In this document: positions 1 to 64,000 of the stretch, piece after piece
How the letters are laid out: each line of letters starts with the position of its first letter
Position numbering within the stretch: position 1 is the first letter of the stretch
Assembly (NCBI RefSeq): GCF_000261365.1
Contig: NZ_AJVC01000004.1
Span: 620,001 to 684,000, forward strand
Reading direction: 5' to 3'
Length of the DNA stretch: 64,000 nt
Source: Herbaspirillum sp. GW103
GTDB lineage: Bacteria > Pseudomonadota > Gammaproteobacteria > Burkholderiales > Burkholderiaceae_D
Notes under the pieces: model-generated
Databases searched by the model: none
The model's input: the letters and a program-made list of their open reading frames with translations, nothing else
Told to the model about the DNA's origin: nothing
Program-made: the position numbers and the translations under genes

Positions 1-846
1 TCGCGCCTGCCGGAACAGGGCATGCGCGCCGTCGCCTGGCGTGAAGGTGCGGGCCTGGCCGGGGTGATCGTCGCCAGCGTGATACCGGTCGGCATCCTGG
101 CCGCAGACCCGGCATTGATCGACCAGCGCATCACCTGGTATTGCCTGTTCTTCACTGCCGTACTGGGCGGTGCGCTGTTGCTGCTGCTGCGCCAGCCGGC
201 GCCAGCGATGACGGCGCAGGGCCAGCGCTGGGCGGTGTCGCTGCGCGGGCTGTGGGCCAACCGGGCGTTTCGCGCGCTATTGCCGCCCTACCTGCTCAAT
301 GCCCTGTCGGCTGCCGTTCCGGCGACACTGGCGCTGTTCTTCATCGAGGATCAATTGCAGGAGCGCGCACTGGCCGGCGTCTTCCTGGCGACCTATTTCG
401 GCGCAGCCGCGCTGGGGCTGCCACTCTGGAGCGCCCTGGCACGCCGCATCGGACCGATCGCCTGCTGGCGCCAGGCCATGCTGCTGTCCATCGTCGGCTT
501 CGTCGCTGCGGTTCTGCTGGGGCCGGGCGAGCGCTGGGCGTTTCTCGCCGTATGCCTGGCCACCGGCGCGGCACTCGGTGCGGACCTGCTGCTGCCACCG
601 GTCCTGCTGGCGCGCGTGGTCACCCAGCCTGGATCGGTGGGCAGCGCCTTCGGCATCCTCACCATGCTGGGCAAGCTGGCCCTGGCACTGGCGGGCATCG
701 CCCTGCCGCTGTTGTCGGCGCTCGGTTACCACCCGGGCCAGGGACCCAGCAGCAGCCTGCCGCTGGTCTATGCGGCGCTGCCCTGCGTGCTGAAACTGGC
801 GGCTTTTCTGGTGCTGGGGCGCTATGGTCGCCAGCATCCCGCATGA
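1..846 (+). CDS. MFS transporter, C-terminal part (5' end outside window)
   Basis: The frame is open from the first base, so the gene starts upstream of the window; about 281 residues are visible. The protein is a chain of hydrophobic helices (for example around the SVIPVGILAA, YCLFFTAVLGGALLLLLR and LALALAGIALPLLSALG stretches) with short polar loops, including a basic loop SALARRIG. This fits the second half of a major facilitator carrier, most like the MFS_2/GPH type. The substrate cannot be told from the sequence. The stop lies 30 bases before the photolyase start, so the two may be cotranscribed. I am sure of a membrane carrier, less sure of the subfamily. Confidence 0.75.
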   Translation, partial: SRLPEQGMRAVAWREGAGLAGVIVASVIPVGILAADPALIDQRITWYCLFFTAVLGGALLLLLRQPAPAMTAQGQRWAVSLRGLWANRAFRALLPPYLLNALSAAVPATLALFFIEDQLQERALAGVFLATYFGAAALGLPLWSALARRIGPIACWRQAMLLSIVGFVAAVLLGPGERWAFLAVCLATGAALGADLLLPPVLLARVVTQPGSVGSAFGILTMLGKLALALAGIALPLLSALGYHPGQGPSSSLPLVYAALPCVLKLAAFLVLGRYGRQHPA

Positions 847-876
847 TCGGTCTTCCGCTCTACCGTTTTACCCACC

Positions 877-2451
877 ATGACTAAAAATTCCAACGCGCCA
901 TCGCACCCGGCATCCACCCTGCGCCTGCTCCTGGGCGACCAGTTGAATCCACAGCACTCCTGGTTCGACCAGGTCGATCCCGAGGTGGTCTACGTGCTCA
1001 TGGAAGTGCGCTCCGAGACCGACTACGTGCTGCACCACGCGCAAAAGATCCTGGCCATCTTCGCCGCCATGCGGGCCTTCGGTGAGCAGTTGCGCCAGGC
1101 CGGTCATCGGGTGCGCTACATCCGGCTGGACGATCCCTGCAACCGGCAGTCGCTGGTCGATAACCTCGATGCCCTGGCGGTCCACTACCAGGCCCGTCAG
1201 GTGCAATGGCAGGCACCGGATGAATGGCGGGTCGACCAGACGCTGCAGCAGTGGGGTCAGGCCTGGGCGAGCACGCATCAGGGCGAGATTGCCGTGTGCG
1301 ACAGCGAGCATTTTCTCACCGCGCGCCACGAACTGCCGCGCCTTTTCGCCGGCCGCAAGCAGTGGTTGATGGAGCATTTCTACCGACAGATGCGACGGCG
1401 CTTCGAGCTCTTGCTCGATGGCGATGGCAAGCCCGCAGGCGGCCAATGGAATTTCGACCACGACAACCGCAAGCGCTGGCCCGGCGACCCGCCCGAACCC
1501 GCGGACTGGCGTCGGCCGCACGATCACGCTGCGCTGTGGGACATGCTGCAGGCCCAGGGTGTGCGCAGTTTCGGCAACGCCCAGGCCACGCAACTGCGCT
1601 GGCCGCTGGACCGCACCGAAGCCCTGCAACATCTGGATCACTTCATCAGCACCGTGCTGCCGCATTTCGGCGACTACGAAGACGCCATGAGCAGCCAGGC
1701 GCAGCGGCTGTTCCATTCGCTGCTCTCGTTCGCCCTCAACGTCAAGATGCTGCATCCCCTGGAAGTGGTGCGCCGCGCCGAAGAAGCCTATCGCGAAGGA
1801 CGGGCGCCGCTGGCGGCAGTGGAAGGATTCATTCGCCAGATCATCGGCTGGCGTGAATATGTACGCGGCATCTACTGGTCGCAGATGCCCGGCTATGACC
1901 AGCGCAACGCCCTGGGCCATCGCCTGCCCCTGCCGGCCTGGTTCTGGAGCGGACAGACGCGCATGAACTGCCTGCGCCACGCCATCGGCCAGTCGCTGGA
2001 GACGGCCCACGCCCATCACATCCAGCGCCTGATGGTGATCGGCAACTTCGCCCTGCTGGCCGGGCTCGATCCCCGGGAGCTGCACCACTGGTATCTGGGC
2101 ATCTATATCGATGCCTTCGAATGGGTGGAGCTGCCCAACACCCTGGGCATGAGCCAGTGGGCCGACGGCGGCATCATCGCCACCAAACCGTACGTGAGCA
2201 GCGCCGCCTACATTGGCCGCATGAGCGACTACTGCCAGGGCTGCGCCTACGATCCAAAGCAGAAGACCAGCGCGAATGCCTGCCCCTTCAATGCCCTCTA
2301 TTGGGACTTCTTCCTGCGCCACCAGTCCACCTTCGGCAACAACCCGCGCATGGGCATGGCCTACCAGCAGCTCAGAAAAATGCAGAGCGCCGATATCGAG
2401 GCCCTGCAACAACGCGCCGCCGATCTGCGCAACCAGCTCGATACCCTCTGA
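877..2451 (+). CDS. Iron-sulphur photolyase/cryptochrome (FeS-BCP / PhrB-like)
   Basis: A 524-residue flavoprotein of the FeS bacterial cryptochrome-photolyase family. Known members bind FAD, a ribolumazine antenna and a [4Fe-4S] cluster and repair (6-4) photoproducts with light. The N-terminus LRLLLGDQLN is the typical start of this family's Rossmann domain. Four cysteines match the known cluster ligands: C365, C453, C456 and C469. From memory, the Agrobacterium PhrB ligands are 350, 438, 441 and 454, which gives the same spacing of 88, 3 and 13. The C-terminal half carries the FAD-binding region around GWREYVRG and WAHH-like surfaces. The start ATG has no strong Shine-Dalgarno but gives the expected family N-terminus. 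Repair rather than signalling is inferred from family membership only. Confidence 0.9.
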   Translation: MTKNSNAPSHPASTLRLLLGDQLNPQHSWFDQVDPEVVYVLMEVRSETDYVLHHAQKILAIFAAMRAFGEQLRQAGHRVRYIRLDDPCNRQSLVDNLDALAVHYQARQVQWQAPDEWRVDQTLQQWGQAWASTHQGEIAVCDSEHFLTARHELPRLFAGRKQWLMEHFYRQMRRRFELLLDGDGKPAGGQWNFDHDNRKRWPGDPPEPADWRRPHDHAALWDMLQAQGVRSFGNAQATQLRWPLDRTEALQHLDHFISTVLPHFGDYEDAMSSQAQRLFHSLLSFALNVKMLHPLEVVRRAEEAYREGRAPLAAVEGFIRQIIGWREYVRGIYWSQMPGYDQRNALGHRLPLPAWFWSGQTRMNCLRHAIGQSLETAHAHHIQRLMVIGNFALLAGLDPRELHHWYLGIYIDAFEWVELPNTLGMSQWADGGIIATKPYVSSAAYIGRMSDYCQGCAYDPKQKTSANACPFNALYWDFFLRHQSTFGNNPRMGMAYQQLRKMQSADIEALQQRAADLRNQLDTL

Positions 2452-2642
2452 GCCCCGCACCGACAGGCGCTCCCAGCGCATGGTAATGGCTGCCAAAGCC
2501 GGTAAAAGCAGGCAAAATACACAAAATCTGACGAACTCACGAAATTCTCTGCATAATGGGCCTTCAAAGCATTGCCCATGGGCAGCAGTGTTGCTTTTCG
2601 TCGAAAAACGATTATATCGAATTCAAATTCTATCTAATGAAT

Positions 2643-2671
2643 TTGATTTATTTGTGTAAAATACCGATAAT
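2643..2671 (+). promoter_or_regulatory. Sigma-70-like promoter of the phosphorelay operon
   Basis: TTGATT (2643-2648) and GATAAT (2666-2671) are separated by exactly 17 bases in an AT-rich island. The -35 part lies in a 13-base word, TTTGATTTATTTG at 2642-2654, that recurs identically in the promoter of the MCP gene at 7901. The predicted transcript start falls on or next to the ATG at 2678, so the message may be leaderless. This is prediction from sequence only. Confidence 0.55.
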
Positions 2672-2677
2672 GGATTT

Positions 2678-3319
2678 ATGAAAACCGCAAAGACAACCAG
2701 TTCCGAGGTATGCACCACGCAGGAAGCGGCGCACATCCTGGGCATCTCGGTGTCCTCCGTCCAGCAGTTGGTGGAGGCCGGCATCATCGAGGCCTGGAAG
2801 ACCAAGGGCGGCCACCGCCGCATCCCGCTGGCGGCCGTGCATGCCTACAAGTCCACCCCCGGCTCGTCCTCGGGCGGCGAGGCAGGCGAACACGGACGCG
2901 CCAGCCCGGCGCCACGTGCCGGCAACGGCCGCACCGCGGTGCTGGTGATCGAGGACAACCGCCTGCAGCGCGAGCTGTATGCCAGTGCCCTCGGTTCCTG
3001 GGGCCTGCCGCTGGACCTGGTGTATTGCGACAACGGTTACAAGGCGCTGCTGGAGATCGCGCGCAGCAAACCCGACGTGGTGCTGGCCGATATCGTGATG
3101 GAAGGCATGGATGGCTACGAGGTGGTCAAGACCATCCTCCACGACCCGGAGCTCAAGGATGTGAGCATCGCCATCGTCAGCAGCCTGGACGGCGAAGAGA
3201 TGGCCATGCGCGGTGGTATTCCGGCCGGGGTGGTGTTCTTCTCCAAACCGGTCAATTTTGATGAATTGCGCGGTTACATGCGGGCCTGCTGTGCCCGCAG
3301 GGAGCGCGAAACCCGCTAA
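2678..3319 (+). CDS. Excisionase/MerR-type HTH fused to a response-regulator receiver
   Basis: A 213-residue protein. Residues about 12-58 form an excisionase-family helix-turn-helix: TTQEAAHILGIS, then a recognition segment and the wing KTKGGHRRIP. A low-complexity Ser/Gly/Ala linker covers 60-85. A CheY-like receiver follows from 86, with acidic pair E92/D93, phospho-acceptor D138 in VLADIVMEGMDG, and K190. The DNA-binding domain is N-terminal, the reverse of the common REC-HTH order. It is the first gene of an operon with a histidine kinase, an HPt protein and a hybrid kinase (gaps 29, 37 and 31 bases), so it is the likely DNA-binding output of that relay. There is no Shine-Dalgarno; the start is fixed by the HTH and by the promoter just upstream. 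Confidence 0.85.
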   Translation: MKTAKTTSSEVCTTQEAAHILGISVSSVQQLVEAGIIEAWKTKGGHRRIPLAAVHAYKSTPGSSSGGEAGEHGRASPAPRAGNGRTAVLVIEDNRLQRELYASALGSWGLPLDLVYCDNGYKALLEIARSKPDVVLADIVMEGMDGYEVVKTILHDPELKDVSIAIVSSLDGEEMAMRGGIPAGVVFFSKPVNFDELRGYMRACCARRERETR

Positions 3320-3348
3320 GGGACCAACGAAGAAAGGCCAGCAGTGCC

Positions 3349-5016
3349 ATGGATGACCGGAAACACCCCCCTCTGCCCCTCCGGTTCGCGCGCATCGATC
3401 TGCGCCTGGCCCTGGGCCTGTTTTCCCTGCTGCTGATCTGCGGTCTGTGGCTGGCGGCATTCAAGGAGCTCGACGCCAGCCGCGAAAACCACCTGCAAGA
3501 TGCCCGCCGCGACGCCCAGTCGCTCTCGCGGCTGTTCCTCGAACACGCCTACCGCACCATCGAGGCAGCCGACCAGGCCGCCGTCTACCTGCGCTACCGC
3601 TATGCCGAGCGCGGCCAGTCGCTGGACCTGGCCACCGAGATCGCCAATGGCCTGGTGGCGCGCAATGTCTACAACCTCTTCACCGTCGTCAATGCCAAGG
3701 GCGACGTGGTGCTCTCCAGCAAACCCTTCACCCCGCTGAATCTGTCGGACCGTGAGCACGTACAGGTGCACATGCACGGGGGGGAGGACAAATTCTTCAT
3801 CAGCAAGCCGGTACTGGGGCGCGTCTCGCACAAGTGGTCGCTGCAGCTGACCCGGCGCATCAACCGACCCGATGGCGGCTTTGGCGGTGTGATCGTGGTG
3901 TCCATCGATCCCCAGTATTTCACCAGCCTGTACCACCAGATCGATGTCGGCCACCATGGCGTCATCACCCTGGTCGGTGCCGATGGCGTCGTACGCGTGC
4001 GCCGTACCGGCGACATGGATGCCATGGGTGAGCAGATCAACGGCGGCAAGGTCTATGCCGCCATGCTGGCGCAGGGCAATGGCGTGATCGATGCGGTCAG
4101 CCGCATCGATGGCCGCGAGCGCATCTATGCCTTCCGCAAGCTCAACGACTATCCGCTCTATGCCTCGGTGGGCATCGACATCGAAGAACGCCTGGCCCCC
4201 TATTATCGTGAGCGCAACCGCACCCTGGCACTGGCCTCGCTGATCACGCTGGCGGTGCTGGTCTTCAATGCGGTGCTGATCTGGATGGCCGGCTCGCTGG
4301 TCAGAAGCCGCCAGGATGCCATGCAGGCCAGCCAGGCCAAGTCGCGCTTCCTGGCCAACATGTCGCATGAATTCCGCACGCCGCTCAATGGCGTGCTGGG
4401 CTATTCGGATGCCCTGCGCGAGGAACTGGGCGAGTCCCCCCTGGCGCAATATGCCACGGCCATCCATGACAGCGGCAACCGCCTGCTGGAGCTGGTCGAC
4501 GCCATCCTTGAAGTCACCGCCCTGGAAGACCGCCGGGTGAGCGTCCATCGCGAGCCCGAGAATATCCGCGAACTGGTCGGCCAGGCCATGGCGCGCCATT
4601 ACCAGGCTGCCCAGGCCAAGGGCCTGCTGCTGGAATGCCGCATCACCGACGAGGTTCCGCAGATCATCGTGTGCGACCAGCGCAAGACGCTGCGCGTGCT
4701 GGAAAACCTGATCGGCAATGCCGTGCGCTACACCGATACCGGCCGCGTCATGGTCGAAGTCGACCGCGCCGGCAATGAGTTGGCCATTCGCATCAAGGAC
4801 ACCGGCATCGGCATTCCCGCCGGGCAACGCGATACCATCTTCGAGAAGTTCACCCAGGCCGACGACAGCGAACGACGCGCCAAGGACGGCGCGGGCCTCG
4901 GCCTGACCATCGCGCAACGGCTGGTGACGCTCATGGGAGGCCAACTCATGTTACAGTCCGAGCAACACCAAGGATCGACATTCAGCTTCACATTGCCGCT
5001 GCAAGAGCCGAAGTAA
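3349..5016 (+). CDS. Membrane sensor histidine kinase with extracytoplasmic PDC/Cache-type domain
   Basis: A 555-residue kinase. Membrane segments lie at about 18-37 and 293-315 and enclose a periplasmic domain of roughly 255 residues, of the double-Cache (PDC) type seen in many ligand-sensing kinases. HisKA follows with phospho-acceptor H340 in NMSHEFRTPLNG. The HATPase_c domain has an N-box (ENLIGNAV), a G1 box (DTGIGIPAG) and a G2 box (GAGLGLTIAQ). There is no receiver, so phosphate must pass to a separate protein; the HPt protein and the receiver proteins encoded next to it are the obvious partners. The ligand is unknown. Confidence 0.9.
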   Translation: MDDRKHPPLPLRFARIDLRLALGLFSLLLICGLWLAAFKELDASRENHLQDARRDAQSLSRLFLEHAYRTIEAADQAAVYLRYRYAERGQSLDLATEIANGLVARNVYNLFTVVNAKGDVVLSSKPFTPLNLSDREHVQVHMHGGEDKFFISKPVLGRVSHKWSLQLTRRINRPDGGFGGVIVVSIDPQYFTSLYHQIDVGHHGVITLVGADGVVRVRRTGDMDAMGEQINGGKVYAAMLAQGNGVIDAVSRIDGRERIYAFRKLNDYPLYASVGIDIEERLAPYYRERNRTLALASLITLAVLVFNAVLIWMAGSLVRSRQDAMQASQAKSRFLANMSHEFRTPLNGVLGYSDALREELGESPLAQYATAIHDSGNRLLELVDAILEVTALEDRRVSVHREPENIRELVGQAMARHYQAAQAKGLLLECRITDEVPQIIVCDQRKTLRVLENLIGNAVRYTDTGRVMVEVDRAGNELAIRIKDTGIGIPAGQRDTIFEKFTQADDSERRAKDGAGLGLTIAQRLVTLMGGQLMLQSEQHQGSTFSFTLPLQEPK

Positions 5017-5053
5017 AACGGCCGCGACCAGATCAGGACAGAGGGGGAATACC

Positions 5054-5428
5054 GTGCCATTGGGCCAGTCACTGAGCCACTATCATCATATTGACCCGAG
5101 CCAGCTGCTGGAGGCCGTGGGCGGCGATGCCGCGACCGTGGCCGCGCTGGCGCGCACCTTCGTCGATAGTGCCCCGCCCATCTTCGCCCGGCTGGAGCAG
5201 GCCGCGCTGGACGGCAATGCCGAGCGCAGCCGACACGAAAGCCATAGCCTCAAGGGCATGAGCGCCATGTTCCAGGCCGATGTGCTCACGGCGCTGCTGC
5301 AGCAGACCGAGCAGGCCGCCCGCAACGGCCAGCCACCGCGCCCGGAAGAACTGGTGCAACTGCAGACCAGCTTTGCACTGGTACTGGACGAAATCGGGCG
5401 CTGCGCGCGCTCCCTCGCGCAGCCCTGA
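5054..5428 (+). CDS. Stand-alone HPt phosphotransfer protein
   Basis: A 124-residue, mostly helical protein with the HPt signature HSLKG. H64 is the expected phospho-acceptor. The length is what a single HPt four-helix bundle needs, with no extra domain. It sits between two histidine kinases and downstream of the HTH-receiver protein, so the likely job is to carry phosphate from the hybrid kinase receiver to the HTH-REC output. Its start is 37 bases after the previous stop; GAGGGGG upstream of the start is a possible ribosome site. Confidence 0.87.
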
Positions 5429-5459
5429 CCCGCGAGGGCCAGCCAGCCCCTGCCTGCCC

Positions 5460-7508
5460 ATGACGCCACCCACGCCCGCCCCGCCGCGCATCCGCAAGTC
5501 CGCCCTCACCCTGGGCGGGTTGCTGCTGGGGTTGCTGGCGAGCACCGTCTTCATCTCGGGCGCACTGCTGTACCGCGCCAGCCTCAACGACTGGCGCAAT
5601 GACCTGGCCACGCTCTCCACGGTACTGGCCGAAAGCACCTCGCAGACCATCTCCTCGGCCCGCCTGGTCCTCGACAGCATCCAGTCCGACATCGAAGCAG
5701 CCAACGTCAGCAACGACGCCCAGCTCTACGAGCACGTCAGCAGTGCCGCGTATTCCCAGACCATGCGCGAGAAGATCCGCGGCCTGCCCTTCATCTCGGG
5801 CATCGGCATCAGCAATGCCCAGGGCCGCATCATCGGCCTGTCGCGTACCTTCCCGCCACCACCGCTGGATCTGACCGACCGCGACTATTTCCTTCATCAC
5901 AGCAGGAATGCCTCGCGTGAGGATTTCCTGAGCGAAACCGTCAATTCACGGGCCGCCGGTGTGCCGACCTTCTATCTGAGCCGCCGCATCAATGACCGCC
6001 AGGGACGCATGCTGGCCATCGTGGTGGTCGCCCTGCCGTGTTCGTTCTTTGAAGATTTCTTCGCTGCCGTTACCAAGGACAAGCCCTTCTCCATCCTGCT
6101 GGCGCGCCTGGACGAGAAACCGCTGATCACCACCGCCTTGGCACACGACACCTCAGCGCAGCGCGACATCCGCCCCCTGGCCGACCTGCACGCGTCACGC
6201 CCGGCCGACAGCGACGGCAAGCAGCCCTATTACTTCATGCAGTCGCACTGGCTGGGCATCCACCGACCGGTGCGCAATGCGCCGATGTATCTGGAAATCG
6301 GCGTGACCGACAAGGTCTATTTCGGGGAATGGCTGGAATCCATGTATCCCTTGATGCTGGTAGCGGTGATCAGCCTGATCGGCCTCATCGGCGGCTTTGG
6401 CGTAGCCCTGCGTCAAGTGCAGCGGCGTGAGCAGGACGCCCAGCTGGCCTTGCAGTTGAAGGAAGAAGCCGACCATGCCAATGAAGCCAAGTCGCGCTTC
6501 CTGGCCATGGTCAGCCATGAAATCCGCACCCCCATGAATGGCATCCTGGGCTTGTCCGAATTGCTGATGGAGTCGGGGCTGTCAAACAAGCAGCGACACT
6601 ATGCCGACAGCATCCACAATGCCACCGGCGGACTGGTGCGCATCATCAACGACATCCTGGATTTTTCCAAGATCGAATCGGGCAAGCTCGACCTGGAAGG
6701 CGTGGCCTTTCATCCGGCGCGGCTGGTGCGCGAGCTGGCCGAGCTGTACCGGCCCTCGATCCACAACAAGGACGTGCAACTGGACGTGCGCATCGATTGT
6801 GACGAGGCGCTCTGCCTGGTCGGGGACCCCTCGCGCCTGAAGCAGGTGCTGGGCAACCTGCTGAGCAATGCCATCAAGTTCACCCAGGCCGGCTACGTGC
6901 GGCTGAGCATGTCGGCCCACCGTGAAGAATCCAGCCCGCAACGCTGGCGACTCTTCTTTGCCATTGCCGACAGCGGCATCGGCATTTCTCCCGAGTCCCT
7001 GGCCCAGTTGTTCCAGCCCTTCACCCAGGCCGATTCCTCGATTTCACGCCGCTTCGGTGGTACCGGGCTGGGTCTGGCCATCAGCAAGAACCTGGTGGAA
7101 CTGATGGGCGGCAAGATCGCCTGCCAGAGCGTGCCGGGACAATCCACCAAGTTCAGTTTCGATATCCTCTGCCCGGAGGGCGTGGCACCGGCGCCTGAAC
7201 CGGTGAGCGAGGCGGCTGCACCTGCGCCCGCTACCGCGCTGGCGACGACAGCGCCGGCTTTGCCGCCTGCCGCCGAGGCGCCGGGTACGCTCATGCCCCC
7301 CGACAACGCTCCCCAGCCGCCATCCAATGTCGATGCGTCGGCGACAGTACTCCCCTCGCTGCTGGCGGGGCGCCCGCATCCTGGTGGCCGAGGATACCGA
7401 GATCAACCGGCAACTGCTGCGCATCCTGCTGGCGCGGCGCGGCTGCATCCTGCAGGAAGTCGAAAACGGCCAGCTGGCCTTGGAGGCAGTGCGCAACGGC
7501 AGCTATGA
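5460..7508 (+). CDS. Hybrid histidine kinase, N-terminal part up to an apparent frameshift
   Basis: The protein starts at the ATG of [12 protein letters not shown], 31 bases after the HPt gene. It has a first membrane helix near 16-36, a periplasmic Cache-type region (to about 295), a second helix near 296-320, HisKA with H353 in [12 protein letters not shown], and a complete HATPase_c domain (N-box [25 protein letters not shown]). An Ala/Pro-rich linker follows. From about 7367 this frame reads low-quality Arg/Pro/His sequence and stops at 7508. The receiver continues in the +1 frame (feature at 7327-7746). Removing one base from the GGGG run at 7367-7370 gives [12 protein letters not shown] and a single 761-residue hybrid kinase spanning 5460-7746. 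Only the first 636 residues or so belong to the kinase. Confidence 0.8.
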
Positions 7509-7746
7509 CCTGGTGCTCATGGACTGCATGATGCCCATCATGGACGGTTACCAGGCCACCGCCGAGATCCGCGCCTACGAACAGGCCCAGGGACGTCCGC
7601 GCACCCCCATCGTGGCGCTGACCGCCAGTGCCATCGAGGGCGACCGCCAGCGCTGCCTGGATGCCGGCATGGACGACTACCTCAGCAAGCCCTTCACCCA
7701 GGTCGGCTTGATGAATACCGTGGAAAAATGGCTGCACAAGACATGA
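7327..7746 (+). CDS. Receiver domain of the split hybrid kinase (separate frame)
   Basis: This 139-residue open frame contains a full receiver from [12 protein letters not shown] onward. It has an acidic pair (E/D in VAED), phospho-acceptor D66 in [13 protein letters not shown], the conserved T in VALTAS, and K in YLSKPF. The first 15 residues overlap the kinase frame and read as Arg-rich noise, so independent translation from 7327 is doubtful. The receiver is intact, so the lesion is recent, a sequencing artefact, or bypassed by ribosomal slippage. An annotator may treat 5460-7746 as one frameshifted gene. Confidence 0.75.
7367..7370 (+). other. Apparent +1 frameshift site (GGGG run)
   Basis: Upstream of this run the kinase linker is read in one frame (VLPSLLAG); directly after it the receiver is read in the next frame (ARILVAED). 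One fewer G here joins the two without any other change and makes the 5460-7746 interval an exact multiple of three. Confidence 0.7.
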
Positions 7747-7802
7747 ATGCAGCAAACCTGAGTTGAATTCAGGAAATTCCCTAAGAAAATAAAACAACTG
7801 AT

Positions 7803-7814
7803 TAAATCGATTTA
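7803..7814. promoter_or_regulatory. Perfect 12-bp palindrome TAAATCGATTTA upstream of the MCP gene
   Basis: The word is its own reverse complement and lies immediately upstream of the -35 element of the predicted MCP promoter. A one-mismatch version, TAAATCAATTTA (13148-13159), is in front of the EAL gene. It may be an operator shared by motility/signalling genes; the regulator is unknown. Confidence 0.35.
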
Positions 7815-7815
7815 T

Positions 7816-7844
7816 TTGATTTATTTGCTGAAGCCACTTATGAT
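7816..7844 (+). promoter_or_regulatory. Sigma-70-like promoter of the MCP-cheV operon
   Basis: TTGATT (7816-7821) and TATGAT (7839-7844) are separated by 17 bases. The element shares TTTGATTTATTTG (7815-7827) with the promoter of the HTH-REC operon at 2642-2654. The leader would be about 50 bases, with a Shine-Dalgarno AGGAG at 7888-7892 before the ATG at 7901. Confidence 0.55.
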
Positions 7845-7900
7845 GGTTCCTGAGCGCACACCTTTATTCCTATATCGCGCCCACATCAGGAGTCGTCATC

Positions 7901-9655
7901 ATGAAATGGTTCTACGATCTCAAAATTGCCAGCAAGCTCAACGCAGCCTTCCTGGTTGTGCTGCTGTTCATTGTCGCGCTCGGGGGCTTCTCGGTTGCGC
8001 AACTGGCCGAGGTGAACAAGGCGGCCAACGATGTGTCTGCCAACTGGCTTCCCAGCATCAATACCTTGTCCCGGATCAGCCTGGCGCTGGCCCGCTCGCG
8101 CAGCTTCGACATGCAGCAGTTGCTGACCGATGACAAGAAGGAAGAACAGGCTTCCCGCGAGCGCGCCGCGAAGCAGATGGACATCCTTGCCAAGGAAATG
8201 ACGCACTACGGCACGCTGGTATCGGAACCGCGCGAAAAGGAAATTTATCCGGATCTGCAGCGCAATATCGCGGCCTACCAGGATGCCCATGTGCGCATGA
8301 CGAAGCTCTTCGAGCAAGGCCAGAAGCCGGCTGGTCACGATGTACTCAATACCATCTCCACCCCGGTCTACCGCAAGCTGCAGGACCAGATCAATGAACT
8401 GACCACGGTCAACATCAAGGGCGCAGCCGCCTCCGAGGTGCAGGCGCGCCAGGTCTACGAGCGCGCACGGCTTGCCATCATCGGACTGATCACCAGCTGC
8501 ATCGCGCTGGCCATGCTGCTGTCGTGGTGGATTGCCCGCCTGGTATCCCGTCCCCTGGTCAATGCCGTAGCCATTGCCCGCCAGGTGGCTGAAGGCGACC
8601 TGACCGCCCATATCCCGGAGAACACCGGTCGCGACGAAACCGCCCAGTTGACGGCTGCGCTCAAGCAGATGAATGACAACCTGCTCAAGATCGTCCAGGA
8701 AGTGCGCGTGGGCACCGACACCATCAGCACCGCTTCGGCCGAAATCGCTACCGGCAACATGGACCTGTCCTCCCGTACCGAACAGCAGGCCGGCGCCCTG
8801 GAAGAAACCGCCTCGGCCATGGAAGAACTGACTTCCACCGTGCGCCAAAACTCCGACAATGCCCGCCAGGCCAACCAACTGGCGGTCTCGGCCTCCGAGG
8901 TGGCCCAGGCTGGAGGCCAGGTAGTGGGCAAGGTTGTTCATACCATGGATGCCATCAATGAATCGTCGCGCAAAATCGTGGACATCATCGCGGTCATCGA
9001 CGGCATTGCCTTCCAGACCAACATCCTGGCCCTGAATGCGGCCGTGGAAGCGGCCCGTGCCGGGGAACAGGGACGCGGTTTCGCGGTGGTGGCCTCGGAA
9101 GTACGTTCGCTGGCCCAGCGCAGCGCATCGGCGGCCCATGAAATCAAGGCGCTCATCGACGACTCGGTGGCCAAGGTCGACACCGGCACCAAGCTGGTCG
9201 GCGAAGCCGGCCAGACCATGGACGAGGTGGTGGCCAGCGTCAAGCGCGTCTCCGACATCGTCGCCGAGATCACCGCTGCCGGCGCCGAGCAGAGCCAGGG
9301 TATCGAACAGATCAACAATGCCGTCACGCAGATGGATGAAAATACCCAGCAGAACGCTGCCCTGGTCGAACAGGCTGCCGCGGCCGCCAAGGCCTTGCAG
9401 GAACAGGCGGCACGCCTGAGCCAGACGGTCGGCGTGTTCCGCTTGGATGACAGGCACGTGGCGGCATCTGTACAAGCCGCCCCAGTCCGGCCTGCCCGGG
9501 CGGCCAGCGCCCCGCGTGACATTACCCCGGCACGTCCGGCGGTGGCTGCGCCACGCGCCAGGAACATCGCCCAGCCTGCGCCTGCCGCCCGTCCCGGTGC
9601 CCAGGCCAGGAGCCAGCATGACAGCGCCGACAACGGCGACTGGGAACAATTCTGA
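7901..9655 (+). CDS. Methyl-accepting chemotaxis protein with 4-helix-bundle sensor
   Basis: A 584-residue transducer. A membrane helix at about 13-33 is followed by a four-helix-bundle (4HB_MCP) periplasmic domain, a second helix near 190-210, a HAMP domain, and a methyl-accepting/signalling domain with the hairpin tip [20 protein letters not shown]. The C-terminus ends in DWEQF after a flexible Pro/Ala/Arg-rich tail. That matches the xWxxF pentapeptide by which Tar/Tsr-type receptors tether CheR and CheB, so this receptor probably assists adaptation of others. AGGAG at 7888-7892 supports the start. cheV follows 14 bases later. The ligand is not predictable. Confidence 0.93.
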
Positions 9656-9669
9656 TCCTTGAGGACGAT

Positions 9670-10632
9670 ATGGACGCCTTCCAAAAAGAAATCGACGAAC
9701 GTACCAACCTGACCTCCAGCAACAAGTTCGAACTGCTGCTGTTCCGCCTCGGCACCCCGGACGGCAGCACCGACAAGCCGGGCGAGCTGTATGGCATCAA
9801 TGTCTTCAAGATCCGCGAGATCGTGCCCATGATGGACATCACCGCTGCGGCCGGCATGCGCTCCCCGATGCTGGGCATGGTCAACATCCGCGGCCAGGTG
9901 ATGTCGGTGGTGGACCTGCCGGCGGTGGCCGGATGCAAGCCGGGCCATGGCTTCAACATCCTGCTCATCACCGAGTTCGCCCGGCATACCCAGGCCTTCG
10001 CGGTGGAATCGGTAGAGGAAATCGTGCGCCTGGACTGGAGCCAGGTCCTGCCGGCTGACTCCCATGCTTCCGGCAGCGTGGTCACCAGCATCGCCCGCCT
10101 CGACTCGGCCCAGGATGGCGGTCGCCTGGTGCAGGTACTGGACGTGGAGCAGATCCTCAACATGATCTCGCCGGTCAAGGAACAGATCGAGCCGGTCCCG
10201 GCCGGCAGCAATGAACTGAAGATCAAGCCGGGCTCGGTCGTGCTGGCCGCTGACGATTCACGCATGGCACGCGCCCTCATCGAGCAGTGCCTGACCGATC
10301 TCAAGCTGCCCTACGTGATGACCACCGACGGCGTGCAAGCCTGGAAGAAACTCCAGGAGCTGGCCCGCCAAGCCGAACAGGAAGGCAAGCCGCTCACCGA
10401 CAAGGTCGCCATGGTGCTGACCGACCTCGAGATGCCGGAGATGGATGGCTTCACCCTGACCCGCAAGATCAAGGCTTCGGACCTCTACAAGCAACTGCCG
10501 GTGGTGATCCATTCTTCACTGACCGGTGCCGCCAACGAAGACCATGTGCGTTCGGTGGGCGCCAATGGTTACGTCGCCAAGTTTTCCCCGCCTGAACTGG
10601 CAGCAATGCTGCGCAAGGTGCTGCCCCCCTGA
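9670..10632 (+). CDS. cheV: Chemotaxis coupling protein CheV
   Basis: A 320-residue protein. Its N-terminal CheW-like domain (about 20-170, with YGINVFKIREI and MLGMVNIRGQVMSVVDLP) couples receptors to CheA. Its C-terminal receiver (about 193-318) has acidic D residues in LAADDS and phospho-acceptor D252 in VLTDLEMPEMDG. CheV proteins are thought to buffer or adapt CheA signalling through receiver phosphorylation. The gene starts 14 bases after the MCP stop, with GAGGA upstream, so the two form an operon, ended by the hairpin at 10707-10743. Confidence 0.95.
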   Translation: MDAFQKEIDERTNLTSSNKFELLLFRLGTPDGSTDKPGELYGINVFKIREIVPMMDITAAAGMRSPMLGMVNIRGQVMSVVDLPAVAGCKPGHGFNILLITEFARHTQAFAVESVEEIVRLDWSQVLPADSHASGSVVTSIARLDSAQDGGRLVQVLDVEQILNMISPVKEQIEPVPAGSNELKIKPGSVVLAADDSRMARALIEQCLTDLKLPYVMTTDGVQAWKKLQELARQAEQEGKPLTDKVAMVLTDLEMPEMDGFTLTRKIKASDLYKQLPVVIHSSLTGAANEDHVRSVGANGYVAKFSPPELAAMLRKVLPP

Positions 10633-10954
10633 CGGCACCTACTGCAGAGCCAGGAACGGCGCTTTTTACAAGCGCACGGCCGACGCCCGGTCGGCCGGCA
10701 AGACCCGCCCCACGCCACCCCTGACGGTGCCGTGGGGCTTTTTCATGGAGATCGCGGGCGCGCGTGGCCGTGCGCGCCGAGCCACCCCGAACTACCGACC
10801 AATCCTGATCGGCTTGAGCTATCTCAAATTATTTCGAGACCAGACTTCTAGAATCGGACATGAACATCCCTGTGGCAGGTCGTGCGTCTGCCGCTGCCGT
10901 GGATGTCTGCGTTGCGACCCGCGTGCGGTCGCGCCCTGCCTCAGGAGGCTGGTC
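10633..10954. other. Intergenic region between cheV and hemerythrin gene
   Basis: It holds the cheV terminator and then an AT-richer stretch (about 10820-10860) that presumably contains the hemerythrin promoter. I see no convincing reading frame in it. Confidence 0.6.
10707..10743 (+). terminator. Rho-independent terminator after cheV
   Basis: GCCCCACG (10707-10714) pairs with CGTGGGGC (10731-10738) and is followed at once by TTTTT. The loop can form a second small helix (CACC/GGTG). Confidence 0.8.
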
Positions 10955-11401
10955 ATGGTTCCCTCTGCCGATCGTGTCGTATCCCTCGCCCCGAGCGGCG
11001 ACAACCCGCCGCTGGCGCAACGCATCCCGGCCCTGCTGGCCGAGATGGATGCCGAACATCGCGAAGTGCTGGAGAGCGTGGCCGCCCTGGCGGTGGTACC
11101 GCCCACGCAATTCGCCGCAGCCTATGGCGCACTGGTGGCGCAGATCGAACAGGGATTCCGGGAAGAAGAAAAGATGATGGACGCCATCGGCTACAGCGAG
11201 ATCCGCGCCCATCGCCGCGACCACGCCGAGCTGCTGGCGCTGCTGCACCGTCTGCGGCCCTATCTGGAGGACGGCAACGCGCCGCTGGCCGATATTGTCA
11301 TGGGCATGATCCCGGCCATGCTGGTACGGCACATGGCGGGCATGGACCAGGCGCTGGCACTGGCCTTGCGCATGCAGGGCGGCGCAGCGGAGCGGCACTG
11401 A
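10955..11401 (+). CDS. Bacteriohemerythrin-like protein
   Basis: A 148-residue helical protein with the hemerythrin spacing of iron ligands: H35 (in MDAEHREVLE), E70 or a neighbour (FREEEKMM), H86 and H90 (HRRDH), H125 (VRHMAGMD) and D131. Family members carry a di-iron centre that binds O2. The ATG at 10955 is chosen because AGGAGG lies at 10943-10948, six bases upstream; the longer upstream reading has no such site. Lying next to chemotaxis genes and an aerotaxis-like MCP, it may deliver or sense oxygen for that system, which is inference. Confidence 0.85.
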   Translation: MVPSADRVVSLAPSGDNPPLAQRIPALLAEMDAEHREVLESVAALAVVPPTQFAAAYGALVAQIEQGFREEEKMMDAIGYSEIRAHRRDHAELLALLHRLRPYLEDGNAPLADIVMGMIPAMLVRHMAGMDQALALALRMQGGAAERH

Positions 11402-11431
11402 GCCAGCATTGCGCCGGCGACGGCGTGCGAC

Positions 11432-13057
11432 TCAGGCGTTCAGTGCGGTGGAGGTGGCAGCCTGGGGCCCGCGGATGAGCTCAGGCCCGCTGCCGTAATC
11501 GGCCAGCGTGGCCCGGTAGAAATCAATGAAATCGGCCGCCGGCAAGGGTTGGGCAAACAGCCAGCCCTGGGCGAAGTCGACCCCGTGCTCGCTCAGGTAG
11601 GCGGCCTGTTCCAAGGTTTCCACGCCCTCGGCGACGATGTAGAGATGCAGGCTCTTGGCCATGGCGATGATGTGATCGATCACCGCACTGGTGGCCGCAC
11701 CGGTGCCGATGGTGCTGACGAAGGACTTGTCGATCTTGAGCGCATCCATGGGCAGGCCCTGCAAATACTGCAGGTTCGAATAGCCGGTGCCGAAATCATC
11801 GAGCGCCATCGAATGCCCCAACTCACGCGCCCGCGCCAGCGTCACCCGGGCCGAGGCGATATCCATGCAGCCGCGTTCGGTGGCTTCCATCCACAACTGT
11901 TCGGTACGGATATCGGTACCGGCCAGCATCTGGCTGACCACATCGATGATGCGACCGGTCTTGATATCCTGGGCGGCGACATTGACGGCCACGTGCAGGG
12001 CGCGGTCGGCGCGCAGGGTATCGCCCAGCTCGGCCAGCACGGCCGCGATGACCTGGTCGGTCATGGGCAGGATCAGACCGCTCTCCTCGGCCAGCGGCAC
12101 GAACAAGTCGGGCCGCACCATGCTGCCGTCCGGGCGACGCCAGCGAATCAGTGCTTCGGCGCCAACGCAGCGCCCGGTGGCCAGCTCGATGATGGGCTGG
12201 TAGAAAACGATGAATTCACGCTTGCGCACGGCCAGTTGCAGTTCCGCCAGCGGCGACAGGCGCGCCTGCGACACGCGCAGCACCAGCAGCACCAGGACCA
12301 GCCCCAGCAGCACGCCAGCGGGCAGGAACCACTGCTGCTCTCCCGTCATGGCCTCCAGTACCTGCTGTCCATCGATGATGGCCGCAGCGGTCCAGCCATC
12401 GCGACTGACGGTGGAGACAAAGAACCCGTCGAAATCCTGGGTACCCAGACCACCCAGCGCCCGCCCTGCCATGCCCGCCGACAACGGCACGCCGTACTGC
12501 GCCACCAGCCCGAAGCCATTGCGCGCCAGCACCACATGCACGCCATCTTCCAGGACCACATCGACGAAGCGTTCACGCTGCACCAGGGCCACATGGGCTC
12601 CGTACTGGATGGCCATCATGCTGGGGCCGTCGGTGACAAAGGACGGCTGTTCCAGCGCCACACCGATGCCGTCACGGGTCGTGAACTGCGGCTCAGGCTG
12701 GGCCCGCCGCAGCGCCTGACCACGCCGGTCCCAGGAAGTGCACTTGAGCTGGCCGTATTCGTAATAACCCATTTCCTCGATGGTGCCGGAATGGACGGCA
12801 ATGAGCCGCATCTGGGCAATGTGTTCATCCGAACAGGGAAAGAGCAGCAGCGGCGAGAGCGATTTCAGGGAGCGCTGGGCGTTCTGGAAGGTGGCTTCGG
12901 CGCGCTCCACGACGGTCTCGGCGTAGCGCGTCAGGCGCTCATGCTCGGACTGGATCACCGCCTGGCGCGACAGCCACAGCATGCCGATCACCGGCATCGT
13001 CGCGGCCACGACGGTGGCGATGATGGTCAGCAGCACCACCTTGTTCTTGTTGCTCAC
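11432..13057 (-). CDS. CSS-domain c-di-GMP phosphodiesterase (EAL)
   Basis: A 541-residue membrane protein. A first helix at about 8-30 precedes a periplasmic CSS-motif domain with C75 in PCSDEHI and C106 in LKCTSW. These match the redox cysteine pair of E. coli PdeC-type enzymes. A second helix at about 243-263 leads to the EAL domain, which keeps the catalytic set: EALIRW, the Asn of VNVA, Glu of EATER, DDFGTGYS, Lys of KIDKSF and VAEGVET. It should hydrolyse c-di-GMP, with activity set by periplasmic thiol state as in the family. It is convergent with the hemerythrin gene and divergent from the Aer-like MCP. Confidence 0.92.
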   Translation of the reverse strand: MSNKNKVVLLTIIATVVAATMPVIGMLWLSRQAVIQSEHERLTRYAETVVERAEATFQNAQRSLKSLSPLLLFPCSDEHIAQMRLIAVHSGTIEEMGYYEYGQLKCTSWDRRGQALRRAQPEPQFTTRDGIGVALEQPSFVTDGPSMMAIQYGAHVALVQRERFVDVVLEDGVHVVLARNGFGLVAQYGVPLSAGMAGRALGGLGTQDFDGFFVSTVSRDGWTAAAIIDGQQVLEAMTGEQQWFLPAGVLLGLVLVLLVLRVSQARLSPLAELQLAVRKREFIVFYQPIIELATGRCVGAEALIRWRRPDGSMVRPDLFVPLAEESGLILPMTDQVIAAVLAELGDTLRADRALHVAVNVAAQDIKTGRIIDVVSQMLAGTDIRTEQLWMEATERGCMDIASARVTLARARELGHSMALDDFGTGYSNLQYLQGLPMDALKIDKSFVSTIGTGAATSAVIDHIIAMAKSLHLYIVAEGVETLEQAAYLSEHGVDFAQGWLFAQPLPAADFIDFYRATLADYGSGPELIRGPQAATSTALNA

Positions 13058-13418
13058 GTCTGCCCCCCTTGCGCCGCGCCTTGGCGACGGCCCGTCCGAA
13101 TCGACTATTCCATGTCCATGCTCATCATTAGACCTCGAACAAACAATTAAATCAATTTAATCATTTTATAAAATGGTGAAGCGTTTTTGCAACGGCTGGG
13201 AGCGGTCCATTCGCAGCGTCGCCAAAATTGAATTTAATTCATATAAATCAATGACTTATAAAAAACATTCAGCATCCCCGCAAGACTTTTCGCAATGACA
13301 ACTTAGTTGGAGGCTCGCAACAAATTCATTATATATTCCCGTAGAGAATCGATTTTTTAGTGATTTCAATGAATTTATGCTTTAATGATTCCATCAATCA
13401 ATTTTTCAGGGACCGATC
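13058..13418. promoter_or_regulatory. AT-rich divergent promoter region between EAL and Aer-like MCP genes
   Basis: This 361-base region is far more AT-rich than its surroundings. It contains ATTAAATCAATTTAAT (13146-13161, one-mismatch palindrome at its core) and the perfect inverted repeat TGAATTTAATTCA (13229-13241). AGGGA at 13408-13412 is the ribosome site of the gene at 13419. No gene is seen. I could not assign clean -35/-10 pairs. Confidence 0.5.
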
Positions 13419-15050
13419 ATGCGCCTCAACCTACCCGTCACTCAACAAGAGCGCGAGATCGACGCCCACGCCTCCATCGTCTCCAAGACCGATATCAAGG
13501 GCCGCATCACCTATGTCAACCCGACCTTCATCGACATCAGCGGCTTTACGGAAGAAGAGCTGATTGGCGCCCCGCAGAACATCGTGCGCCATCCGGACAT
13601 GCCGGAGCTGGCCTTTGCCGACCTGTGGAGCACCCTCAAGGCGGGCCTGCCCTGGACCGGGCTGGTCAAGAACCGCTGCAAGAACGGTGACTTCTACTGG
13701 GTCAAGGCCAATGTCACGCCGATCTGGGAACGCGGCGTGTGCACCGGCTACATGTCGGTGCGCACCAAGCCCAGCCGCACCGAGATCGCCGCCGCCGACC
13801 AGGCCTACCAGGAGCTGAAGAAGGAAAGCACCCGCATCGCGGTCCATCGCGGCGAAGTCGTACCCACCGGTCTGCGCGGCAAGCTGCGCCAGGTGTCGCA
13901 GGTTTCACTGAAGGCCCGGCTGGACCTCGGCCTGGCCACGGCCGCCGCGGGTGTAGGCGCGCTGGCTTTCCTGAACGGCCAGTGCAGCAGCCACGCCAGC
14001 AGCCTCCCGACACTGGTGACCACCGGCATTGCCCTGACCAGCCTGGCCTTGCTGCGCATGACGCTGGCCAAACGTATCTTCACTCCCTTGCGTCGGGCGG
14101 TGGTGCAAGCGCGCCGGGTGGCTGGCGGCGATCTGTCGGCCACCGATCTCCAGGCGCGCCGCGATGAAATGGGCGCGCTGCTGCAAGCCATGGAACAGAT
14201 GCGCGTCAACCTGGTGGCCTCGGTCGGTGACGTGCGCCGCAGCGGCCTGCACATTGCCCAGGCCACCGGGGAGATCGCACGCGGCAACATGGACTTGTCG
14301 GCCCGTACTGAATCCCAGGCCAGCAGCCTGGAAGAAACCGCCGCCAGCATGGAAGAGCTGGCCTCCACCGTGACCCAGAACAGCGAGAACGCGCGCCAGG
14401 CCAACCACCTGGTGGAGCAAGCGCTGGCCACCACGCGCAGTGGCGAAGCTTCCATCAACCACATCAATGACACCATGGATGCGATCCACAAGAGCGCCGA
14501 GCAGATCAAGCAGATCACCGGACTGATCGACGGCATCGCCTTCCAGACCAACATCCTGGCCTTGAACGCCGCCGTGGAAGCCGCCCGCGCCGGTGAGCAG
14601 GGACGCGGTTTCGCAGTGGTGGCCGGCGAGGTACGCAACCTTGCACAACGTTCGACCCAGGCCACCAAGGAGATCAAGCTGCTCATCGAGGCATCTTCGC
14701 AGCGGGTCGGCTCGGGCGTGAAACTGGCCGGCGAGATCCGCGACACCATGGGCGGCATCATGCGCTCGGTCACGCAAGCGGCCACCGCCGTGGCCGAGAT
14801 CACCGCAGCCTCGGGGGAACAGCAGACCGGCATCCACCAGGTCAACGAAGCCGTAGTGCTGATGGATGAAGTGACCCAGCGCAATGCGGCGCTGGTGGAA
14901 GAGGCCGCCGCCGCAGCCGGCAGCCTGGAAGAATCGACCCGGCAAATGATCCAGGCCATCAGCGTATTCAACCTGGAAGGCATACCGGCCCAGTCTATCC
15001 CGATGCGCTCACCAGAGGCCAAGCGCGTGGCGCTGCTGCGCGCGGCCTGA
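13419..15050 (+). CDS. Aer-like PAS-domain methyl-accepting chemotaxis protein
   Basis: A 543-residue receptor with an N-terminal cytoplasmic PAS domain (about 20-120; YVNPTFIDISGFTEEELIG, RHPDMP, VKNRCKNGDFYWVKAN). A paired hydrophobic segment near 170-215 follows, then HAMP and a full MCP signalling domain with the same hairpin tip as the MCP at 7901. This order is that of the aerotaxis receptor Aer, whose PAS binds FAD and reads cellular redox state. The HPDMP motif is typical of Aer PAS domains. There is no C-terminal xWxxF tether. AGGGA six bases before the ATG supports the start. Confidence 0.92.
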   Translation: MRLNLPVTQQEREIDAHASIVSKTDIKGRITYVNPTFIDISGFTEEELIGAPQNIVRHPDMPELAFADLWSTLKAGLPWTGLVKNRCKNGDFYWVKANVTPIWERGVCTGYMSVRTKPSRTEIAAADQAYQELKKESTRIAVHRGEVVPTGLRGKLRQVSQVSLKARLDLGLATAAAGVGALAFLNGQCSSHASSLPTLVTTGIALTSLALLRMTLAKRIFTPLRRAVVQARRVAGGDLSATDLQARRDEMGALLQAMEQMRVNLVASVGDVRRSGLHIAQATGEIARGNMDLSARTESQASSLEETAASMEELASTVTQNSENARQANHLVEQALATTRSGEASINHINDTMDAIHKSAEQIKQITGLIDGIAFQTNILALNAAVEAARAGEQGRGFAVVAGEVRNLAQRSTQATKEIKLLIEASSQRVGSGVKLAGEIRDTMGGIMRSVTQAATAVAEITAASGEQQTGIHQVNEAVVLMDEVTQRNAALVEEAAAAAGSLEESTRQMIQAISVFNLEGIPAQSIPMRSPEAKRVALLRAA

Positions 15051-15105
15051 CCAGCGGGGCGCGGCTCCCGCCCTTGACCGGGGAGCCATCGCTGAGGAGG
15101 CGAAC

Positions 15106-16470
15106 ATGGGACACAGCGAAGCATTGATGGCCGAAGAGTGCGCCAGCCCGCGTACCCATACCGATGACGCGCCCGACACCCGCGCCCTGGTCAAGGCCAA
15201 TGCACGGTATCGCCACATCATCGGCAACACCCCGGCCATCATCTACAGCAGCGTACCCTCGGGCGACTTCCAGCTCACCTTCGTCAGCGAAAACGCCACC
15301 CGCCTGCTGGGCTACGATCCGGAGGAAATGCTGGACGATCCCAACTTCTGGTTCAACCACATCCACCCCGATGACACCGCCGCGATCTTCTCCAGCCTGG
15401 CCATGCTCTTCGTGGAAGACCAGAAGATCTATGAATACCGTTTCCGCGCCAGCGATGGCAGCTACCTGTGGATGCACGATACGCTGCGTCTGATCCGGGA
15501 TGCCGAAGGCACTCCCCTGGAAGTGATCGGACTGATGACCGACATCACCGGCCGCAAGCAGCTCGAAGACACCCTGCAACGCCAGGCCGAAGAACAGCGT
15601 GCCCTGATCGAGCAGCTCAGGATGGCCCAGGCCCAGCTGATGCAGTCGGAGAAGCTGGCCTCCATCGGCCAGCTTGCGGCCGGTGTGGCGCACGAGATCA
15701 ACAACCCGATCGGCTTCGTCAACGCCAATCTCAATACCCTGGGCAACTACGTAGCCACGCTGCTGGAGGGCATCAAACTCTACCAGTGCGTCGCCGGCGG
15801 CACGCTGCCCACCAGCGTGGCGCAATCCGAACTGCAGGCCTACGAGGCACGCGCCGACCTGCAATTCCTCAGCGAAGACGTCACCGAACTGCTGGCCGAA
15901 TCCAACGAGGGCCTGCAGCGGGTCAAGAACATCGTGCAGTCACTCAAGGATTTCTCGCGCACCGGCGAAAGCAACTGGCAGATGGCCGACCTGCATCACG
16001 GGCTGGACAGCACCCTCAACATCGCCAACAACGAACTGAAGTACAAGGTCACCATCATCAAGCAATACGGCGAACTGCCCATGGTCAAGTGCCTGGCCTC
16101 GGAACTGAACCAGGTCTTCATGAACCTGCTGGTCAATGCAGCTCAGGCCATCACCGAACGTGGCAGCGTGACCATCCGCACCGAACGCCGGGGCGAGCGC
16201 GCCGTCGTCAGCATCAGCGATACCGGCCACGGCATCGCGCCCGAACACATCAACCGCATCTTCGAACCTTTCTTCACCACCAAGCCGGTCGGCAGCGGGA
16301 CCGGGCTTGGATTGTCGCTGTCCTACGGCATCATCAAGAAGCACGGCGGCGATATTCATGTCAGCAGTGAACCGGGCCAAGGCACCACCTTCCGGATCGA
16401 ATTGCCCATCGATCCCGCCAGCGCCCAGCCGGCCAGCAAGGCCACGGGCGAACCAGGAGAAGCATCATGA
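15106..16470 (+). CDS. Soluble PAS histidine kinase
   Basis: A 454-residue kinase with no membrane helix. A PAS fold covers about 30-150 (FVSENATRLLGYDPEEML, WFNHIHPDD, GLMTDITGRKQ). A coiled-coil linker leads to HisKA with H196 in GVAHEINNPIGF, of the NtrB-like EINNP subtype, and HATPase_c (NLLVNAAQAI, DTGHGI, GTGLGLSLSYG). An AGGAGG-type ribosome site lies seven bases before the ATG. Its stop overlaps the start of the next gene (ATGA at 16467), so it is translationally coupled to the receiver/HD-GYP-like protein, its probable phosphate acceptor. Confidence 0.92.
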   Translation: MGHSEALMAEECASPRTHTDDAPDTRALVKANARYRHIIGNTPAIIYSSVPSGDFQLTFVSENATRLLGYDPEEMLDDPNFWFNHIHPDDTAAIFSSLAMLFVEDQKIYEYRFRASDGSYLWMHDTLRLIRDAEGTPLEVIGLMTDITGRKQLEDTLQRQAEEQRALIEQLRMAQAQLMQSEKLASIGQLAAGVAHEINNPIGFVNANLNTLGNYVATLLEGIKLYQCVAGGTLPTSVAQSELQAYEARADLQFLSEDVTELLAESNEGLQRVKNIVQSLKDFSRTGESNWQMADLHHGLDSTLNIANNELKYKVTIIKQYGELPMVKCLASELNQVFMNLLVNAAQAITERGSVTIRTERRGERAVVSISDTGHGIAPEHINRIFEPFFTTKPVGSGTGLGLSLSYGIIKKHGGDIHVSSEPGQGTTFRIELPIDPASAQPASKATGEPGEAS

Positions 16471-17813
16471 CCGCCATCCACAGCCAGGAACTCCAGACCC
16501 TGCAACAAGCCGATCCGTTCGCCCTGCCACCACCCTGTGTACTGCTGGTGGACGATGAACAGAGCATCCTGTCGGCCCTCAAACGCAGCTTCCGGCCTCT
16601 GGGCTATCGCCTGTTGACGGCCACCAGTGCCGAGGCCGGGCTGGACATCCTGGCCAGCGCCGAAGTTGATCTGGTGATCTCCGACATGCGCATGCCGGGC
16701 ATGAATGGTGCCCAGTTCCTGGCCCAGGTCAAGCAACAGTGGCCGGCCACCATGCGCATCCTGCTGACCGGTTATTCCGAGATCGGCAGCACCATTTCGG
16801 CCATCAATGATGGCGGCATCCACCACTACCTCTCCAAGCCCTGGGAAGACCGCGAACTGCTCATGACGGTCGCCCATGCGCTGGAAGAACAGCAACTGCG
16901 CAAGCAGAAAATGGCACTGGAACGCAAGGTGCGCGAACAGAATCTGCAACTGGCCGATTTCACCCGCCAGCTGGAACGCCAGGTCCAGGCCCGCACCGAG
17001 GAACTGCGCCAGACCGTGCTGTTCCTGGAGAGTGCCCAGGAGGAAGAACAGAAAGCCTTCCTCAGCATGCTGCACGTCTTCTCCGACATCAGCGAACTGC
17101 GCGCCGGACTGGCCAATGGTCAGTCGGCGCGCATCGCCCGCTGGTGCGAACAGCTGGCCATGCGCATGGGCATGACCAGCCTGCATGCCAGGCACACCAT
17201 GATGGCCGGCATGCTGCACGGCATCGGCAAGCTGGACCTCTCCGATGAGCTGGTAAGAAAGCCCATCGAAAAGATGAGCAGCGACGAGTTGCAGCGTTTC
17301 CTCTGGCATCCGGTCAAGGGCCAGATGCTGCTCACCCCCATCCCGACCCTGGCCGAGAGCGGCGAGATCATCCGCCATCAGCACGAACGCTACGATGGCC
17401 GTGGCGTACCGGAAAGCCTCTCGGGCGACGCCATCCCGCTGGGCTCGCGCATCCTGGCGGTGGTGCGCGACTTCGAGGGTCTGTGCAATGGCGGCATCAC
17501 CAGCCACAACGTCAGCCCGGAGAAGGCCCTGACCATGCTGCGCGCCCACGCCGGCCATCGCTACGACCCGCTGGTGGTCGAGACCTTCATCGCCATGATG
17601 GAAGAACAACGCCTGGCCCTGGAACAGCAGACCCGCCTGCTGGCGCCGCAAGACCTGCGCGTGGGCATGAAGCTGGCCGAGGACCTGCGCACCCGCTCCG
17701 GCGTCCTGCTGCTCAACAAGGAGCACGTACTGGACGAAGCCATCCTGGCGCGTCTGCGGCGCTTCGAGCAGATCGACGAGATGCCGCTGAAGGCGCGCAT
17801 CCTGTTGCACTGA
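16467..17813 (+). CDS. Response regulator with degenerate HD-GYP domain
   Basis: A 448-residue protein. The receiver (about 24-140) has D29/D30, phospho-acceptor D73 in SDMRMPGMNG and K124. A long coiled coil (145-190) leads to an HD-GYP-type domain. The metal-binding HD pair is HG here (H251-G252 in MLHGIGKL), and the GYP motif is GVP (in HERYDGRGVPE). The other HD-GYP landmarks are preserved. HD-GYP proteins normally cleave c-di-GMP; loss of the HD aspartate argues for a non-catalytic or altered role, such as binding. Coupled by a four-base overlap to the PAS kinase. Confidence 0.88.
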   Translation: MTAIHSQELQTLQQADPFALPPPCVLLVDDEQSILSALKRSFRPLGYRLLTATSAEAGLDILASAEVDLVISDMRMPGMNGAQFLAQVKQQWPATMRILLTGYSEIGSTISAINDGGIHHYLSKPWEDRELLMTVAHALEEQQLRKQKMALERKVREQNLQLADFTRQLERQVQARTEELRQTVLFLESAQEEEQKAFLSMLHVFSDISELRAGLANGQSARIARWCEQLAMRMGMTSLHARHTMMAGMLHGIGKLDLSDELVRKPIEKMSSDELQRFLWHPVKGQMLLTPIPTLAESGEIIRHQHERYDGRGVPESLSGDAIPLGSRILAVVRDFEGLCNGGITSHNVSPEKALTMLRAHAGHRYDPLVVETFIAMMEEQRLALEQQTRLLAPQDLRVGMKLAEDLRTRSGVLLLNKEHVLDEAILARLRRFEQIDEMPLKARILLH

Positions 17814-17828
17814 GACGAATCCGTGTTG

Positions 17829-17857
17829 GGGTCAGCCCGTCCTGCGCCGGCTGACCC
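17829..17857 (+). terminator. Strong hairpin after the HD-GYP-like gene (no U tract)
   Basis: GGGTCAGCC (17829-17837) pairs perfectly with GGCTGACCC (17849-17857) 15 bases after the stop. The run of T expected of an intrinsic terminator is missing, so it may only stabilise the transcript end. Confidence 0.4.
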
Positions 17858-17971
17858 GGGAATTTCCTGATTGCCAGCCCGACCCGGGACTGATGCAATC
17901 GGCAGGACAGGGCGCTGGGCGCCCGTTCGCGTTGGGGGACGCGAGGCTGGCCCACCATAACAATATTGATC

Positions 17972-20900
17972 ATGACCAGAATCACGAGAAATACCTGCCT
18001 GTTCCTGCTCGTCGCCTTCAGCCTGTTGCTGGCGGGCGTGGCCGGCCTGTCGCAACTCAACCAGAAGGAAGTACAGGCCAGCCTGGCACTGGACAGCCGC
18101 TGGATCCGCGACGACATCGAATCCCTGTTGCGCCGCTACGAACACGGCCTGCGCGGTACCCGTGGCGCCATCCTGGCCATCGGCGCGGATGAACTGAGCC
18201 GCGAGAAACTGTTGCGCTACATGGACAGCCGCGATCTGGCCCAGGAGTTCCCCTGGGCGGGCGGCTTCGGCTTCATCCGTCATGTGCCGCTGGCCGCGCT
18301 GCCGGCTTATGAGAAGAAGGTACGCCAGGAGCAGATGCTGTTTTCCAGCATCACCGAGCTCACTCACAATCCCGGTGAACGCTACGTCATCGAATACATC
18401 GAGCCCATCGTTCCCAATCGGCAAGCCCTGGGTCTGGACATCGCCTCCTCGCCCGAACGCCGCTCGGCCGCCGACCACGCCATGCTGACCGGCCGCGCCG
18501 AACTGACCACGCCGATCAGCCTGGTACAGAAGCAAGGCACTGCCGCCAATGCCTATCTTTTCCTGCTGCCCATCTATGCCGGCTCGGTCACTCCGCCGAC
18601 CATGGAGCAGCGTCGGGAAAAAATCATCGGCTGGGCCTACGCACCGCTGTCGGTACACGACATCCTGTCCGAACTGAGCCGGCGCTGGAACGTCCATTCG
18701 CTGCAGATCCTGGTGGAGGACGTGGCCAGCGACGCACCTGCGGTCGAACTGTTCCGCAGCGGCGGATTCGACCAGATCGATGGCGCCGTCACCCTCGATA
18801 CCGCCCTGCCGCTCTATGGCCGCGCCTGGAAACTGGTGATCCGCGCCGCCCCTGAATACACCCAGGCGCACCAGTTCATCAGCGACCGCGCCATGTTGCT
18901 CTCCTGCTGCACGCTGACCATGCTGATCCTGGCCATCGCGCTGGCCTACCAGGTCTTTTCCACCCGCGAAGGCAAATTGCAGGAAGCGCGCGCACTGCTG
19001 GCCGCCGTGGTGGACAGTTCGCCCGACGCCATCGTCACTACCGATGCCCATGGACTGATCACCTCCTGGAACCGGGGTGCCACCGATACCCTGGGCCTTT
19101 CGGAGGATCGGGCACTGGGCACGGCCCTGTCCGCGCAGGCAACGCTGCGCGAACTGGACCAGCGCAGCAACACCCGGCAGCCGGGGACAGGTTTCAGTCC
19201 CGCCCCCGGTCAGCAGGAGGAGCCTCACGTGGTCAGCTTGCACGGGGAGGCGTTACGCTATGCCTCGGCGCTGATGTTCCCGCTGCGCGACCGTGCCGGG
19301 CAACAGATCGGCAAGGCCTTCATGCTGCGCGACATCACGCGCGAGAAACGCATCGAACGCCAGCTGCACCGCATCAACGAAGAACTGGAACTGACTGTGC
19401 AGCAGCGTACCCATGCGCTGCACCAGGCCAAGACCATGCTGCAGACCGTGCTCAACGTGATGCCCTCGCTGGTCGGCTACTGGGACAAGCATCTCATCAA
19501 CCGCTTCGCCAACGCCTCCTACGAGCGGGTGTTCGGACGGGCACATGGTGAAATCACCGGCATGTACATGCTGGACCTGGTAGGAACGGAGCTCTACGAA
19601 AGTGCCCTGCCCTACATCGATGCCGTACTGGCCGGCGAAAAGCAGATCTTCGAGCGCACCTTCACCCATGCCGTCAACGGCTACAAGCACGTCCTGACCA
19701 CCTACATCCCCGACATCACCGAAGCCGGAGAAGTAATCGGCTTCTACGTCGTGGCCCATGATGTCACCGAGATCACCCACAACCGCAACCAGCTCAGCGA
19801 TGCACTGGCCCAGAACCAGTCCCTGCTGGACCAGGTGCAGCAGGCCAATGCCCTGCTCAACAACGTGCTCAGCTCGGCCACCGGTGTGGCCATCATCGCC
19901 ACCGCACCGGATGGCGTGATCACTCTCTTCAATCGCGGCGCTGAACGTATGCTGGGCTATCCGGCCGAAGAAGTGATCGGGCAGATGAAGGAAGAAGCCT
20001 TCTCGGGCCGTCTCAACAGTCCGGCCATCGGCGCCCGGGCAACGGCGCAAGAGAAGGCCGTGAGCGACTTGCGCTATCGTCGCAAGGATGGCGTGACTCT
20101 GCCCGTCACGCGTCAGCAGACTTCCATGCTGGACCACCGCCAGCGCCATATCGGCGATCTCTACATCGCCATGGACATGAGCCTGCAACGCCAGCAGGAA
20201 GCCGAACTGGCGGCCGCGCGCGACCAGTTGATGCTGGCTGCGGAAGTGGCCAAACTGGGCGTGTGGGTGTGGGACCGCCACAGTGATACGCTGGAATTCA
20301 ACCGCCAGATCGCCGAGATCTACGGTATCGGCGATGGTCGCAGCGGCCACGTCACCACCTATGACGGCTGGCGCCGTCGCGTGCATCCCGACGATGTCGG
20401 CTATGTGGAAGCAGCCCTGCAGGCGGCGCTGGCCGGTACCGGAGAATTCGAACCGGTGTTTCGGGTGCAGCGCGAGGACGGCAGCATCCGCTTCGTGCAG
20501 GCTCGGGCGCACGTGGACCGCAACGGCATGGGCGCGCCGGTACGGGTGATCGGCATCAACCTGGACATCACCCAGCGCATCGAGTTCGAAAACAACCTGG
20601 TCGAGGCGCGTCTGAAGGCCGAGCAGGCCAGTTCGGCCAAGAGCCTGTTCCTGGCCAGCGTCAGTCATGAAATCCGCACCCCCATGAACGGCGTGCTGGG
20701 CATGATCCAGCTGCTGCAACGGACACAGCCGCAACCGGCCCAGCGCGACTACCTGAACAAGGCCGAAATCTCGGCACGGTCGCTGCTCAATCTGCTCAAT
20801 GACCTGCTGGATTTTTCCAAGATGGATGCCCGCCAGGTCCTGCTGGAACTGCAGGCCTTCTCGCTGGAAAAACTGCATCACGATCTCGCCGCGATCCTGG

Positions 20901-22498
20901 CGGGCAGCCCGCCCCAGGAAGGCGTGAGTCTGCACATCGCACTGGACGGCGAGCTGCCGCAACGCGTGGTGGGCGATGTCTACCGCCTGCAGCAGGTGCT
21001 GGTCAACCTGATCAGCAATGCGCTCAAGTTCACCCATCTGGGACGAGTCGACGTACAGCTGACGCGCCTGCCGGGCAGCAACGCGCAGCAGCTGATGTTG
21101 CGGGTAGAAGTGTGCGACACCGGCATCGGCATCGCCCCGGAACGCCTGCAGGACATCTTCGATGCCTTCACCCAGGCCGAGGCCTCCACCACCCGCCGCT
21201 ATGGGGGCACCGGCCTGGGTCTGGCCATCAGCCGCCATCTGGTGCAGCTCATGGGCGGACAGTTGCAGGTGAGCAGCGAACCGGGACGCGGCAGCCGCTT
21301 CTGGTTCGACCTGCCGATGCAGATCGAAGATGCCACGCCGCTATCGCAGGCGCGCGCAGACCAGGCCAGCCCGCATGCCGATTCCCCAGCCGTGCGCGAG
21401 GGCGCACGCGAACTGGAAGGCGTGCACATCCTGCTGGTGGAAGACAATGCCGTCAACCGTCAGGTCGCCAGCGGTCTGCTGTCGCTATGCGGCGCGCACA
21501 TCACCAGCGCCGACAACGGCAGCACCGGCGTAGCCCTGGCCAGCGATCCCGAGCGCCATTTCGACCTGATTCTGATGGATCTGCAGATGCCCGGTATCGA
21601 CGGCATCGAAGCCACCCGGCGCATCCGTCGCCAGCAGGACCTGCGCCATATCCCCATTCTGGCCATGACCGCCAATGCCTCGCCGGAAGATCGCCGCCGC
21701 TGCATCGATGCCGGCATGGCCGGCCACATTGCCAAACCCATCGACGTCAGTACACTGGTCCCTACCCTGCTGTCGCACCTGCAGCACGATCGCCCCGCCG
21801 CCCCGCAAGAACGCGCACCGACCGAGACCAGCGCCGTCTCCCTGCCCGCCGACCGCCAGCAGGTCGAGCAGCACGCCGACGTGATGCGGCGCTTCCGTCA
21901 GGCCAGCGACGTCTACCGTACCACGCTGGATGCTGCCGGAGCGGAGCTGGAGCGGCTGTTCACGCAATATGAGGCGGCGCTGACGCAGGTCTCGGCAGTA
22001 GACATCGGCCAGAGCAGTCATGCCCTCAAGGGTCTGTGCGCCACCATCGGCGCCAGCGGCCTGGCCGCGTATTTCGCCGACATCGAGAACGCATGTCGCG
22101 CTGCACGGGAAGAGTCGCCCGATGCCCTTTTCACTGCCCGTGCAGCGGGCTGGCATGAACAACAGGGCGCAGTGCGGCGCGATGCCGGCGTAGTCCTGCA
22201 GCAACTGGCCGTACAGGCACTGCAAGGGGTGCGCGATCCATCGCCGGCGGGGCTGTCGCTGGCCGATGCAGAAGAGCTGCCGGCCTCGACAAAGGCGACC
22301 GATTTTCCTGACAGGCAGCAGCTGCACGCCTTGTTGGCGTCGAGCAACCTTGAAGCGCTGGATCTGGCCGAAGCCATCGGCAAGCGCCATGGGCTGATGC
22401 GACAACCCTACTACCAGCAGTTGTGGGAACTGATCGAGAAACTCGATTTCCCGGCGGCCCTGGCCCATCTCGATCATCACTTCGGAGAATCCACTTGA
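17972..22498 (+). CDS. CHASE-PAS hybrid histidine kinase with receiver and HPt
   Basis: A 1508-residue multidomain kinase. It has an N-terminal membrane helix, a periplasmic CHASE domain (about 40-290, ending before the helix [19 protein letters not shown]) and several PAS domains with coiled coils (about 330-890). HisKA has H899 in [12 protein letters not shown]; HATPase_c follows; the receiver has D1203 in [12 protein letters not shown]; the C-terminal HPt has H1350 in SHALKG. It is a complete BarA/ArcB-like relay in one chain. I use the ATG at 17972; a TTG two codons upstream is possible and neither has a clear ribosome site. Its TGA overlaps the TTG start of the GGDEF regulator, the likely phosphate target. 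CHASE ligands are small molecules; this one is unknown. Confidence 0.92.
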
Positions 22499-23469
22499 AA
22501 CGCATCCTGGAAGAACTCTCATCCCTGCGCGGCAGCCGCCCGCGCGTACTGCTGTGCGACGACCAGCCCATCAACATCCGCCTGGCCAATGCCCTGCTCA
22601 AAGGCGATTACGAGATCTTCATGGCTACCAGCGGTGTGCAGGCCATCGAGCTGAGCGAGAAGGTCGTACCGGACCTGATCCTGATGGACGTGAACATGCC
22701 AGGACTGAACGGCTATGAGACCTGCGAACGGCTCAAGCAGAACACCGTCACGCTGGGCATCCCCGTGATCTTCCTGACCGGCCTGAAAAGCGAGGAAGAT
22801 GAGGTCAAGGGCTTCGATGCCGGCGGCGTGGACTTCATCAGCAAGCCCATCAACGGCACCGTGCTCAAGGCACGCGTACTGACGCACCTGACGCTGAAGC
22901 TGCAATCGGATTTCTATCGCAACATTGCCGTCACCGATTCGCTCACGGGCCTGTTCAACCGTCGCAAGTTCGACAGCGAGCTGGCCGAGAAATGGGAGCT
23001 GTGCAAGCGCTCCGGCCAAGCCATGTCACTCTTGATGATCGACATCGATTACTTCAAGAAATACAACGACCACTACGGCCACCAGGCCGGCGACCAATGC
23101 CTGGCCGAAGTGGCGCACGCCATCCGCAGCAACTTCCACCGCAGCTACGATTGCGTGGCACGCTATGGCGGCGAGGAGTTCGCCTGCATCCTGCCCATGG
23201 CCGGTCTCGATCAGGCCATGAAGCTGGCACGCGACGTCTGCGACGCCGTGGCCCGGCTGCATCTGCCCCATGCCAGGTCGGAGGTCGGTCAATACGTCAG
23301 CTTGAGCATCGGGGTGGCCTCGGTGGATGCGCCAGGCCACAGCAGCAGCCCCGCCTCGCTGATCGCCCTGGCCGACCAGAACCTGTATCAGGCCAAGGCA
23401 CACGGACGAGCACAGGTATACGGGCAGACAGTGAGCCGGACCGACACGGCACCCGTCCCCGCAAGTTGA
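22495..23469 (+). CDS. WspR-like receiver-GGDEF diguanylate cyclase
   Basis: A 324-residue regulator. The receiver (about 17-135) has D22/D23, phospho-acceptor D65 in LILMDVNMPG and K in FISKPI. The GGDEF domain (about 150-310) keeps GGEEF and, five residues before it, the RSYD inhibitory I-site (RxxD). It should make c-di-GMP when phosphorylated and be held in check by product. TTG at 22495 is chosen because GGAG (22484-22487) lies seven bases upstream and the start overlaps the previous stop (TTGA). A GTG at 22423 would give 24 more residues but lies deep in the kinase gene. Confidence 0.9.
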   Translation: MKRILEELSSLRGSRPRVLLCDDQPINIRLANALLKGDYEIFMATSGVQAIELSEKVVPDLILMDVNMPGLNGYETCERLKQNTVTLGIPVIFLTGLKSEEDEVKGFDAGGVDFISKPINGTVLKARVLTHLTLKLQSDFYRNIAVTDSLTGLFNRRKFDSELAEKWELCKRSGQAMSLLMIDIDYFKKYNDHYGHQAGDQCLAEVAHAIRSNFHRSYDCVARYGGEEFACILPMAGLDQAMKLARDVCDAVARLHLPHARSEVGQYVSLSIGVASVDAPGHSSSPASLIALADQNLYQAKAHGRAQVYGQTVSRTDTAPVPAS

Positions 23470-23745
23470 AGCCAGCCACGGCAGGAACACCTCCCCACAC
23501 GTCTGCGAACAGGCCGCTGCACGCTGCACCGCAGCTGCATCTCGAAAAATAACTAGGAAATATTCGAATAAATTTGAACTCACTGGCCTGAATTTCAGCC
23601 AGCGTCGACTATTTTCGACATCCCGGTAAAACTGCGTTTTTCTTCCCGCATGTCCTTGTCCCCAGGAAAGCAGTCTGCCTGACGAGGGAGCGGTGAAGCC
23701 CATTAGACCCGTTCGATGCGTCCGTATCGGTCAAGGAAGAAAAAC

Positions 23746-24381
23746 ATGACAACTGCACATCTCGCTCACATCGTCGGTGGTGAAGACTCTCTGGGTGGCC
23801 CGCTGGTCCGCCTGCTGGAGGCCGCCGGATTCCACGTCGCCCACCATTCCTCGGCGGCCCAGTTCCTGCAGCACACGACCGGCAGCGCCCCTGGCGGGCT
23901 GGTGCTGGAAGTCCACATGCAGAATCTCGACGCGCGGCGCCTGCGTTCTCTGCTGGATGAACGTGAACTGGGCCGGCCCCTGATCGTCATCACCGGCCAT
24001 ACCGCCGCCAATGCACCGGAGGAGATGTACAGCGGGCACCACGATGCCGGCCCGCGCCCCCTCCCCGGCGCGGCCAGTGAACAGGGCGCACAGCCCATGG
24101 TGCGGCAGCAGCTGGTGGAAGCTTTCCGGGGTGCGCTCATGCCCTTCGATGAATCCGGTCCGCAGATGCAGCAGCGGCAGGAACACTATGCGCGCCTGAA
24201 GACCCTCACGCGACGCGAACGCGAGGTGCTGGAACGTCTGGTCAAGGGAAGGCTGAACAAGCAGATCGCCGCCGAACTGGGCACCTCGGAACGCACCGTC
24301 AAGGCCCATCGCCAGCAGGTCATGCGCAAGATGAATGCCGACTCGCTGGCTGCGCTGGTGGCGGCCATGACGCGCTACTGA
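23746..24381 (+). CDS. FixJ/LuxR-family regulator with degenerate receiver
   Basis: A 211-residue protein. The N-terminal domain is laid out like a FixJ receiver, but the acidic pocket reads GGED, the phospho-acceptor is Glu (E55 in GLVLEVHMQN where FixJ has Asp in SDVRMPG), and the usual Lys-Pro pair is not recognisable. The C-terminal LuxR HTH is intact (about 152-208; LTRREREVLERLV, NKQIAAELGTSERTVKAH). The ATG at 23746 has AAGGAAG (23733-23739) six bases upstream. It probably binds DNA constitutively or responds to something other than phosphorylation. It stands alone after a 276-base gap with an AT-rich segment near 23550-23580. Confidence 0.87.
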   Translation: MTTAHLAHIVGGEDSLGGPLVRLLEAAGFHVAHHSSAAQFLQHTTGSAPGGLVLEVHMQNLDARRLRSLLDERELGRPLIVITGHTAANAPEEMYSGHHDAGPRPLPGAASEQGAQPMVRQQLVEAFRGALMPFDESGPQMQQRQEHYARLKTLTRREREVLERLVKGRLNKQIAAELGTSERTVKAHRQQVMRKMNADSLAALVAAMTRY

Positions 24382-24404
24382 GGGCGCCTGCGGGCGGTCG
24401 CTCG

Positions 24405-24430
24405 CCTCATCGAGCCCCTGCACGATGAGG
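24405..24430. terminator. Hairpin in the convergent gap between LuxR-type gene and GGDEF gene
   Basis: CCTCATCG (24405-24412) pairs with CGATGAGG (24423-24430) in the 60-base gap between two convergent genes. There is no T run on either side, so termination is only suggested. Confidence 0.35.
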
Positions 24431-24441
24431 GGCGCGGGACT

Positions 24442-25164
24442 TCAGCCGGTCACCCTATCCTCGGACTCCACCCGATTGCGCCCACCGCGCTTGGCCTGAT
24501 ACAAGGCCTGGTCGGCACGGGCATAGGCTTCTTCGAAATCGCTGCCGGCGGTGGCCCAGGCCACTCCGAAGCTGGAGGTGACCGGCCGCGCCGACAGGCA
24601 CTGGAAACGTTCACCGGCAATCGCCTGGCGGATCCTGCCGGCCAGGGTCACTGCCTGTTCCAGCGCCACCCCGGCCAGCAGGATGGTGAATTCCTCGCCA
24701 CCCACGCGGCCGATGACACCGTTTCCTGCCAGCGTGGTGCGCAGACGACCAACCAGTTCGCGGATCACGGCATCGCCGGTCGGATGGCCGAATTCATCAT
24801 TGATGCGTTTGAAGAAATCGATGTCCAGCACGATCAGCGACATCGACGATTGTTCCAGGATCTGGTGTGCGCGCTCGAAGACAGCGCCACGATTGAGGGC
24901 GCCGGTCAGATTGTCGTGCCGCGCCTTGTAGTCCAGTTCATCGCTCAACTGCTGCAGTCGCGCATTGAGCAGGTTCAGCTCGCGCTCGGTGCGGTCGCTG
25001 CGCGAGATCAGGCGACGGCTCTGGCGCATCAGCTGGCCATAGTGCTGCACCAGTTCCTCCAGCGCCGCGCGATGGCTGGCCGGGGCGCTGGCGGGATCGG
25101 CCAGTACTGCCGTAGCACGGTGCAGGGCCTCGGCTTCGGCCGCAAAAAGATCGTCGCGGTCCAT
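24442..25164 (-). CDS. siaD: SiaD-like diguanylate cyclase
   Basis: A 240-residue soluble protein: an N-terminal helical/coiled-coil region (1-78) and a GGDEF domain with GGEEF and the substrate motif DIDFFKRINDEFGH. The position five residues before GGEEF does not read RxxD, so the usual product-inhibition site is absent. Its start overlaps the stop of the SiaC-like gene, and the four-gene order siaABCD is that of the Pseudomonas aeruginosa system where SiaC binds and activates SiaD. The N-terminal coil is the expected SiaC-binding part by analogy. Confidence 0.85.
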   Translation of the reverse strand: MDRDDLFAAEAEALHRATAVLADPASAPASHRAALEELVQHYGQLMRQSRRLISRSDRTERELNLLNARLQQLSDELDYKARHDNLTGALNRGAVFERAHQILEQSSMSLIVLDIDFFKRINDEFGHPTGDAVIRELVGRLRTTLAGNGVIGRVGGEEFTILLAGVALEQAVTLAGRIRQAIAGERFQCLSARPVTSSFGVAWATAGSDFEEAYARADQALYQAKRGGRNRVESEDRVTG

Positions 25165-25553
25165 CAGCTCTGCACCGCATGATCGTGGAAGACCAGCGCG
25201 GCGAAATCTTCCTGCAACTCCTGGCCGAATTCGAAGATGGTGTCGTCTTCCTCGTCGTGGTACCAGTTCAGAACGACTTCGGTTCCGCTCTCGGCCTTCT
25301 CGTTCAAGGCGTCGAAGAGCGAGAACAACATCTTGGTGCTGGAGCTGTTGAAGTAGGCCAGCGCCACGTTGACGGTGATGGTGCCGCCGTGTTCATCGTC
25401 GGCCAGGAAGCGGCGCAGCGTGGTGATGATCTCGCCCCAGAACTGGGCGGCATTCTCGGGGTAGGATTCGCCCTTCAGCGAAAGCGTGCGCTGGTCGAAG
25501 CGGAAATCCACCTCGGGGGAGCTGGCGCTGGCGGCGATGAATAAGTTGTCCAT
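25164..25553 (-). CDS. siaC: SiaC-like regulatory phosphoprotein (DUF1987)
   Basis: A 129-residue protein matching the SiaC family: GESYPENAAQFWGEII, VNVALAYFNSSSTKMLF, and an acidic C-terminus. In P. aeruginosa, SiaC is phosphorylated by SiaB on a threonine in the corresponding loop and dephosphorylated by SiaA; here the loop is S70-S71-S72-T73, so the target may be serine. The start at MDNLF is chosen over a longer Pro/Ser-rich upstream extension that does not look like protein. The stop overlaps the siaD start by one base. Confidence 0.85.
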   Translation of the reverse strand: MDNLFIAASASSPEVDFRFDQRTLSLKGESYPENAAQFWGEIITTLRRFLADDEHGGTITVNVALAYFNSSSTKMLFSLFDALNEKAESGTEVVLNWYHDEEDDTIFEFGQELQEDFAALVFHDHAVQS

Positions 25554-25581
25554 GGTGTCGTGTGTCAGAGGCGGCGGGCCC

Positions 25582-26145
25582 TCAGATGGTGGCCCGGAGA
25601 TAGAAGGTCTGCGCGCCATCGGCGGCCGGCTGGGAGAACTCGAAGTCCAGCGGTGCACTGGCATCGCGCGCCACCGTCAGGAAACCCAGACCGGCACCCT
25701 TGCTGTCGGGCGGTGTCTCGGTGCGCAGCATTTCCTTGTAGGCAGCCTTGATTTCGTCATTGGTCAGCGAACGCAGGTGTTCCAGTTTCGCCCGCAGCTT
25801 GTCGGCCATCTCGGCATCGACGGGATTGGCGCAATGCAGGAAGTAGCGACCATCGGTCTGGGTGATGTAGACCGCGCCATGGCGCATGGGCGGCTCTGTG
25901 ACTTTTCCTTCCTTCTCGTGCAGATCTGCCGAGTAGTGGACGATGTTCTGCGCCATCTCGATGAAGGAAGAGAACAGTTTGCGCCGCGTCTGCGCCAGCG
26001 CCCCGGTATGCTCGGCGCGCAGCTTCACGGCCTCGGCCATGGCGGCGATGATGGTCTGGGAAAAATAGCCGACGTAGTAGAAGACGATGTCGCGCCGGGC
26101 GACATAGCTGTGGAACTCCGCCCACTCCTGTTGGATACCGTTCAT
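25582..26145 (-). CDS. siaB: SiaB-like kinase
   Basis: A 187-residue protein of the SiaB family, a GHKL-type serine/threonine kinase fold. An N-box-like IEMAQNIVHYS and a glycine-rich SKGAGLGFLTVAR correspond to the ATP-binding elements. In the known system it phosphorylates SiaC, which turns SiaD off. Its start overlaps the phosphatase stop by four bases (ATGA), and siaC starts 28 bases after its end. Confidence 0.85.
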   Translation of the reverse strand: MNGIQQEWAEFHSYVARRDIVFYYVGYFSQTIIAAMAEAVKLRAEHTGALAQTRRKLFSSFIEMAQNIVHYSADLHEKEGKVTEPPMRHGAVYITQTDGRYFLHCANPVDAEMADKLRAKLEHLRSLTNDEIKAAYKEMLRTETPPDSKGAGLGFLTVARDASAPLDFEFSQPAADGAQTFYLRATI

Positions 26146-27425
26146 GCGTGTGTTCCGTGTTGAGAGTCTTGAAGAGAATCCTGAAGCGCCGCCGCCAGGC
26201 GCACACCGAAGAAGCAGATGTCATCGCGTCGCCGCTGCGTCCCCTGGTAATGACCGTGAATGTCCATGACCACGCGCCCCAGCGCCGGCATCGGCAGGTG
26301 GCCGTGTTCGAGCAGGGTGCGGCGCAGGCGCTGCTTGCCGAAGGCGATGTTCCTGGGACCGCCGATCTGGTCGATCACCCCATCGGTACAGACGAAGATC
26401 ATGGTCCCCGGTGCCAGCTGCTGGCTGTGGTTATCCCACTGCATGTCGTCGGGGGTGTCGACATAGCCGAGACCGACACGCTTGCCTTCGATGGTCAGCA
26501 CTTCGGTGCCATCGGCCACCAGCAGGAACAGCGGCATCTTGGCACTGCTGCTGATGAGGGTGCGGGTGGCACTGTCGAACCAGAAGAAACAGGCGTCCAT
26601 GCCATCGTCCGATTCGGAGGGCTTGTCGGACTGGCCGTGCTGCCCGAGCACACGCTTCATGCTGCGGTTGACCTCGCGCAGGAGGCGCGCCGGGTCGTGC
26701 GGGCCATGCAGTTCCAGTGCCTGCTTCAGCGAGGATGAGGCGATCAGGGTCAGGAAGGCACCCGGCACCCCATGACCGGTGCAGTCGGCGACGGCGGCAA
26801 ACCAGCCGCCGGGATGCGCTTCGAAATGATAGAAGTCGCCGCCGACCACGTCACGCGGCTCCCACACCAGGCAGGCATCGGCCAGCGCCTCGGTCATGGC
26901 GGCGCGCGAGGCGCTCAACATGGCGCGCTGGATCACGCTGGCGTAATCGATGCTCTGCATGACCTGGCGGTTCTTTTCTTCCTGCATGCTCACCAGTTCA
27001 CGCATCAGGGCCAGGCCCGCGCCCAGGCCGGCCAGCTGGCCCTGCTCGACGATCAGGAAGCCATCAGCCAGGGTCTTGTCGCCCGAGGCCACGGCCAGCG
27101 CGCCCAGCGTTTCGATGGGGGTAGCGGCCTCGACGATGAGCGGGTTCTTGTCCATGAAGGCGATGCAGCTCTTGCGCTCGTACAGCTCGCGGTGATACGG
27201 CTTGGACATCTGGGACATGAAGATGTGACGGCTGATGAGACCGATGGGCCGCTGCCGTTCCACCACAGGAAGACTGACCAGCTCCTTGTGCTGGCCGAAG
27301 ATCTCCAGGACGGCAGCGTTGTTCTCATCGAACTGGACGACCGGCACCTGTACCGCCAGCGCTCCCGCTGTCGGTTGGAACAACTTGCTCCCTGTCGCCG
27401 GAGTCAGACTGAAATGACTTTCCAC
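26142..27425 (-). CDS. CBS-domain PP2C (SpoIIE-type) phosphatase, SiaA counterpart
   Basis: A 427-residue soluble protein starting with GTG. Residues about 20-165 look like a pair of CBS domains (VLEIFGQHKELVSLPVVERQRPIGLISR). A coiled linker follows, then a SpoIIE/PP2C catalytic domain with metal aspartates in DVVGGDFYHF, VADCTGHGVPGA, CTDGVIDQ and RRDDICFF. It heads the Sia-like operon, but unlike P. aeruginosa SiaA it has no membrane helices, periplasmic sensor or HAMP. The signal is therefore probably cytoplasmic, for example a nucleotide bound by the CBS pair. It is expected to dephosphorylate the SiaC-like protein. Confidence 0.87.
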   Translation of the reverse strand: MESHFSLTPATGSKLFQPTAGALAVQVPVVQFDENNAAVLEIFGQHKELVSLPVVERQRPIGLISRHIFMSQMSKPYHRELYERKSCIAFMDKNPLIVEAATPIETLGALAVASGDKTLADGFLIVEQGQLAGLGAGLALMRELVSMQEEKNRQVMQSIDYASVIQRAMLSASRAAMTEALADACLVWEPRDVVGGDFYHFEAHPGGWFAAVADCTGHGVPGAFLTLIASSSLKQALELHGPHDPARLLREVNRSMKRVLGQHGQSDKPSESDDGMDACFFWFDSATRTLISSSAKMPLFLLVADGTEVLTIEGKRVGLGYVDTPDDMQWDNHSQQLAPGTMIFVCTDGVIDQIGGPRNIAFGKQRLRRTLLEHGHLPMPALGRVVMDIHGHYQGTQRRRDDICFFGVRLAAALQDSLQDSQHGTHA

Positions 27426-27800
27426 CGTGCTCGCCCGCGTCGTGATTTTTGGATAGACCGCGGATCATATTTCATTCCTGTGACAACAATGTGACGCTGT
27501 CAGGCGACAATTAACCAACTGTGCGACACGATGCGTCTTGCCAGACCACCAAGAACCCATACGTCGCATCCCTCCCCGACTGCTTGCCCATCCGAATTCC
27601 CGCTCCAGACAAGCCTGCATGGTGCCGGCTGAATTGTCTCTGCTTCACAGGCACGGCAGTGGCGGTGGATGGGCACGGATCTCATCTTCAGCCTCTCCGT
27701 CATCACCGTCAGTGAGGGACTGCGCCCCGATCACGGCGCGGGACTACAGACCTCCGCGCCCCGGATTCCTACCATGGGACATCACGACATGGAGGACAGC
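27426..27800. other. Intergenic region between Sia-like operon and SDR gene
   Basis: This 375-base region separates divergent genes and so must hold both promoters. It is AT-richer near 27455-27530. I see no convincing gene; the open frames crossing it lack coding character. Confidence 0.5.
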
Positions 27801-28661
27801 ATGAACCAAGCCAGCACCGGAACCCTTCCGGCCCAACACCAATCCCATCAACCCGGCAGTGAGCAAGAGATGCAGCCACGTCCGCACAGCGCACCAACCG
27901 GAGAACCCGGACGGCGCCTGGCTGGCAAGGTGGCGCTCATTACCGGTGGCGACAGCGGTATCGGGCGCGCAGTAGCCTTGGCTTATGCCCGCGAAGGCGC
28001 GCGCCTGGCCATCGTCTACCTGGAGGAGGAGGAAGACGCCCGCCAGACCCAGAAAGAGGTGCAGGCGCTCGATATCCCCTGCCTGCTGCTGCCGGGCGAC
28101 GTAAGCTCGCCCGAGTTCTGCCGCAACACCGTAGGTGCGGTGATGGATGCCTACGGCCGCCTGGATGTGCTGGTCAACAATGCGGCCCAGCAGTACCCGG
28201 CCACGAGCATCGAGCAGATCTCGCAGCAACAGCTGGAGCACACTTTCCGCACCAACATCTTCTCGATGTTTTACCTGGTCAGGGAAGCCATGCCCTTTCT
28301 CACGCGCGGTGCACGCATCATCAACACCGCCTCGGTGACTGCGTATCGTGGCAGCAAGCACCTGGTCGACTATGCCGCCACCAAGGGTGCCATCGTGGCC
28401 TTCACCCGCTCGCTGTCGCAGCAGTTGGCCCCGGCCGGTATTCACGTCAATGCCGTCGCGCCGGGCCCGATCTGGACCCCGCTGATCCCGGCCAGTTTCA
28501 GTGAAGAAGAGGTCGCCAGCTTCGGCAAGAACGTACCCTTGGGCCGTCCCGGCCAGCCAGACGAAGTGGCACCGGCCTATGTCTTTCTCGCCACCGAAGG
28601 CGCCTCCTACATGACCGGGCAGGTGCTGCACCCTAACGGCGGGGAAATCGTCAACACCTGA
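27801..28661 (+). CDS. Short-chain dehydrogenase/reductase (YghA/YhxC-like)
   Basis: A 286-residue SDR. It has a polar N-terminal extension of about 35 residues, the nucleotide motif TGGDSGIGRA, the structural motif NNAA, a catalytic Ser in NTASVTAYRG, the YxxxK pair in DYAATKGA, and the C-terminal PNGGEIVNT ending typical of the E. coli YghA group, oxidoreductases often linked to general stress. The ATG at 27801 is chosen over three upstream in-frame ATGs because GGAGG lies directly before it (27791-27795). The substrate is unknown. The copper-bundle gene follows after 47 bases. Confidence 0.88.
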   Translation: MNQASTGTLPAQHQSHQPGSEQEMQPRPHSAPTGEPGRRLAGKVALITGGDSGIGRAVALAYAREGARLAIVYLEEEEDARQTQKEVQALDIPCLLLPGDVSSPEFCRNTVGAVMDAYGRLDVLVNNAAQQYPATSIEQISQQQLEHTFRTNIFSMFYLVREAMPFLTRGARIINTASVTAYRGSKHLVDYAATKGAIVAFTRSLSQQLAPAGIHVNAVAPGPIWTPLIPASFSEEEVASFGKNVPLGRPGQPDEVAPAYVFLATEGASYMTGQVLHPNGGEIVNT

Positions 28662-28708
28662 GCATGTCTGCAGACATCGCTCCCCTCAATCCATACAAGG
28701 AGTCCATC

Positions 28709-29095
28709 ATGAGCACCCAAACCGTTTCCGAGACCCGTAATGTCCATCAGTCCAGCCAGCAGACAAGTTCATCGTCCTCGATGACGACCTGCCTGCAGGC
28801 CTGCCAGCACTGCCACGAAGTCTGTCGCAAGGCCGCCTTCGGCATCAGCCCGGCGGCGGCGCAGGAGCTGGCCGCCGACGACGTACGCCTGTTGCTGGAA
28901 TGCGCCGAACTGTGCCAGCTCTCGGCCAACTGGCAACTGGCGGGATCGCAATATTGCCGACAGATCTGCGGCATCTGTGCCGAGGTCTGCCGCCATTGCC
29001 AGGCCCGCTGCAATGCCAATGACGACATGCAGGAATGCGCGACCGTCTGCCAGCGTTGCGCGGAAAGCTGCGAAGCCATGAGCAGCATGAGCTGA
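28709..29095 (+). CDS. Cysteine-rich four-helix-bundle copper-binding protein (DUF326)
   Basis: A 128-residue protein with 16 cysteines in the repeating pattern CxxxCxxCxxxC along amphipathic helices (CLQACQHCHEVC, CGICAEVCRHCQARC, CATVCQRCAESC). This is the layout of the Csp/DUF326 proteins, which store Cu(I) in the core of a helical bundle. There is no signal peptide, so it is probably cytosolic. AAGGAG (28697-28702), six bases before the ATG, fixes the start. It is likely cotranscribed with the SDR gene upstream, which suggests a stress-response unit (inference). Confidence 0.87.
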   Translation: MSTQTVSETRNVHQSSQQTSSSSSMTTCLQACQHCHEVCRKAAFGISPAAAQELAADDVRLLLECAELCQLSANWQLAGSQYCRQICGICAEVCRHCQARCNANDDMQECATVCQRCAESCEAMSSMS

Positions 29096-29188
29096 GCCGG
29101 CGCTCAGGAAAACCCCGATGGCGGCCATGTTGCCCGCAGTGCATGATGAGCTTGTCCCATGACTTCATGACTGATGGAGCGCCCACTC

Positions 29189-29548
29189 ATGCACAAGACC
29201 GCCCTGATCGCCACCAGCCAGCCCGAAGTCAGCCGCGTGCTGACCGAATGGCTGGCCATCAACGACATCGACATCCAGATCGCCAGCAGCGGCAACGATG
29301 CCATCGAACACATCGCGCTGGACCGCCCCGACGTGGTACTGGCGCAGCTGGCCATGGAAGGCATGAGCGGTCTGCGTCTGGCACATTACCTGAAGGCACA
29401 GAAGCAGCTGGCCGACGTACCGGTCATCTTGCTGTGCCGCGATGAACGCGAGATGGATCTGGTCAAGGGACAATGGCCGGCCTTCCTCTGTGCCGGCGCG
29501 CTGCATCCCGCCCTGATTTCCGAACTGAAGCGGGAACTGGTCAACTAG
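29189..29548 (+). CDS. Stand-alone pseudo-receiver
   Basis: A 119-residue protein with the size and pattern of a CheY-like receiver, but Gln (Q53 in VVLAQLAMEGMSG) takes the place of the phospho-aspartate, and the N-terminal acidic pair is replaced by Ser/Gln/Pro. The region resembles the receiver of the HTH-REC protein at 2678 (VVLADIVMEGMDG), so they may be paralogues. It cannot be phosphorylated in the usual way and is more likely a binding module. GGAG at 29176-29179 favours the ATG at 29189; an ATG at 29174 is also in frame. Confidence 0.72.
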   Translation: MHKTALIATSQPEVSRVLTEWLAINDIDIQIASSGNDAIEHIALDRPDVVLAQLAMEGMSGLRLAHYLKAQKQLADVPVILLCRDEREMDLVKGQWPAFLCAGALHPALISELKRELVN

Positions 29549-29576
29549 GGCCTGTTCACATTCAATCTGCGAGTGC

Positions 29577-29676
29577 GAGAGGTCGCCAAGCGTTGACTGC
29601 CTAGGCGCGGCGACGCGCCGTGGTGGTGCCACGGCAAGGAGCTGCAACAATGGCAGGCGACGCTTGGCGGCCTCTC
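29577..29676. repeat. Imperfect inverted repeat with two inner hairpins
   Basis: Arms 29577-29601 and 29652-29676 are reverse complements at 22 of 25 positions. Between them GGCGCG (29604-29609) pairs with CGCGCC (29614-29619), and GCCGTGG (29617-29623) pairs with CCACGGC (29629-29635); the two inner helices overlap by three bases. It could fold as a branched RNA or a cruciform. It is not coding and lies between the pseudo-receiver stop and a terminator. It may be a dispersed intergenic repeat, a structured RNA or a mobile-element remnant. Confidence 0.65.
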
Positions 29677-29742
29677 CCGGAGGGTTGCCCCCAGAAGGCG
29701 CGCTGGCCGCGTTGCACGTCCACGGCATCATCAAGAAAACAA

Positions 29743-29770
29743 AGGCCCGGCAGCTTGCGCTACCGGGCCT
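29743..29770. terminator. Bidirectional intrinsic terminator
   Basis: AGGCCCGG (29743-29750) pairs with CCGGGCCT (29763-29770). On the plus strand it is followed by GGTCATTTTT; on the minus strand by TTGTTTTCTT. It ends the minus-strand MFS gene and anything read through from the left. Confidence 0.8.
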
Positions 29771-29796
29771 GGTCATTTTTACGTTCGCGCCTGCGA

Positions 29797-31116
29797 TCAG
29801 GCCCGGTAGCCCTTGCTGCTCATCGGTACGAAGGCCAGCAGCACCCCGAGGATGGACAGGCCGATCACATACAGCGCCGGACCTCGCGGGTCAGCCTTGA
29901 TCCACAGCGAGATCAGCACCGGCGTGAGCCCGCCGAAGACGGCATAAGCCATGTTGTAGGCGAAGGACAGTCCGGTAAAGCGCACCGCCGGCGGGAAGGC
30001 ACGGGTGGAAACAATGGGGGTGAGCGAAATGCTGCCCACGAACAGGCCCACCAGCGCATAGCCCGCGATGAGCGACGCGGGCGAACCCGGCAACTGGCCA
30101 TAGAACCACCAGGTCGACAGTCCCAGGCCACCCCAGCCGATGATCATGCTGACGCGCGTGCCGATGCGGTCACACAGCCAGCCGATGGCCAGGCAACCCA
30201 AGGTCAGCATCAGCGTGCCGGCGCAGTTGGCCTGCATCACCAGCTTGGCCGGCAGGTGATGCACGGTCTGCAGATAGGACGGCGTCATCAGGATCACCAC
30301 CACCACCGCGCCCGACAGGCACCAGGTCATGCCGGCCGTCAGCAAGCTGGCGGCGCGGTGTTCGCGCAGCACGGTCTTCAAGGGCAGTTCATTGGACTGC
30401 TGGCGACGTGCAGCCAGCTCGCGGAACACCGGGGTCTCTTCCAGATAGCGACGCAGATACACCGACACCAAGCCGAACACGCCCCCGAGAATGAAGGGAA
30501 TGCGCCAGGCATACGCCGCCACTTCAGCCGGGCCATAGACGCTGTTGATGAAGATGCCCATGAGCGACCCCAGCAAGATGCCACCGGTGATGCCGGCAGT
30601 GAGCGATCCGACACCGAAGCTGTAACGGTTGGCCGGCACGTGCTCGGCCACGAAGACCCAGGCACCCGGCATTTCACCGCCGATGGCGGCACCCTGCAGG
30701 GTACGCATCAACAGCAGCAGGATGGGCGCGGCCACACCGATGCTGGCATAGGTCGGCAAGAGACCGATCACCAGCGTGGGCACCGCCATCAGGAAGATCG
30801 AGAGCGTGAACATGCGCTTGCGGCCGATCACGTCGCCATAGTGGGCAATGATGATGCCGCCCACCGGGCGCGCCAGATAACCGGCGGCGAAGATGCCGAA
30901 GGTCTGCAGCATGCGCAGCCATTCCGGCATGTCGGCCGGGAAGAACAGCTTGCCGACCACCGCCGCGAAGAACACGTAGATGACGAAGTCGTAGAACTCC
31001 AGCGTGCCCCCCAGGGCGGACAGGCCCAGGGTGCGGTAGTCGGAGGAAGTGAGCGGACGATGCCGGGACTCGTTCAGAGCCCCGGTCAATTCAGCAGATC
31101 GGGCAGAAGTGGTCAT
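29797..31116 (-). CDS. MHS-family MFS transporter
   Basis: A 439-residue carrier with about 12 membrane helices and the metabolite:H+ symporter signatures: GTLEFYDFVIYVFFA in helix 1, the loop GDVIGRKRMF between helices 2 and 3, RTLQGAAIGGEMPGAWVFVAEH in helix 4, and CDRIGTR in the central repeat. MHS members import organic acids such as citrate, dicarboxylates or aromatic acids with protons; which one here cannot be told. It is a monocistronic minus-strand gene. Confidence 0.88.
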   Translation of the reverse strand: MTTSARSAELTGALNESRHRPLTSSDYRTLGLSALGGTLEFYDFVIYVFFAAVVGKLFFPADMPEWLRMLQTFGIFAAGYLARPVGGIIIAHYGDVIGRKRMFTLSIFLMAVPTLVIGLLPTYASIGVAAPILLLLMRTLQGAAIGGEMPGAWVFVAEHVPANRYSFGVGSLTAGITGGILLGSLMGIFINSVYGPAEVAAYAWRIPFILGGVFGLVSVYLRRYLEETPVFRELAARRQQSNELPLKTVLREHRAASLLTAGMTWCLSGAVVVVILMTPSYLQTVHHLPAKLVMQANCAGTLMLTLGCLAIGWLCDRIGTRVSMIIGWGGLGLSTWWFYGQLPGSPASLIAGYALVGLFVGSISLTPIVSTRAFPPAVRFTGLSFAYNMAYAVFGGLTPVLISLWIKADPRGPALYVIGLSILGVLLAFVPMSSKGYRA

Positions 31117-31543
31117 GATGGTTCACTAGCAGCAAAGCGGCAATCCGGAGCGCCGCCAGCATCGCCACAGGATCAGCGAACCCATGGCAATGCCGCAGCC
31201 AGCCGGATGGCCTGCTTCAACTTGTTCGGTCGGGTAAGCGCAGAGGGCATGCCGGGACAGTGCTGGGCATGTCTGCGAAGGACAGATTCAGCGGAAAACG
31301 TAAAGCGAAGAAATACGATTTGGCGTCGAAACTTGCCCAATGATACCCCAAAAGCGGCGAAGCTTCCGCAATGCAGCATTTCTTGCCGTCGTTGGCGGAC
31401 CTGGCAGCATCCCTGCCGGTTTCAGGTCGATGTGAAGTTTAGTGACGAGAACAAGTCAGAAAGCCCGCCCGACAGCCTCTGCTGCCAGGCGGGCTTCAGT
31501 AACAGGTGAAGCCAATGACAAAATGGCGCGAGCCTCTTGCGGT
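31117..31543. other. Intergenic region between MHS carrier and OmpR-like regulator
   Basis: This 427-base region holds the promoter side of the MHS carrier and the terminator of the regulator gene at 31463-31494. No gene is visible; the long plus-strand frame crossing it is the shadow of neighbouring minus-strand genes. Confidence 0.55.
31463..31494 (-). terminator. Terminator of the OmpR-like regulator gene
   Basis: Read on the minus strand, GCCCGCC pairs with GGCGGGC across an 18-base loop and is followed by TTTCT, 50 bases after the stop codon. Confidence 0.7.
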
Positions 31544-32254
31544 TCAGGACTCCAGGACAATATCGACGGTCGAGCAACGGCGCAGCATCAGGAAGCCTTC
31601 GCCGTAGATATTGCGGATCTGCATGGGTGCCTCCTGCAACGAGCGCAATTTCTGACGCACGCGGTAGATCAGCGCATCGATGCGATGGGCATCATATTCC
31701 TCGCCCCCGGAACGCAGCAGGTCGAACAATTGCGCGTGCGAGACCGGATAGTTGGGACTTTGCAGCAGCGCAGCCAGGGCGATGCTTTCCTTGTCGGTGA
31801 ATTGCAGCGCCACCGCGCCATTGCTGGAGAGGCGTCCGGAGCGACGGTTGAAGGCCCACTTTTCGGACTGCGGCGAACTCTGGTGCGGCGCGGTCTTCAT
31901 GCGCCGCGCCAGGGCCGTGAGCGTGGCCGAGACTTCCTCCAGCTTGACCGGCTTGACCAAGTAGTAATCGGCGCCGTCGCTCATGCAGCGCACCCGCTCC
32001 TGGCTGCGCGTGGCGGCGGTGAGGATGATGATGCCCATGGACGGGAAATTCTGCCGCAGCGAGGCCAGTTCCGGCAGGAGACTGCCATCCGGCAAGCCGA
32101 TGTCGGAAATGAGGATGTCGGGCTGACGGCTCCTGAGCGTGTCCCTGGCCTGCCCCAGTGCCGAGCAGACCGAGACCTCGTATCCCAATTCCCCCATATG
32201 TGCGCTCAACGTGTTACGCCAGTCGAGATCGCTTTCTACGATAAGTACTTTCAT
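31544..32254 (-). CDS. OmpR-family response regulator
   Basis: A 236-residue two-domain regulator. The receiver has phospho-acceptor D51 in ILISDIGLPDGS, T in ILTAAT and K in YLVKPV. The C-terminal Trans_reg_C winged helix (about 150-225) has LQFTDKESIALAALLQSPNYPVSHAQLFDLL and the wing IRNIYGEGFLM. The start at MKVLIVESD is the usual receiver start; the longer upstream reading is Gly/Pro-rich and not protein-like. No cognate kinase is adjacent; the neighbours are receiver-only proteins and a KaiC-like ATPase. Confidence 0.88.
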   Translation of the reverse strand: MKVLIVESDLDWRNTLSAHMGELGYEVSVCSALGQARDTLRSRQPDILISDIGLPDGSLLPELASLRQNFPSMGIIILTAATRSQERVRCMSDGADYYLVKPVKLEEVSATLTALARRMKTAPHQSSPQSEKWAFNRRSGRLSSNGAVALQFTDKESIALAALLQSPNYPVSHAQLFDLLRSGGEEYDAHRIDALIYRVRQKLRSLQEAPMQIRNIYGEGFLMLRRCSTVDIVLES

Positions 32255-32420
32255 CACTCTTTTGTTCCGGACGAAACCTGTTTTTATGACTGCCGGAGCA
32301 TCCCCATGCGCCCCTCCCGGACGGGAACCGGGACCTTCTGCGAGCGCGGAAATGCTTTCCATAATCACAACGTTATACAGAAAATATCTGCAAATAAAAT
32401 CATAAAAACTCGCAGATCCC

Positions 32421-32831
32421 TTACACCTGAAAACTCCGCCTGGCCTGGCTTTGCGCCCGTTGGCGCAGGAGGTCCGTGACCGTCCCGAGCAGGTGGTCTA
32501 CCGAGCATGGTTTGAGTAAAAAAGCGGCAATGGTGGGCAGTCGCGCACTGGCCGCCGGCAGGTGGGCACTGATCAGCACCACCGGAATCCGGGAAAAACG
32601 TTCATGCGAGCTGGTGTAGCGCGCCAGCTCCATGCCATCCATACGCGGCATGCGCAGGTCGGTCAGAATCAGATCCGGCACATGCTCAGGCATGAGCGCG
32701 ATGGCCTCCACGCCATCGGCTGCCGCCACCACCTGCAGCCCACCCTGCTGCAATATTCCGCACAACATCTCGCGCGACTCCGCGTGATCTTCCACGACCA
32801 ATACGGTCGGTGCCTTGCTGATCGTTGCCAC
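32421..32831 (-). CDS. Receiver-only response regulator
   Basis: A 136-residue CheY-like protein with E14/D15, phospho-acceptor D58 in LILTDLRMPRMDG, S in VLISAH and K in FLLKPCS, so all catalytic positions are present. GTG at 32831 is preferred because GGGAGG lies five bases upstream; a GTG nine codons earlier is possible. It has no output domain, so it acts on another protein or as a phosphate shuttle. It lies between the OmpR-like regulator and the KaiC/receiver pair on the same strand. Confidence 0.83.
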   Translation of the reverse strand: MATISKAPTVLVVEDHAESREMLCGILQQGGLQVVAAADGVEAIALMPEHVPDLILTDLRMPRMDGMELARYTSSHERFSRIPVVLISAHLPAASARLPTIAAFLLKPCSVDHLLGTVTDLLRQRAQSQARRSFQV

Positions 32832-33064
32832 CTTGTCCTCCCGCCCTCTATCCCGCACGTCATGTCACGGTTACTTGTCGTGATTTATGGTGATGGTTGG
32901 CGATGAAACGCGATATCAGGAAATTCCTGAAACTCGGACAACATGGCGTCACCGCAATCCGGGGACAGGCGCTGCGTGCCCGGCACGAGCGTTAGGGAAA
33001 GACGCGCAAGACCGCCCCTGGCCAAGCTCTGCCATGGGCGCCAGGGCAATCGGGGGTGGGGGGA

Positions 33065-33460
33065 TCAGGCGTGCGTGCCGAGCAGGCGCTCGATTTCGGC
33101 CAGCAGTTGCTCGAAGAAGACCGGCTTGCGCAGGAACAGATTGTGACTGGATTGCGACAGATCGTGACGTTCGGGTGCTCCGCTGCACAGGATGATGGGC
33201 AGGCCGGCACCTTGTGGCAAGGCACGCAGGGCGCTACAGAGCTCCAGTCCGTTCATCACCGGCATCATGCAGTCGGAGATGACCAGATCGGGCCAGGCCT
33301 GCTGCACCTTGACCAGCGCATCGGCGCCGTGCACGGCCGTCATCACGCGATAGCCGTGCAGCTCCAGCAGCATGGCATAGGTGTCGGTGATGTCGATCTC
33401 ATCGTCGACGATCAGGAGCAGCGGTTGGACCGCCGGCTGGGGAGGTGACACACCGGACAT
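33065..33460 (-). CDS. Receiver-only protein coupled to KaiC-like ATPase
   Basis: A 131-residue CheY-like protein with D19/D20, phospho-acceptor D63 in LVISDCMMPVMNG, S in ILCSGA and K in FLRKPV. The ATG at 33460 lies two bases after the stop of the KaiC-like gene; a TTG two codons upstream overlaps it. The close packing says the two proteins work together. Orphan receivers next to KaiC-like ATPases are a recurring arrangement in bacteria without KaiA/KaiB (family knowledge), but the output is unknown. Confidence 0.85.
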   Translation of the reverse strand: MSGVSPPQPAVQPLLLIVDDEIDITDTYAMLLELHGYRVMTAVHGADALVKVQQAWPDLVISDCMMPVMNGLELCSALRALPQGAGLPIILCSGAPERHDLSQSSHNLFLRKPVFFEQLLAEIERLLGTHA

Positions 33461-33462
33461 GG

Positions 33463-34938
33463 TCAACGTCCATCCGCAACCGGCGCGGCAACAGGGGTGA
33501 CCAGGCCATCGATCTCGATGCCGGCGTCGGAGATGTTCATCAGGCGGCTGGCGCCGTCGTAGCCGTTTTCGCGCAGCTTCATCACGGAAATCTGGCGGCG
33601 GTTGACGTTATCCTTGACCACGTATTCCAGCAGCATCATGTTTTCGTACAGTTGCGAGGAACTGGGATCGACCTGGGGCCGCGATTCGCGGAAGTACGGC
33701 AACTGCTCGGTGATGAAAGTGGTCACGCCGCGCGCACGCAGTTCATTGGTCAAGGCCACCAGGAAGGGGCGCATGCGCTGCTGCTGCACCACGATGCTGC
33801 GCAGGCCATCCACGCCATCAATCAACAGGCGTGTCACGCCACGCTGGGCGATGTTGTCCAGCATGCGCTTGGCCAGATCGTCGCACAGCATTTCCAGCGG
33901 CAGCTGCCACATCATCTGCAGAGCCCCGCTGTCGATATGTTCATCCAGCTGCATCCCGGCCTTGCGGGCTTTGGCCAGCAGGCGCTCGGGCGATTCGTAG
34001 AAACCCAGGATCAGGCATTGCTGTTCATCCTTCAAACCCTGCTCGATGAAATGCAGGCCCATGAGGGTCTTGCCCACGCCGGGGCTGCCCAGCAGACAGG
34101 TGAGCGAACCGCTGACCACGCCCCCGCCGATGCACTTGTCCCACGACGCAATGCCCACGCTGACATAGCGGTCCGAGGTGCCCGGCACCCTGCCCGCGCG
34201 GGTGGCGGTGGCTTCGAAGCGGGGGAAGATCTCGACCCCGCTCTGGTTGATCTCGAAGACGTGCTTGCCCAGCAGGTGATTGGCGCCGCGCAGCTTGAAG
34301 ACCTTGATCTCGCGCACCAGCTGCATGCCGGACTCGTACTGGCTCAGTTCGATCACACCATCAACCAGAGTGTTTTCCGACTCGGGCATGTTGCCTTCCA
34401 CCGGCGAGAGCAGCAGCGTAGTGCAATTCATGGTGAACACCAGGGCATTCAGGGAGTGCATGAATTCCGACAGGTTCAGATCCGACGGTCCCGACTCCCG
34501 CACCGAACGGAAGCCGTCGATGATCAGCATGGAGGGACGATGGCGGTTCAGTTCGGCGCTGATCAGGCGCAGCAGGCCGCGCAAACCCTCACTGGCCAGC
34601 GCGCCGTAGCCGCTCAACATCTGCATCTGGTCGCCGACCAGGCTTTCGTCGAAAAAATCGAAATTGCTCACATGATTGAGCATCTTGGCGTGCGATTCGG
34701 CAATGAGCGTCAACAACATCACCTTCTTGCCACCGCGTGCCTGCGCAAAACCGACCTGCGAGGCCAGCGTGGTCTTGCCGCTACCGGCCAGCCCCTGGAT
34801 CAGGTAGAGACTGCCCGCCGGCAGGCCACCGCCCAGGATCTCGTCAAACCCGGCAATACCGGTGCTGAGCAGCGCAATGCGGCTGGCCCGTGAGGTCGGG
34901 ACGGCAGCGGGGTGATGGGACGATGGGTGATGGCTCAT
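33463..34938 (-). CDS. KaiC-like double-RecA ATPase
   Basis: A 491-residue protein made of two RecA-like KaiC domains. The first P-loop is GLAGSGKTT (49-57), with a Walker B LIIDG; the second is GSPGVGKT (about 270), with LLIDGVDG. Linkers GIAGFDEILGGGLPAGSLYL and GIASWDKCIGGGVVSGSL are the classic start of each KaiC domain. In cyanobacteria KaiC is the clock ATPase/autokinase; here no kaiA or kaiB is nearby, and the immediate partner is a receiver protein. It may be a hexameric signalling ATPase. The start follows from the His/Ser/Pro-rich head; an alternative start further in is possible. Confidence 0.88.
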   Translation of the reverse strand: MSHHPSSHHPAAVPTSRASRIALLSTGIAGFDEILGGGLPAGSLYLIQGLAGSGKTTLASQVGFAQARGGKKVMLLTLIAESHAKMLNHVSNFDFFDESLVGDQMQMLSGYGALASEGLRGLLRLISAELNRHRPSMLIIDGFRSVRESGPSDLNLSEFMHSLNALVFTMNCTTLLLSPVEGNMPESENTLVDGVIELSQYESGMQLVREIKVFKLRGANHLLGKHVFEINQSGVEIFPRFEATATRAGRVPGTSDRYVSVGIASWDKCIGGGVVSGSLTCLLGSPGVGKTLMGLHFIEQGLKDEQQCLILGFYESPERLLAKARKAGMQLDEHIDSGALQMMWQLPLEMLCDDLAKRMLDNIAQRGVTRLLIDGVDGLRSIVVQQQRMRPFLVALTNELRARGVTTFITEQLPYFRESRPQVDPSSSQLYENMMLLEYVVKDNVNRRQISVMKLRENGYDGASRLMNISDAGIEIDGLVTPVAAPVADGR

Positions 34939-35133
34939 GGGGAGGATGGCTCGGCGTTTTTATTGTGCAAAGATTTAATGAGTTTCGTCATTATACGATT
35001 GCCTATTACTTGCTTATGGTTGTCATACAGGCCGAAAGTTGCATTGGTCAGGAAAAGAAAAGATCCTGACATCCCTCAAGCCAGGCCAGCGGCGTACCGA
35101 TACGGGAGCATCTTCCTTCCTTTCGAGGGCCGC

Positions 35134-35574
35134 ATGAAAGTGACGCCTGCAGCAATCCCCCAGATCGTGCCGGGCCAGGCCAGGCTGGCCCGGCACGCCT
35201 TCCCGCCCGATCCGGACCGTCCATCCCCGGTGCCGGCAGCGCAGCAGACCCAGGATTCTGTCGTGGTCAGCCTGTCGGACCAGGGGCGGCGGCAATGGGC
35301 GGAGGAGATGCAGCAGGCACTGGCCAGCCCGCTTGAGGGGGCGGTATCGCAGGCGCAGTTGCGCAAGAGGATGGAAAAACTGCTCAAGCGTACGGCCCTG
35401 CTGGAAATGGATGTCTTCAGCGAGCTGCGTGAAAAGGTGAAGGCGCAACTGCAGCAGAAAACCCCCTTGCCGCCGGCGCAGCGGCAGGCCAAGGAAAAAG
35501 CGCCGTTCCCCTCGCAGGCAACGGCGCTTTGTTTCACTTCCCCTGCGGCAGGAACGCCTCAGGACTTGGCGTAA
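35134..35574 (+). CDS. Hypothetical protein
   Basis: A 146-residue protein of unknown function. Its N-terminal third is Pro/Ala/Gln-rich (IPQIVPGQARLARHAFPPDPDRPSP). Residues about 50-115 are a predicted amphipathic helical region (VVVSLSDQGRRQWAEEMQQAL, then RKRMEKLLKRTALLEMDVFSELREKV). The last 27 residues cross a bidirectional terminator hairpin (35498-35529) and overlap the end of the convergent carrier gene by 16 bases, so the true C-terminus or even the gene is uncertain. I do not recognise a family. Confidence 0.5.
   Translation: MKVTPAAIPQIVPGQARLARHAFPPDPDRPSPVPAAQQTQDSVVVSLSDQGRRQWAEEMQQALASPLEGAVSQAQLRKRMEKLLKRTALLEMDVFSELREKVKAQLQQKTPLPPAQRQAKEKAPFPSQATALCFTSPAAGTPQDLA
35498..35529. 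terminator. Bidirectional terminator inside the end of the hypothetical ORF
   Basis: AAGCGCCGTT (35498-35507) pairs perfectly with AACGGCGCTT (35520-35529). TTGTTTC follows on the plus strand and TTTTTCC on the minus strand, the latter ending the carrier gene at 35559. Confidence 0.8.
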
Positions 35575-36956
35575 CGCCCTTCCAGATCGGCCTGGGCCCG
35601 CAGCCGTTCATATTCGTTGAGCGGCATGGGCTGGGCATCGGGCTCGCCCAGTTTTTCCAGCGGGATGCGATAGGTTTCGCGGGCCGACAGCGCCGCCAGG
35701 GCCGACACCACGGTGATGCCGAAGGCAATGCTGCCCACGGTGAGCCAGATGTTGTGCGAGCCGGGGGGCGCCACGGCGGTAAAGAGCGCCGGCAGCATGG
35801 CGGTGATGGCGGTCCCGACGTTCTGCGCAATGGCCATGGCCGAGACCCGCGAACGGGCCGGGAACAGTTCCGGATAGAAACTCGGGAAGACCGCGTTGTA
35901 ACCCTGATAGACCACGCCCCACATCAGAATCGACATCACGAAGGCCAGCTCGACATTGCGGATGCTGATCGCATACAGGTAGGCGAAGGCGAACAGCCCG
36001 GCCAGCAGCGAGCCGATGATGATGGGTGGACGACGGCCGATGCGGTCCGACAGCTTGCCCACGTAGGGAATGACCAGCACGGCGACGATATTGCCCACCA
36101 CCGGAATCCACAGGTAGACATCCTTGGCGAAGCCGATGCCATAGGCCGGCTGCACCGCATAGGCGGCACCGAAAATGGTGGCCACCACCGGGATCACGTT
36201 CATGAGCGCCATGCAGACCACGCGCAGCATGTCGGGCGAACTGTCGCGGAAGGCTTCCACCACCGGCGAGCGACGCTGCAGTTCCTTCTTGTCAGCGGCC
36301 TTGAAGAGCGGGGTTTCCTCGACCGTGCGGCGGATGATCCAGCCAGCGATGATGACCAGGAAACTCAACAGGAAGGGAATGCGCCAGCCCCACACGTTGA
36401 ACTGCTCAGCTGGCATGTAGTGCGCCAGCGGCAGGAAGACGGCGGCAGCCAGGATCTGTCCGGCCTGCACCCCTTGCAGGGTGAAACTGGAAAAATAGCC
36501 GCGCCGTCCGAAGGGCGAGTGCTCCAGGATCATGGAACTGGCGCCGGAGATTTCACCGGCCACCGCGAAGCCTTGCGCCAGGCGCATGATGACCAGCAAT
36601 GCTGGTGCCCACAGGCCGACCTGGTCATAGGTCGGCAACAGCCCCACCCCGATGGTGGAAAAACCCATCAGAAACATGCACCACAGCAACACCTTCTTGC
36701 GGCCATGAGTGTCGCCCAGGTGGCCCAGCACGAAAGCGCCGATGGGACGCGCCACATAGCCCACGCCATAGGTGGCCAGGGAGGCGATGATGGCCGTAGT
36801 CGGATCGCCCTTGGGGAAGAACAGCTGCGGGAAAATCAGTGAAGCGGCGGTGGCATAGATGAAGAAGTCATAGTATTCGAGCGCCGAGCCGATCCAGCCG
36901 CTGGCGGCGGCCTTCTTGCTCTGCTGCGACTGATCGCGGGAATGAGAGGATTGCAT
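35559..36956 (-). CDS. MHS-family MFS transporter, likely shikimate/quinate importer
   Basis: A 465-residue, 12-helix carrier with MHS signatures: GSALEYYDFFIYATAASLIF, GHLGDTHGRKKVL, RLAQGFAVAGEISGASSMILEHSP, and GKLSDRIGRRPP in the second half. It resembles ShiA/YhjE-type proton symporters. Downstream of a porin and a quinate/shikimate catabolic operon on the same strand, it most likely brings in shikimate, quinate or dehydroshikimate (inference from context). The start ATG gives the normal MHS N-terminus. Confidence 0.87.
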   Translation of the reverse strand: MQSSHSRDQSQQSKKAAASGWIGSALEYYDFFIYATAASLIFPQLFFPKGDPTTAIIASLATYGVGYVARPIGAFVLGHLGDTHGRKKVLLWCMFLMGFSTIGVGLLPTYDQVGLWAPALLVIMRLAQGFAVAGEISGASSMILEHSPFGRRGYFSSFTLQGVQAGQILAAAVFLPLAHYMPAEQFNVWGWRIPFLLSFLVIIAGWIIRRTVEETPLFKAADKKELQRRSPVVEAFRDSSPDMLRVVCMALMNVIPVVATIFGAAYAVQPAYGIGFAKDVYLWIPVVGNIVAVLVIPYVGKLSDRIGRRPPIIIGSLLAGLFAFAYLYAISIRNVELAFVMSILMWGVVYQGYNAVFPSFYPELFPARSRVSAMAIAQNVGTAITAMLPALFTAVAPPGSHNIWLTVGSIAFGITVVSALAALSARETYRIPLEKLGEPDAQPMPLNEYERLRAQADLEGRYAKS

Positions 36957-37041
36957 GGTGTCTCCGTGATGATGCTGGGCAAGCCGTCCGTTTTGTCGGG
37001 AAGATGCGGACCGGTTTGCCGGTATAAGGAAATGGCGTCGT

Positions 37042-38202
37042 TCAGAAGCGATGCAGGATGCCCATCTGCAAGCCGATCAGGCTCTTGCCATTGATGTCGG
37101 CCCCGGCCAGGTTGCTGCCCGGTCCGGCCGAGCCGCTGAAGCGCCAGCCGGCGTTAGCCTGGTTCTTCATGTAGTTGGCGAATCCATAGAGCGTGGTCCG
37201 CTTGGAGAGGTCATAGTAGGCGCCCACGTTGCCGCCCTGTGCACCACCGTCCTTGTGAGAGGTGTCGACCATCACGCCATACAGCGCGCCGATGCGCAGC
37301 TGCGGGGTCAGGCGATAGTCCGCCGAGACCTGATAGACGTTGTAGAAGCGCTGGATATTCGGATCGTTACCGGCAAAGAAGTTGTTGGGATTGCTGACAT
37401 TGTTGAGGATGGTCGCGGCATTGTTGCCGTTGGCGTTGGCGGTGGTGTTGTTGCTCCGTACGTAGGCCAGGTAGATCTTGCCGGGGCCGTAGTCGTAGTC
37501 GGCATACACGTTATGGTATTGCACCGTATTGCTGTAGAGGCCGCCGGCATTGGGCTTGGCCACCACACCGGCATAACCGGCGCGATACGGGCCGTTAGTG
37601 TAATCCAGACCGAACTGGTAGACACCTCGGCGGCCCGGTCCCTCGCCGGCCGTCTCCGGCATGGCGTAGTGGATGTCGAACTGGAAGCCGGCCCAGCGCG
37701 GCGACTTCCACGACAAGTCATTGTCGAAACGCGAGGGCACGCCGAAGGTATTGATGATGGAACCGTAGGTGGTGCGCTCGGTATAGTCGATGGCGCCACC
37801 GATGAAGAAGGGCACGCTGTTCTGGCGGCCGATGCGGAACTCGCCTGCGGCGGGCGTCCTGATGCCGACCCAGGACTGGCGGTCGAACAGGCGCGTGCTG
37901 TCGGCCAGGCCACCGGTGTCACCGGCAAAACCGTTTTCCAGCGTGAAGGTGGCCGCATAGCCGCCACCCAGGTCTTCCACGCCTTTGACGCCGATACGGC
38001 TGCGCAGGATGGCGCCATCGTTGAGCGCCCACAGGCTCTTGCCGCTGCTGCTGTGCATGTAGCCCAGGTACTGATCGACGGTGCCGTACAAGGTGACGTT
38101 GCTGCTGCTCTGGGCCAGTGCCGCAGTGGATGCGGCCAGTAGCAGGCCCATGGCGACGGGGGTCCGCAAGTTGCGCGATGCGCATTCGGATCGTGGTTTC
38201 AT
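37042..38202 (-). CDS. Outer-membrane porin, Burkholderia type
   Basis: A 386-residue protein with a signal peptide (MGLLLAASTAALA, cleavage before QSS) and a 16-strand trimeric-porin pattern: NVTLYGTVDQYLGY at the first strand, RSRIGVKGVEDLGGGYAATFTLENGF, FDRQSWVGI, and the C-terminal phenylalanine in GILHRF needed for outer-membrane assembly. It should let small solutes into the periplasm. It sits between the carrier and the quinate/shikimate enzymes, so it may serve that pathway. Its leader is unusually CA-rich (38215-38250). Confidence 0.92.
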   Translation of the reverse strand: MKPRSECASRNLRTPVAMGLLLAASTAALAQSSSNVTLYGTVDQYLGYMHSSSGKSLWALNDGAILRSRIGVKGVEDLGGGYAATFTLENGFAGDTGGLADSTRLFDRQSWVGIRTPAAGEFRIGRQNSVPFFIGGAIDYTERTTYGSIINTFGVPSRFDNDLSWKSPRWAGFQFDIHYAMPETAGEGPGRRGVYQFGLDYTNGPYRAGYAGVVAKPNAGGLYSNTVQYHNVYADYDYGPGKIYLAYVRSNNTTANANGNNAATILNNVSNPNNFFAGNDPNIQRFYNVYQVSADYRLTPQLRIGALYGVMVDTSHKDGGAQGGNVGAYYDLSKRTTLYGFANYMKNQANAGWRFSGSAGPGSNLAGADINGKSLIGLQMGILHRF

Positions 38203-38549
38203 GTCTCTGATCTCTGTTGTTTGTGGTTGTTGTGGTGGTTGTGGTGGTAGAACGGGCCGCACTCCCGGCGTACGCAACAGGTCCCCTGCCGACGCACAGC
38301 GCGGCATGTCCGGTTCGGGAGAATGGGCAGGGGCCCGCGCACTCCCTGGCGTGTTCAGGGAGGGGGCCGGTGGTTCAGGATGAAGGGCGGTGCGATGTCA
38401 TGAGGTCTCCTCTGTTGTGGTGATGCGCACCGGCCCCAGGGGAGACGGTGCCGCATCGTCAAACCCGCTCGCTATGGTCTTGTTGTGGCGAGCCGGCGGT
38501 AATGCCGATGACTGATTGTTGACTGCAGGTTAAAGATCACGCAGTGCGT
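38203..38549. other. Intergenic region upstream of the porin gene
   Basis: This 347-base region holds the porin promoter and leader. Directly before the porin start, 38215-38250 is a GT-rich stretch on the plus strand, so the porin mRNA leader is an almost uninterrupted run of CA, CCA and CAA units. I see no gene. Confidence 0.6.
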
Positions 38550-39422
38550 TCACGCCGCCACCGGCTCACGTGCCCGCAAGCCGCGCCGCAAGACCTGATC
38601 GGTCACCCACTTGGCGGACCGGCGCGCACGCTCGGCCACCACGGCCGGCGACATCTGCAGGTAATCGTCATTGAACACTTCAAAGCTGTAGTCGCCGCGA
38701 TAGCCGCCGCGATGCAGGCGTCGCACCATGTCCGACAGTTCCGGCGAATGCTCGCCCTCACCGGGGAAGACGCGTAAATGACGCGCCGTCTCCACCCGTT
38801 CTTCGGGCGTGCGGATCTCGCGCCACATGAAATCCGACAACTGGACCATCACGATGCGGCGACCGGGAATGGCCTCCAGGTCTTCCAGCGCGCCGCCATT
38901 GGCGAGGATGTGGAAGGAATCGATCACCACGCCCAGGTTGGCATGATCGGCCATCTCCACCACTTCCCAAGCCTGCATGTATTGATTGATGTGACGCCCC
39001 CAGGACAAGGCCTCGAAGCCCACGCGAATGCCCAGCGGCACCGCCAGGTTGGCCAGCTTGGCGAGGTCGCGCGCGATATGGCGCGTATCGCCGCTGGCAT
39101 GCTGCGAGGTCGAGGAGCACACCATCAGCAGCGGCGCGCCGACCGCCTTGCAGATCTGCAGCAGGTTGCGCGCCACGTCCACCTTGTAGTCGTGCAGGCT
39201 TCCCTGCAGACCTTCGTAATCGCGCATGACCTGGATGCCGGTGACGCGCACGCCGCTCTCGCGCACCAGCCTCACCGCCGCTTCCAGCCCGCCGGGATAC
39301 GCGACCAGATCCTTGGACCACAGCATGAGCTGCGAGAAACCGGCTGCCTTCGAAGCGGCCAGCTTGGATTCCAGTCCACCCGGCAGGGTGATGGTGTCCA
39401 TACCGAAATTGTCGAGGTTCAC
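38550..39422 (-). CDS. 3-dehydroshikimate dehydratase, TIM-barrel (QuiC-like N-domain alone)
   Basis: A 290-residue protein of the sugar-phosphate isomerase/AP-endonuclease-2 TIM-barrel family. Metal ligands E137 (VGFEALSWG), D168 (VIDSFH), Q194 (VQLSDF) and E248 (SFEVF) line up with those I recall for Pseudomonas QuiC1 (E134, D165, Q191, E239). Such enzymes dehydrate 3-dehydroshikimate to protocatechuate. The start is GTG at 39422, overlapping the shikimate dehydrogenase stop (GTGA). In pseudomonads this domain is fused to an HPPD-like domain; here that domain is a separate gene at 40269. Confidence 0.87.
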   Translation of the reverse strand: MNLDNFGMDTITLPGGLESKLAASKAAGFSQLMLWSKDLVAYPGGLEAAVRLVRESGVRVTGIQVMRDYEGLQGSLHDYKVDVARNLLQICKAVGAPLLMVCSSTSQHASGDTRHIARDLAKLANLAVPLGIRVGFEALSWGRHINQYMQAWEVVEMADHANLGVVIDSFHILANGGALEDLEAIPGRRIVMVQLSDFMWREIRTPEERVETARHLRVFPGEGEHSPELSDMVRRLHRGGYRGDYSFEVFNDDYLQMSPAVVAERARRSAKWVTDQVLRRGLRAREPVAA

Positions 39423-40264
39423 AATGCCTCCAGATGACGGAAATCGTCGGCAGCCACGCCCGGCCAGCCGAACAATTCGAGATACAACGGCGCCTGCTCG
39501 ATGAGCATTTCCTTGCCCTTCTGGATGCGGCAGCCCTTGGCCCGGGCCTGCACCAGCAACTGGCTCATCTCGATCTTCATGCCGCAGTCGGCCACGATGG
39601 CCCCGGCACTCACGCCTTCCAGCGCAAAGGGCATCGGGTCGCCCGCGTGCATGCCCAGCGGCGTACAGTTCACCAGCAGGTCAACACCGCTGGCGTCCGG
39701 TGGCGCAAAGCGCACGCGGGTCGCCGGATAGGCCGCTTCCACACGCGCCAGCAGGGCTTCGGCCCCGGCGCGATTGGTATCGAAGACGCTGATCTCGGCC
39801 ACGCCCTGCGCGGCCAGCGAGGCGACGATGGCACAACCGACACCACCAGTGCCCACCACCAGGGCGCGCGTCTTGTTCCACACCAGCGGACGGTCGGCGG
39901 CGGTACGGGCCAGTGCGCGGATGAAACCTTCGCCGTCGATCAGGTCGCCCCAGATCACGCCATCGGCATCGCGGTAGACCGCATTGCAGGCGCCGGCCAC
40001 ACGGGCGCGCAGGGTGGCCTGTTCGACCGCATCCAGGGTCATGGGCTTGTGCGGAATGGAAACGAAGATGCCGCCGACGTTTTCCGTCTTCATGAACATG
40101 CGCACGGCTTCGCAATAGCGCTCGGGTTCGATCTTGAACGGGATCACGCGTGCATCCAGATCGTGATGCCTGAAGTAAGCGTTGAACAAGGTCGGTGCCT
40201 TCACCTGTTCCACCGGCCAGCCGATGACAGGGAAGATGCGGGTGGTGCCTGTGATTTCCTTCAT
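39419..40264 (-). CDS. Shikimate/quinate dehydrogenase
   Basis: A 281-residue AroE-family enzyme. The N-terminal substrate domain reads FPVIGWPVEQVKAPTLFNAYF and VSIPHKP (catalytic Lys); the Rossmann domain has GTGGVGCAI; later motifs are VNCTPLGM and the Lys/Glu-rich KGKEMLIEQAPLYLELF. The QVKAPTLFN segment replaces the usual SxSP loop (PVxHSxSP) of biosynthetic AroE, which together with the operon suggests a catabolic role oxidising shikimate or quinate. Its stop overlaps the dehydratase start; the HPPD-like gene ends five bases before its start. Confidence 0.87.
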   Translation of the reverse strand: MKEITGTTRIFPVIGWPVEQVKAPTLFNAYFRHHDLDARVIPFKIEPERYCEAVRMFMKTENVGGIFVSIPHKPMTLDAVEQATLRARVAGACNAVYRDADGVIWGDLIDGEGFIRALARTAADRPLVWNKTRALVVGTGGVGCAIVASLAAQGVAEISVFDTNRAGAEALLARVEAAYPATRVRFAPPDASGVDLLVNCTPLGMHAGDPMPFALEGVSAGAIVADCGMKIEMSQLLVQARAKGCRIQKGKEMLIEQAPLYLELFGWPGVAADDFRHLEAL

Positions 40265-40268
40265 GGTC

Positions 40269-41147
40269 TCAGTTCTTGTCTTTCTGGCTGCGGACCAGTT
40301 CGAAACTGATGCCGCCCTTGTAAAGCTGGGTGAGCGCGCCACGCTCGCTGATCTGGGTGGGTGCACGGTCGACGAAGATCACGCCGCGCTCCTGCAATTG
40401 CCGCACGGCTTGCAGCACGTCGGACGTGCCCAGGCCCAGGCGCAGCCACTCTTCTTCCCAATGGATGTCTTCAGTGCCCGCGGGCGGTTCCACCAGCTGG
40501 ATGTAGAACTGGCGGCACGGACTGGCCAGCAGCATGCCCTTGGGCAGGATGCCGAAGAATTGCCCTTCCGGCAGCACCGAAAATCCCATCAAGGAAGAAT
40601 AGAAGTCGATCCATTCGCGCGTGCGCTCCGGCCCCACCGCCTGCACCAGCCCGAAGAAGTGCATGCCCGAGAGCGCCGTGGTCTTGCGCCGCTCCTGGCT
40701 GGAAGGCTTGAAGTCAACGTCGTAGATGGAGAAATCGCGATAGCGGTCGACGAAGTAGATGATGGAATCGCCACAGCCATGAACACCCGGGATGTTCAGT
40801 TCCATCGCCCCGGCACGCGTGGGAATCGGCCAGGCACCCAGTTCGGTGACGCGGCGATAGGCCTCGTTGGCATCGCGCACGCGCAGCGCGATGGCGCTCA
40901 GGTTGGTGGCCTGCACCTCGTGATCGAAACCGGACCAGGCCGACACATCGGCGTTGACGATCACGTTCATCCCGCCCTGGGTGTAGAGCACCACCTCACG
41001 CGAACGATGGCGACCGACCTGTTCGAAACCCATGCGCTCAAGCACCGCGCCCAGCGCCAGCGGCTCGCTGGTGGCGTATTCGATGAACTCGATGCCATCG
41101 ATGCCCAGCGGATTGGTGGGGACAGGATTGTTTTCTATGGTGTTCAT
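40269..41147 (-). CDS. VOC/HPPD-like protein (C-domain of QuiC1 as a separate gene)
   Basis: A 292-residue protein with two vicinal-oxygen-chelate modules in the 4-hydroxyphenylpyruvate dioxygenase arrangement. Some HPPD metal positions are kept (H in LSGMHFFGL, E in ISFELVRSQ), but the segment matching the middle histidine reads WLRLGLGT with no His, so dioxygenase activity is doubtful. It corresponds to the HPPD-like C-terminal half of QuiC1 dehydroshikimate dehydratase. First gene of the operon. ATG at 41147 or 41150 (tandem); GGGA just upstream favours 41147. Confidence 0.83.
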   Translation of the reverse strand: MNTIENNPVPTNPLGIDGIEFIEYATSEPLALGAVLERMGFEQVGRHRSREVVLYTQGGMNVIVNADVSAWSGFDHEVQATNLSAIALRVRDANEAYRRVTELGAWPIPTRAGAMELNIPGVHGCGDSIIYFVDRYRDFSIYDVDFKPSSQERRKTTALSGMHFFGLVQAVGPERTREWIDFYSSLMGFSVLPEGQFFGILPKGMLLASPCRQFYIQLVEPPAGTEDIHWEEEWLRLGLGTSDVLQAVRQLQERGVIFVDRAPTQISERGALTQLYKGGISFELVRSQKDKN

Positions 41148-41224
41148 CATGATCCCGATGATTTGTCTCGGAGCCGAGTATAGCCAAGCCCCACCCCCGC
41201 AAAAAGGCCGACATACGCCCAAAC

Positions 41225-41239
41225 GTGCGATAATCGCGC
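41225..41239. promoter_or_regulatory. PcaR/PobR-type IclR operator
   Basis: GTGCGATAATCGCGC matches the 15-base operator I recall for PcaR (GTTCGATAATCGCAC) at 13 of 15 positions, with the palindromic core GCGATAATCGC (41227-41237). It lies between the divergent HPPD-like gene and the IclR gene at 41280, where a regulator of both should bind. Confidence 0.6.
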
Positions 41240-41279
41240 AACTTGTTCGCCAATCACTCATTTCTGGACTTTTTTTACG

Positions 41280-42062
41280 ATGATCGACCAAACCTCCGTG
41301 GAACTGGACATCCAGAAACGTGACCTGATCGAAGGATTGATGAAGGGATTTGATGTCATCACCGCCTTCAACAGCGATTCACCACAGCTGACGGCCAGCG
41401 AGGTGGCCGAGCGCGTGGGCCTGACCCGCAGCGCCGCGCGCCGTTATCTGCTCACGCTGGTGCACACCGGCATGGCGGCCTCGGACGGCAAGAAGTTCTG
41501 GCTCATGCCGCGTCTGTTGAACCTGGGCCAGTCCTATCTGGAATCGGCCCGCGTGCCGCGCGCGGTGGTGCCCTTCCTGCAACGGCTGACCCAGCAGTTG
41601 CAGGAGTCCACCAATTTCTCCCTGCTCGATGGCGACGAGATCGTCTACGTCACCCGCGTGACGGCTGCGCAGCTGGTCAATGCCGGTTTCGAGCCGGGCA
41701 CGCGCCTGCCGGCCTACACCACCACGGCCGGTCGCGTGCTGCTGGGCATGCGCGAGGATGCCGAGATCGCCGCCTATCTGGACCGCGTGACCCTGATCCC
41801 GCACACCCACATGGCCATGACCGACAAGGCCGCCCTGTTCACCGAGATCGTCACCATGCGCAAGCAGGGCTATGGCATTACCGAGAACCAGTTCGAGATG
41901 GGCATGCGCGGCATCGCCATTGCGGTCAAGAACCGCAATGGCCGCGTCATCGGCGCCTTGAGCGTGACCTCCAACATCGCCGCCTGCTCGCGCGAGGAAG
42001 CCATCGCACGCGGCGTACCGGCGCTGCAGACCACGGCCAATACGCTGATGATGTGGGTATGA
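41280..42062 (+). CDS. IclR-family regulator, PcaR/PcaU/PobR type
   Basis: A 260-residue regulator. The winged helix (about 20-80) has LTASEVAERVGLTRSAARRYLLTL; the IclR ligand domain (about 90-260) has YTTTAGRVLLGM and GMRGIAIAVKNRNG. The IEGLMKGFDVITAF start and the AARRY recognition helix are typical of the aromatic-acid (Pca/Pob) branch. It is divergent from the quinate/shikimate operon and close to a PcaR-like operator, so it most likely controls that operon in response to a pathway compound such as protocatechuate or shikimate. No clear ribosome site precedes the ATG. Confidence 0.88.
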   Translation: MIDQTSVELDIQKRDLIEGLMKGFDVITAFNSDSPQLTASEVAERVGLTRSAARRYLLTLVHTGMAASDGKKFWLMPRLLNLGQSYLESARVPRAVVPFLQRLTQQLQESTNFSLLDGDEIVYVTRVTAAQLVNAGFEPGTRLPAYTTTAGRVLLGMREDAEIAAYLDRVTLIPHTHMAMTDKAALFTEIVTMRKQGYGITENQFEMGMRGIAIAVKNRNGRVIGALSVTSNIAACSREEAIARGVPALQTTANTLMMWV

Positions 42063-42078
42063 GGACGAGGGGTCAGCG

Positions 42079-42891
42079 ATGAGCGAACGGGAGAAGATCG
42101 ACTTGCCGGAAGACGGCAGCGAGGCTGGCGAGGGCGGCCTGGCCCGGCGCGACTGGATTGCCGGACTGGAGAAGGGATTGCTGATCCTGGAAGCCTTCGA
42201 CTACGACAACCAGCGCATGACCTCGGCGCAGGTGGCGGCACGCACGGGCCTCTCACGCACCGCCGCGCGACGTTATCTGCTCACGCTGGAACACCTGGGC
42301 TACCTGCACAGCGAAGGCAAGACCTTCGCCCTCACGCCCCGGGTGCTGAAAGTGGGCTGGTCGTATTTCGATTCGGCGCCGCTGCCGCGCATCCTGCAAC
42401 CGCATCTCCAGCAGATCACCGGGCAGACCGGCGAGGCCGTCTATGCCAGCGTGCTCGATGGCTGGGACCTGGTCTTCATCGCCCGCAACGGCACCACGCG
42501 GGTGATGACCACCGGCTTCGTGCTGGGCGCACGGGTACCGGCACAACTGGCCTCACCGGGCATCGTGATGCTCGGTGCCCTGCCCGAACAGCAGGTGCGC
42601 GACTGGCTGGCCACCTGTGCCATGACGCCCTTCACGCCCCACACCATCACCGATCCGGATCGCCTCTACGAGCTGATCGCGCAGGCACGCCAGCAGGGCT
42701 ATGCCCTGGTGGAGCAGCAATTGCAGACGGGAGTACGCGGCATTGCGGTGCCGCTCAAGAATCGGCATGCCAAGGTGGTGGGGGCGCTCAGCCTGAGCTT
42801 CCCGCTGGCGGTGGAATCGCAGGAACAGACGCTGGCGCGCGTGCTGCCCGCCTTGCAGCAGGCAGCCAATGCGCTGATCCATCAGGTGTGA
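42079..42891 (+). CDS. Second IclR-family regulator
   Basis: A 270-residue paralogue of the preceding regulator, with a 25-residue acidic extension before the HTH (MTSAQVAARTGLSRTAARRYLLTLEHLGYL) and an intact ligand domain (GVRGIAVPLKNRHAKVVGALSLSF). It starts 16 bases after the first IclR stop, so they are cotranscribed. Tandem Pca/Pob-type IclR genes suggest two effectors, for example quinate/shikimate and protocatechuate, or hetero-oligomers (inference). Confidence 0.87.
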   Translation: MSEREKIDLPEDGSEAGEGGLARRDWIAGLEKGLLILEAFDYDNQRMTSAQVAARTGLSRTAARRYLLTLEHLGYLHSEGKTFALTPRVLKVGWSYFDSAPLPRILQPHLQQITGQTGEAVYASVLDGWDLVFIARNGTTRVMTTGFVLGARVPAQLASPGIVMLGALPEQQVRDWLATCAMTPFTPHTITDPDRLYELIAQARQQGYALVEQQLQTGVRGIAVPLKNRHAKVVGALSLSFPLAVESQEQTLARVLPALQQAANALIHQV

Positions 42892-42912
42892 GGGACCAGC
42901 GCGTGATGCCGA

Positions 42913-43566
42913 TTACAGGTCAGTGAAGACAGTCTCGGCAGCCAGGCGCGACTTCGGCAGCTTGGCATTGAAGTCATCGGCACCGCTGTAGCCCAGGCCG
43001 ACCAGCACGACGCTGGTGAAACCCTTCTCGCGCAGGCCCAGTTCCTCATCCAGCACCTTGGCATTGAAACCTTCCATCGGCACGGCATCCACTTCCAGAT
43101 CGGCCGCGCCCAAGAGCAGCGTGCCCAGCGCCAGGTAGACCTGCTTTTCCATCCAGTGCTGGGCATCCTTCAATTCATAGCGATGCAGGTTGCTGTAGAG
43201 CAGACGCGAGCCGTGCTGGCCGGCCTTGGCCTCGGCATTGGCGAAGCGGCCATCGGCGTCTTCTTTCTCCAGCACGGCGTCGAGGTGCGGCTCGCTGATG
43301 GCGGTGCGGGCGCACAGCACCAGCACGTGCGAGGCGTTGAGGATCTTGGGCAGGTTGTAGGGATGACCGGCTTCGGCGGCCTTGCCGATGCGGGCCTTGG
43401 CGGCATCAGTGGAAGCCACCACGAAATGCCAGGGCTGCGAATTTACCGACGATGGTGCCAGGCGCAGCAGCTCGCGCAGTTCGGCGATGATGTTCTCGGG
43501 GACCTTGCGGCTGGGATCGAAGGCTTTGGTGGAGTGACGTTTGCGGGCGGCTTGGAGCAGGCTCAT
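42913..43566 (-). CDS. NfsB-like NAD(P)H nitroreductase
   Basis: A 217-residue flavoprotein of the oxygen-insensitive nitroreductase family. It has the FMN-binding RKRHSTKAFDP near the N-terminus, LRLAPSSVNSQPWHFVV, and the dimer/FMN region MEKQVYLALGTLLLGAADLEVDAVPMEGF; the length matches E. coli NfsB. It would reduce quinones or nitroaromatics. AAGGAA upstream of the ATG supports the start. It is convergent with the second IclR gene and divergent from a LysR gene, its likely regulator. Confidence 0.92.
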   Translation of the reverse strand: MSLLQAARKRHSTKAFDPSRKVPENIIAELRELLRLAPSSVNSQPWHFVVASTDAAKARIGKAAEAGHPYNLPKILNASHVLVLCARTAISEPHLDAVLEKEDADGRFANAEAKAGQHGSRLLYSNLHRYELKDAQHWMEKQVYLALGTLLLGAADLEVDAVPMEGFNAKVLDEELGLREKGFTSVVLVGLGYSGADDFNAKLPKSRLAAETVFTDL

Positions 43567-43762
43567 GGGGTTTCCTTGCGTTTAATGGTGGTGGCGTTGA
43601 GCATTAAAGCGCGCTTAATGCTCATGAATTGGCGAGTGCGGCTTGCGTGACATCATCGGGCAGGATGCGGTTTCAACAAAGCCGAGCGGGACAGAAACAT
43701 TTTCAAAAAATAATTGAAAGTAAAATGAGAACTTCGATCCTCCCTGTTCAACATTGCCGCTC

Positions 43763-44668
43763 ATGATTCGTCTGGAAGACCTCGCCATCTTCGTCTGTGC
43801 CGCCGACAACGGCAGCCTCTCCGCCGCCGCCCGCCAGCACGATGTCACCCCTGCGGTGGCCAGTGCCGCCATGAAGCGCCTCGAAGGCGAACTCGGCGCA
43901 CGCCTGCTGGCGCGCTCCACGCGCAGTCTGCGTCTGACGCCCGATGGCGAACGCTACCTGCAATACGCCCGCAACGTGCTGGCCGAAATCAATGCCGGAC
44001 GCGACGCCGTGGCCCACGGCAGGCGCGTGGTCGGCGGCAACCTGTCGCTGTCGGTGCCCTCGGATTTCGGGCGCAACCTGATGTGCCAGTGGCTCGATGA
44101 ATTCCAGGCCCAGCATCCGGCGGTGAGCCTGCAGGTGCGCATCAGCGATCGCGTGGCCGACATGTTCCGCCAGCCGGTGGAGGTGGCCATCCGCTACAGC
44201 CCGCCGGAAGATTCCAGCCTGGTCGCCCTGCCCCTGGCCCCCGACAACCGCCGCGTGCTGTGCGCCTCACCCGACTATCTGGCCCGCCATGGTCGTCCGC
44301 GTACCCCGGCCGACCTGCGCCAGCACAACTGCCTGCGCTATCTGCTGTCGGACATGCTGCATTCGCAGTGGACTTTTTTCCAGGACGGCACCCCGGTACC
44401 GGTGCAGGTCAACGGCGACCGCGTCTGCGACGATGGCGAACTGGTGCACCGCTGGGCCGTGGATGGCCGGGGCATTGCCTACAAGTCGCGACTGGATGTG
44501 CTGGCCGACCTGCGCAACGGCAGGCTGGAAGCCCTGATGGAAGATTACGCCGGAGAAGCTTCGCCGCTGAACCTGGTCTGCACGCATCGCATGAGCCTCT
44601 CGCCCACGGTGCGCGCATTGCGTGAACTGCTCGGCGAGCGCATTGCGCGTTACCTCACCGATCGCTGA
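43763..44668 (+). CDS. LysR-family regulator
   Basis: A 301-residue LTTR: N-terminal HTH (LEDLAIFVCAADNGSLSAAARQHDVTPAVASAAMKRLE) followed by a periplasmic-binding-protein-like effector domain (about 90-295). It resembles the DsdC/AaeR-like group common in Burkholderiales. Divergent from the nitroreductase gene over a 196-base, AT-rich gap and convergent with the EamA exporter. The ATG at 43763 gives the normal LysR N-terminus. The effector is unknown. Confidence 0.9.
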   Translation: MIRLEDLAIFVCAADNGSLSAAARQHDVTPAVASAAMKRLEGELGARLLARSTRSLRLTPDGERYLQYARNVLAEINAGRDAVAHGRRVVGGNLSLSVPSDFGRNLMCQWLDEFQAQHPAVSLQVRISDRVADMFRQPVEVAIRYSPPEDSSLVALPLAPDNRRVLCASPDYLARHGRPRTPADLRQHNCLRYLLSDMLHSQWTFFQDGTPVPVQVNGDRVCDDGELVHRWAVDGRGIAYKSRLDVLADLRNGRLEALMEDYAGEASPLNLVCTHRMSLSPTVRALRELLGERIARYLTDR

Positions 44669-44680
44669 AGAGCACCTGCA

Positions 44681-45637
44681 TCACGCCTTGCTCAGGGTGC
44701 GACGCCAGCCCGGCGCGGGCAGCGCCGGCAAGAGCAGCCCCAGGCACAGCAGCCCCATGCCCAGCAGCAGATCGGCCGAGAGCTTCTCGCCGAAGACCAG
44801 CGAGGACAAGGTCAGGCCCACCACCGGCACACCCAGCATGCAGACCGAGACCGTCACCGGCGAGAGCCGCTGGGTCATCTGCAACACGATCAGGAAAGTC
44901 AGCGCGGTGGCCAGCGGACCGGTATAGGCAATCACGCCCCAGGAGTGCGGATCGGCCAGGAAGGTCGGTGCGCCATCCACCAGCAAGGCCAGCCCGCACA
45001 GCGGCACGGCGGCCACCAGCGTCTGCCAGGGCAGGAGGTCGAAGTCCAGCTTCACGCCGGGGGTCAGCTTGATCTGCAGAATGTTCATGGCCCAGGACAG
45101 CGAAGCCGCACCCAGCATCAGGTAGCCGATCATGCTGTGCAGGTCCGCATGCAGCAGCGCCGGCAGCACGATCACCGCCATGCCTGCATAGCTGCAGACG
45201 GTGGCCAGCGATTGCCGGGTGCTCAGTTTGTACTTCAACACCAGCGCTGCGCCCGGCACCACCCAGATCGAGGTGGCGTAGGCAATCAGCGAAGCGCGCC
45301 CCGGCATGACGAAGTGCAAGGCGCCCGTCACCAGCGCCGTGAAGAGACCCATCTGCAACACGCCCACACCAGCCACCACCGGCCACTCCTGGCGGGTCGG
45401 CAAGCGCAGCTTGCCCAGCGCGACAGCGATGGCGAAGCTGAGAATGGCAGCCGACAGGAAACGACTGGCTGCGAACCACAGCGGCGGGATGAACTGGCTG
45501 CCGAATTTCATCACCGGCCAGTTGCCGCCCCAGATGCAGATCGCCACGACCACGCAGACCAGGAAAAGCCGGCTCATCGGCTGCGGCCGGGAGGAGACAG
45601 GGCGGGCGGTGGCGGGTGCGGCAATGGCGGTGGACAT
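44681..45637 (-). CDS. EamA/DMT-family transporter
   Basis: A 318-residue inner-membrane protein with ten predicted helices in two EamA repeats (ICIWGGNWPVMKFGSQFIPPLWFAASRFL in the first; PLATALTFLIVLQMTQRLSPVTVSV and LGVPVVGLTLSSLVFGEKLS in the second). DMT carriers of this type usually export amino acids or other metabolites. GGAG six bases before the ATG fixes the start. Confidence 0.9.
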   Translation of the reverse strand: MSTAIAAPATARPVSSRPQPMSRLFLVCVVVAICIWGGNWPVMKFGSQFIPPLWFAASRFLSAAILSFAIAVALGKLRLPTRQEWPVVAGVGVLQMGLFTALVTGALHFVMPGRASLIAYATSIWVVPGAALVLKYKLSTRQSLATVCSYAGMAVIVLPALLHADLHSMIGYLMLGAASLSWAMNILQIKLTPGVKLDFDLLPWQTLVAAVPLCGLALLVDGAPTFLADPHSWGVIAYTGPLATALTFLIVLQMTQRLSPVTVSVCMLGVPVVGLTLSSLVFGEKLSADLLLGMGLLCLGLLLPALPAPGWRRTLSKA

Positions 45638-45965
45638 CTGGGCTCCAGGAGGAAAAGGCGGAGCGCCGCAGGCCGGGAAACCGAGCCGTCCGGGGCATGC
45701 TGCAGCGCATCCAAACGGCTCTCATGGTAGAGAAGAGGCGGCAAATAGTGCTGCCGTATTTGAGGGGAGACAGGCATCTTGACAGCACTTGCTGCCGCCA
45801 AAGCACTGATCTTCAGATTATTTGTCTGCAAAGACCCATTTGGTGCAGCATGCACCACTCCGGAGCCACTGCAAGCCCATGGAAAAAGGGCGGCCTGCCG
45901 TTCCGCAGCAACCGCCCCCTTTCCGGCCGATATGAAGGTTAATGCGGGCAGGTGCCCGCCAACCC
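45638..45965. other. Intergenic region between EamA and Cache-MCP genes
   Basis: A 328-base region with no gene. It holds the inverted repeat TGGTGCA-GCA-TGCACCA (45841-45857) and a small hairpin GCGGGC/GCCCGC (45944-45959) just after the MCP stop, which may act as that gene's weak terminator. Confidence 0.5.
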
Positions 45966-47549
45966 CTAGCGCACGGCCAGGCCCCCCTGCCCCTGTCGAT
46001 CCAGGGTGAAGACTCCGACCAGATTGACCAGCTTTTCCGCCTGCTCCTGGAGCGACTGTGCGGCAGCGGCGGCCTGTTCCACCAGAGCGGCGTTCTGCTG
46101 GGTGGTTTCATCCATCTGGGTGATGGCTTCTCCGACCTGTTCGATGCCGGCGCTCTGTTCGTGGCTGGCGGTGGCGATCTCGCTGACCACGGTGGAAACG
46201 CCCTGGATGCTGTCCACCACTTCCTGCATGGTCTGCCCGGCCTGCTGGACCAGGTGGGTCCCGGTATCGACCTTGCCTACCGAATCGTCGATCAACTGCT
46301 TGATCTCCTTGGCGGCGGCGGCCGAGCGCTGGGCCAGCGAGCGCACTTCCGAAGCCACCACGGCAAAGCCCCGCCCCTGCTCGCCGGCGCGGGCCGCTTC
46401 CACCGCAGCGTTCAGCGCCAGGATATTGGTCTGGAAGGCGATGCCGTCGATGACGCTGATGATGTCCACGATCTTGCGCGAGGAGGCATTGATGGAGGCC
46501 ATGGTCTGCACCACCTGCCCCACCACTTCACCGCCCTGGATCGCCACCTTGGCCGCACCCGAAGCCAGTTGGTTGGCGTGCTGGGCGTTGGCGGCGTTCT
46601 GCCTGACGGTGGAGGTCAGTTCTTCCATGGCCGAGGCGGTCTCTTCGAGCGAACCGGCCTGTTGCTCGGTACGGTTGGAGAGGTCCATGTTGCCGTTGGC
46701 GATTTCATCGACCGAGGTCTTGATGGACACGGTCGCCCCCTTGATGCCTTGCACGGTCTGAACCAGGCGATCGCGCGTATAGGCCACGGCCGCCACCAGG
46801 CTGTGCTGGTCGCCGCTGCTGGTGCGGATGCTGCCGGTGAGGTCACCGGCGGCGATCTTGCGCGCCATCGCGGCGGCTTCGGAGGGCTCGCCGCCGATGG
46901 AGCGGAAGATGTTGCGCGAGACCAGGCCGGCGATAATGGACAGCAGCACGCCCAGCGCGATGAGCACCACCACGGCCTGCACCAGGGCGCGACGGAAGTC
47001 GGCCTCGATGTCATCGGAATAGACGCTGCAGATCAGGTCCCAATTCCAGGGCTTGAAACGCTTGACGAAGCCCATCTTGGGGCTGGGCTTGTCGCTGCCC
47101 GGGCGCGGCCACCAGTATTGAAGAAAACCCTTGCCGCTCGGCGAAGCGCCGGCGGCGGCGATCATCTTGTAGAGTTCGTTGCCCTTGGCATCCTTGAAGG
47201 AGAGCATGTTGCGGCCATCGAGCTTGGTGTTGATGGGGTGCATGACGATGGTGGAATCGGCCCCCACCAGGGTGACGTAGCCGTCGCCCGTATAGCGCTG
47301 GTCGCGGATGCGGGCGATGGCACCCTGTTGCGCCTCGGCGCGGGAGAGCTTGCCGTCGGCCTCCAGTTTGGCGAAGCCGGCCACGGTGGTATAGGCCATT
47401 TCGGTCACGTCCTCCAGCCCGCGCTGGCGTTCGGCGATCTGCAGGTCACGGGTCTGGTAGGCATGCCAGACGGAGAGGAACAGCAAGGCCATCCAGGAGA
47501 ACACCAGGGGTAGCCAGAGTTTTTTCTTCAGCGAGAGTCGATTCATCAT
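45966..47549 (-). CDS. Methyl-accepting chemotaxis protein with single-Cache sensor
   Basis: A 527-residue receptor: first helix at about 10-30, a single-Cache (sCache_2) periplasmic domain (about 40-185; [18 protein letters not shown], then [21 protein letters not shown]), second helix at about 190-215, HAMP, and an MCP signalling domain with the same hairpin tip as the other two receptors here. No C-terminal xWxxF tether. sCache_2 receptors commonly sense small carboxylates; the ligand here is unknown. Tandem ATGs at 47549/47546; no clear ribosome site. Confidence 0.9.
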
Positions 47550-47738
47550 GAGCGTGGAGGCGTGGTCGTTATCGGAAAGGGCGAAACAGACGTCATTGGC
47601 GGGAATGACACGACCACGCAGCCCCAGCTTGCCGCCAGGCAATCCATGGCGATCCTCCCCCCATGCAGATTACGGCTTGCGACACGCACACTAAAGGCCA
47701 AACTGACAATTAATCGATAAATTGTTTATAAATTCTTG

Positions 47739-49163
47739 TTAGCCAGGAATTTGCACCTTGGGCCGGGCCGGATCCGGCAAGCCGCAGGGCAGGAATTGCC
47801 CGCGCCCCGGCGCCCCCAGCACCTCGCCATCACGCCACACAATCTCGCCGCGTGAGACCGTCAGCACCGGCCAGCCGGTCAGCGGCATGCCTTCATAGGG
47901 CGTGTAGTCTACATCGTGATGCAGCATGCTGTTGCGCACCGTGACCTGGCGGTGCGGGTCCCAGATGGCGATGTCGGCATCGCTGCCGATGGCGATGGTG
48001 CCCTTGCGCGGATAGAGGCCATACATCTTGGCCGGGTCGGTGGCGGTCAGCGCCACGAAACGATTGAGATCGATACGGCCCTTGCCCACGCCTTCGGAGA
48101 ACAGGATGGGCATGCGCGTCTCCAGCCCTGGCGTGCCATTGGGGATGTAGCGGAACGGCACTTCCTGCCCGCCCGGTTTCTTGCCTTGCGCATCCTCGTA
48201 GCGGAACGGCGCATGGTCCGAGGAAAACACCGTGAACAAGCCACTGGCCAGGCCATCCCAGACATATTGCTGGTTGGCCTTGTCGCGCGGCGGCGGGCTG
48301 CAGACGCACTTGGCACCGTGGTAGCCGTCATCGAGTTGCTCGGCCGTCAGCACCAGGTATTGCGGGCAGGTCTCGGCATGGATGCGCAGGCCGTGACCGT
48401 GCGCCCAGCGGATCTGCTCGATGGCTTCGCGGCCGGAGACATGCACGATCAGGATGGGCACGTCCACCAGTTCGGACAGGGCGATGGCGCGATGCGTGGC
48501 CTCGCGTTCCACCATCATCGGCCGCGAATGGGCGTGGTATTTGGGCGCGGTCAGCCCGGCTTCTTCCAGCTGCTCGGTGAGCCAGCCGATGCAGTCGGCA
48601 TTTTCCGCATGCACCATGACCAGCGCCCCTTCCCGGCGCGCCAGCGCCAGCAGGTCGAGGATCTGGCGGTCATTGAGCTTGAGATCGTCATAGGTCATGT
48701 AGATCTTGAAGGAGGTGTAGCCCTCGCGCACCAGTTGCGGCAACTCGTTCCTGAGGACCTCTTCGCTGGGGTCGCTGACGATCATGTGGAAGGCATAATC
48801 GATCACCGCCTTGCCCTCGGCGCGGCGATGGTAATCCTCCACCGCCGCGCGCAAGGAACCGCCCTTGGCCTGCGCCGCGAACGGGATGACCGTGGTGGTG
48901 CCGCCGCAGGCAGCGGAAATGGTGCCGCTGCGAAAATCGTCGGCCATGCGCAGCCCCTCTTCCATCGGCTGGTCCAGATGGCAATGCGCATCCACGCCGC
49001 CGGGCAGCACCAGCTTGCCGCTGGCATCGATCTCTTCACGGCCGGGCGGCAGTCCGCGTCCCAGCATGGCGACCTTGCCGTCCTTGATGCCGACGTCGCA
49101 CTGCATGATGTCGGAGGCGGTCGCCACGGTACCGTTGCGGATCACCAGGTCAAAGCTGTCCAT
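47739..49163 (-). CDS. Dihydropyrimidinase/hydantoinase
   Basis: A 474-residue cyclic amidohydrolase. Metal ligands H60 and H62 (VDAHCHLDQ), carboxylated lysine K152 (SFKIYMTYDD), downstream His residues in MVHAEN and IVHVSG, and D in FSSDHAPF are all present. It opens hydantoin or dihydropyrimidine-like rings to N-carbamoyl acids. AAGGAA six bases before the ATG fixes the start. It is the last gene of an operon with an AMDase-like enzyme and an ABC importer, so its substrate is probably the imported compound. No carbamoylase is next to it. Confidence 0.9.
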   Translation of the reverse strand: MDSFDLVIRNGTVATASDIMQCDVGIKDGKVAMLGRGLPPGREEIDASGKLVLPGGVDAHCHLDQPMEEGLRMADDFRSGTISAACGGTTTVIPFAAQAKGGSLRAAVEDYHRRAEGKAVIDYAFHMIVSDPSEEVLRNELPQLVREGYTSFKIYMTYDDLKLNDRQILDLLALARREGALVMVHAENADCIGWLTEQLEEAGLTAPKYHAHSRPMMVEREATHRAIALSELVDVPILIVHVSGREAIEQIRWAHGHGLRIHAETCPQYLVLTAEQLDDGYHGAKCVCSPPPRDKANQQYVWDGLASGLFTVFSSDHAPFRYEDAQGKKPGGQEVPFRYIPNGTPGLETRMPILFSEGVGKGRIDLNRFVALTATDPAKMYGLYPRKGTIAIGSDADIAIWDPHRQVTVRNSMLHHDVDYTPYEGMPLTGWPVLTVSRGEIVWRDGEVLGAPGRGQFLPCGLPDPARPKVQIPG

Positions 49164-49264
49164 CTGTATTCCTTTCCAACAAGCGTGTATCACCCCGCGC
49201 CGCCGGCAACAGCCGGTGCGTCAGTCAAGGGAGGTAGAAGAAATTGCCGCAGAGGCGGCCAGCG

Positions 49265-49993
49265 CTAGCGCACGTCGCGGAACAGGCTGCCCCAGCCGCG
49301 AATGCGCGAAGGATCGGCACCGGCCTGTTGCAGTGATTTCCAGACCACGGTGGAGATGGTGTCGTAGATCGGGATGCCGACCTCGCGCTCCAGCTCTTCC
49401 ACCAACGGAGCACCGCGCAGGTTGGTGCAGAAGATGGTGATGGCCTGCGGCTTGTCCCTGGCGACTTCGCGGACCATGGCACGCAGTTCGTCGGCACTGA
49501 CTTCGGAGAAAGAGAAATTGTCCTGCTTGCGCAGGTGGCGTTCTGACACGCACTCCAGCCCCGAGGCTGCGTAGTTCTTGATGATGGCGGCCTGCACCTC
49601 GTCCAGATAAGGCGTGACCAGACCGAAACGCTTCACGCCGGTGATGTCGAAGATTTCGTTCAAGGCCAGCACCGACGTGCAGGCCGCAATGCCGGTGGCG
49701 TCGGTGATGCGACGGCACAGGCGTTCATCGGCATCGAAACCCAGCCAGCCCGAAGAGGTGCCATTCCAGGCGATGCTGCCGACCTTGGCATGCGAGAGCA
49801 GTTCGGCGGCGCGCAGGATCTCGCTGTCGTCGAACTGCGCCAGGGCCTGATTGGACAGCGCGATCTCGGTCACCCGAAAACGTCCGAAATGCGCACTGGC
49901 CTCGGGGATGTCGGCCAGCATGGCGGTGGTGACCGGTTCCAGCGTGGTGTTGGAGGACGGCGTGAGCATGCCGAGCAGAGTACGTGGGATCAT
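49265..49993 (-). CDS. Asp/Glu racemase superfamily enzyme, AMDase/maleate isomerase-like
   Basis: A 242-residue protein of the arylmalonate decarboxylase / maleate cis-trans isomerase group: LGMLTPSSNTTLEP at the start, SIAWNGTSSGWLG (75-85), and C189 in ITIFCTNLRG. Racemases and maleate isomerases use two cysteines; here only the second (C189) is present, and the first position is in an NGTS stretch like the GTS of arylmalonate decarboxylase. It could therefore be a decarboxylase, or an isomerase with altered chemistry. In the operon it follows the ABC genes and precedes the hydantoinase. Confidence 0.8.
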   Translation of the reverse strand: MIPRTLLGMLTPSSNTTLEPVTTAMLADIPEASAHFGRFRVTEIALSNQALAQFDDSEILRAAELLSHAKVGSIAWNGTSSGWLGFDADERLCRRITDATGIAACTSVLALNEIFDITGVKRFGLVTPYLDEVQAAIIKNYAASGLECVSERHLRKQDNFSFSEVSADELRAMVREVARDKPQAITIFCTNLRGAPLVEELEREVGIPIYDTISTVVWKSLQQAGADPSRIRGWGSLFRDVR

Positions 49994-50004
49994 GAGATTT
50001 CCTT

Positions 50005-50796
50005 TCAGGCTGCCAGCAGGGCAGCGTCGGCATGGGCCAGCGCCGATTCCTCGCGGATCAGGCTCAGCACGTGGCGCTTGTATTGGTTGAATTCGGGCGT
50101 GGTGGTATCACGCGGACGCGGCAGGTCGATGTCGATCAGCTCGCGCATGCGACCGGGCCGGTGCGTCATCACCGCTACCTTGGTGGCCAGGATCAGCGCT
50201 TCATCCACGCTGTGGGTAACGAAGACGATGGTGCCCTCGTAGCGCTGCCACAGGGCCACCAGTTCTTCCTGCATTTCCATCTTGGTCTGCGCATCGAGTG
50301 CGGCGAAGGGTTCGTCCATCAGGATCACCGAGGGATTTTGCAGCAGTGCGCGGGCAATCCCCACGCGCTGCGCCATGCCTCCCGAGAGTTCGCTCGGATA
50401 GTGATTCTCGAAACCCTTGAGCTTGACCGTCTCGATGAAAGGCTGTGCCGCCGCACGTCGTTGGGCGGCACTCTTGCCCTGCAGCTTGAGCGAGAATGCG
50501 ACGTTGTCCCAGACCGGCAACCAGGGCATCAGGTTGGCCTGCTGGAACACCATACCGCGATCCGCGCCGGGACCGGTGATGGGCTTGCCGGCCACGGTCA
50601 CCACGCCACTGGTGGGAAACTCAAAGCCGGCGATCATGTTCAACAGCGTCGACTTGCCACAGCCGGAGGGACCGAGCAGGCAGAGGAATTCCTTCTTTTC
50701 CAGGCGCAGGCTCACGTGGTCGATGGCCAGCATGTCGGTGCCGCGCTTGCGGTCCTTGAAGACCTTGACGATATCGTTGAGTTCGATGAATGCCAT
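50005..50796 (-). CDS. ABC importer ATPase (SsuB/TauB type)
   Basis: A 263-residue ATP-binding subunit: Walker A GPSGCGKST, Q-loop VFQQANLMPWL, signature LSGGMAQRVGIARAL, Walker B VILMDEPFAALD and the H-loop in VTHSVDEA. It belongs to the nitrate/sulfonate/taurine importer family. Its start is 45 bases after the permease stop. It energises uptake together with the permease (50842) and binding protein (51686). Confidence 0.93.
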   Translation of the reverse strand: MAFIELNDIVKVFKDRKRGTDMLAIDHVSLRLEKKEFLCLLGPSGCGKSTLLNMIAGFEFPTSGVVTVAGKPITGPGADRGMVFQQANLMPWLPVWDNVAFSLKLQGKSAAQRRAAAQPFIETVKLKGFENHYPSELSGGMAQRVGIARALLQNPSVILMDEPFAALDAQTKMEMQEELVALWQRYEGTIVFVTHSVDEALILATKVAVMTHRPGRMRELIDIDLPRPRDTTTPEFNQYKRHVLSLIREESALAHADAALLAA

Positions 50797-50841
50797 GATG
50801 CGATGTCCTTGATCGTTGATGAACAGCCCGAGGCCGTCTTT

Positions 50842-51657
50842 TCAGCCCTTGCCCTGCACGGTAGCCACGTGCTGCCAGCGCAGCATGGAGTGCATGATCT
50901 GCTTGAGGATCCAGTCCGCCAGGAAACCCAGCAGGCCGATGCTGATCATGGCCGCGATCACCAGGTCATAGCGCAGGAAGTAATACGAATCCCACAGCGC
51001 ATAGCCCAGCCCGCTCTTGACGGCCACCATCTCGGCAGTCACCGTCAACATCCAGGCACTGCCGATGCCGATACGCAGGCCGGCAAAGATGCTGGGCATG
51101 GCCGCCGGCAGGATCACGAAGCGCAGCAGCTGGCTCTGTTTTGCGCCGGCCATGGCGGCAGCGCGCAGCAGGTTGCGGTCGGCGGTTTTGACGCCATGGA
51201 CGGTATTCATCAGGATCGGGAAGAAAGCCCCCAGGAACACCAGGAAGATGGCCGGCTTGTTGGCGATACCGAACCAGATGATGGCCAGCGGAATCCATGA
51301 CACCGGGGGAATCGGCCGCAGCATCTGCACCGTCGGTTCGATGGTGCGTTCGACCCAGCGCCACCAGCCGATGGCCACACCCAGCGCGATGCCCGAGACC
51401 GCCGCGATGAGGTAGCCTGCCGTCACGCGCAGGCAGCTGGCCATGGCGTCGTAGATCCATTTGCCGCTGCTGTCCTGGGCCGCTTCATTGAAGCCGAAAA
51501 TCCAGTCCATCCAGGTCACGAACACCCGCGAGGGTGCCGGTAACAGCGCGGGCGGAATCACGCCCGAGCGGGAGAAGGCCTCCCAGAACAAGACCAGCAA
51601 CAGCGGCACCGCAAAGCGCCACTTGGCTTCCGACAGGGATTGCTTCCATCCGCTCAT
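50842..51657 (-). CDS. ABC importer permease (SsuC/TauC type)
   Basis: A 271-residue inner-membrane protein with about six helices and the BPD_transp_1 EAA-like loop (AAAMAGAKQSQLLRFVILPAAMPSIFAGLRIGIGSAW). It pairs with the ATPase at 50005 and the binding protein at 51686 to form one importer. Confidence 0.92.
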   Translation of the reverse strand: MSGWKQSLSEAKWRFAVPLLLVLFWEAFSRSGVIPPALLPAPSRVFVTWMDWIFGFNEAAQDSSGKWIYDAMASCLRVTAGYLIAAVSGIALGVAIGWWRWVERTIEPTVQMLRPIPPVSWIPLAIIWFGIANKPAIFLVFLGAFFPILMNTVHGVKTADRNLLRAAAMAGAKQSQLLRFVILPAAMPSIFAGLRIGIGSAWMLTVTAEMVAVKSGLGYALWDSYYFLRYDLVIAAMISIGLLGFLADWILKQIMHSMLRWQHVATVQGKG

Positions 51658-51685
51658 GATGATTCCTTTGGGGCCAGATCGTGGA

Positions 51686-52726
51686 TCAATAACCGAGTTC
51701 GGTCTTGGGCTTGCCGGTCACGCTCATCAGGAAGCTGTAGTCCATGTTCTTCTCGGCCAGGGCAGAGACATCGCTGGAGACGTATCGCAGGTCCTTCATC
51801 ATCACGGCGATGGCCTTGGTCTGGGTGCGGTACATGCGATAGTCGGGATAGGCGTTCTTGAGCGCCTCGGTGGCGATCTTGGCATCCAGCCCGGTGCCCT
51901 TGACGATGCTGTTGATCCAGCCCTGCTTGTCCTTCTGCAGCCCGTCGACCAGCCGGACCACCGCCGCCACGGTCTCCTTGACCTCGGCCGGATGCTCCTT
52001 GATGACATCCGAACGCGTGACGATCAGGTTGGTCAGTCGCCCGGCCGCCTGGTCATAGGGATAGGCAAAATGCTTGCCAACCCCGGTCATGCGGATCTGC
52101 GAAGCGAAGGGCTCGACCGAGCAGATCAGCTCGACCTCGCCGCGCGCGAGTGCGGCGGCGTGGTCGGACGGGTTGGGGATGTTGACGAACTGGACGTCCT
52201 TGGAGGGATCGATGCCATGGCCGGCCAGTTCGCCCCGCATGTGCAGGTCCTGGGCATTGCCGCGCGAGGCTGCGATGCGGAAGGGCTTGCCCTCGGCCTT
52301 GTATTGCGCAATCAGCTTCTTGAGACCGGCCCAGTCATCCGAGGCCAGCGTGCTGTCCTTGCCCACCAGCATCTCCGAGCCACCATTGACCTGGCCCGAC
52401 ACCGCCACCAGGTCGAAGCCCTTGTCCAGACCGCTGACGTAGGCCAGGTAAGTCACCTGGGCAATGTCCACGCTCTTGGAGACCAAGGCCGTGAGGGCAT
52501 CGCTGCCGGCGGTGAAGTTGATGCCCTCGATGTCCACGTTCTGCGCCAGCGCCGGCACCATGGCCATGGACATGCAGTGCGCACACTTGGCATAGGCCAG
52601 CTTGATCTTGGGCTTGGCCTGGGCCATGGCCGAACCGGCACCCAGAGCACTGCAGGCCAGCAGGGTGGCCAAGGCGGCAGCCTTGAAGAACAGGCCGGAG
52701 GGGGACTTGCGGACTTGCTGTTGCAT
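51686..52726 (-). CDS. ABC importer substrate-binding protein with CxxC motif
   Basis: A 346-residue periplasmic protein (NMT1/SsuA-like). The signal peptide runs to AMA with cleavage before QAKPK. The mature N-terminus reads IKLAYAKCAHCMSMAMVPALA, placing a CxxC pair near the ligand cleft, which is unusual for this family. Then INFTAGSDALTALVSKSVDIAQVTYL and FRIAASRGNAQDLHMRGELA. GGGAG seven bases before the ATG at 52726 fixes the start. First gene of the importer/hydantoinase operon. The ligand is not evident; context suggests a cyclic amide, ureide or malonate-like compound. Confidence 0.88.
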   Translation of the reverse strand: MQQQVRKSPSGLFFKAAALATLLACSALGAGSAMAQAKPKIKLAYAKCAHCMSMAMVPALAQNVDIEGINFTAGSDALTALVSKSVDIAQVTYLAYVSGLDKGFDLVAVSGQVNGGSEMLVGKDSTLASDDWAGLKKLIAQYKAEGKPFRIAASRGNAQDLHMRGELAGHGIDPSKDVQFVNIPNPSDHAAALARGEVELICSVEPFASQIRMTGVGKHFAYPYDQAAGRLTNLIVTRSDVIKEHPAEVKETVAAVVRLVDGLQKDKQGWINSIVKGTGLDAKIATEALKNAYPDYRMYRTQTKAIAVMMKDLRYVSSDVSALAEKNMDYSFLMSVTGKPKTELGY

Positions 52727-52759
52727 GGTTTTCTCCCAGGTGGACAATCGAAACAGGCT

Positions 52760-52772
52760 ATTTTGTGACAAT
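52760..52772. promoter_or_regulatory. Candidate GntR operator, copy 1
   Basis: ATTTTGTGACAAT with palindromic core TTGT-G-ACAA, 34 bases upstream of the binding-protein start. An identical 13-mer lies 256 bases away in front of the gntR gene. Confidence 0.5.
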
Positions 52773-53015
52773 TTGATTTTCTATTGCCACCGTTTATGCA
52801 AAGCCTGTGCCAGCCCGAAAAGCGCGCTCGCAGACGGCGAGAATTCTTCTTGAAGAGCCTTTGTAGCGGCCTTATCGGAATGTCTTTCCACTCTGCATTG
52901 CCGACCGACAATCCCGACGGGCGCACCAAAGGAAGCCGATTGCACCATCGCGACAAGAAAAACGCCCCACCAAAGTGCAACATTTCACAGTCATTTTTGT
53001 ACGCCTAATTTTATT

Positions 53016-53028
53016 ATTTTGTGACAAT
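53016..53028. promoter_or_regulatory. Candidate GntR operator, copy 2
   Basis: The same ATTTTGTGACAAT word, 59 bases before the gntR start. TTGT-N-ACAA inverted repeats are typical of FCD-subfamily GntR sites, so this pair may let the regulator control both divergent units. Confidence 0.5.
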
Positions 53029-53087
53029 CAATCACCACAATTTTCCGCTATCATGGCGGGCAAATCCCAGTCATCCCATGAGAGAAC

Positions 53088-53852
53088 ATGCGCCCGACTC
53101 CCGCCAGCAGCCCCCGCAAGAAACCCGGCAAGCACGAGCATCCGGACACCAGCCCGCTCCCGGGTCAGGCCCTGAGCGTGCGACCGCTGGCCGGTGATGC
53201 CATCTATGAACGCATCGTCGGCGCCATCATGGAACACCGTCTCACGCCCGGCACCAAGCTGGTGGAGGAGAAGCTGGCCGGCATCTTCGGCGTGAACCGC
53301 ACGCGGGTGCGCGAGGTGCTGGCGCGGCTGGCGCATGAGGGCCTGATCACGACCATTCCCAACCGTGGCGCCTTCGTCGCCAGCCCGACGCCGGAGGAAG
53401 CCCGCAACATCTTCGCCGCACGCCGCATGCTGGAACCGGCCCTGCTACGCCACCTGTGCGAGCACACCCGGCCCGAGCACATCGCGCTGTTGCGTGCGCA
53501 TGTGGCCGAGGAAGCGCAGGCGCGCGCCAGCAACGACCGGCGCGCCATCATCCGGCTCTCGGGGGAATTCCACATCCGTATTGCCGACATGGTGGACAAC
53601 CCGGTGATGAGCAAGATGATGCGTGAGCTGGCCTCGCTGACCTGCCTCATCATCGTGCTGTACGACTCCCCGACCGTGCCGGCCTGCACCCATGATGACC
53701 ACGGCGACATCATCGACGCCATCTCCGCCGGTCGCACGGAAAAGGCGGTGGCCACCATGCTGGCGCACCTGCACCATATCGAGAGCGTGCTCGACATGTC
53801 CGCCCCCCAGGGTGAGGACGAAGACCTGGAGGCGCTGCTGGGCATGGTGTAG
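53088..53852 (+). CDS. GntR-family regulator (FCD subfamily)
   Basis: A 254-residue regulator: a basic, Pro-rich head, the winged helix (about 35-105; IVGAIMEHRLTPGTKLVEEKLAGIFGVNRTRVREVLARLAHEGLI) and an all-helical FCD ligand domain (about 110-240) with metal-type residues in SGEFHIRIADM and a later His. It is divergent from the importer/hydantoinase operon and flanked by a matched operator pair, so it most likely represses that operon until the imported compound or a product binds. Confidence 0.9.
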   Translation: MRPTPASSPRKKPGKHEHPDTSPLPGQALSVRPLAGDAIYERIVGAIMEHRLTPGTKLVEEKLAGIFGVNRTRVREVLARLAHEGLITTIPNRGAFVASPTPEEARNIFAARRMLEPALLRHLCEHTRPEHIALLRAHVAEEAQARASNDRRAIIRLSGEFHIRIADMVDNPVMSKMMRELASLTCLIIVLYDSPTVPACTHDDHGDIIDAISAGRTEKAVATMLAHLHHIESVLDMSAPQGEDEDLEALLGMV

Positions 53853-53938
53853 GGGCTGCATCGAAGCAGCGCTTGAGGTAGTCTTCCGGGAGGCCCGGCG
53901 ATGACATGACACGGGCGCCCCCATTCGGAGACCACACC

Positions 53939-54733
53939 ATGCAAGAGACAAGCCAGGACCTGCTGCTGCGCCACGACCAGCACGGCATCACCACGCTCAC
54001 CCTGAACCGGCCGGCACAATTCAATGCTCTCTCCGACGCCATGCTGGCGGCCTTGCAGGCGCAGCTCGATGCGCTGGCGCAAGATACGCAGGTACGCTGC
54101 GTGATTCTGGCTGCCCAGGGCCGCGCCTTCTGCGCCGGCCACGACCTGCGCGAAATGCGCGCCACCCCCGAGCAGGCTTGCTACCGGCAATTGTTTGACC
54201 GCTGCAGCCGTCTGATGCAGTCGCTGCGGGCGTTGCCGGTCCCGGTCATCGCCAAGGTGCAGGGGCTGGCCACGGCCGCCGGCTGCCAGCTGGTGGCCAG
54301 CTGTGACCTGGCGGTGGCGTCCGACCAGGCGCGCTTTGCGGTATCGGGCATCAATGTGGGCCTCTTCTGTTCCACCCCGGCGGTGGCCTTGACGCGCAAC
54401 CTGCCGATCAAGCGGGCTTTCGAGATGCTTGTTACCGGCAGGTTCATCGATGCGACCACAGCAGAGCAGTGGGGGCTCATCAATCAAGTGGTGCGGGCCG
54501 ATGAGCTCGACGCCGCCACCGAGGCGCTGGCCCGCGAGATCTGCAGCAAGCCTGCCGTCTCGATTGCGCGCGGCAAGGCCATGGTGTATCGCCAGCAGAT
54601 GATGGCGCTGCCGGATGCGTATGCCCATGCTGCCGAGGTGATGGCCTGCAACATCATGGATGCCGAGGCGATGGAGGGGATACAGGCGTTTCTGGAGAAG
54701 CGTGCGCCCAACTGGCCCGGACGGGGGGATTGA
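53939..54733 (+). CDS. Enoyl-CoA hydratase/isomerase family protein lacking both catalytic Glu
   Basis: A 264-residue crotonase-fold protein with the oxyanion-hole stretches FCAGHDLREM and TAAGCQLVASCDLAVAS, closest to the ECHDC3-like group. The two glutamates of classical hydratases are replaced: the first is Q117 (GCQL for GCEL) and the second is G137 (FAVSGINVG for FAxPExxxG). It may therefore be a thioesterase, isomerase or non-catalytic member rather than a hydratase. CGGAG at 53926-53930 supports the ATG. Follows gntR by 86 bases; a link to its operon is possible. Confidence 0.82.
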   Translation: MQETSQDLLLRHDQHGITTLTLNRPAQFNALSDAMLAALQAQLDALAQDTQVRCVILAAQGRAFCAGHDLREMRATPEQACYRQLFDRCSRLMQSLRALPVPVIAKVQGLATAAGCQLVASCDLAVASDQARFAVSGINVGLFCSTPAVALTRNLPIKRAFEMLVTGRFIDATTAEQWGLINQVVRADELDAATEALAREICSKPAVSIARGKAMVYRQQMMALPDAYAHAAEVMACNIMDAEAMEGIQAFLEKRAPNWPGRGD

Positions 54734-55011
54734 TCAGGTTTTCATCAGATACCAGAAGACGGGCTGTATCGTCCGGGATCAGATGGTTGCAGACGCAAAG
54801 AAAACACTGTGGGGCCATATGCAGGGAAAAATCGGCCACGCCAAACAATAAAGAAAAGTTAGAACCCATTTCATCAACAGGCCCCAGGTTCATATCGTCC
54901 TGGAGCCACCCTCGGGCAGTCCCTGACTCAAGCCCCGGTCGGGCTGGACAATCGGTCAGGCTGACGGCAAGATGCGGCATCCTCACTCCTGCCCTTCACG
55001 CCGAGCTGCCC

Positions 55012-55584
55012 ATGCAAGCCGATTACGCCACCATCCTGCAATGGATCTACCTGTTCAATTCCCTGGCCCTGGCCCAGCTGGCTCTGAAGCAACTGGGCCG
55101 GCGACGCAAGGCGCGCACACTGGAGCAAGGCTTCCGCGCCGCCCGGACCGCAGAATGGCGCAACACGGCGCCGGACTTCATGAACGCGCGCCTGGGGCCG
55201 CCCCACGCTCAGCAGGCGCGCGAGGATGGCACCACGCTGTACCGCTGGCGTGGTGAGCGCCACTGGCTGGATGCACTGTACCGTGACGGTCGATGCGAGA
55301 GCGTGGACATCTCCGATCATCTGGAAGAAAGCTTCCCCACCGTCAATACCTACTTCAACTGCGCGGTGCTGGCTGCGCTGGCCTGCGCCTGGAAGTTCTC
55401 GGGACTGGCCGATGCACCGGACCTGGAAGTCACTGCGGCCGGCAAGCAATACCTGGCCAATTTCATCGTCTTCGTGGCCGGGGCCTGGCTGCTTTCCTTC
55501 GTGCTCAAGCGCCAGCGCCTGCTGCTCAACCTGGGCTGCATCGTGATGGTCGGTCTGGCGCTGCCGCTGCTGAACTGGCCCTGA
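55012..55584 (+). CDS. Small membrane protein of unknown function
   Basis: A 190-residue protein. An N-terminal hydrophobic segment (about 5-25) and a C-terminal pair (about 145-165 and 170-188; FIVFVAGAWLLSFVLK, LNLGCIVMVGLALPLL) bracket a polar middle with RWRGERHWLDALYRDGR. It is unlike any family I know. It converges on kdpE with an 18-base gap. The ATG at 55012 gives a sensible membrane N-terminus; the frame is open well upstream without coding character. Confidence 0.65.
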   Translation: MQADYATILQWIYLFNSLALAQLALKQLGRRRKARTLEQGFRAARTAEWRNTAPDFMNARLGPPHAQQAREDGTTLYRWRGERHWLDALYRDGRCESVDISDHLEESFPTVNTYFNCAVLAALACAWKFSGLADAPDLEVTAAGKQYLANFIVFVAGAWLLSFVLKRQRLLLNLGCIVMVGLALPLLNWP

Positions 55585-55602
55585 TCCGTCAGCGATGGCC
55601 GC

Positions 55603-56313
55603 TCATTCGGCCACCACGTCGGCCAGCCGGTAACCCACGCCGATCTCGGTGAGGATGTGCACCGGCTGGGCTGCATCCTGCTCCAGCTTCTGGCGCAGGC
55701 GCTGCATGTAGATGCGCAGGTAATGGCCATCTTCCGCATGCGAAGGTCCCCAACCGGCCACCAGCAACTGGCGGTGCGTGATGACCCGTCCGGCGTCGCG
55801 CAGCAGCGTGGACAGCAGGCGGTATTCGATCTGCGTCAGATGCAGCGCCTCGCCATTGCGCGTCACGCTGCGGGCCGGCAAGTCCACCATCACCTCACCC
55901 AGCCGGTAGCGGCCACTGGACTGGCCAGCGCCTGAAGCGCGCGCGTGGCGACGCAACTGCGCGCGCATGCGGGCCAGCAGCTCGGGCATGCCGAAGGGCT
56001 TGACGAGATAGTCGTCGGCACCGGCGTCGAGGGCTTCCACTTTTTCCGATTCCTGGGTGCGCGCCGAGAGGATCACGATGGGCACGCTGCTCCAGTTGCG
56101 GATCTCGCTGACGACCTGCTTGCCATCGCCATCGGGCAGGCCGAGGTCGAGGATGATCAGGTCGGGCTTGCGGGTGCCGGCCTCGGTGACGCCTTCGCGC
56201 GCGCTCTTGGCTTCGTGGACGATGAAGCCCTCCTGTTCGAGCGCACTCCTGACCAGCTTGCGGATATGCGGATCATCTTCGATGAAGACGATGTTGCCTG
56301 CGTGTTCTTGCAT
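55603..56313 (-). CDS. kdpE: Response regulator KdpE
   Basis: A 236-residue OmpR-family regulator: receiver with E/D pair (FIEDDPH), phospho-acceptor Asp in LIILDLGLPDGDGK, K in YLVKPF, and the winged helix (LTQIEYRLLSTLLRDAGRVITHRQLL, DGHYLRIYMQRLRQKLE). It is phosphorylated by KdpD and activates kdpFABC when potassium is limiting. It starts nine bases after the kdpD stop. It lies downstream of a terminator that separates kdpDE from kdpFABC. Confidence 0.95.
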   Translation of the reverse strand: MQEHAGNIVFIEDDPHIRKLVRSALEQEGFIVHEAKSAREGVTEAGTRKPDLIILDLGLPDGDGKQVVSEIRNWSSVPIVILSARTQESEKVEALDAGADDYLVKPFGMPELLARMRAQLRRHARASGAGQSSGRYRLGEVMVDLPARSVTRNGEALHLTQIEYRLLSTLLRDAGRVITHRQLLVAGWGPSHAEDGHYLRIYMQRLRQKLEQDAAQPVHILTEIGVGYRLADVVAE

Positions 56314-56322
56314 GGGGTGTCC

Positions 56323-59079
56323 TTATTCCTCGGGCAAAGCTGGCTGGGTCTCCACCGGCAGCATGAAGCAGACGGTGGCGCCCTGCCCGGCTTCCTGCGG
56401 CGCAATCCAGATGCGCCCCTGATGCGCCTCGATGATGGCGCGGCAGATGGCCAGGCCCAGGCCGACACCGGGGGTGCTGGACTCATTGTCGCCGCGCGTG
56501 AATTTTTCAAAGGCGTGCTGTGTCATGGCGGGCGGGAAGCCGCGCCCCTGATCGCTCACGCAGACCTTGACCTGCGGCTGGCCATCGCTGTCTTCCACGT
56601 GTGCACTGATGGTGATGGGGCTGCCGGCGGGCGAATACTTGATGGCGTTTTCCACCAGATTGGCCAGCACCCGCTCCAGCAGCACCGCATCGACCCGCAA
56701 CAGCGGCAGGTCGGGGGCGATGTGCGTGTCCACCGGTCGGCCTTCCAGCGCCTTGGCCAGCAGGCGCAGCGCCGAGCCGGTCAGTTCCTCCAGCGCATTC
56801 CACTGACGATTGAGCGTCACCACGCCCGCCTGCAGGCGCGCCATGTCCAGCAGGTTGTTCATCAGTCCGACCATCTTCTGCGACTGTTCGCTGATGGTGC
56901 GGGCCATAGCCCGGGCATCGTCGTCCAGCCGGTCGTTGGCGGCCAGGACATCGGCGCTGCCGACCAGCGAGGTCAGCGGCGTACGCAGATCATGCGAAAT
57001 CGCCGAGAGCAATGAATTGCGCAAGCGTTCGGACTCCATTGTCACTACCGCATCCTGGGCCACCTCGGCATAGTGCAAACGCTCGATGGCCATGGCGATC
57101 TGCGAGCAGAAGATCTCCAGCATCTGGCGATTCTCCGGCAGGGCCAGCTGGGCGGTGGCGAGTTGCTGCTCCTCCTGACTGGCGGCCTCGATGGCAAAGG
57201 CCAGCACCCCGCGCGTACGCATGGTGGCCGTCAGCGGCAGGTACAGTGCCGCCGCCGAGGGCAAGGTGGCCGTGCCCTTGCCGGCGGCCTGGCCATTGTC
57301 ATAGACCCACTGGGCCACGCCGGCATCGACGTTCTTCAAGACATGCCCGCCGCCACCGTCCTGCTCGGGTTCGGCCAGGCGCAACTGGTCGGCGCTGTCG
57401 GGCAGGAAGAAGGCGATGCGCGCACCGAACACGGCGGCCAGGTGACGGCGGCCGATTTCCAGGATCTGGTCCAGCGTGAGCAGGGCCGACAATTCCTTGC
57501 CCAGCATGTAGAGATTGGCGGCCCGCCCCTCGCGCTGCATGGCCACGCTGGCCTGCCGGCGCAGGCGCGCGGTGAGCGAGCTGATGAACAGCGACACCGC
57601 CAGCATCACCGCCAGCGTCAGCAGGTACTGCGCATCGGAGACCGTGATGGAGAAGCGCGGATCGACGAAGAAGAAATCGAAGGACAGCACCGACAGCACT
57701 GACACCAGTATCGAAGCACCACGGCCATGGCGCATTGCCACCAGCATCACGCCTACCAGGTAAAGCATGATGACATTGGCCGGATGCAGCTTGCCATCGA
57801 GTACGAAGGCCAGCGTGGTGGTGGCCACGCAGCTGGCCACCGCCCAGAGCGTGCCGCGTGCATGACGACGCCGCATGAGCAGGGCCTCGGCGGCACTGGC
57901 GGCACTGTCGCCGGCGGGATGCTCCTGCTGTACGCGGGTACGGCTGCGGGCGATGGTGTAGAGGTCGATCTCGCCACCGCTGCGGGCGATGCGCTGGGCC
58001 AGGGTACCGCGCGGCCAGCGCAGCAACTGGCGCAAGCCGCCCGCTTCCTGTCCGATTACCAGCTTGCCGGCATTGCGGCTGCGCGCGAATTGCAGCAGCG
58101 CAGCGGACAATTCCTCGCCGCTGATGCTGGCCGTTTCGGCCCCCAGCGATTGGGCCAGCTTCAGGTAGGCCACTACGCGCTCGCGCGCCTCCATGGCCTG
58201 ATGCTGACCTGGCAGATCCACATGCACGGCCAGCCATTGGGCCTGCAGTTTGGCCGCCAGACGAGCCGCTTCGCGGATCAGACGTTCCTCGCCGACACCG
58301 CTGCCCACGGCCACCACGATACGCTCGCGCGCCTGCCACAGCTGGGCGATGGACCGGTCGGCGCGATACTGGCGCATGTCGGCATCGACCCGGTCGGCGG
58401 TGCGGCGCAGAGCGATCTCGCGCAAGGCGATCAGGTTGCCCTTGCGGAAGAAATGGCGCCCGGCCTTCTCGGCCTGCTGCGGCAGGTAGACCTTGCCCTG
58501 TTGCAGGCGGGCCAGCAATTCATCGGGCGGGATATCGACCAGCATGACATCGTCGGCTTCATCGAAGACGTGATCGGGCACGGTCTCGAAGACGCGGATG
58601 CCGGTGATCTGGCCGACCACGTCGTTGAGGCTTTCGATGTGCTGCACGTTGAGGGTGGTGTAGACGTCGATGCCGGCGCGCAGCAGTTCATCGATGTCCT
58701 GCCAGCGCTTGGCATGGCGCGAACCGGGCACGTTGGAGTGCGCCAGCTCGTCGACCAGGATCACGCCGGGATGACGTTCCAGGGCGGCATCCAGATCAAA
58801 CTCGGGCAGCTGGCGATCCCGGTAAGGCAGCCTGCGCATCGGCAGTCGGGTGATCCCGGCCAGTTGCGCCTCGGTTTCCGCACGACCATGGGTCTCGACT
58901 ACGCCGGCGATCACGTCCGTGCCTTGCGCGGCCAGTGCCTGGGCGGCTTCCAGCATGGCGAAGGTCTTGCCAACGCCGGCCGAGAAACCGAAGAAAATCT
59001 TCAGGCGGCCGCGCGCCTGGCGTTCTTCGTCGCGCATCACGCGTTCGAGCAGGTCGTCGGGATCGGGGCGGGTGTTCAT
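56323..59079 (-). CDS. kdpD: Sensor kinase KdpD
   Basis: A 918-residue kinase. The N-terminal KdpD domain has Walker A GFSAGVGKT (31-39), then a USP-like domain (about 230-370), four clustered membrane helices (about 400-500), GAF, HisKA with H in SAISHDLRTPLTS, and HATPase_c with LVENAIKYSP and GVGLGLAICRA. All canonical domains are present at normal length. It reads potassium and turgor status and phosphorylates KdpE. The gene begins 91 bases after kdpC, behind a strong terminator. Confidence 0.96.
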   Translation of the reverse strand: MNTRPDPDDLLERVMRDEERQARGRLKIFFGFSAGVGKTFAMLEAAQALAAQGTDVIAGVVETHGRAETEAQLAGITRLPMRRLPYRDRQLPEFDLDAALERHPGVILVDELAHSNVPGSRHAKRWQDIDELLRAGIDVYTTLNVQHIESLNDVVGQITGIRVFETVPDHVFDEADDVMLVDIPPDELLARLQQGKVYLPQQAEKAGRHFFRKGNLIALREIALRRTADRVDADMRQYRADRSIAQLWQARERIVVAVGSGVGEERLIREAARLAAKLQAQWLAVHVDLPGQHQAMEARERVVAYLKLAQSLGAETASISGEELSAALLQFARSRNAGKLVIGQEAGGLRQLLRWPRGTLAQRIARSGGEIDLYTIARSRTRVQQEHPAGDSAASAAEALLMRRRHARGTLWAVASCVATTTLAFVLDGKLHPANVIMLYLVGVMLVAMRHGRGASILVSVLSVLSFDFFFVDPRFSITVSDAQYLLTLAVMLAVSLFISSLTARLRRQASVAMQREGRAANLYMLGKELSALLTLDQILEIGRRHLAAVFGARIAFFLPDSADQLRLAEPEQDGGGGHVLKNVDAGVAQWVYDNGQAAGKGTATLPSAAALYLPLTATMRTRGVLAFAIEAASQEEQQLATAQLALPENRQMLEIFCSQIAMAIERLHYAEVAQDAVVTMESERLRNSLLSAISHDLRTPLTSLVGSADVLAANDRLDDDARAMARTISEQSQKMVGLMNNLLDMARLQAGVVTLNRQWNALEELTGSALRLLAKALEGRPVDTHIAPDLPLLRVDAVLLERVLANLVENAIKYSPAGSPITISAHVEDSDGQPQVKVCVSDQGRGFPPAMTQHAFEKFTRGDNESSTPGVGLGLAICRAIIEAHQGRIWIAPQEAGQGATVCFMLPVETQPALPEE

Positions 59080-59112
59080 GTCGGGCGGTCAGGGATGGAG
59101 CATTGTAGTGGC

Positions 59113-59148
59113 AAAAAGCCGGTGGCACGCACAACGCATGCCACCGGC
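59113..59148 (-). terminator. Intrinsic terminator between kdpC and kdpD
   Basis: GCCGGTGGCA (59118-59127) pairs perfectly with TGCCACCGGC (59139-59148); read on the minus strand the stem is followed by TTTTT (59117-59113). It sits 22 bases after the kdpC stop, so most kdpFABC transcripts should end before kdpDE. Confidence 0.85.
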
Positions 59149-59170
59149 CACCCGGCAAGCGCGGCCGGAC

Positions 59171-59782
59171 CTACCTGGCCGCGTCCACCTTGGGCAGGGG
59201 TGCGGCCGCATCCAGCGCCAGATTGAGCTTGAGCACATTGACGCGCGGCTCGCCGAACAGGCCCCATTGCGGCGCCTGGCTGTTGGCGCGGATCAGCGCC
59301 CGCACCTGTTCCACCGTGATGCCACGTGCACGCGCCACGCGGCCGGCCTGGTACTGGGCAGCCGCCGGACTGATGTGGGGATCCAGGCCGCTGGCCGAAG
59401 CAGTCAGCAGGTCCATCGGGATGGGGCTCTTGTTGCCCGGATCAGCCTCCTGCAAGGCCCTGGCGCGGTCTTCTGCGGCTTGCTTCAAGGCCGGGTTGGT
59501 GGGACCGAGATTGCTGCCGCCGGAGGCCATGCCATTGTTGGGGAAGGTGCCGGTGGCCGAGGGGCGCCCCCAGAAATAAGCCGGGCTGGTGAAGTTCTGG
59601 CCGATCAGTTCCGAGCCGACTGGCTGGTCTTGCCGTTGGATCAGGCTGCCATTGGCCTGATGCGGAAAGAAGGCTTGCGCCAGGCCCGTCACCAGCAAGG
59701 GATAGAGGCCACCCAGCAGCACGCCCAGGAGGATGAAGAGGGTGATGGCCGGACGCAAAGGATGGGGAGTCGAGGTTTTCAT
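59171..59782 (-). CDS. kdpC: K+-transporting ATPase subunit KdpC
   Basis: A 203-residue subunit with one N-terminal membrane helix (PAITLFILLGVLLGGLYPLLV) and a periplasmic domain with the family landmarks YFWGRPSATG, SGGSNLGPTNPAL and ASASGLDPHISPAAA. It assists ATP binding to KdpB. It starts 29 bases after kdpB, with AAGGAAAG upstream. Confidence 0.96.
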   Translation of the reverse strand: MKTSTPHPLRPAITLFILLGVLLGGLYPLLVTGLAQAFFPHQANGSLIQRQDQPVGSELIGQNFTSPAYFWGRPSATGTFPNNGMASGGSNLGPTNPALKQAAEDRARALQEADPGNKSPIPMDLLTASASGLDPHISPAAAQYQAGRVARARGITVEQVRALIRANSQAPQWGLFGEPRVNVLKLNLALDAAAPLPKVDAAR

Positions 59783-59811
59783 GTGACTTTCCTTGAGAAT
59801 CGAAATCAGGT

Positions 59812-62010
59812 TCAGACCAGGCCGAAGGCCGTCAACAGCAGGTCGATCAGCTTGATGCCCACGAACGGCACCACCAGCCCGCCCAGGCCGTAGATCAAGA
59901 GGTTGCGGCGCAGGAGCACGGCGGCGCCCAGGGCGCGATAGCCCACCCCGCGCAGGGCCAGCGGGATCAGGGCGACAATCACCAGGGCATTGAAGATCAC
60001 CGCCGACATGATGGCCGAGTCGGGACTGGTCAGCCGCATCACGTTGAGCGCGCCCAGCTGCGGATAGCTGGCCACGAACATGGCCGGGATGATGGCAAAG
60101 TACTTGGCCACGTCATTGGCGATGCTGAAGGTGGTGAGACTGCCGCGCGTCATCAGCATCTGCTTGCCGATCTCGACGATCTCGATCAGCTTGGTCGGAT
60201 TGGAATCAAGGTCGACCATGTTGCCGGCTTCCTTGGCGGCCTGCGTGCCGCTGTTCATGGCCACGGCCACATCGGCCTGGGCCAGGGCCGGGGCGTCGTT
60301 GGTGCCGTCACCGGTCATGGCCACCAGCTTGCCTTCGGCCTGGTGCTGGCGGATCAGGGCCAGTTTCTGTTCCGGCGTGGCTTCGGCGAGGAAGTCGTCG
60401 ACGCCCGCTTCGGCAGCAATCGCCGCTGCGGTCAGGCGGTTGTCACCGGTGATCATCACGGTCTTGATACCCATGCGACGCAGTTCGCCAAAGCGTTCCT
60501 TGATGCCGCCCTTGACGATGTCCTTCAATTCCACCGTACCCAAGATGCGGATCGGTGCGCCCTGCTGAATGACAGCGGCCTCGTTGCTCCATTCGATAAC
60601 CACCAGCGGCGTACCGCCACGGCGGGCGATGGCTTCGACGTCGCTTTCCACCTGGGCCGGCAGGCGCTGGTCAGCCGCGCGCACCAGCTTGCGGATGGCA
60701 TCGGCTGCGCCCTTGCGAATGCGACGATTGCCGATGTCGATACCGGAGACGCGCGTCTGGGCCGAGAAGGCGATGAACTGCGCACCCAGCTTGGCCATCT
60801 CGCGCTCACGCAGGTTGAAGCGGTTCTTGGCCAGTACCACGATGCTGCGGCCTTCCGGGGTTTCATCGGCCAGGGAGGCCAGTTGTGCAACGTCGGCCAG
60901 CTCGTGCTCGGTGACGCCCGGAGCCGGCATGAAGTTGGCGGCCTGACGGTTGCCCAGGGTGATGGTGCCGGTCTTGTCCAGCAGCAGCACGTCGACGTCG
61001 CCGGCAGCTTCCACGGCGCGGCCCGAGGTGGCGATGACGTTGGCCTGCATCATGCGGCTCATGCCGGCCACGCCGATGGCCGAGAGCAGGCCGCCGATGG
61101 TGGTCGGGATCAGGCACACCAGCAGGGCGATCAAGGCCGTCACCGAGACCGGTGCACCGGCACCGGCGGCATTGACCGAGAAGATCGAGAACGGCAGCAG
61201 GGTCACCGTCACCAGCAGAAACACCAGTGTCAGTGCCACCAGCAGCAGGGTCAGCGCCAGCTCGTTGGGGGTCTTCTGGCGGCGTGCGCCCTCGACCATG
61301 GCGATCATGCGGTCGAGGAAGGCTTCGCCGGGATTGACCGAGACACGCACCACGATCCAGTCCGACAGCACGCGCGTGCCACCGGTCACCGCCGAAAAGT
61401 CGCCGCCGGACTCGCGGATCACGGGGGCGGATTCGCCGGTGATGGCGCTCTCGTCGACGGTGGCCACGCCTTCGATGACATCGCCATCGGCCGGTACCGT
61501 ATCGCCCGCTTCGATGAGCACCAGATCACCCTTGCGCAGACTGCCACCTTCCACTACTTCGCATTGGCGTGCAGCGTTGGCCACCGCCATGCCACGAGTG
61601 TAATCGGCACTGCGCAACTTCTTGGCCAGCACGCTTTTCTTGACGCCGCGCAGGGCCGCAGCCTGGGCCTTGCTGCGACCTTCGGCCAGGGCCTCGGCGA
61701 AGTTGGCGAAGAGCACCGTGAACCACAACCAGGCGGCGATGGCGAGGATGAAACCGGCCGGCGCATCACCCCGACCGGTAACGGCCTGGATGAACAGCAG
61801 TGTGGTCAGGATGCTGCCGAGGTAGACCACGAACATCACCGGATTGCGCCATTGCACGCGCGGCGAGAGCTTGCGGAAGGAGTCGACCAGGGCCGGCTTG
61901 ACGATCTTGGGATCGAACATCCAGCGCGTGGTCTGCGCAGCGCTGACGGTGGCATCGGTCGGCGCGACTTGGGTGCTGCCGGCCGGAGTATTGCTCGAAG
62001 GGGTAGTCAT
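59812..62010 (-). CDS. kdpB: K+-transporting P-type ATPase subunit KdpB
   Basis: A 732-residue P-type ATPase catalytic subunit with the phosphorylation motif DKTGTIT, TGES in the actuator domain (AITGESAPV), [24 protein letters not shown] hinge and ion-site helix [22 protein letters not shown]. The N-terminus has about 30 extra residues before the usual KdpB start. It hydrolyses ATP to drive potassium through KdpA. The start at 62010 is the first ATG after the kdpA gap; a longer frame upstream overlaps kdpA. Confidence 0.96.
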
Positions 62011-62072
62011 AAGGGTATCCGTTGCGGGTTGCTCCGCCGGGCGCAATGCCCGGCGCCATCCATCCAAATCAT

Positions 62073-63854
62073 TTACATCGCCATCATCTGCAGGTGCTCG
62101 ACCACCGGTCCCAGCGCCAGCGCCGGTACATAGGTCAGGGCCCCCACCAGGATCACGGCACCGATGAGCAGCGCCACGAACAGCGGACCATGCGTGGGCA
62201 GGGTGCCGGAGGTGGCCGCCAGGCGCTTCTTGCCGGCCAGCGAACCGGCCATGGCCAGCACCGGCACGATGATGCCGAAGCGACCCAACCAGGCGCACAG
62301 GCCGGTGGTGATGTTGTAGTACGGTGTATTGGCCGAGAGCCCGGCGAAGGCGCTGCCGTTGTTGTTGGCCGCCGAGCTGAAGGCGTAGAGGATTTCCGAG
62401 AAGCCGTGCACGCCGGGGTTGGCAATACCGGCCAGGCCCGCTTCCACCATCACCGAGAGGGCGGTGAAGATCAGCACCAGGGCCGGCGTCATGAGGATGG
62501 CGATGGACATCATCTTCATGTCGAACACGCCGATCTTCTTGCCCAGATATTCCGGCGTGCGCCCGATCATGAGGCCGGCGATGAACACTGCCAGCACCGC
62601 AAAGATGAGCATGCCGTACAGGCCCGAGCCGACCCCGCCAAACACCACTTCACCCAACTGCATCTGCAGCATTGGTACCAGTCCCCCCAGGGGCGAGAGC
62701 GAATCGTGCATGGCATTGACCGCACCGCAGGAAGCCGCCGTGGTGATGGAGGCGAACAGCGCCGAGGCCGGAATGCCGAAGCGGGTTTCCTTGCCCTCCA
62801 TCATGCCCGGGCCGGAGGCGTGCAGCGACGCCAGCATCGGGTTGGCTTGCGATTCCGAGTACATCAGCACCAGCGTCATCACCACGAACAACAGCGTCAT
62901 GGCGGCGAGAATGGCCCAGCCCTGACGACGATCGCCGACCAGCACGCCAAAGCTGGTGCACAGCGCAGCCGGGATGATGAGGATGGCCAGCATCTGCAGG
63001 AAGTTGGAGAGCGGCGTCGGATTCTCGTACGGATGGGACGAATTGGCGTTGAAGAAACCGCCGCCGTTGGTGCCGATCATCTTGATGGCTTCCTGCGAGG
63101 CCACCGGGCCCATGGGCAGGGTCTGCCTGTCGGTGCTTTGCGCTTCGGTCACGGGTTCGCCCTTGGCATCCTTCAACGGCTGTCCGGCAGCATCCAGCTT
63201 GGGGATGGTGTAGTGGGTCACTTCCAGGGTCTTCACTTCCTGATAGGCACGGAAGTTCTGGATGCTGCCCTGTTGCACCAATACCAGCGCGAACACCACC
63301 GACAGCGGCAGCAGCACGTAGAGCGTGCTGCGGGTCATGTCGACCCAGAAGTTGCCGATGCTCTTGCTGCCGTGACGGGCAAAGCCGCGAATGAGCGCAA
63401 AGGCAATGGCGATGCCGGTGGCCGCCGACAAGAAGTTCTGCACCGCCAGGGCTGCCATCTGGGTCAGGTAGCTCATGGTGGCTTCGCCCGCATAGCCCTG
63501 CCAGTTGGTGTTGGTGACAAAGCTCAGCGCCGTGTTGAAGGATGAGTCCGGGCTGACGTTGATCTGTGCCGCCGGGTTCAGCGGCAGCCATTGCTGCACA
63601 CGCTGCAGCAGGTAGACCACCACGGCACCGATGACATTGAACAGCACGACGGCGATAGCGTACTGCTTCCAGTCCATCTCGTGGTCACGGCTGATACCGC
63701 ACAGTCGATAGAAGATACGCTCGATGCCGCCGAAAAGGCGGTTCACACGGGACTTGCCTTCCATCACGCGGGCCATGTACCAGCCCAGCGGCAGGGACAG
63801 GACCAGCAGGATGACCAGATAAAGGGCGAGCTGGAGAAAATTGTTGCTGTCCAT
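62073..63854 (-). CDS. kdpA: K+-transporting ATPase subunit KdpA
   Basis: A 593-residue potassium channel-like subunit with the four selectivity-filter-type loops of KdpA, visible as [44 protein letters not shown] and [16 protein letters not shown]. It binds and conducts K+ into the KdpFABC complex. Start at MDSNNFLQL, with GGAGG upstream, one base after the kdpF stop. Confidence 0.96.
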
Positions 63855-63855
63855 G

Positions 63856-63945
63856 TCAGAAATCCTCCGGCTTGATGAGGGCATAGACCAGGTACAGCAG
63901 GAGGGCGATGGCCACCACCAGACCCAGCAGTGTCATGAGGTTCAT
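63856..63945 (-). CDS. kdpF: KdpF, 29-residue stabilising peptide
   Basis: A 29-codon frame encoding one membrane helix ([19 protein letters not shown]) and the family ending KPEDF. KdpF packs against KdpA and stabilises the complex. It is too short for most gene callers. Its stop is one base before the kdpA start and its ATG overlaps the stop of the small ORF upstream (ATGA). Confidence 0.9.
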
Positions 63946-64000
63946 TTCTTCTCGCCTTCCTGCCGTTCCAGACGGCTGCACAGGGCGATGAACGCCCACA
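63942..64000 (-). CDS. C-terminal end of a small membrane peptide upstream of kdpF (5' end outside window)
   Basis: The minus strand at the window edge reads an open frame ending [18 protein letters not shown], with the stop overlapping the kdpF ATG. A hydrophobic end followed by a charged tail fits the short single-helix proteins that often precede kdpF in Burkholderiales; that family memory is soft. Only 18 to 19 residues are visible. Confidence 0.55.
   Translation of the reverse strand, partial: WAFIALCSRLERQEGEKK

Follow-up and report, generated by a model that had tools for sequence, protein, structure and literature searches.

A double-domain KaiC-superfamily ATPase co-inherited with a stand-alone receiver in Herbaspirillum sp. 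GW103

Genes at the locus

The window analyzed here, a stretch of 64,000 nucleotides from Herbaspirillum sp. GW103, contains a KaiC homolog, two receiver-only genes (RR1 and RR2) and an OmpR-type regulator, which had been described in an earlier note on this DNA. The four genes exist at the positions described there, all on the minus strand (Table 1), and their domains were confirmed with Pfam, which detected Response_reg in three of the proteins and Trans_reg_C in the OmpR-type one. The ATG codon located 2 nt beyond the KaiC stop is most likely the start of RR1 (33460), and the ATG at 32254 is most likely the start of the OmpR-type gene. The distance from the RR1 stop to the start of RR2 is about 235 nt, and the GTG start of RR2 is preceded by GGAGG. 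None of the four genes encodes a kinase, and the histidine kinases found in the same window are located about 9–28 kb away, for example at 15106–16470 and 17966–22498. The scans for promoters and terminators were near chance, with one promoter-like site versus 0.9 expected, and five terminator-like sites versus 3.2 expected.

TABLE 1. Positions in the window of the KaiC locus genes, the adjacent transporter gene and selected codons
Feature	Position	Strand	Basis
Double-domain KaiC-superfamily ATPase, 491 aa	33463–34938	minus	PF06745 in two stretches, fold Z 37.2 to KaiC
RR1, stand-alone CheY-like receiver, 131 aa	33065–33460	minus	PF00072 E 2.7e-20
RR2, second stand-alone receiver, probable GTG start 32831	32421–32831	minus	PF00072 E 9e-21
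OmpR-type response regulator, backbone flank outside the KaiC unit	31544–32254	minus	PF00072+PF00486
MFS metabolite/H+ symporter (MFS1), constant neighbor of the OmpR regulator	29797–31116	minus	
E315, sole Glu remaining of the CII catalytic pair	33994–33996	minus	
E81, KaiC CI Glu	34696–34698	minus	
KaiC S428, aligned to clock phosphosite S431	33655–33657	minus	
RR1 phosphoacceptor D63	33272–33274	minus	

Properties of the KaiC and RR1 proteins

The two stretches of the KaiC homolog matched by PF06745 (200.9 bits) correspond to a CI domain at about residues 20–240 and a CII domain at about residues 255–480. Its predicted structure had a mean pLDDT of 83.4 and matched PDB 8zn7_B with a Z of 37.2 over 457 aligned residues (rmsd 4.6). 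The Z values to full-length KaiC structures were about 33–37. With two PF06745 domains carrying Walker A and Walker B motifs, and with a KaiC fold, the protein belongs to the double-domain KaiC superfamily. Its residues were compared in 29 distinct loci, which were obtained by subtracting 8 duplicates from 37 KaiC loci. The Walker A (K55/K290) and Walker B (D141/D374) residues, as well as the subunit-bridging Lys/Arg residues K215-R217 and K454-R456, are kept in all 29 orthologs, in which T56, E81, T291 and E315 are also invariant. In every one of them both catalytic pairs have their first Glu replaced, leaving A80-E81 in CI and Y/F/S314-E315 in CII. S428 is conserved in 29 of 29, so some autophosphorylation of KaiC could still occur, while residue 429, which aligns with T432, is Q, M, A, V, I or E, and never S or T. 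Hence, the protein has neither the adjacent Ser/Thr residues (S431, T432) nor the Glu-Glu pairs in CI and CII by which circadian KaiC is recognized. The structure model ends in a short, disordered C-terminal tail, and in the alignment a 6-residue gap lies beside the CI loop through which the clock protein binds KaiB. PDB entry 4dug is, by its title, the E318A mutant of KaiC, and a literature search on E318 as the general base found no paper.

The scores of the protein were below the NCBIfam cut-offs for circadian KaiC, reaching 137.3 of 546.25 bits for TIGR02655 and 199.7 of 408 bits for NF006799. The absence of kaiA and kaiB, which the earlier note had reported for the locus, extends to the whole genome, where neither KaiB (PF07689) nor KaiA (PF07688) had any match at E<=1 in a search with Synechococcus elongatus among the positive controls. 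KaiB was also missing from 10 of 11 tested genomes that have this KaiC.

RR1 consists of PF00072 alone and has no output domain, which makes it a single-domain response regulator. The receiver residues D19, D20, D63, S93 and K112 are intact in all 29 distinct RR1 proteins. Both proteins are under purifying selection, with dN/dS values against 14 relatives of 0.065–0.188 for KaiC and 0.145–0.299 for RR1.

Co-inheritance of KaiC and RR1

This KaiC was found in 21 of 195 family genomes, at 58–100% identity and with a sharp gap to the next matches at 35% and below, and RR1 is located directly behind it in all 21. RR1-like genes (E<=1e-19) are present in six of the remaining 174 genomes. The class sample contained 368 other genomes, few if any of which belong to this family, and none of them matched this KaiC at E<=1e-100. 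A single-domain receiver gene follows KaiC at each of the 29 distinct loci, and at 28 of them its start is placed between −7 and +10 nt from the KaiC stop. The pair is kept across nine contexts that have no close neighbor in common, and seven of the genera sampled in the family retain both genes. The trees of KaiC and RR1 have 17 of 26 splits in common, and the distance correlation of 0.97, which none of 999 permutations equaled, includes a contribution of shared ancestry. The match between the trees is partly species history. Three further loci (L104, L106 and L107) had no detectable KaiC. KaiC and RR1 are inseparable in the family sample and probably form one functional unit. The co-conservation of receiver and ATPase, on which the earlier proposal depended, is borne out for RR1.

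Proposed role of the KaiC–RR1 pair

The co-inheritance of the two genes says nothing on the direction of the signal. With slightly better than even confidence, we propose that a KaiC ring ATPase is tied to two-component signaling through a dedicated receiver whose kinase is encoded elsewhere, and that it is not part of a clock. KaiC would be a ring-forming double-domain ATPase, presumably a hexamer, and not a clock kinase. RR1, a single-domain receiver that can be phosphorylated and is translated immediately after KaiC, would be dedicated to this ATPase. The phosphorylation of Asp63 of RR1 would be set by an unlinked histidine kinase, phospho-RR1 would then dock on the KaiC ring and alter either its conformation or its ATPase, after which the ring would relay the signal by protein contacts. 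The earlier suggestion of a KaiC-centered signaling unit with a receiver and without a linked kinase is supported by the constant presence of RR1, and input from distant kinases is plausible. It is possible, though doubtful, that the docking of phosphorylated RR1, gating the ring ATPase, has taken the place of regulation by KaiA and KaiB, and that in Herbaspirillum RR2 competes for the same ring or fine-tunes it. If so, the pair would be a two-protein KaiC switch answering to the two-component network at large.

A signal flowing in the reverse direction is rather unlikely. In that case KaiC would sense ATP/ADP or redox state and RR1 would be the output, which the ring would bind or release, gating its access to a kinase, a phosphatase or another target, such as the chemotaxis machinery. 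The CheY-like character of RR1 and its lack of an output domain are consistent with such a role, as is a same-strand MCP gene directly upstream of kaiC in L058, L060 and L061 (domain confirmed for L058), although MCP genes are nearby in a minority of loci. The state of cyanobacterial KaiC is also read out via a kinase and a response regulator, according to an excerpt of PMC5520375, while the archaeal KaiC-REC fusions, in the part of PMC5847659 that describes them, favor a receiver acting on the ATPase.

RR2 and the OmpR-type regulator

RR2 is restricted to Herbaspirillum, where it accompanies KaiC: of the 17 genus genomes with KaiC, 16 have RR2, and none of the three that have OmpR alone does. 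These three genomes (G196, G163 and G206) have kept OmpR and MFS1, while KaiC, RR1 and RR2 are missing. Conversely, G215 has KaiC–RR1 but neither RR2 nor OmpR, and the same holds for each of the 12 genomes in the family sample that are not Herbaspirillum. Because both partial arrangements were seen, the four genes were rejected as one operon. OmpR and the MFS transporter form a separate neighboring backbone unit, while RR2 is a lineage-specific extra receiver, and only in Herbaspirillum does it belong to the KaiC block. The earlier view of three receivers as one unit therefore does not hold, and the conservation of the block stands for KaiC–RR1, fails for OmpR, and applies to RR2 only within Herbaspirillum.

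The same distribution makes it improbable that KaiC, RR1, RR2 and OmpR are a single regulatory circuit with OmpR as its transcriptional output. Of the 34 genus genomes, 16 have the full set of four genes, which share one strand and this order in the loci compared, and where KaiC is missing at the locus RR2 is missing too. However, besides the two partial arrangements, the distance between RR1 and RR2 and the extra predicted genes that separate RR1 from RR2 or OmpR in L043 and L064 argue against one circuit.

Kinases and related KaiC clades

In the sister clade, which is joined to this KaiC clade with a split support of 0.999 in a tree without L071 and L105, and in more distant family paralogs, a hybrid histidine kinase is often located directly behind KaiC, and the linkage of KaiC to two-component proteins is therefore a local rule. 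At the paralog loci such a kinase is found within 40 nt of KaiC in eight of 14, and a lone receiver in none. At one locus (L051) a KaiC–RR1 and a KaiC–kinase system are convergent neighbors.

RR1-like receivers unlinked to KaiC were found in six genomes, with a second match in one of them (G120), and a kinase gene adjoins the receiver at six of these seven loci. One of these kinases, when used in a search (E<=1e-45), had matches in seven of the 21 KaiC–RR1 genomes and none in the genome studied here, so this kinase family was rejected as the general cognate of RR1. In the latter genome a paralogous KaiC–kinase system was also rejected as the phosphate donor, because it has no second double-KaiC gene, the other PF06745 matches (L003–L006) being partial and weak. 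A role in anti-phage defense was dismissed too, since the PADLOC matches were all weak and can be put down to ATPase or receiver domains held in common.

The hybrid kinases of related KaiC clades have C-terminal REC domains, some of which are 35–37% identical to RR1, and the pair could be a relic of such a system after the loss of its kinase, with neither KaiC nor the receiver remnant functional. This reading is very improbable, because both proteins are under purifying selection with complete receiver and ATPase residues, the pair is retained in seven genera, and RR1 is closer, at 41–46% identity, to receivers pairing with a separate kinase.

Timing

The conservation of S428, together with the report that a single Ser431 site is sufficient for a temperature-compensated period (in an excerpt of PMC11832031), could suggest a simplified timer with an hourglass or rhythmic cycle of KaiC autophosphorylation read by the receivers; this is hardly credible, given the missing KaiA and KaiB, the lost T432 equivalent and first Glu residues, the gap beside the CI loop, the short, disordered tail, and the argument, in PMC3164672, that cyclic timing is probably beyond homologs that cannot phosphorylate two residues. 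The timing role raised in the earlier note is accordingly not retained. Since KaiC is paired with one receiver and the other clock parts are missing, it is most likely a signaling switch, not a clock.

Comparison with known systems

The predicted model of this KaiC has the double-domain fold of the cyanobacterial KaiABC-SasA-RpaA clock, unlike which the system has no KaiA, KaiB, T432 equivalent or paired Glu, and its C-terminal tail is short. Makarova et al. reportedly made in 2017 a hub proposal on archaeal KaiC. KaiC-REC fusions in a single protein were reported in six archaeal genera (PMC5847659, in the part consulted); these resemble the predicted unit of a KaiC ATPase and a receiver, but they are one polypeptide, while here there are two genes, in bacteria.

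Among bacterial KaiC proteins that lack KaiA and KaiB, many are accompanied by large hybrid kinases of several domains, which are difficult to take apart. The KaiC–RR1 clade narrows the question of what such KaiC proteins do to a constant pair of small and probably soluble proteins, so whether a receiver controls a KaiC ring, and in what way, becomes answerable with purified proteins and simple deletions in a plant-associated laboratory species.

Among the contexts distinguished by De Luca et al. (2011; PMC3164672, in its description of gene neighborhoods), the second is that of proteobacterial KaiC followed by a histidine kinase, which may be a hybrid one, as in the sister clade described above. 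The present pair is similar in that KaiC adjoins a two-component protein and those hybrid kinases carry a REC domain, and different in that there is no kinase and the receiver is separate, being closer to the partners of stand-alone kinases. In the third ("black") context of the same description, the gene behind kaiC frequently encodes a single-domain receiver, or kaiC is located near a signaling protein, and the phosphosites of KaiC are poorly conserved. The pair studied here agrees with it in being bacterial, in having KaiC followed by a REC protein, and in keeping no more than one of the two phosphosites of the clock protein. Because a receiver gene behind kaiC has been in print since 2011, KaiC–RR1 is a form of a known arrangement. 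However, the "black" group is heterogeneous by its description there, while KaiC–RR1 is one monophyletic clade, clearly defined and testable, with a fixed partner, a fixed spacing and a catalytic signature (A80-E81 in CI, Y/F/S314-E315 in CII).

KaiC and RR1 form the core unit of the locus

KaiC and the three genes that follow it are all real (see the table below). The predicted model of KaiC (pLDDT 83.4, with residues 483-491 below 50) had solved KaiC structures as its best structural matches (Z 37.2, rmsd 4.6, 457 residues). Close matches in named genomes came from Herbaspirillum in 12 of 13 cases (73-95% identity) and from Oxalicibacterium in one (62%). The strain's own genome (5.05 Mb, 6 contigs) contained no second double-KaiC gene, no KaiA and no KaiB, which bears out the absence of kaiA and kaiB proposed in the earlier note.

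Features of the KaiC locus and its surroundings
Feature	Position	Strand	Description
KaiC	33463-34938	-	491 aa; domains confirmed by Pfam
RR1	33460 (ATG) to 33065	-	131 aa; receiver confirmed by Pfam
RR2	32831 (likely GTG) to 32421	-	domain confirmed by Pfam
OmpR-type regulator	32254 (ATG) to 31544	-	domains confirmed by Pfam
MFS1	29797-31116	-	MFS transporter gene
Small divergent gene	35134-35574	+	upstream of kaiC; weakly conserved (37-65%)
Degenerate receiver	29174-29548	+	PF00072 match, E 2.5e-11
Cys-rich protein	28664-29095	+	143 aa; no match in Pfam or NCBIfam
Dense signaling region	877-27425		two dCache histidine kinases, PAS kinase, 1510-aa CHASE-PAS hybrid kinase; PAS-MCP, CheW-REC, EAL, GGDEF, REC-HD, LuxR-type, SpoIIE and HTH-REC proteins; photolyase-related protein

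The data showed that KaiC is paired with RR1 across the family. Among 195 family genomes, 108 had a KaiC-like match at E≤1e-30 and 21 had an orthologue of this KaiC (58-100% identity; next best matches ≤35%), with RR1 behind it in all 21. An RR1-like gene (E≤1e-19) was found in 6 of the 174 genomes without the orthologue, and in five of these six a kinase gene pairs with it (plus a further match in genome G120). Comparison of 36 fetched orthologous loci and the window, representing 29 distinct KaiCs, placed the RR1 start, set by rule to the first ATG, -7 to +10 nt from the KaiC stop in 28 of 29 distinct loci, and 45 nt from it in locus L056. The pair occurs in nine contexts without a common close neighbor, as counted by reading the gene-cluster table. 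One adjoins groEL, while in four genomes of one genus (loci L048, L049, L053, L054) the pair lies within a central carbon cluster ordered glucose-6-phosphate dehydrogenase, RpiR/SIS regulator, kaiC, RR1, transaldolase (domains tested in L048). In Herbaspirillum loci L058, L060 and L061, kaiC is immediately preceded by a co-oriented MCP-family gene (domains tested in L058). The KaiC and RR1 trees had 17 of 26 splits in common, and their distances correlated at 0.97, for part of which common descent alone accounts.

Within the genus, 34 genomes were compared using ortholog identity cuts of at least 74% for KaiC and at least 75% for OmpR. KaiC was present in 17, OmpR in 19 and both in 16, and RR2 was located at the KaiC locus in exactly those 16. 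Genome G215 had KaiC without OmpR, while G196, G163 and G206 had OmpR without KaiC. Because in the OmpR-only genomes MFS1-OmpR is directly followed by the metallophosphoesterase gene that sits beyond KaiC in loci L042 and L043, these genomes lack KaiC, RR1 and RR2 as a single block. This distribution therefore defines OmpR with MFS1 as the backbone of the locus, RR2 as a genus-level companion, and KaiC-RR1 as the core unit. Hence, the earlier proposal of one unit with three receiver proteins, judged by their co-conservation with the ATPase, holds for RR1 across the family and for RR2 within the genus, but not for OmpR, and the finding is real but narrower than first described.

Several further genes were observed at or near KaiC loci. 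In G212, G174 and G215, other KaiC genes have RR2-like receivers nearby; the last of these genomes, a Herbaspirillum MAG, has three KaiC-like genes, one with RR1, and two tandem KaiB-like matches (G215:C89:2706-3292). The small divergent gene has equivalents in the same place in several Herbaspirillum loci, and its likely L042 counterpart gave no Pfam match. The degenerate receiver, which by eye seems to carry other residues (LAQLAM, ATSQ) at the phospho-Asp and acidic pocket, is conserved near the KaiC locus in many Herbaspirillum genomes. The Cys-rich protein resembles four-helix Cys-rich copper storage proteins.

The lone receiver distinguishes the clade from related KaiC loci

The KaiC clade was monophyletic (split support 1.0), and its sister was a second family-level KaiC group (joint split support 0.999). 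None of 14 fetched family paralogous loci had a lone receiver directly behind KaiC, and eight had a hybrid kinase with REC at most 40 nt behind it. Among 35 more distant named loci with detectable KaiC, hand counts found a kinase and/or REC protein at most 700 nt behind KaiC in 21, and a lone receiver in one, Calothrix L070, where a kinase comes next. Therefore, KaiC plus a two-component protein is the general arrangement, while a lone receiver with no kinase sets the KaiC-RR1 clade apart. In locus L051, kaiC-RR1 is convergent to a neighboring second kaiC with a hybrid kinase. In L128-L132 and L134 a conserved lone receiver (41-44% identical to RR1; 36% in L134) adjoins a kinase of the HisKA type, about 385 aa long, whose N-terminal domain is unassigned; this receiver-kinase pair is related to RR1.

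Conserved residues of KaiC and RR1

All 29 distinct KaiC orthologues retained Walker A K55/T56 and K290/T291, Walker B D141 and D374, E81 and E315, and K215/R217 and K454/R456; the last two pairs align with the Lys/Arg residues bridging KaiC subunits. In these orthologues the first Glu of each catalytic pair is substituted, giving A80 in CI and Y, F or S at position 314 in CII. S428, aligned to S431 of clock KaiC, is invariant (29/29), while the position aligned to T432 (residue 429) varies between Q, M, A, V, I and E. A 6-residue alignment gap in CI lies near the KaiB-binding loop. The five receiver residues of RR1 were kept in 29/29, and dN/dS against 14 relatives was 0.065-0.188 for KaiC and 0.145-0.299 for RR1. 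Together, the conserved ATPase and receiver residues and the replaced Glu and T432 positions point to a probably active ring ATPase and a functional receiver rather than to a clock kinase with two sites; a role as a timer is unlikely.

Most likely, the KaiC ring receives a two-component signal through RR1, a route for which we infer RR1-KaiC binding, this signal direction, a kinase and an output. The main alternative is the reverse direction, in which KaiC would signal to RR1. A candidate kinase for the orphan receivers is the 1510-aa hybrid kinase of the dense signaling region.

In the literature searched, with subscription journals mostly outside it, no dedicated paper on the Herbaspirillum kaiC gene and none on a KaiC-lone-receiver mechanism was found. 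De Luca et al. (2011; PMC3164672) sorted kaiC contexts into three, the third of which frequently has a receiver gene after kaiC and poorly conserved phosphosites, and KaiC-REC fusions in archaea are described in PMC5847659. Hence, KaiC-RR1 is a variant of an arrangement already in print.
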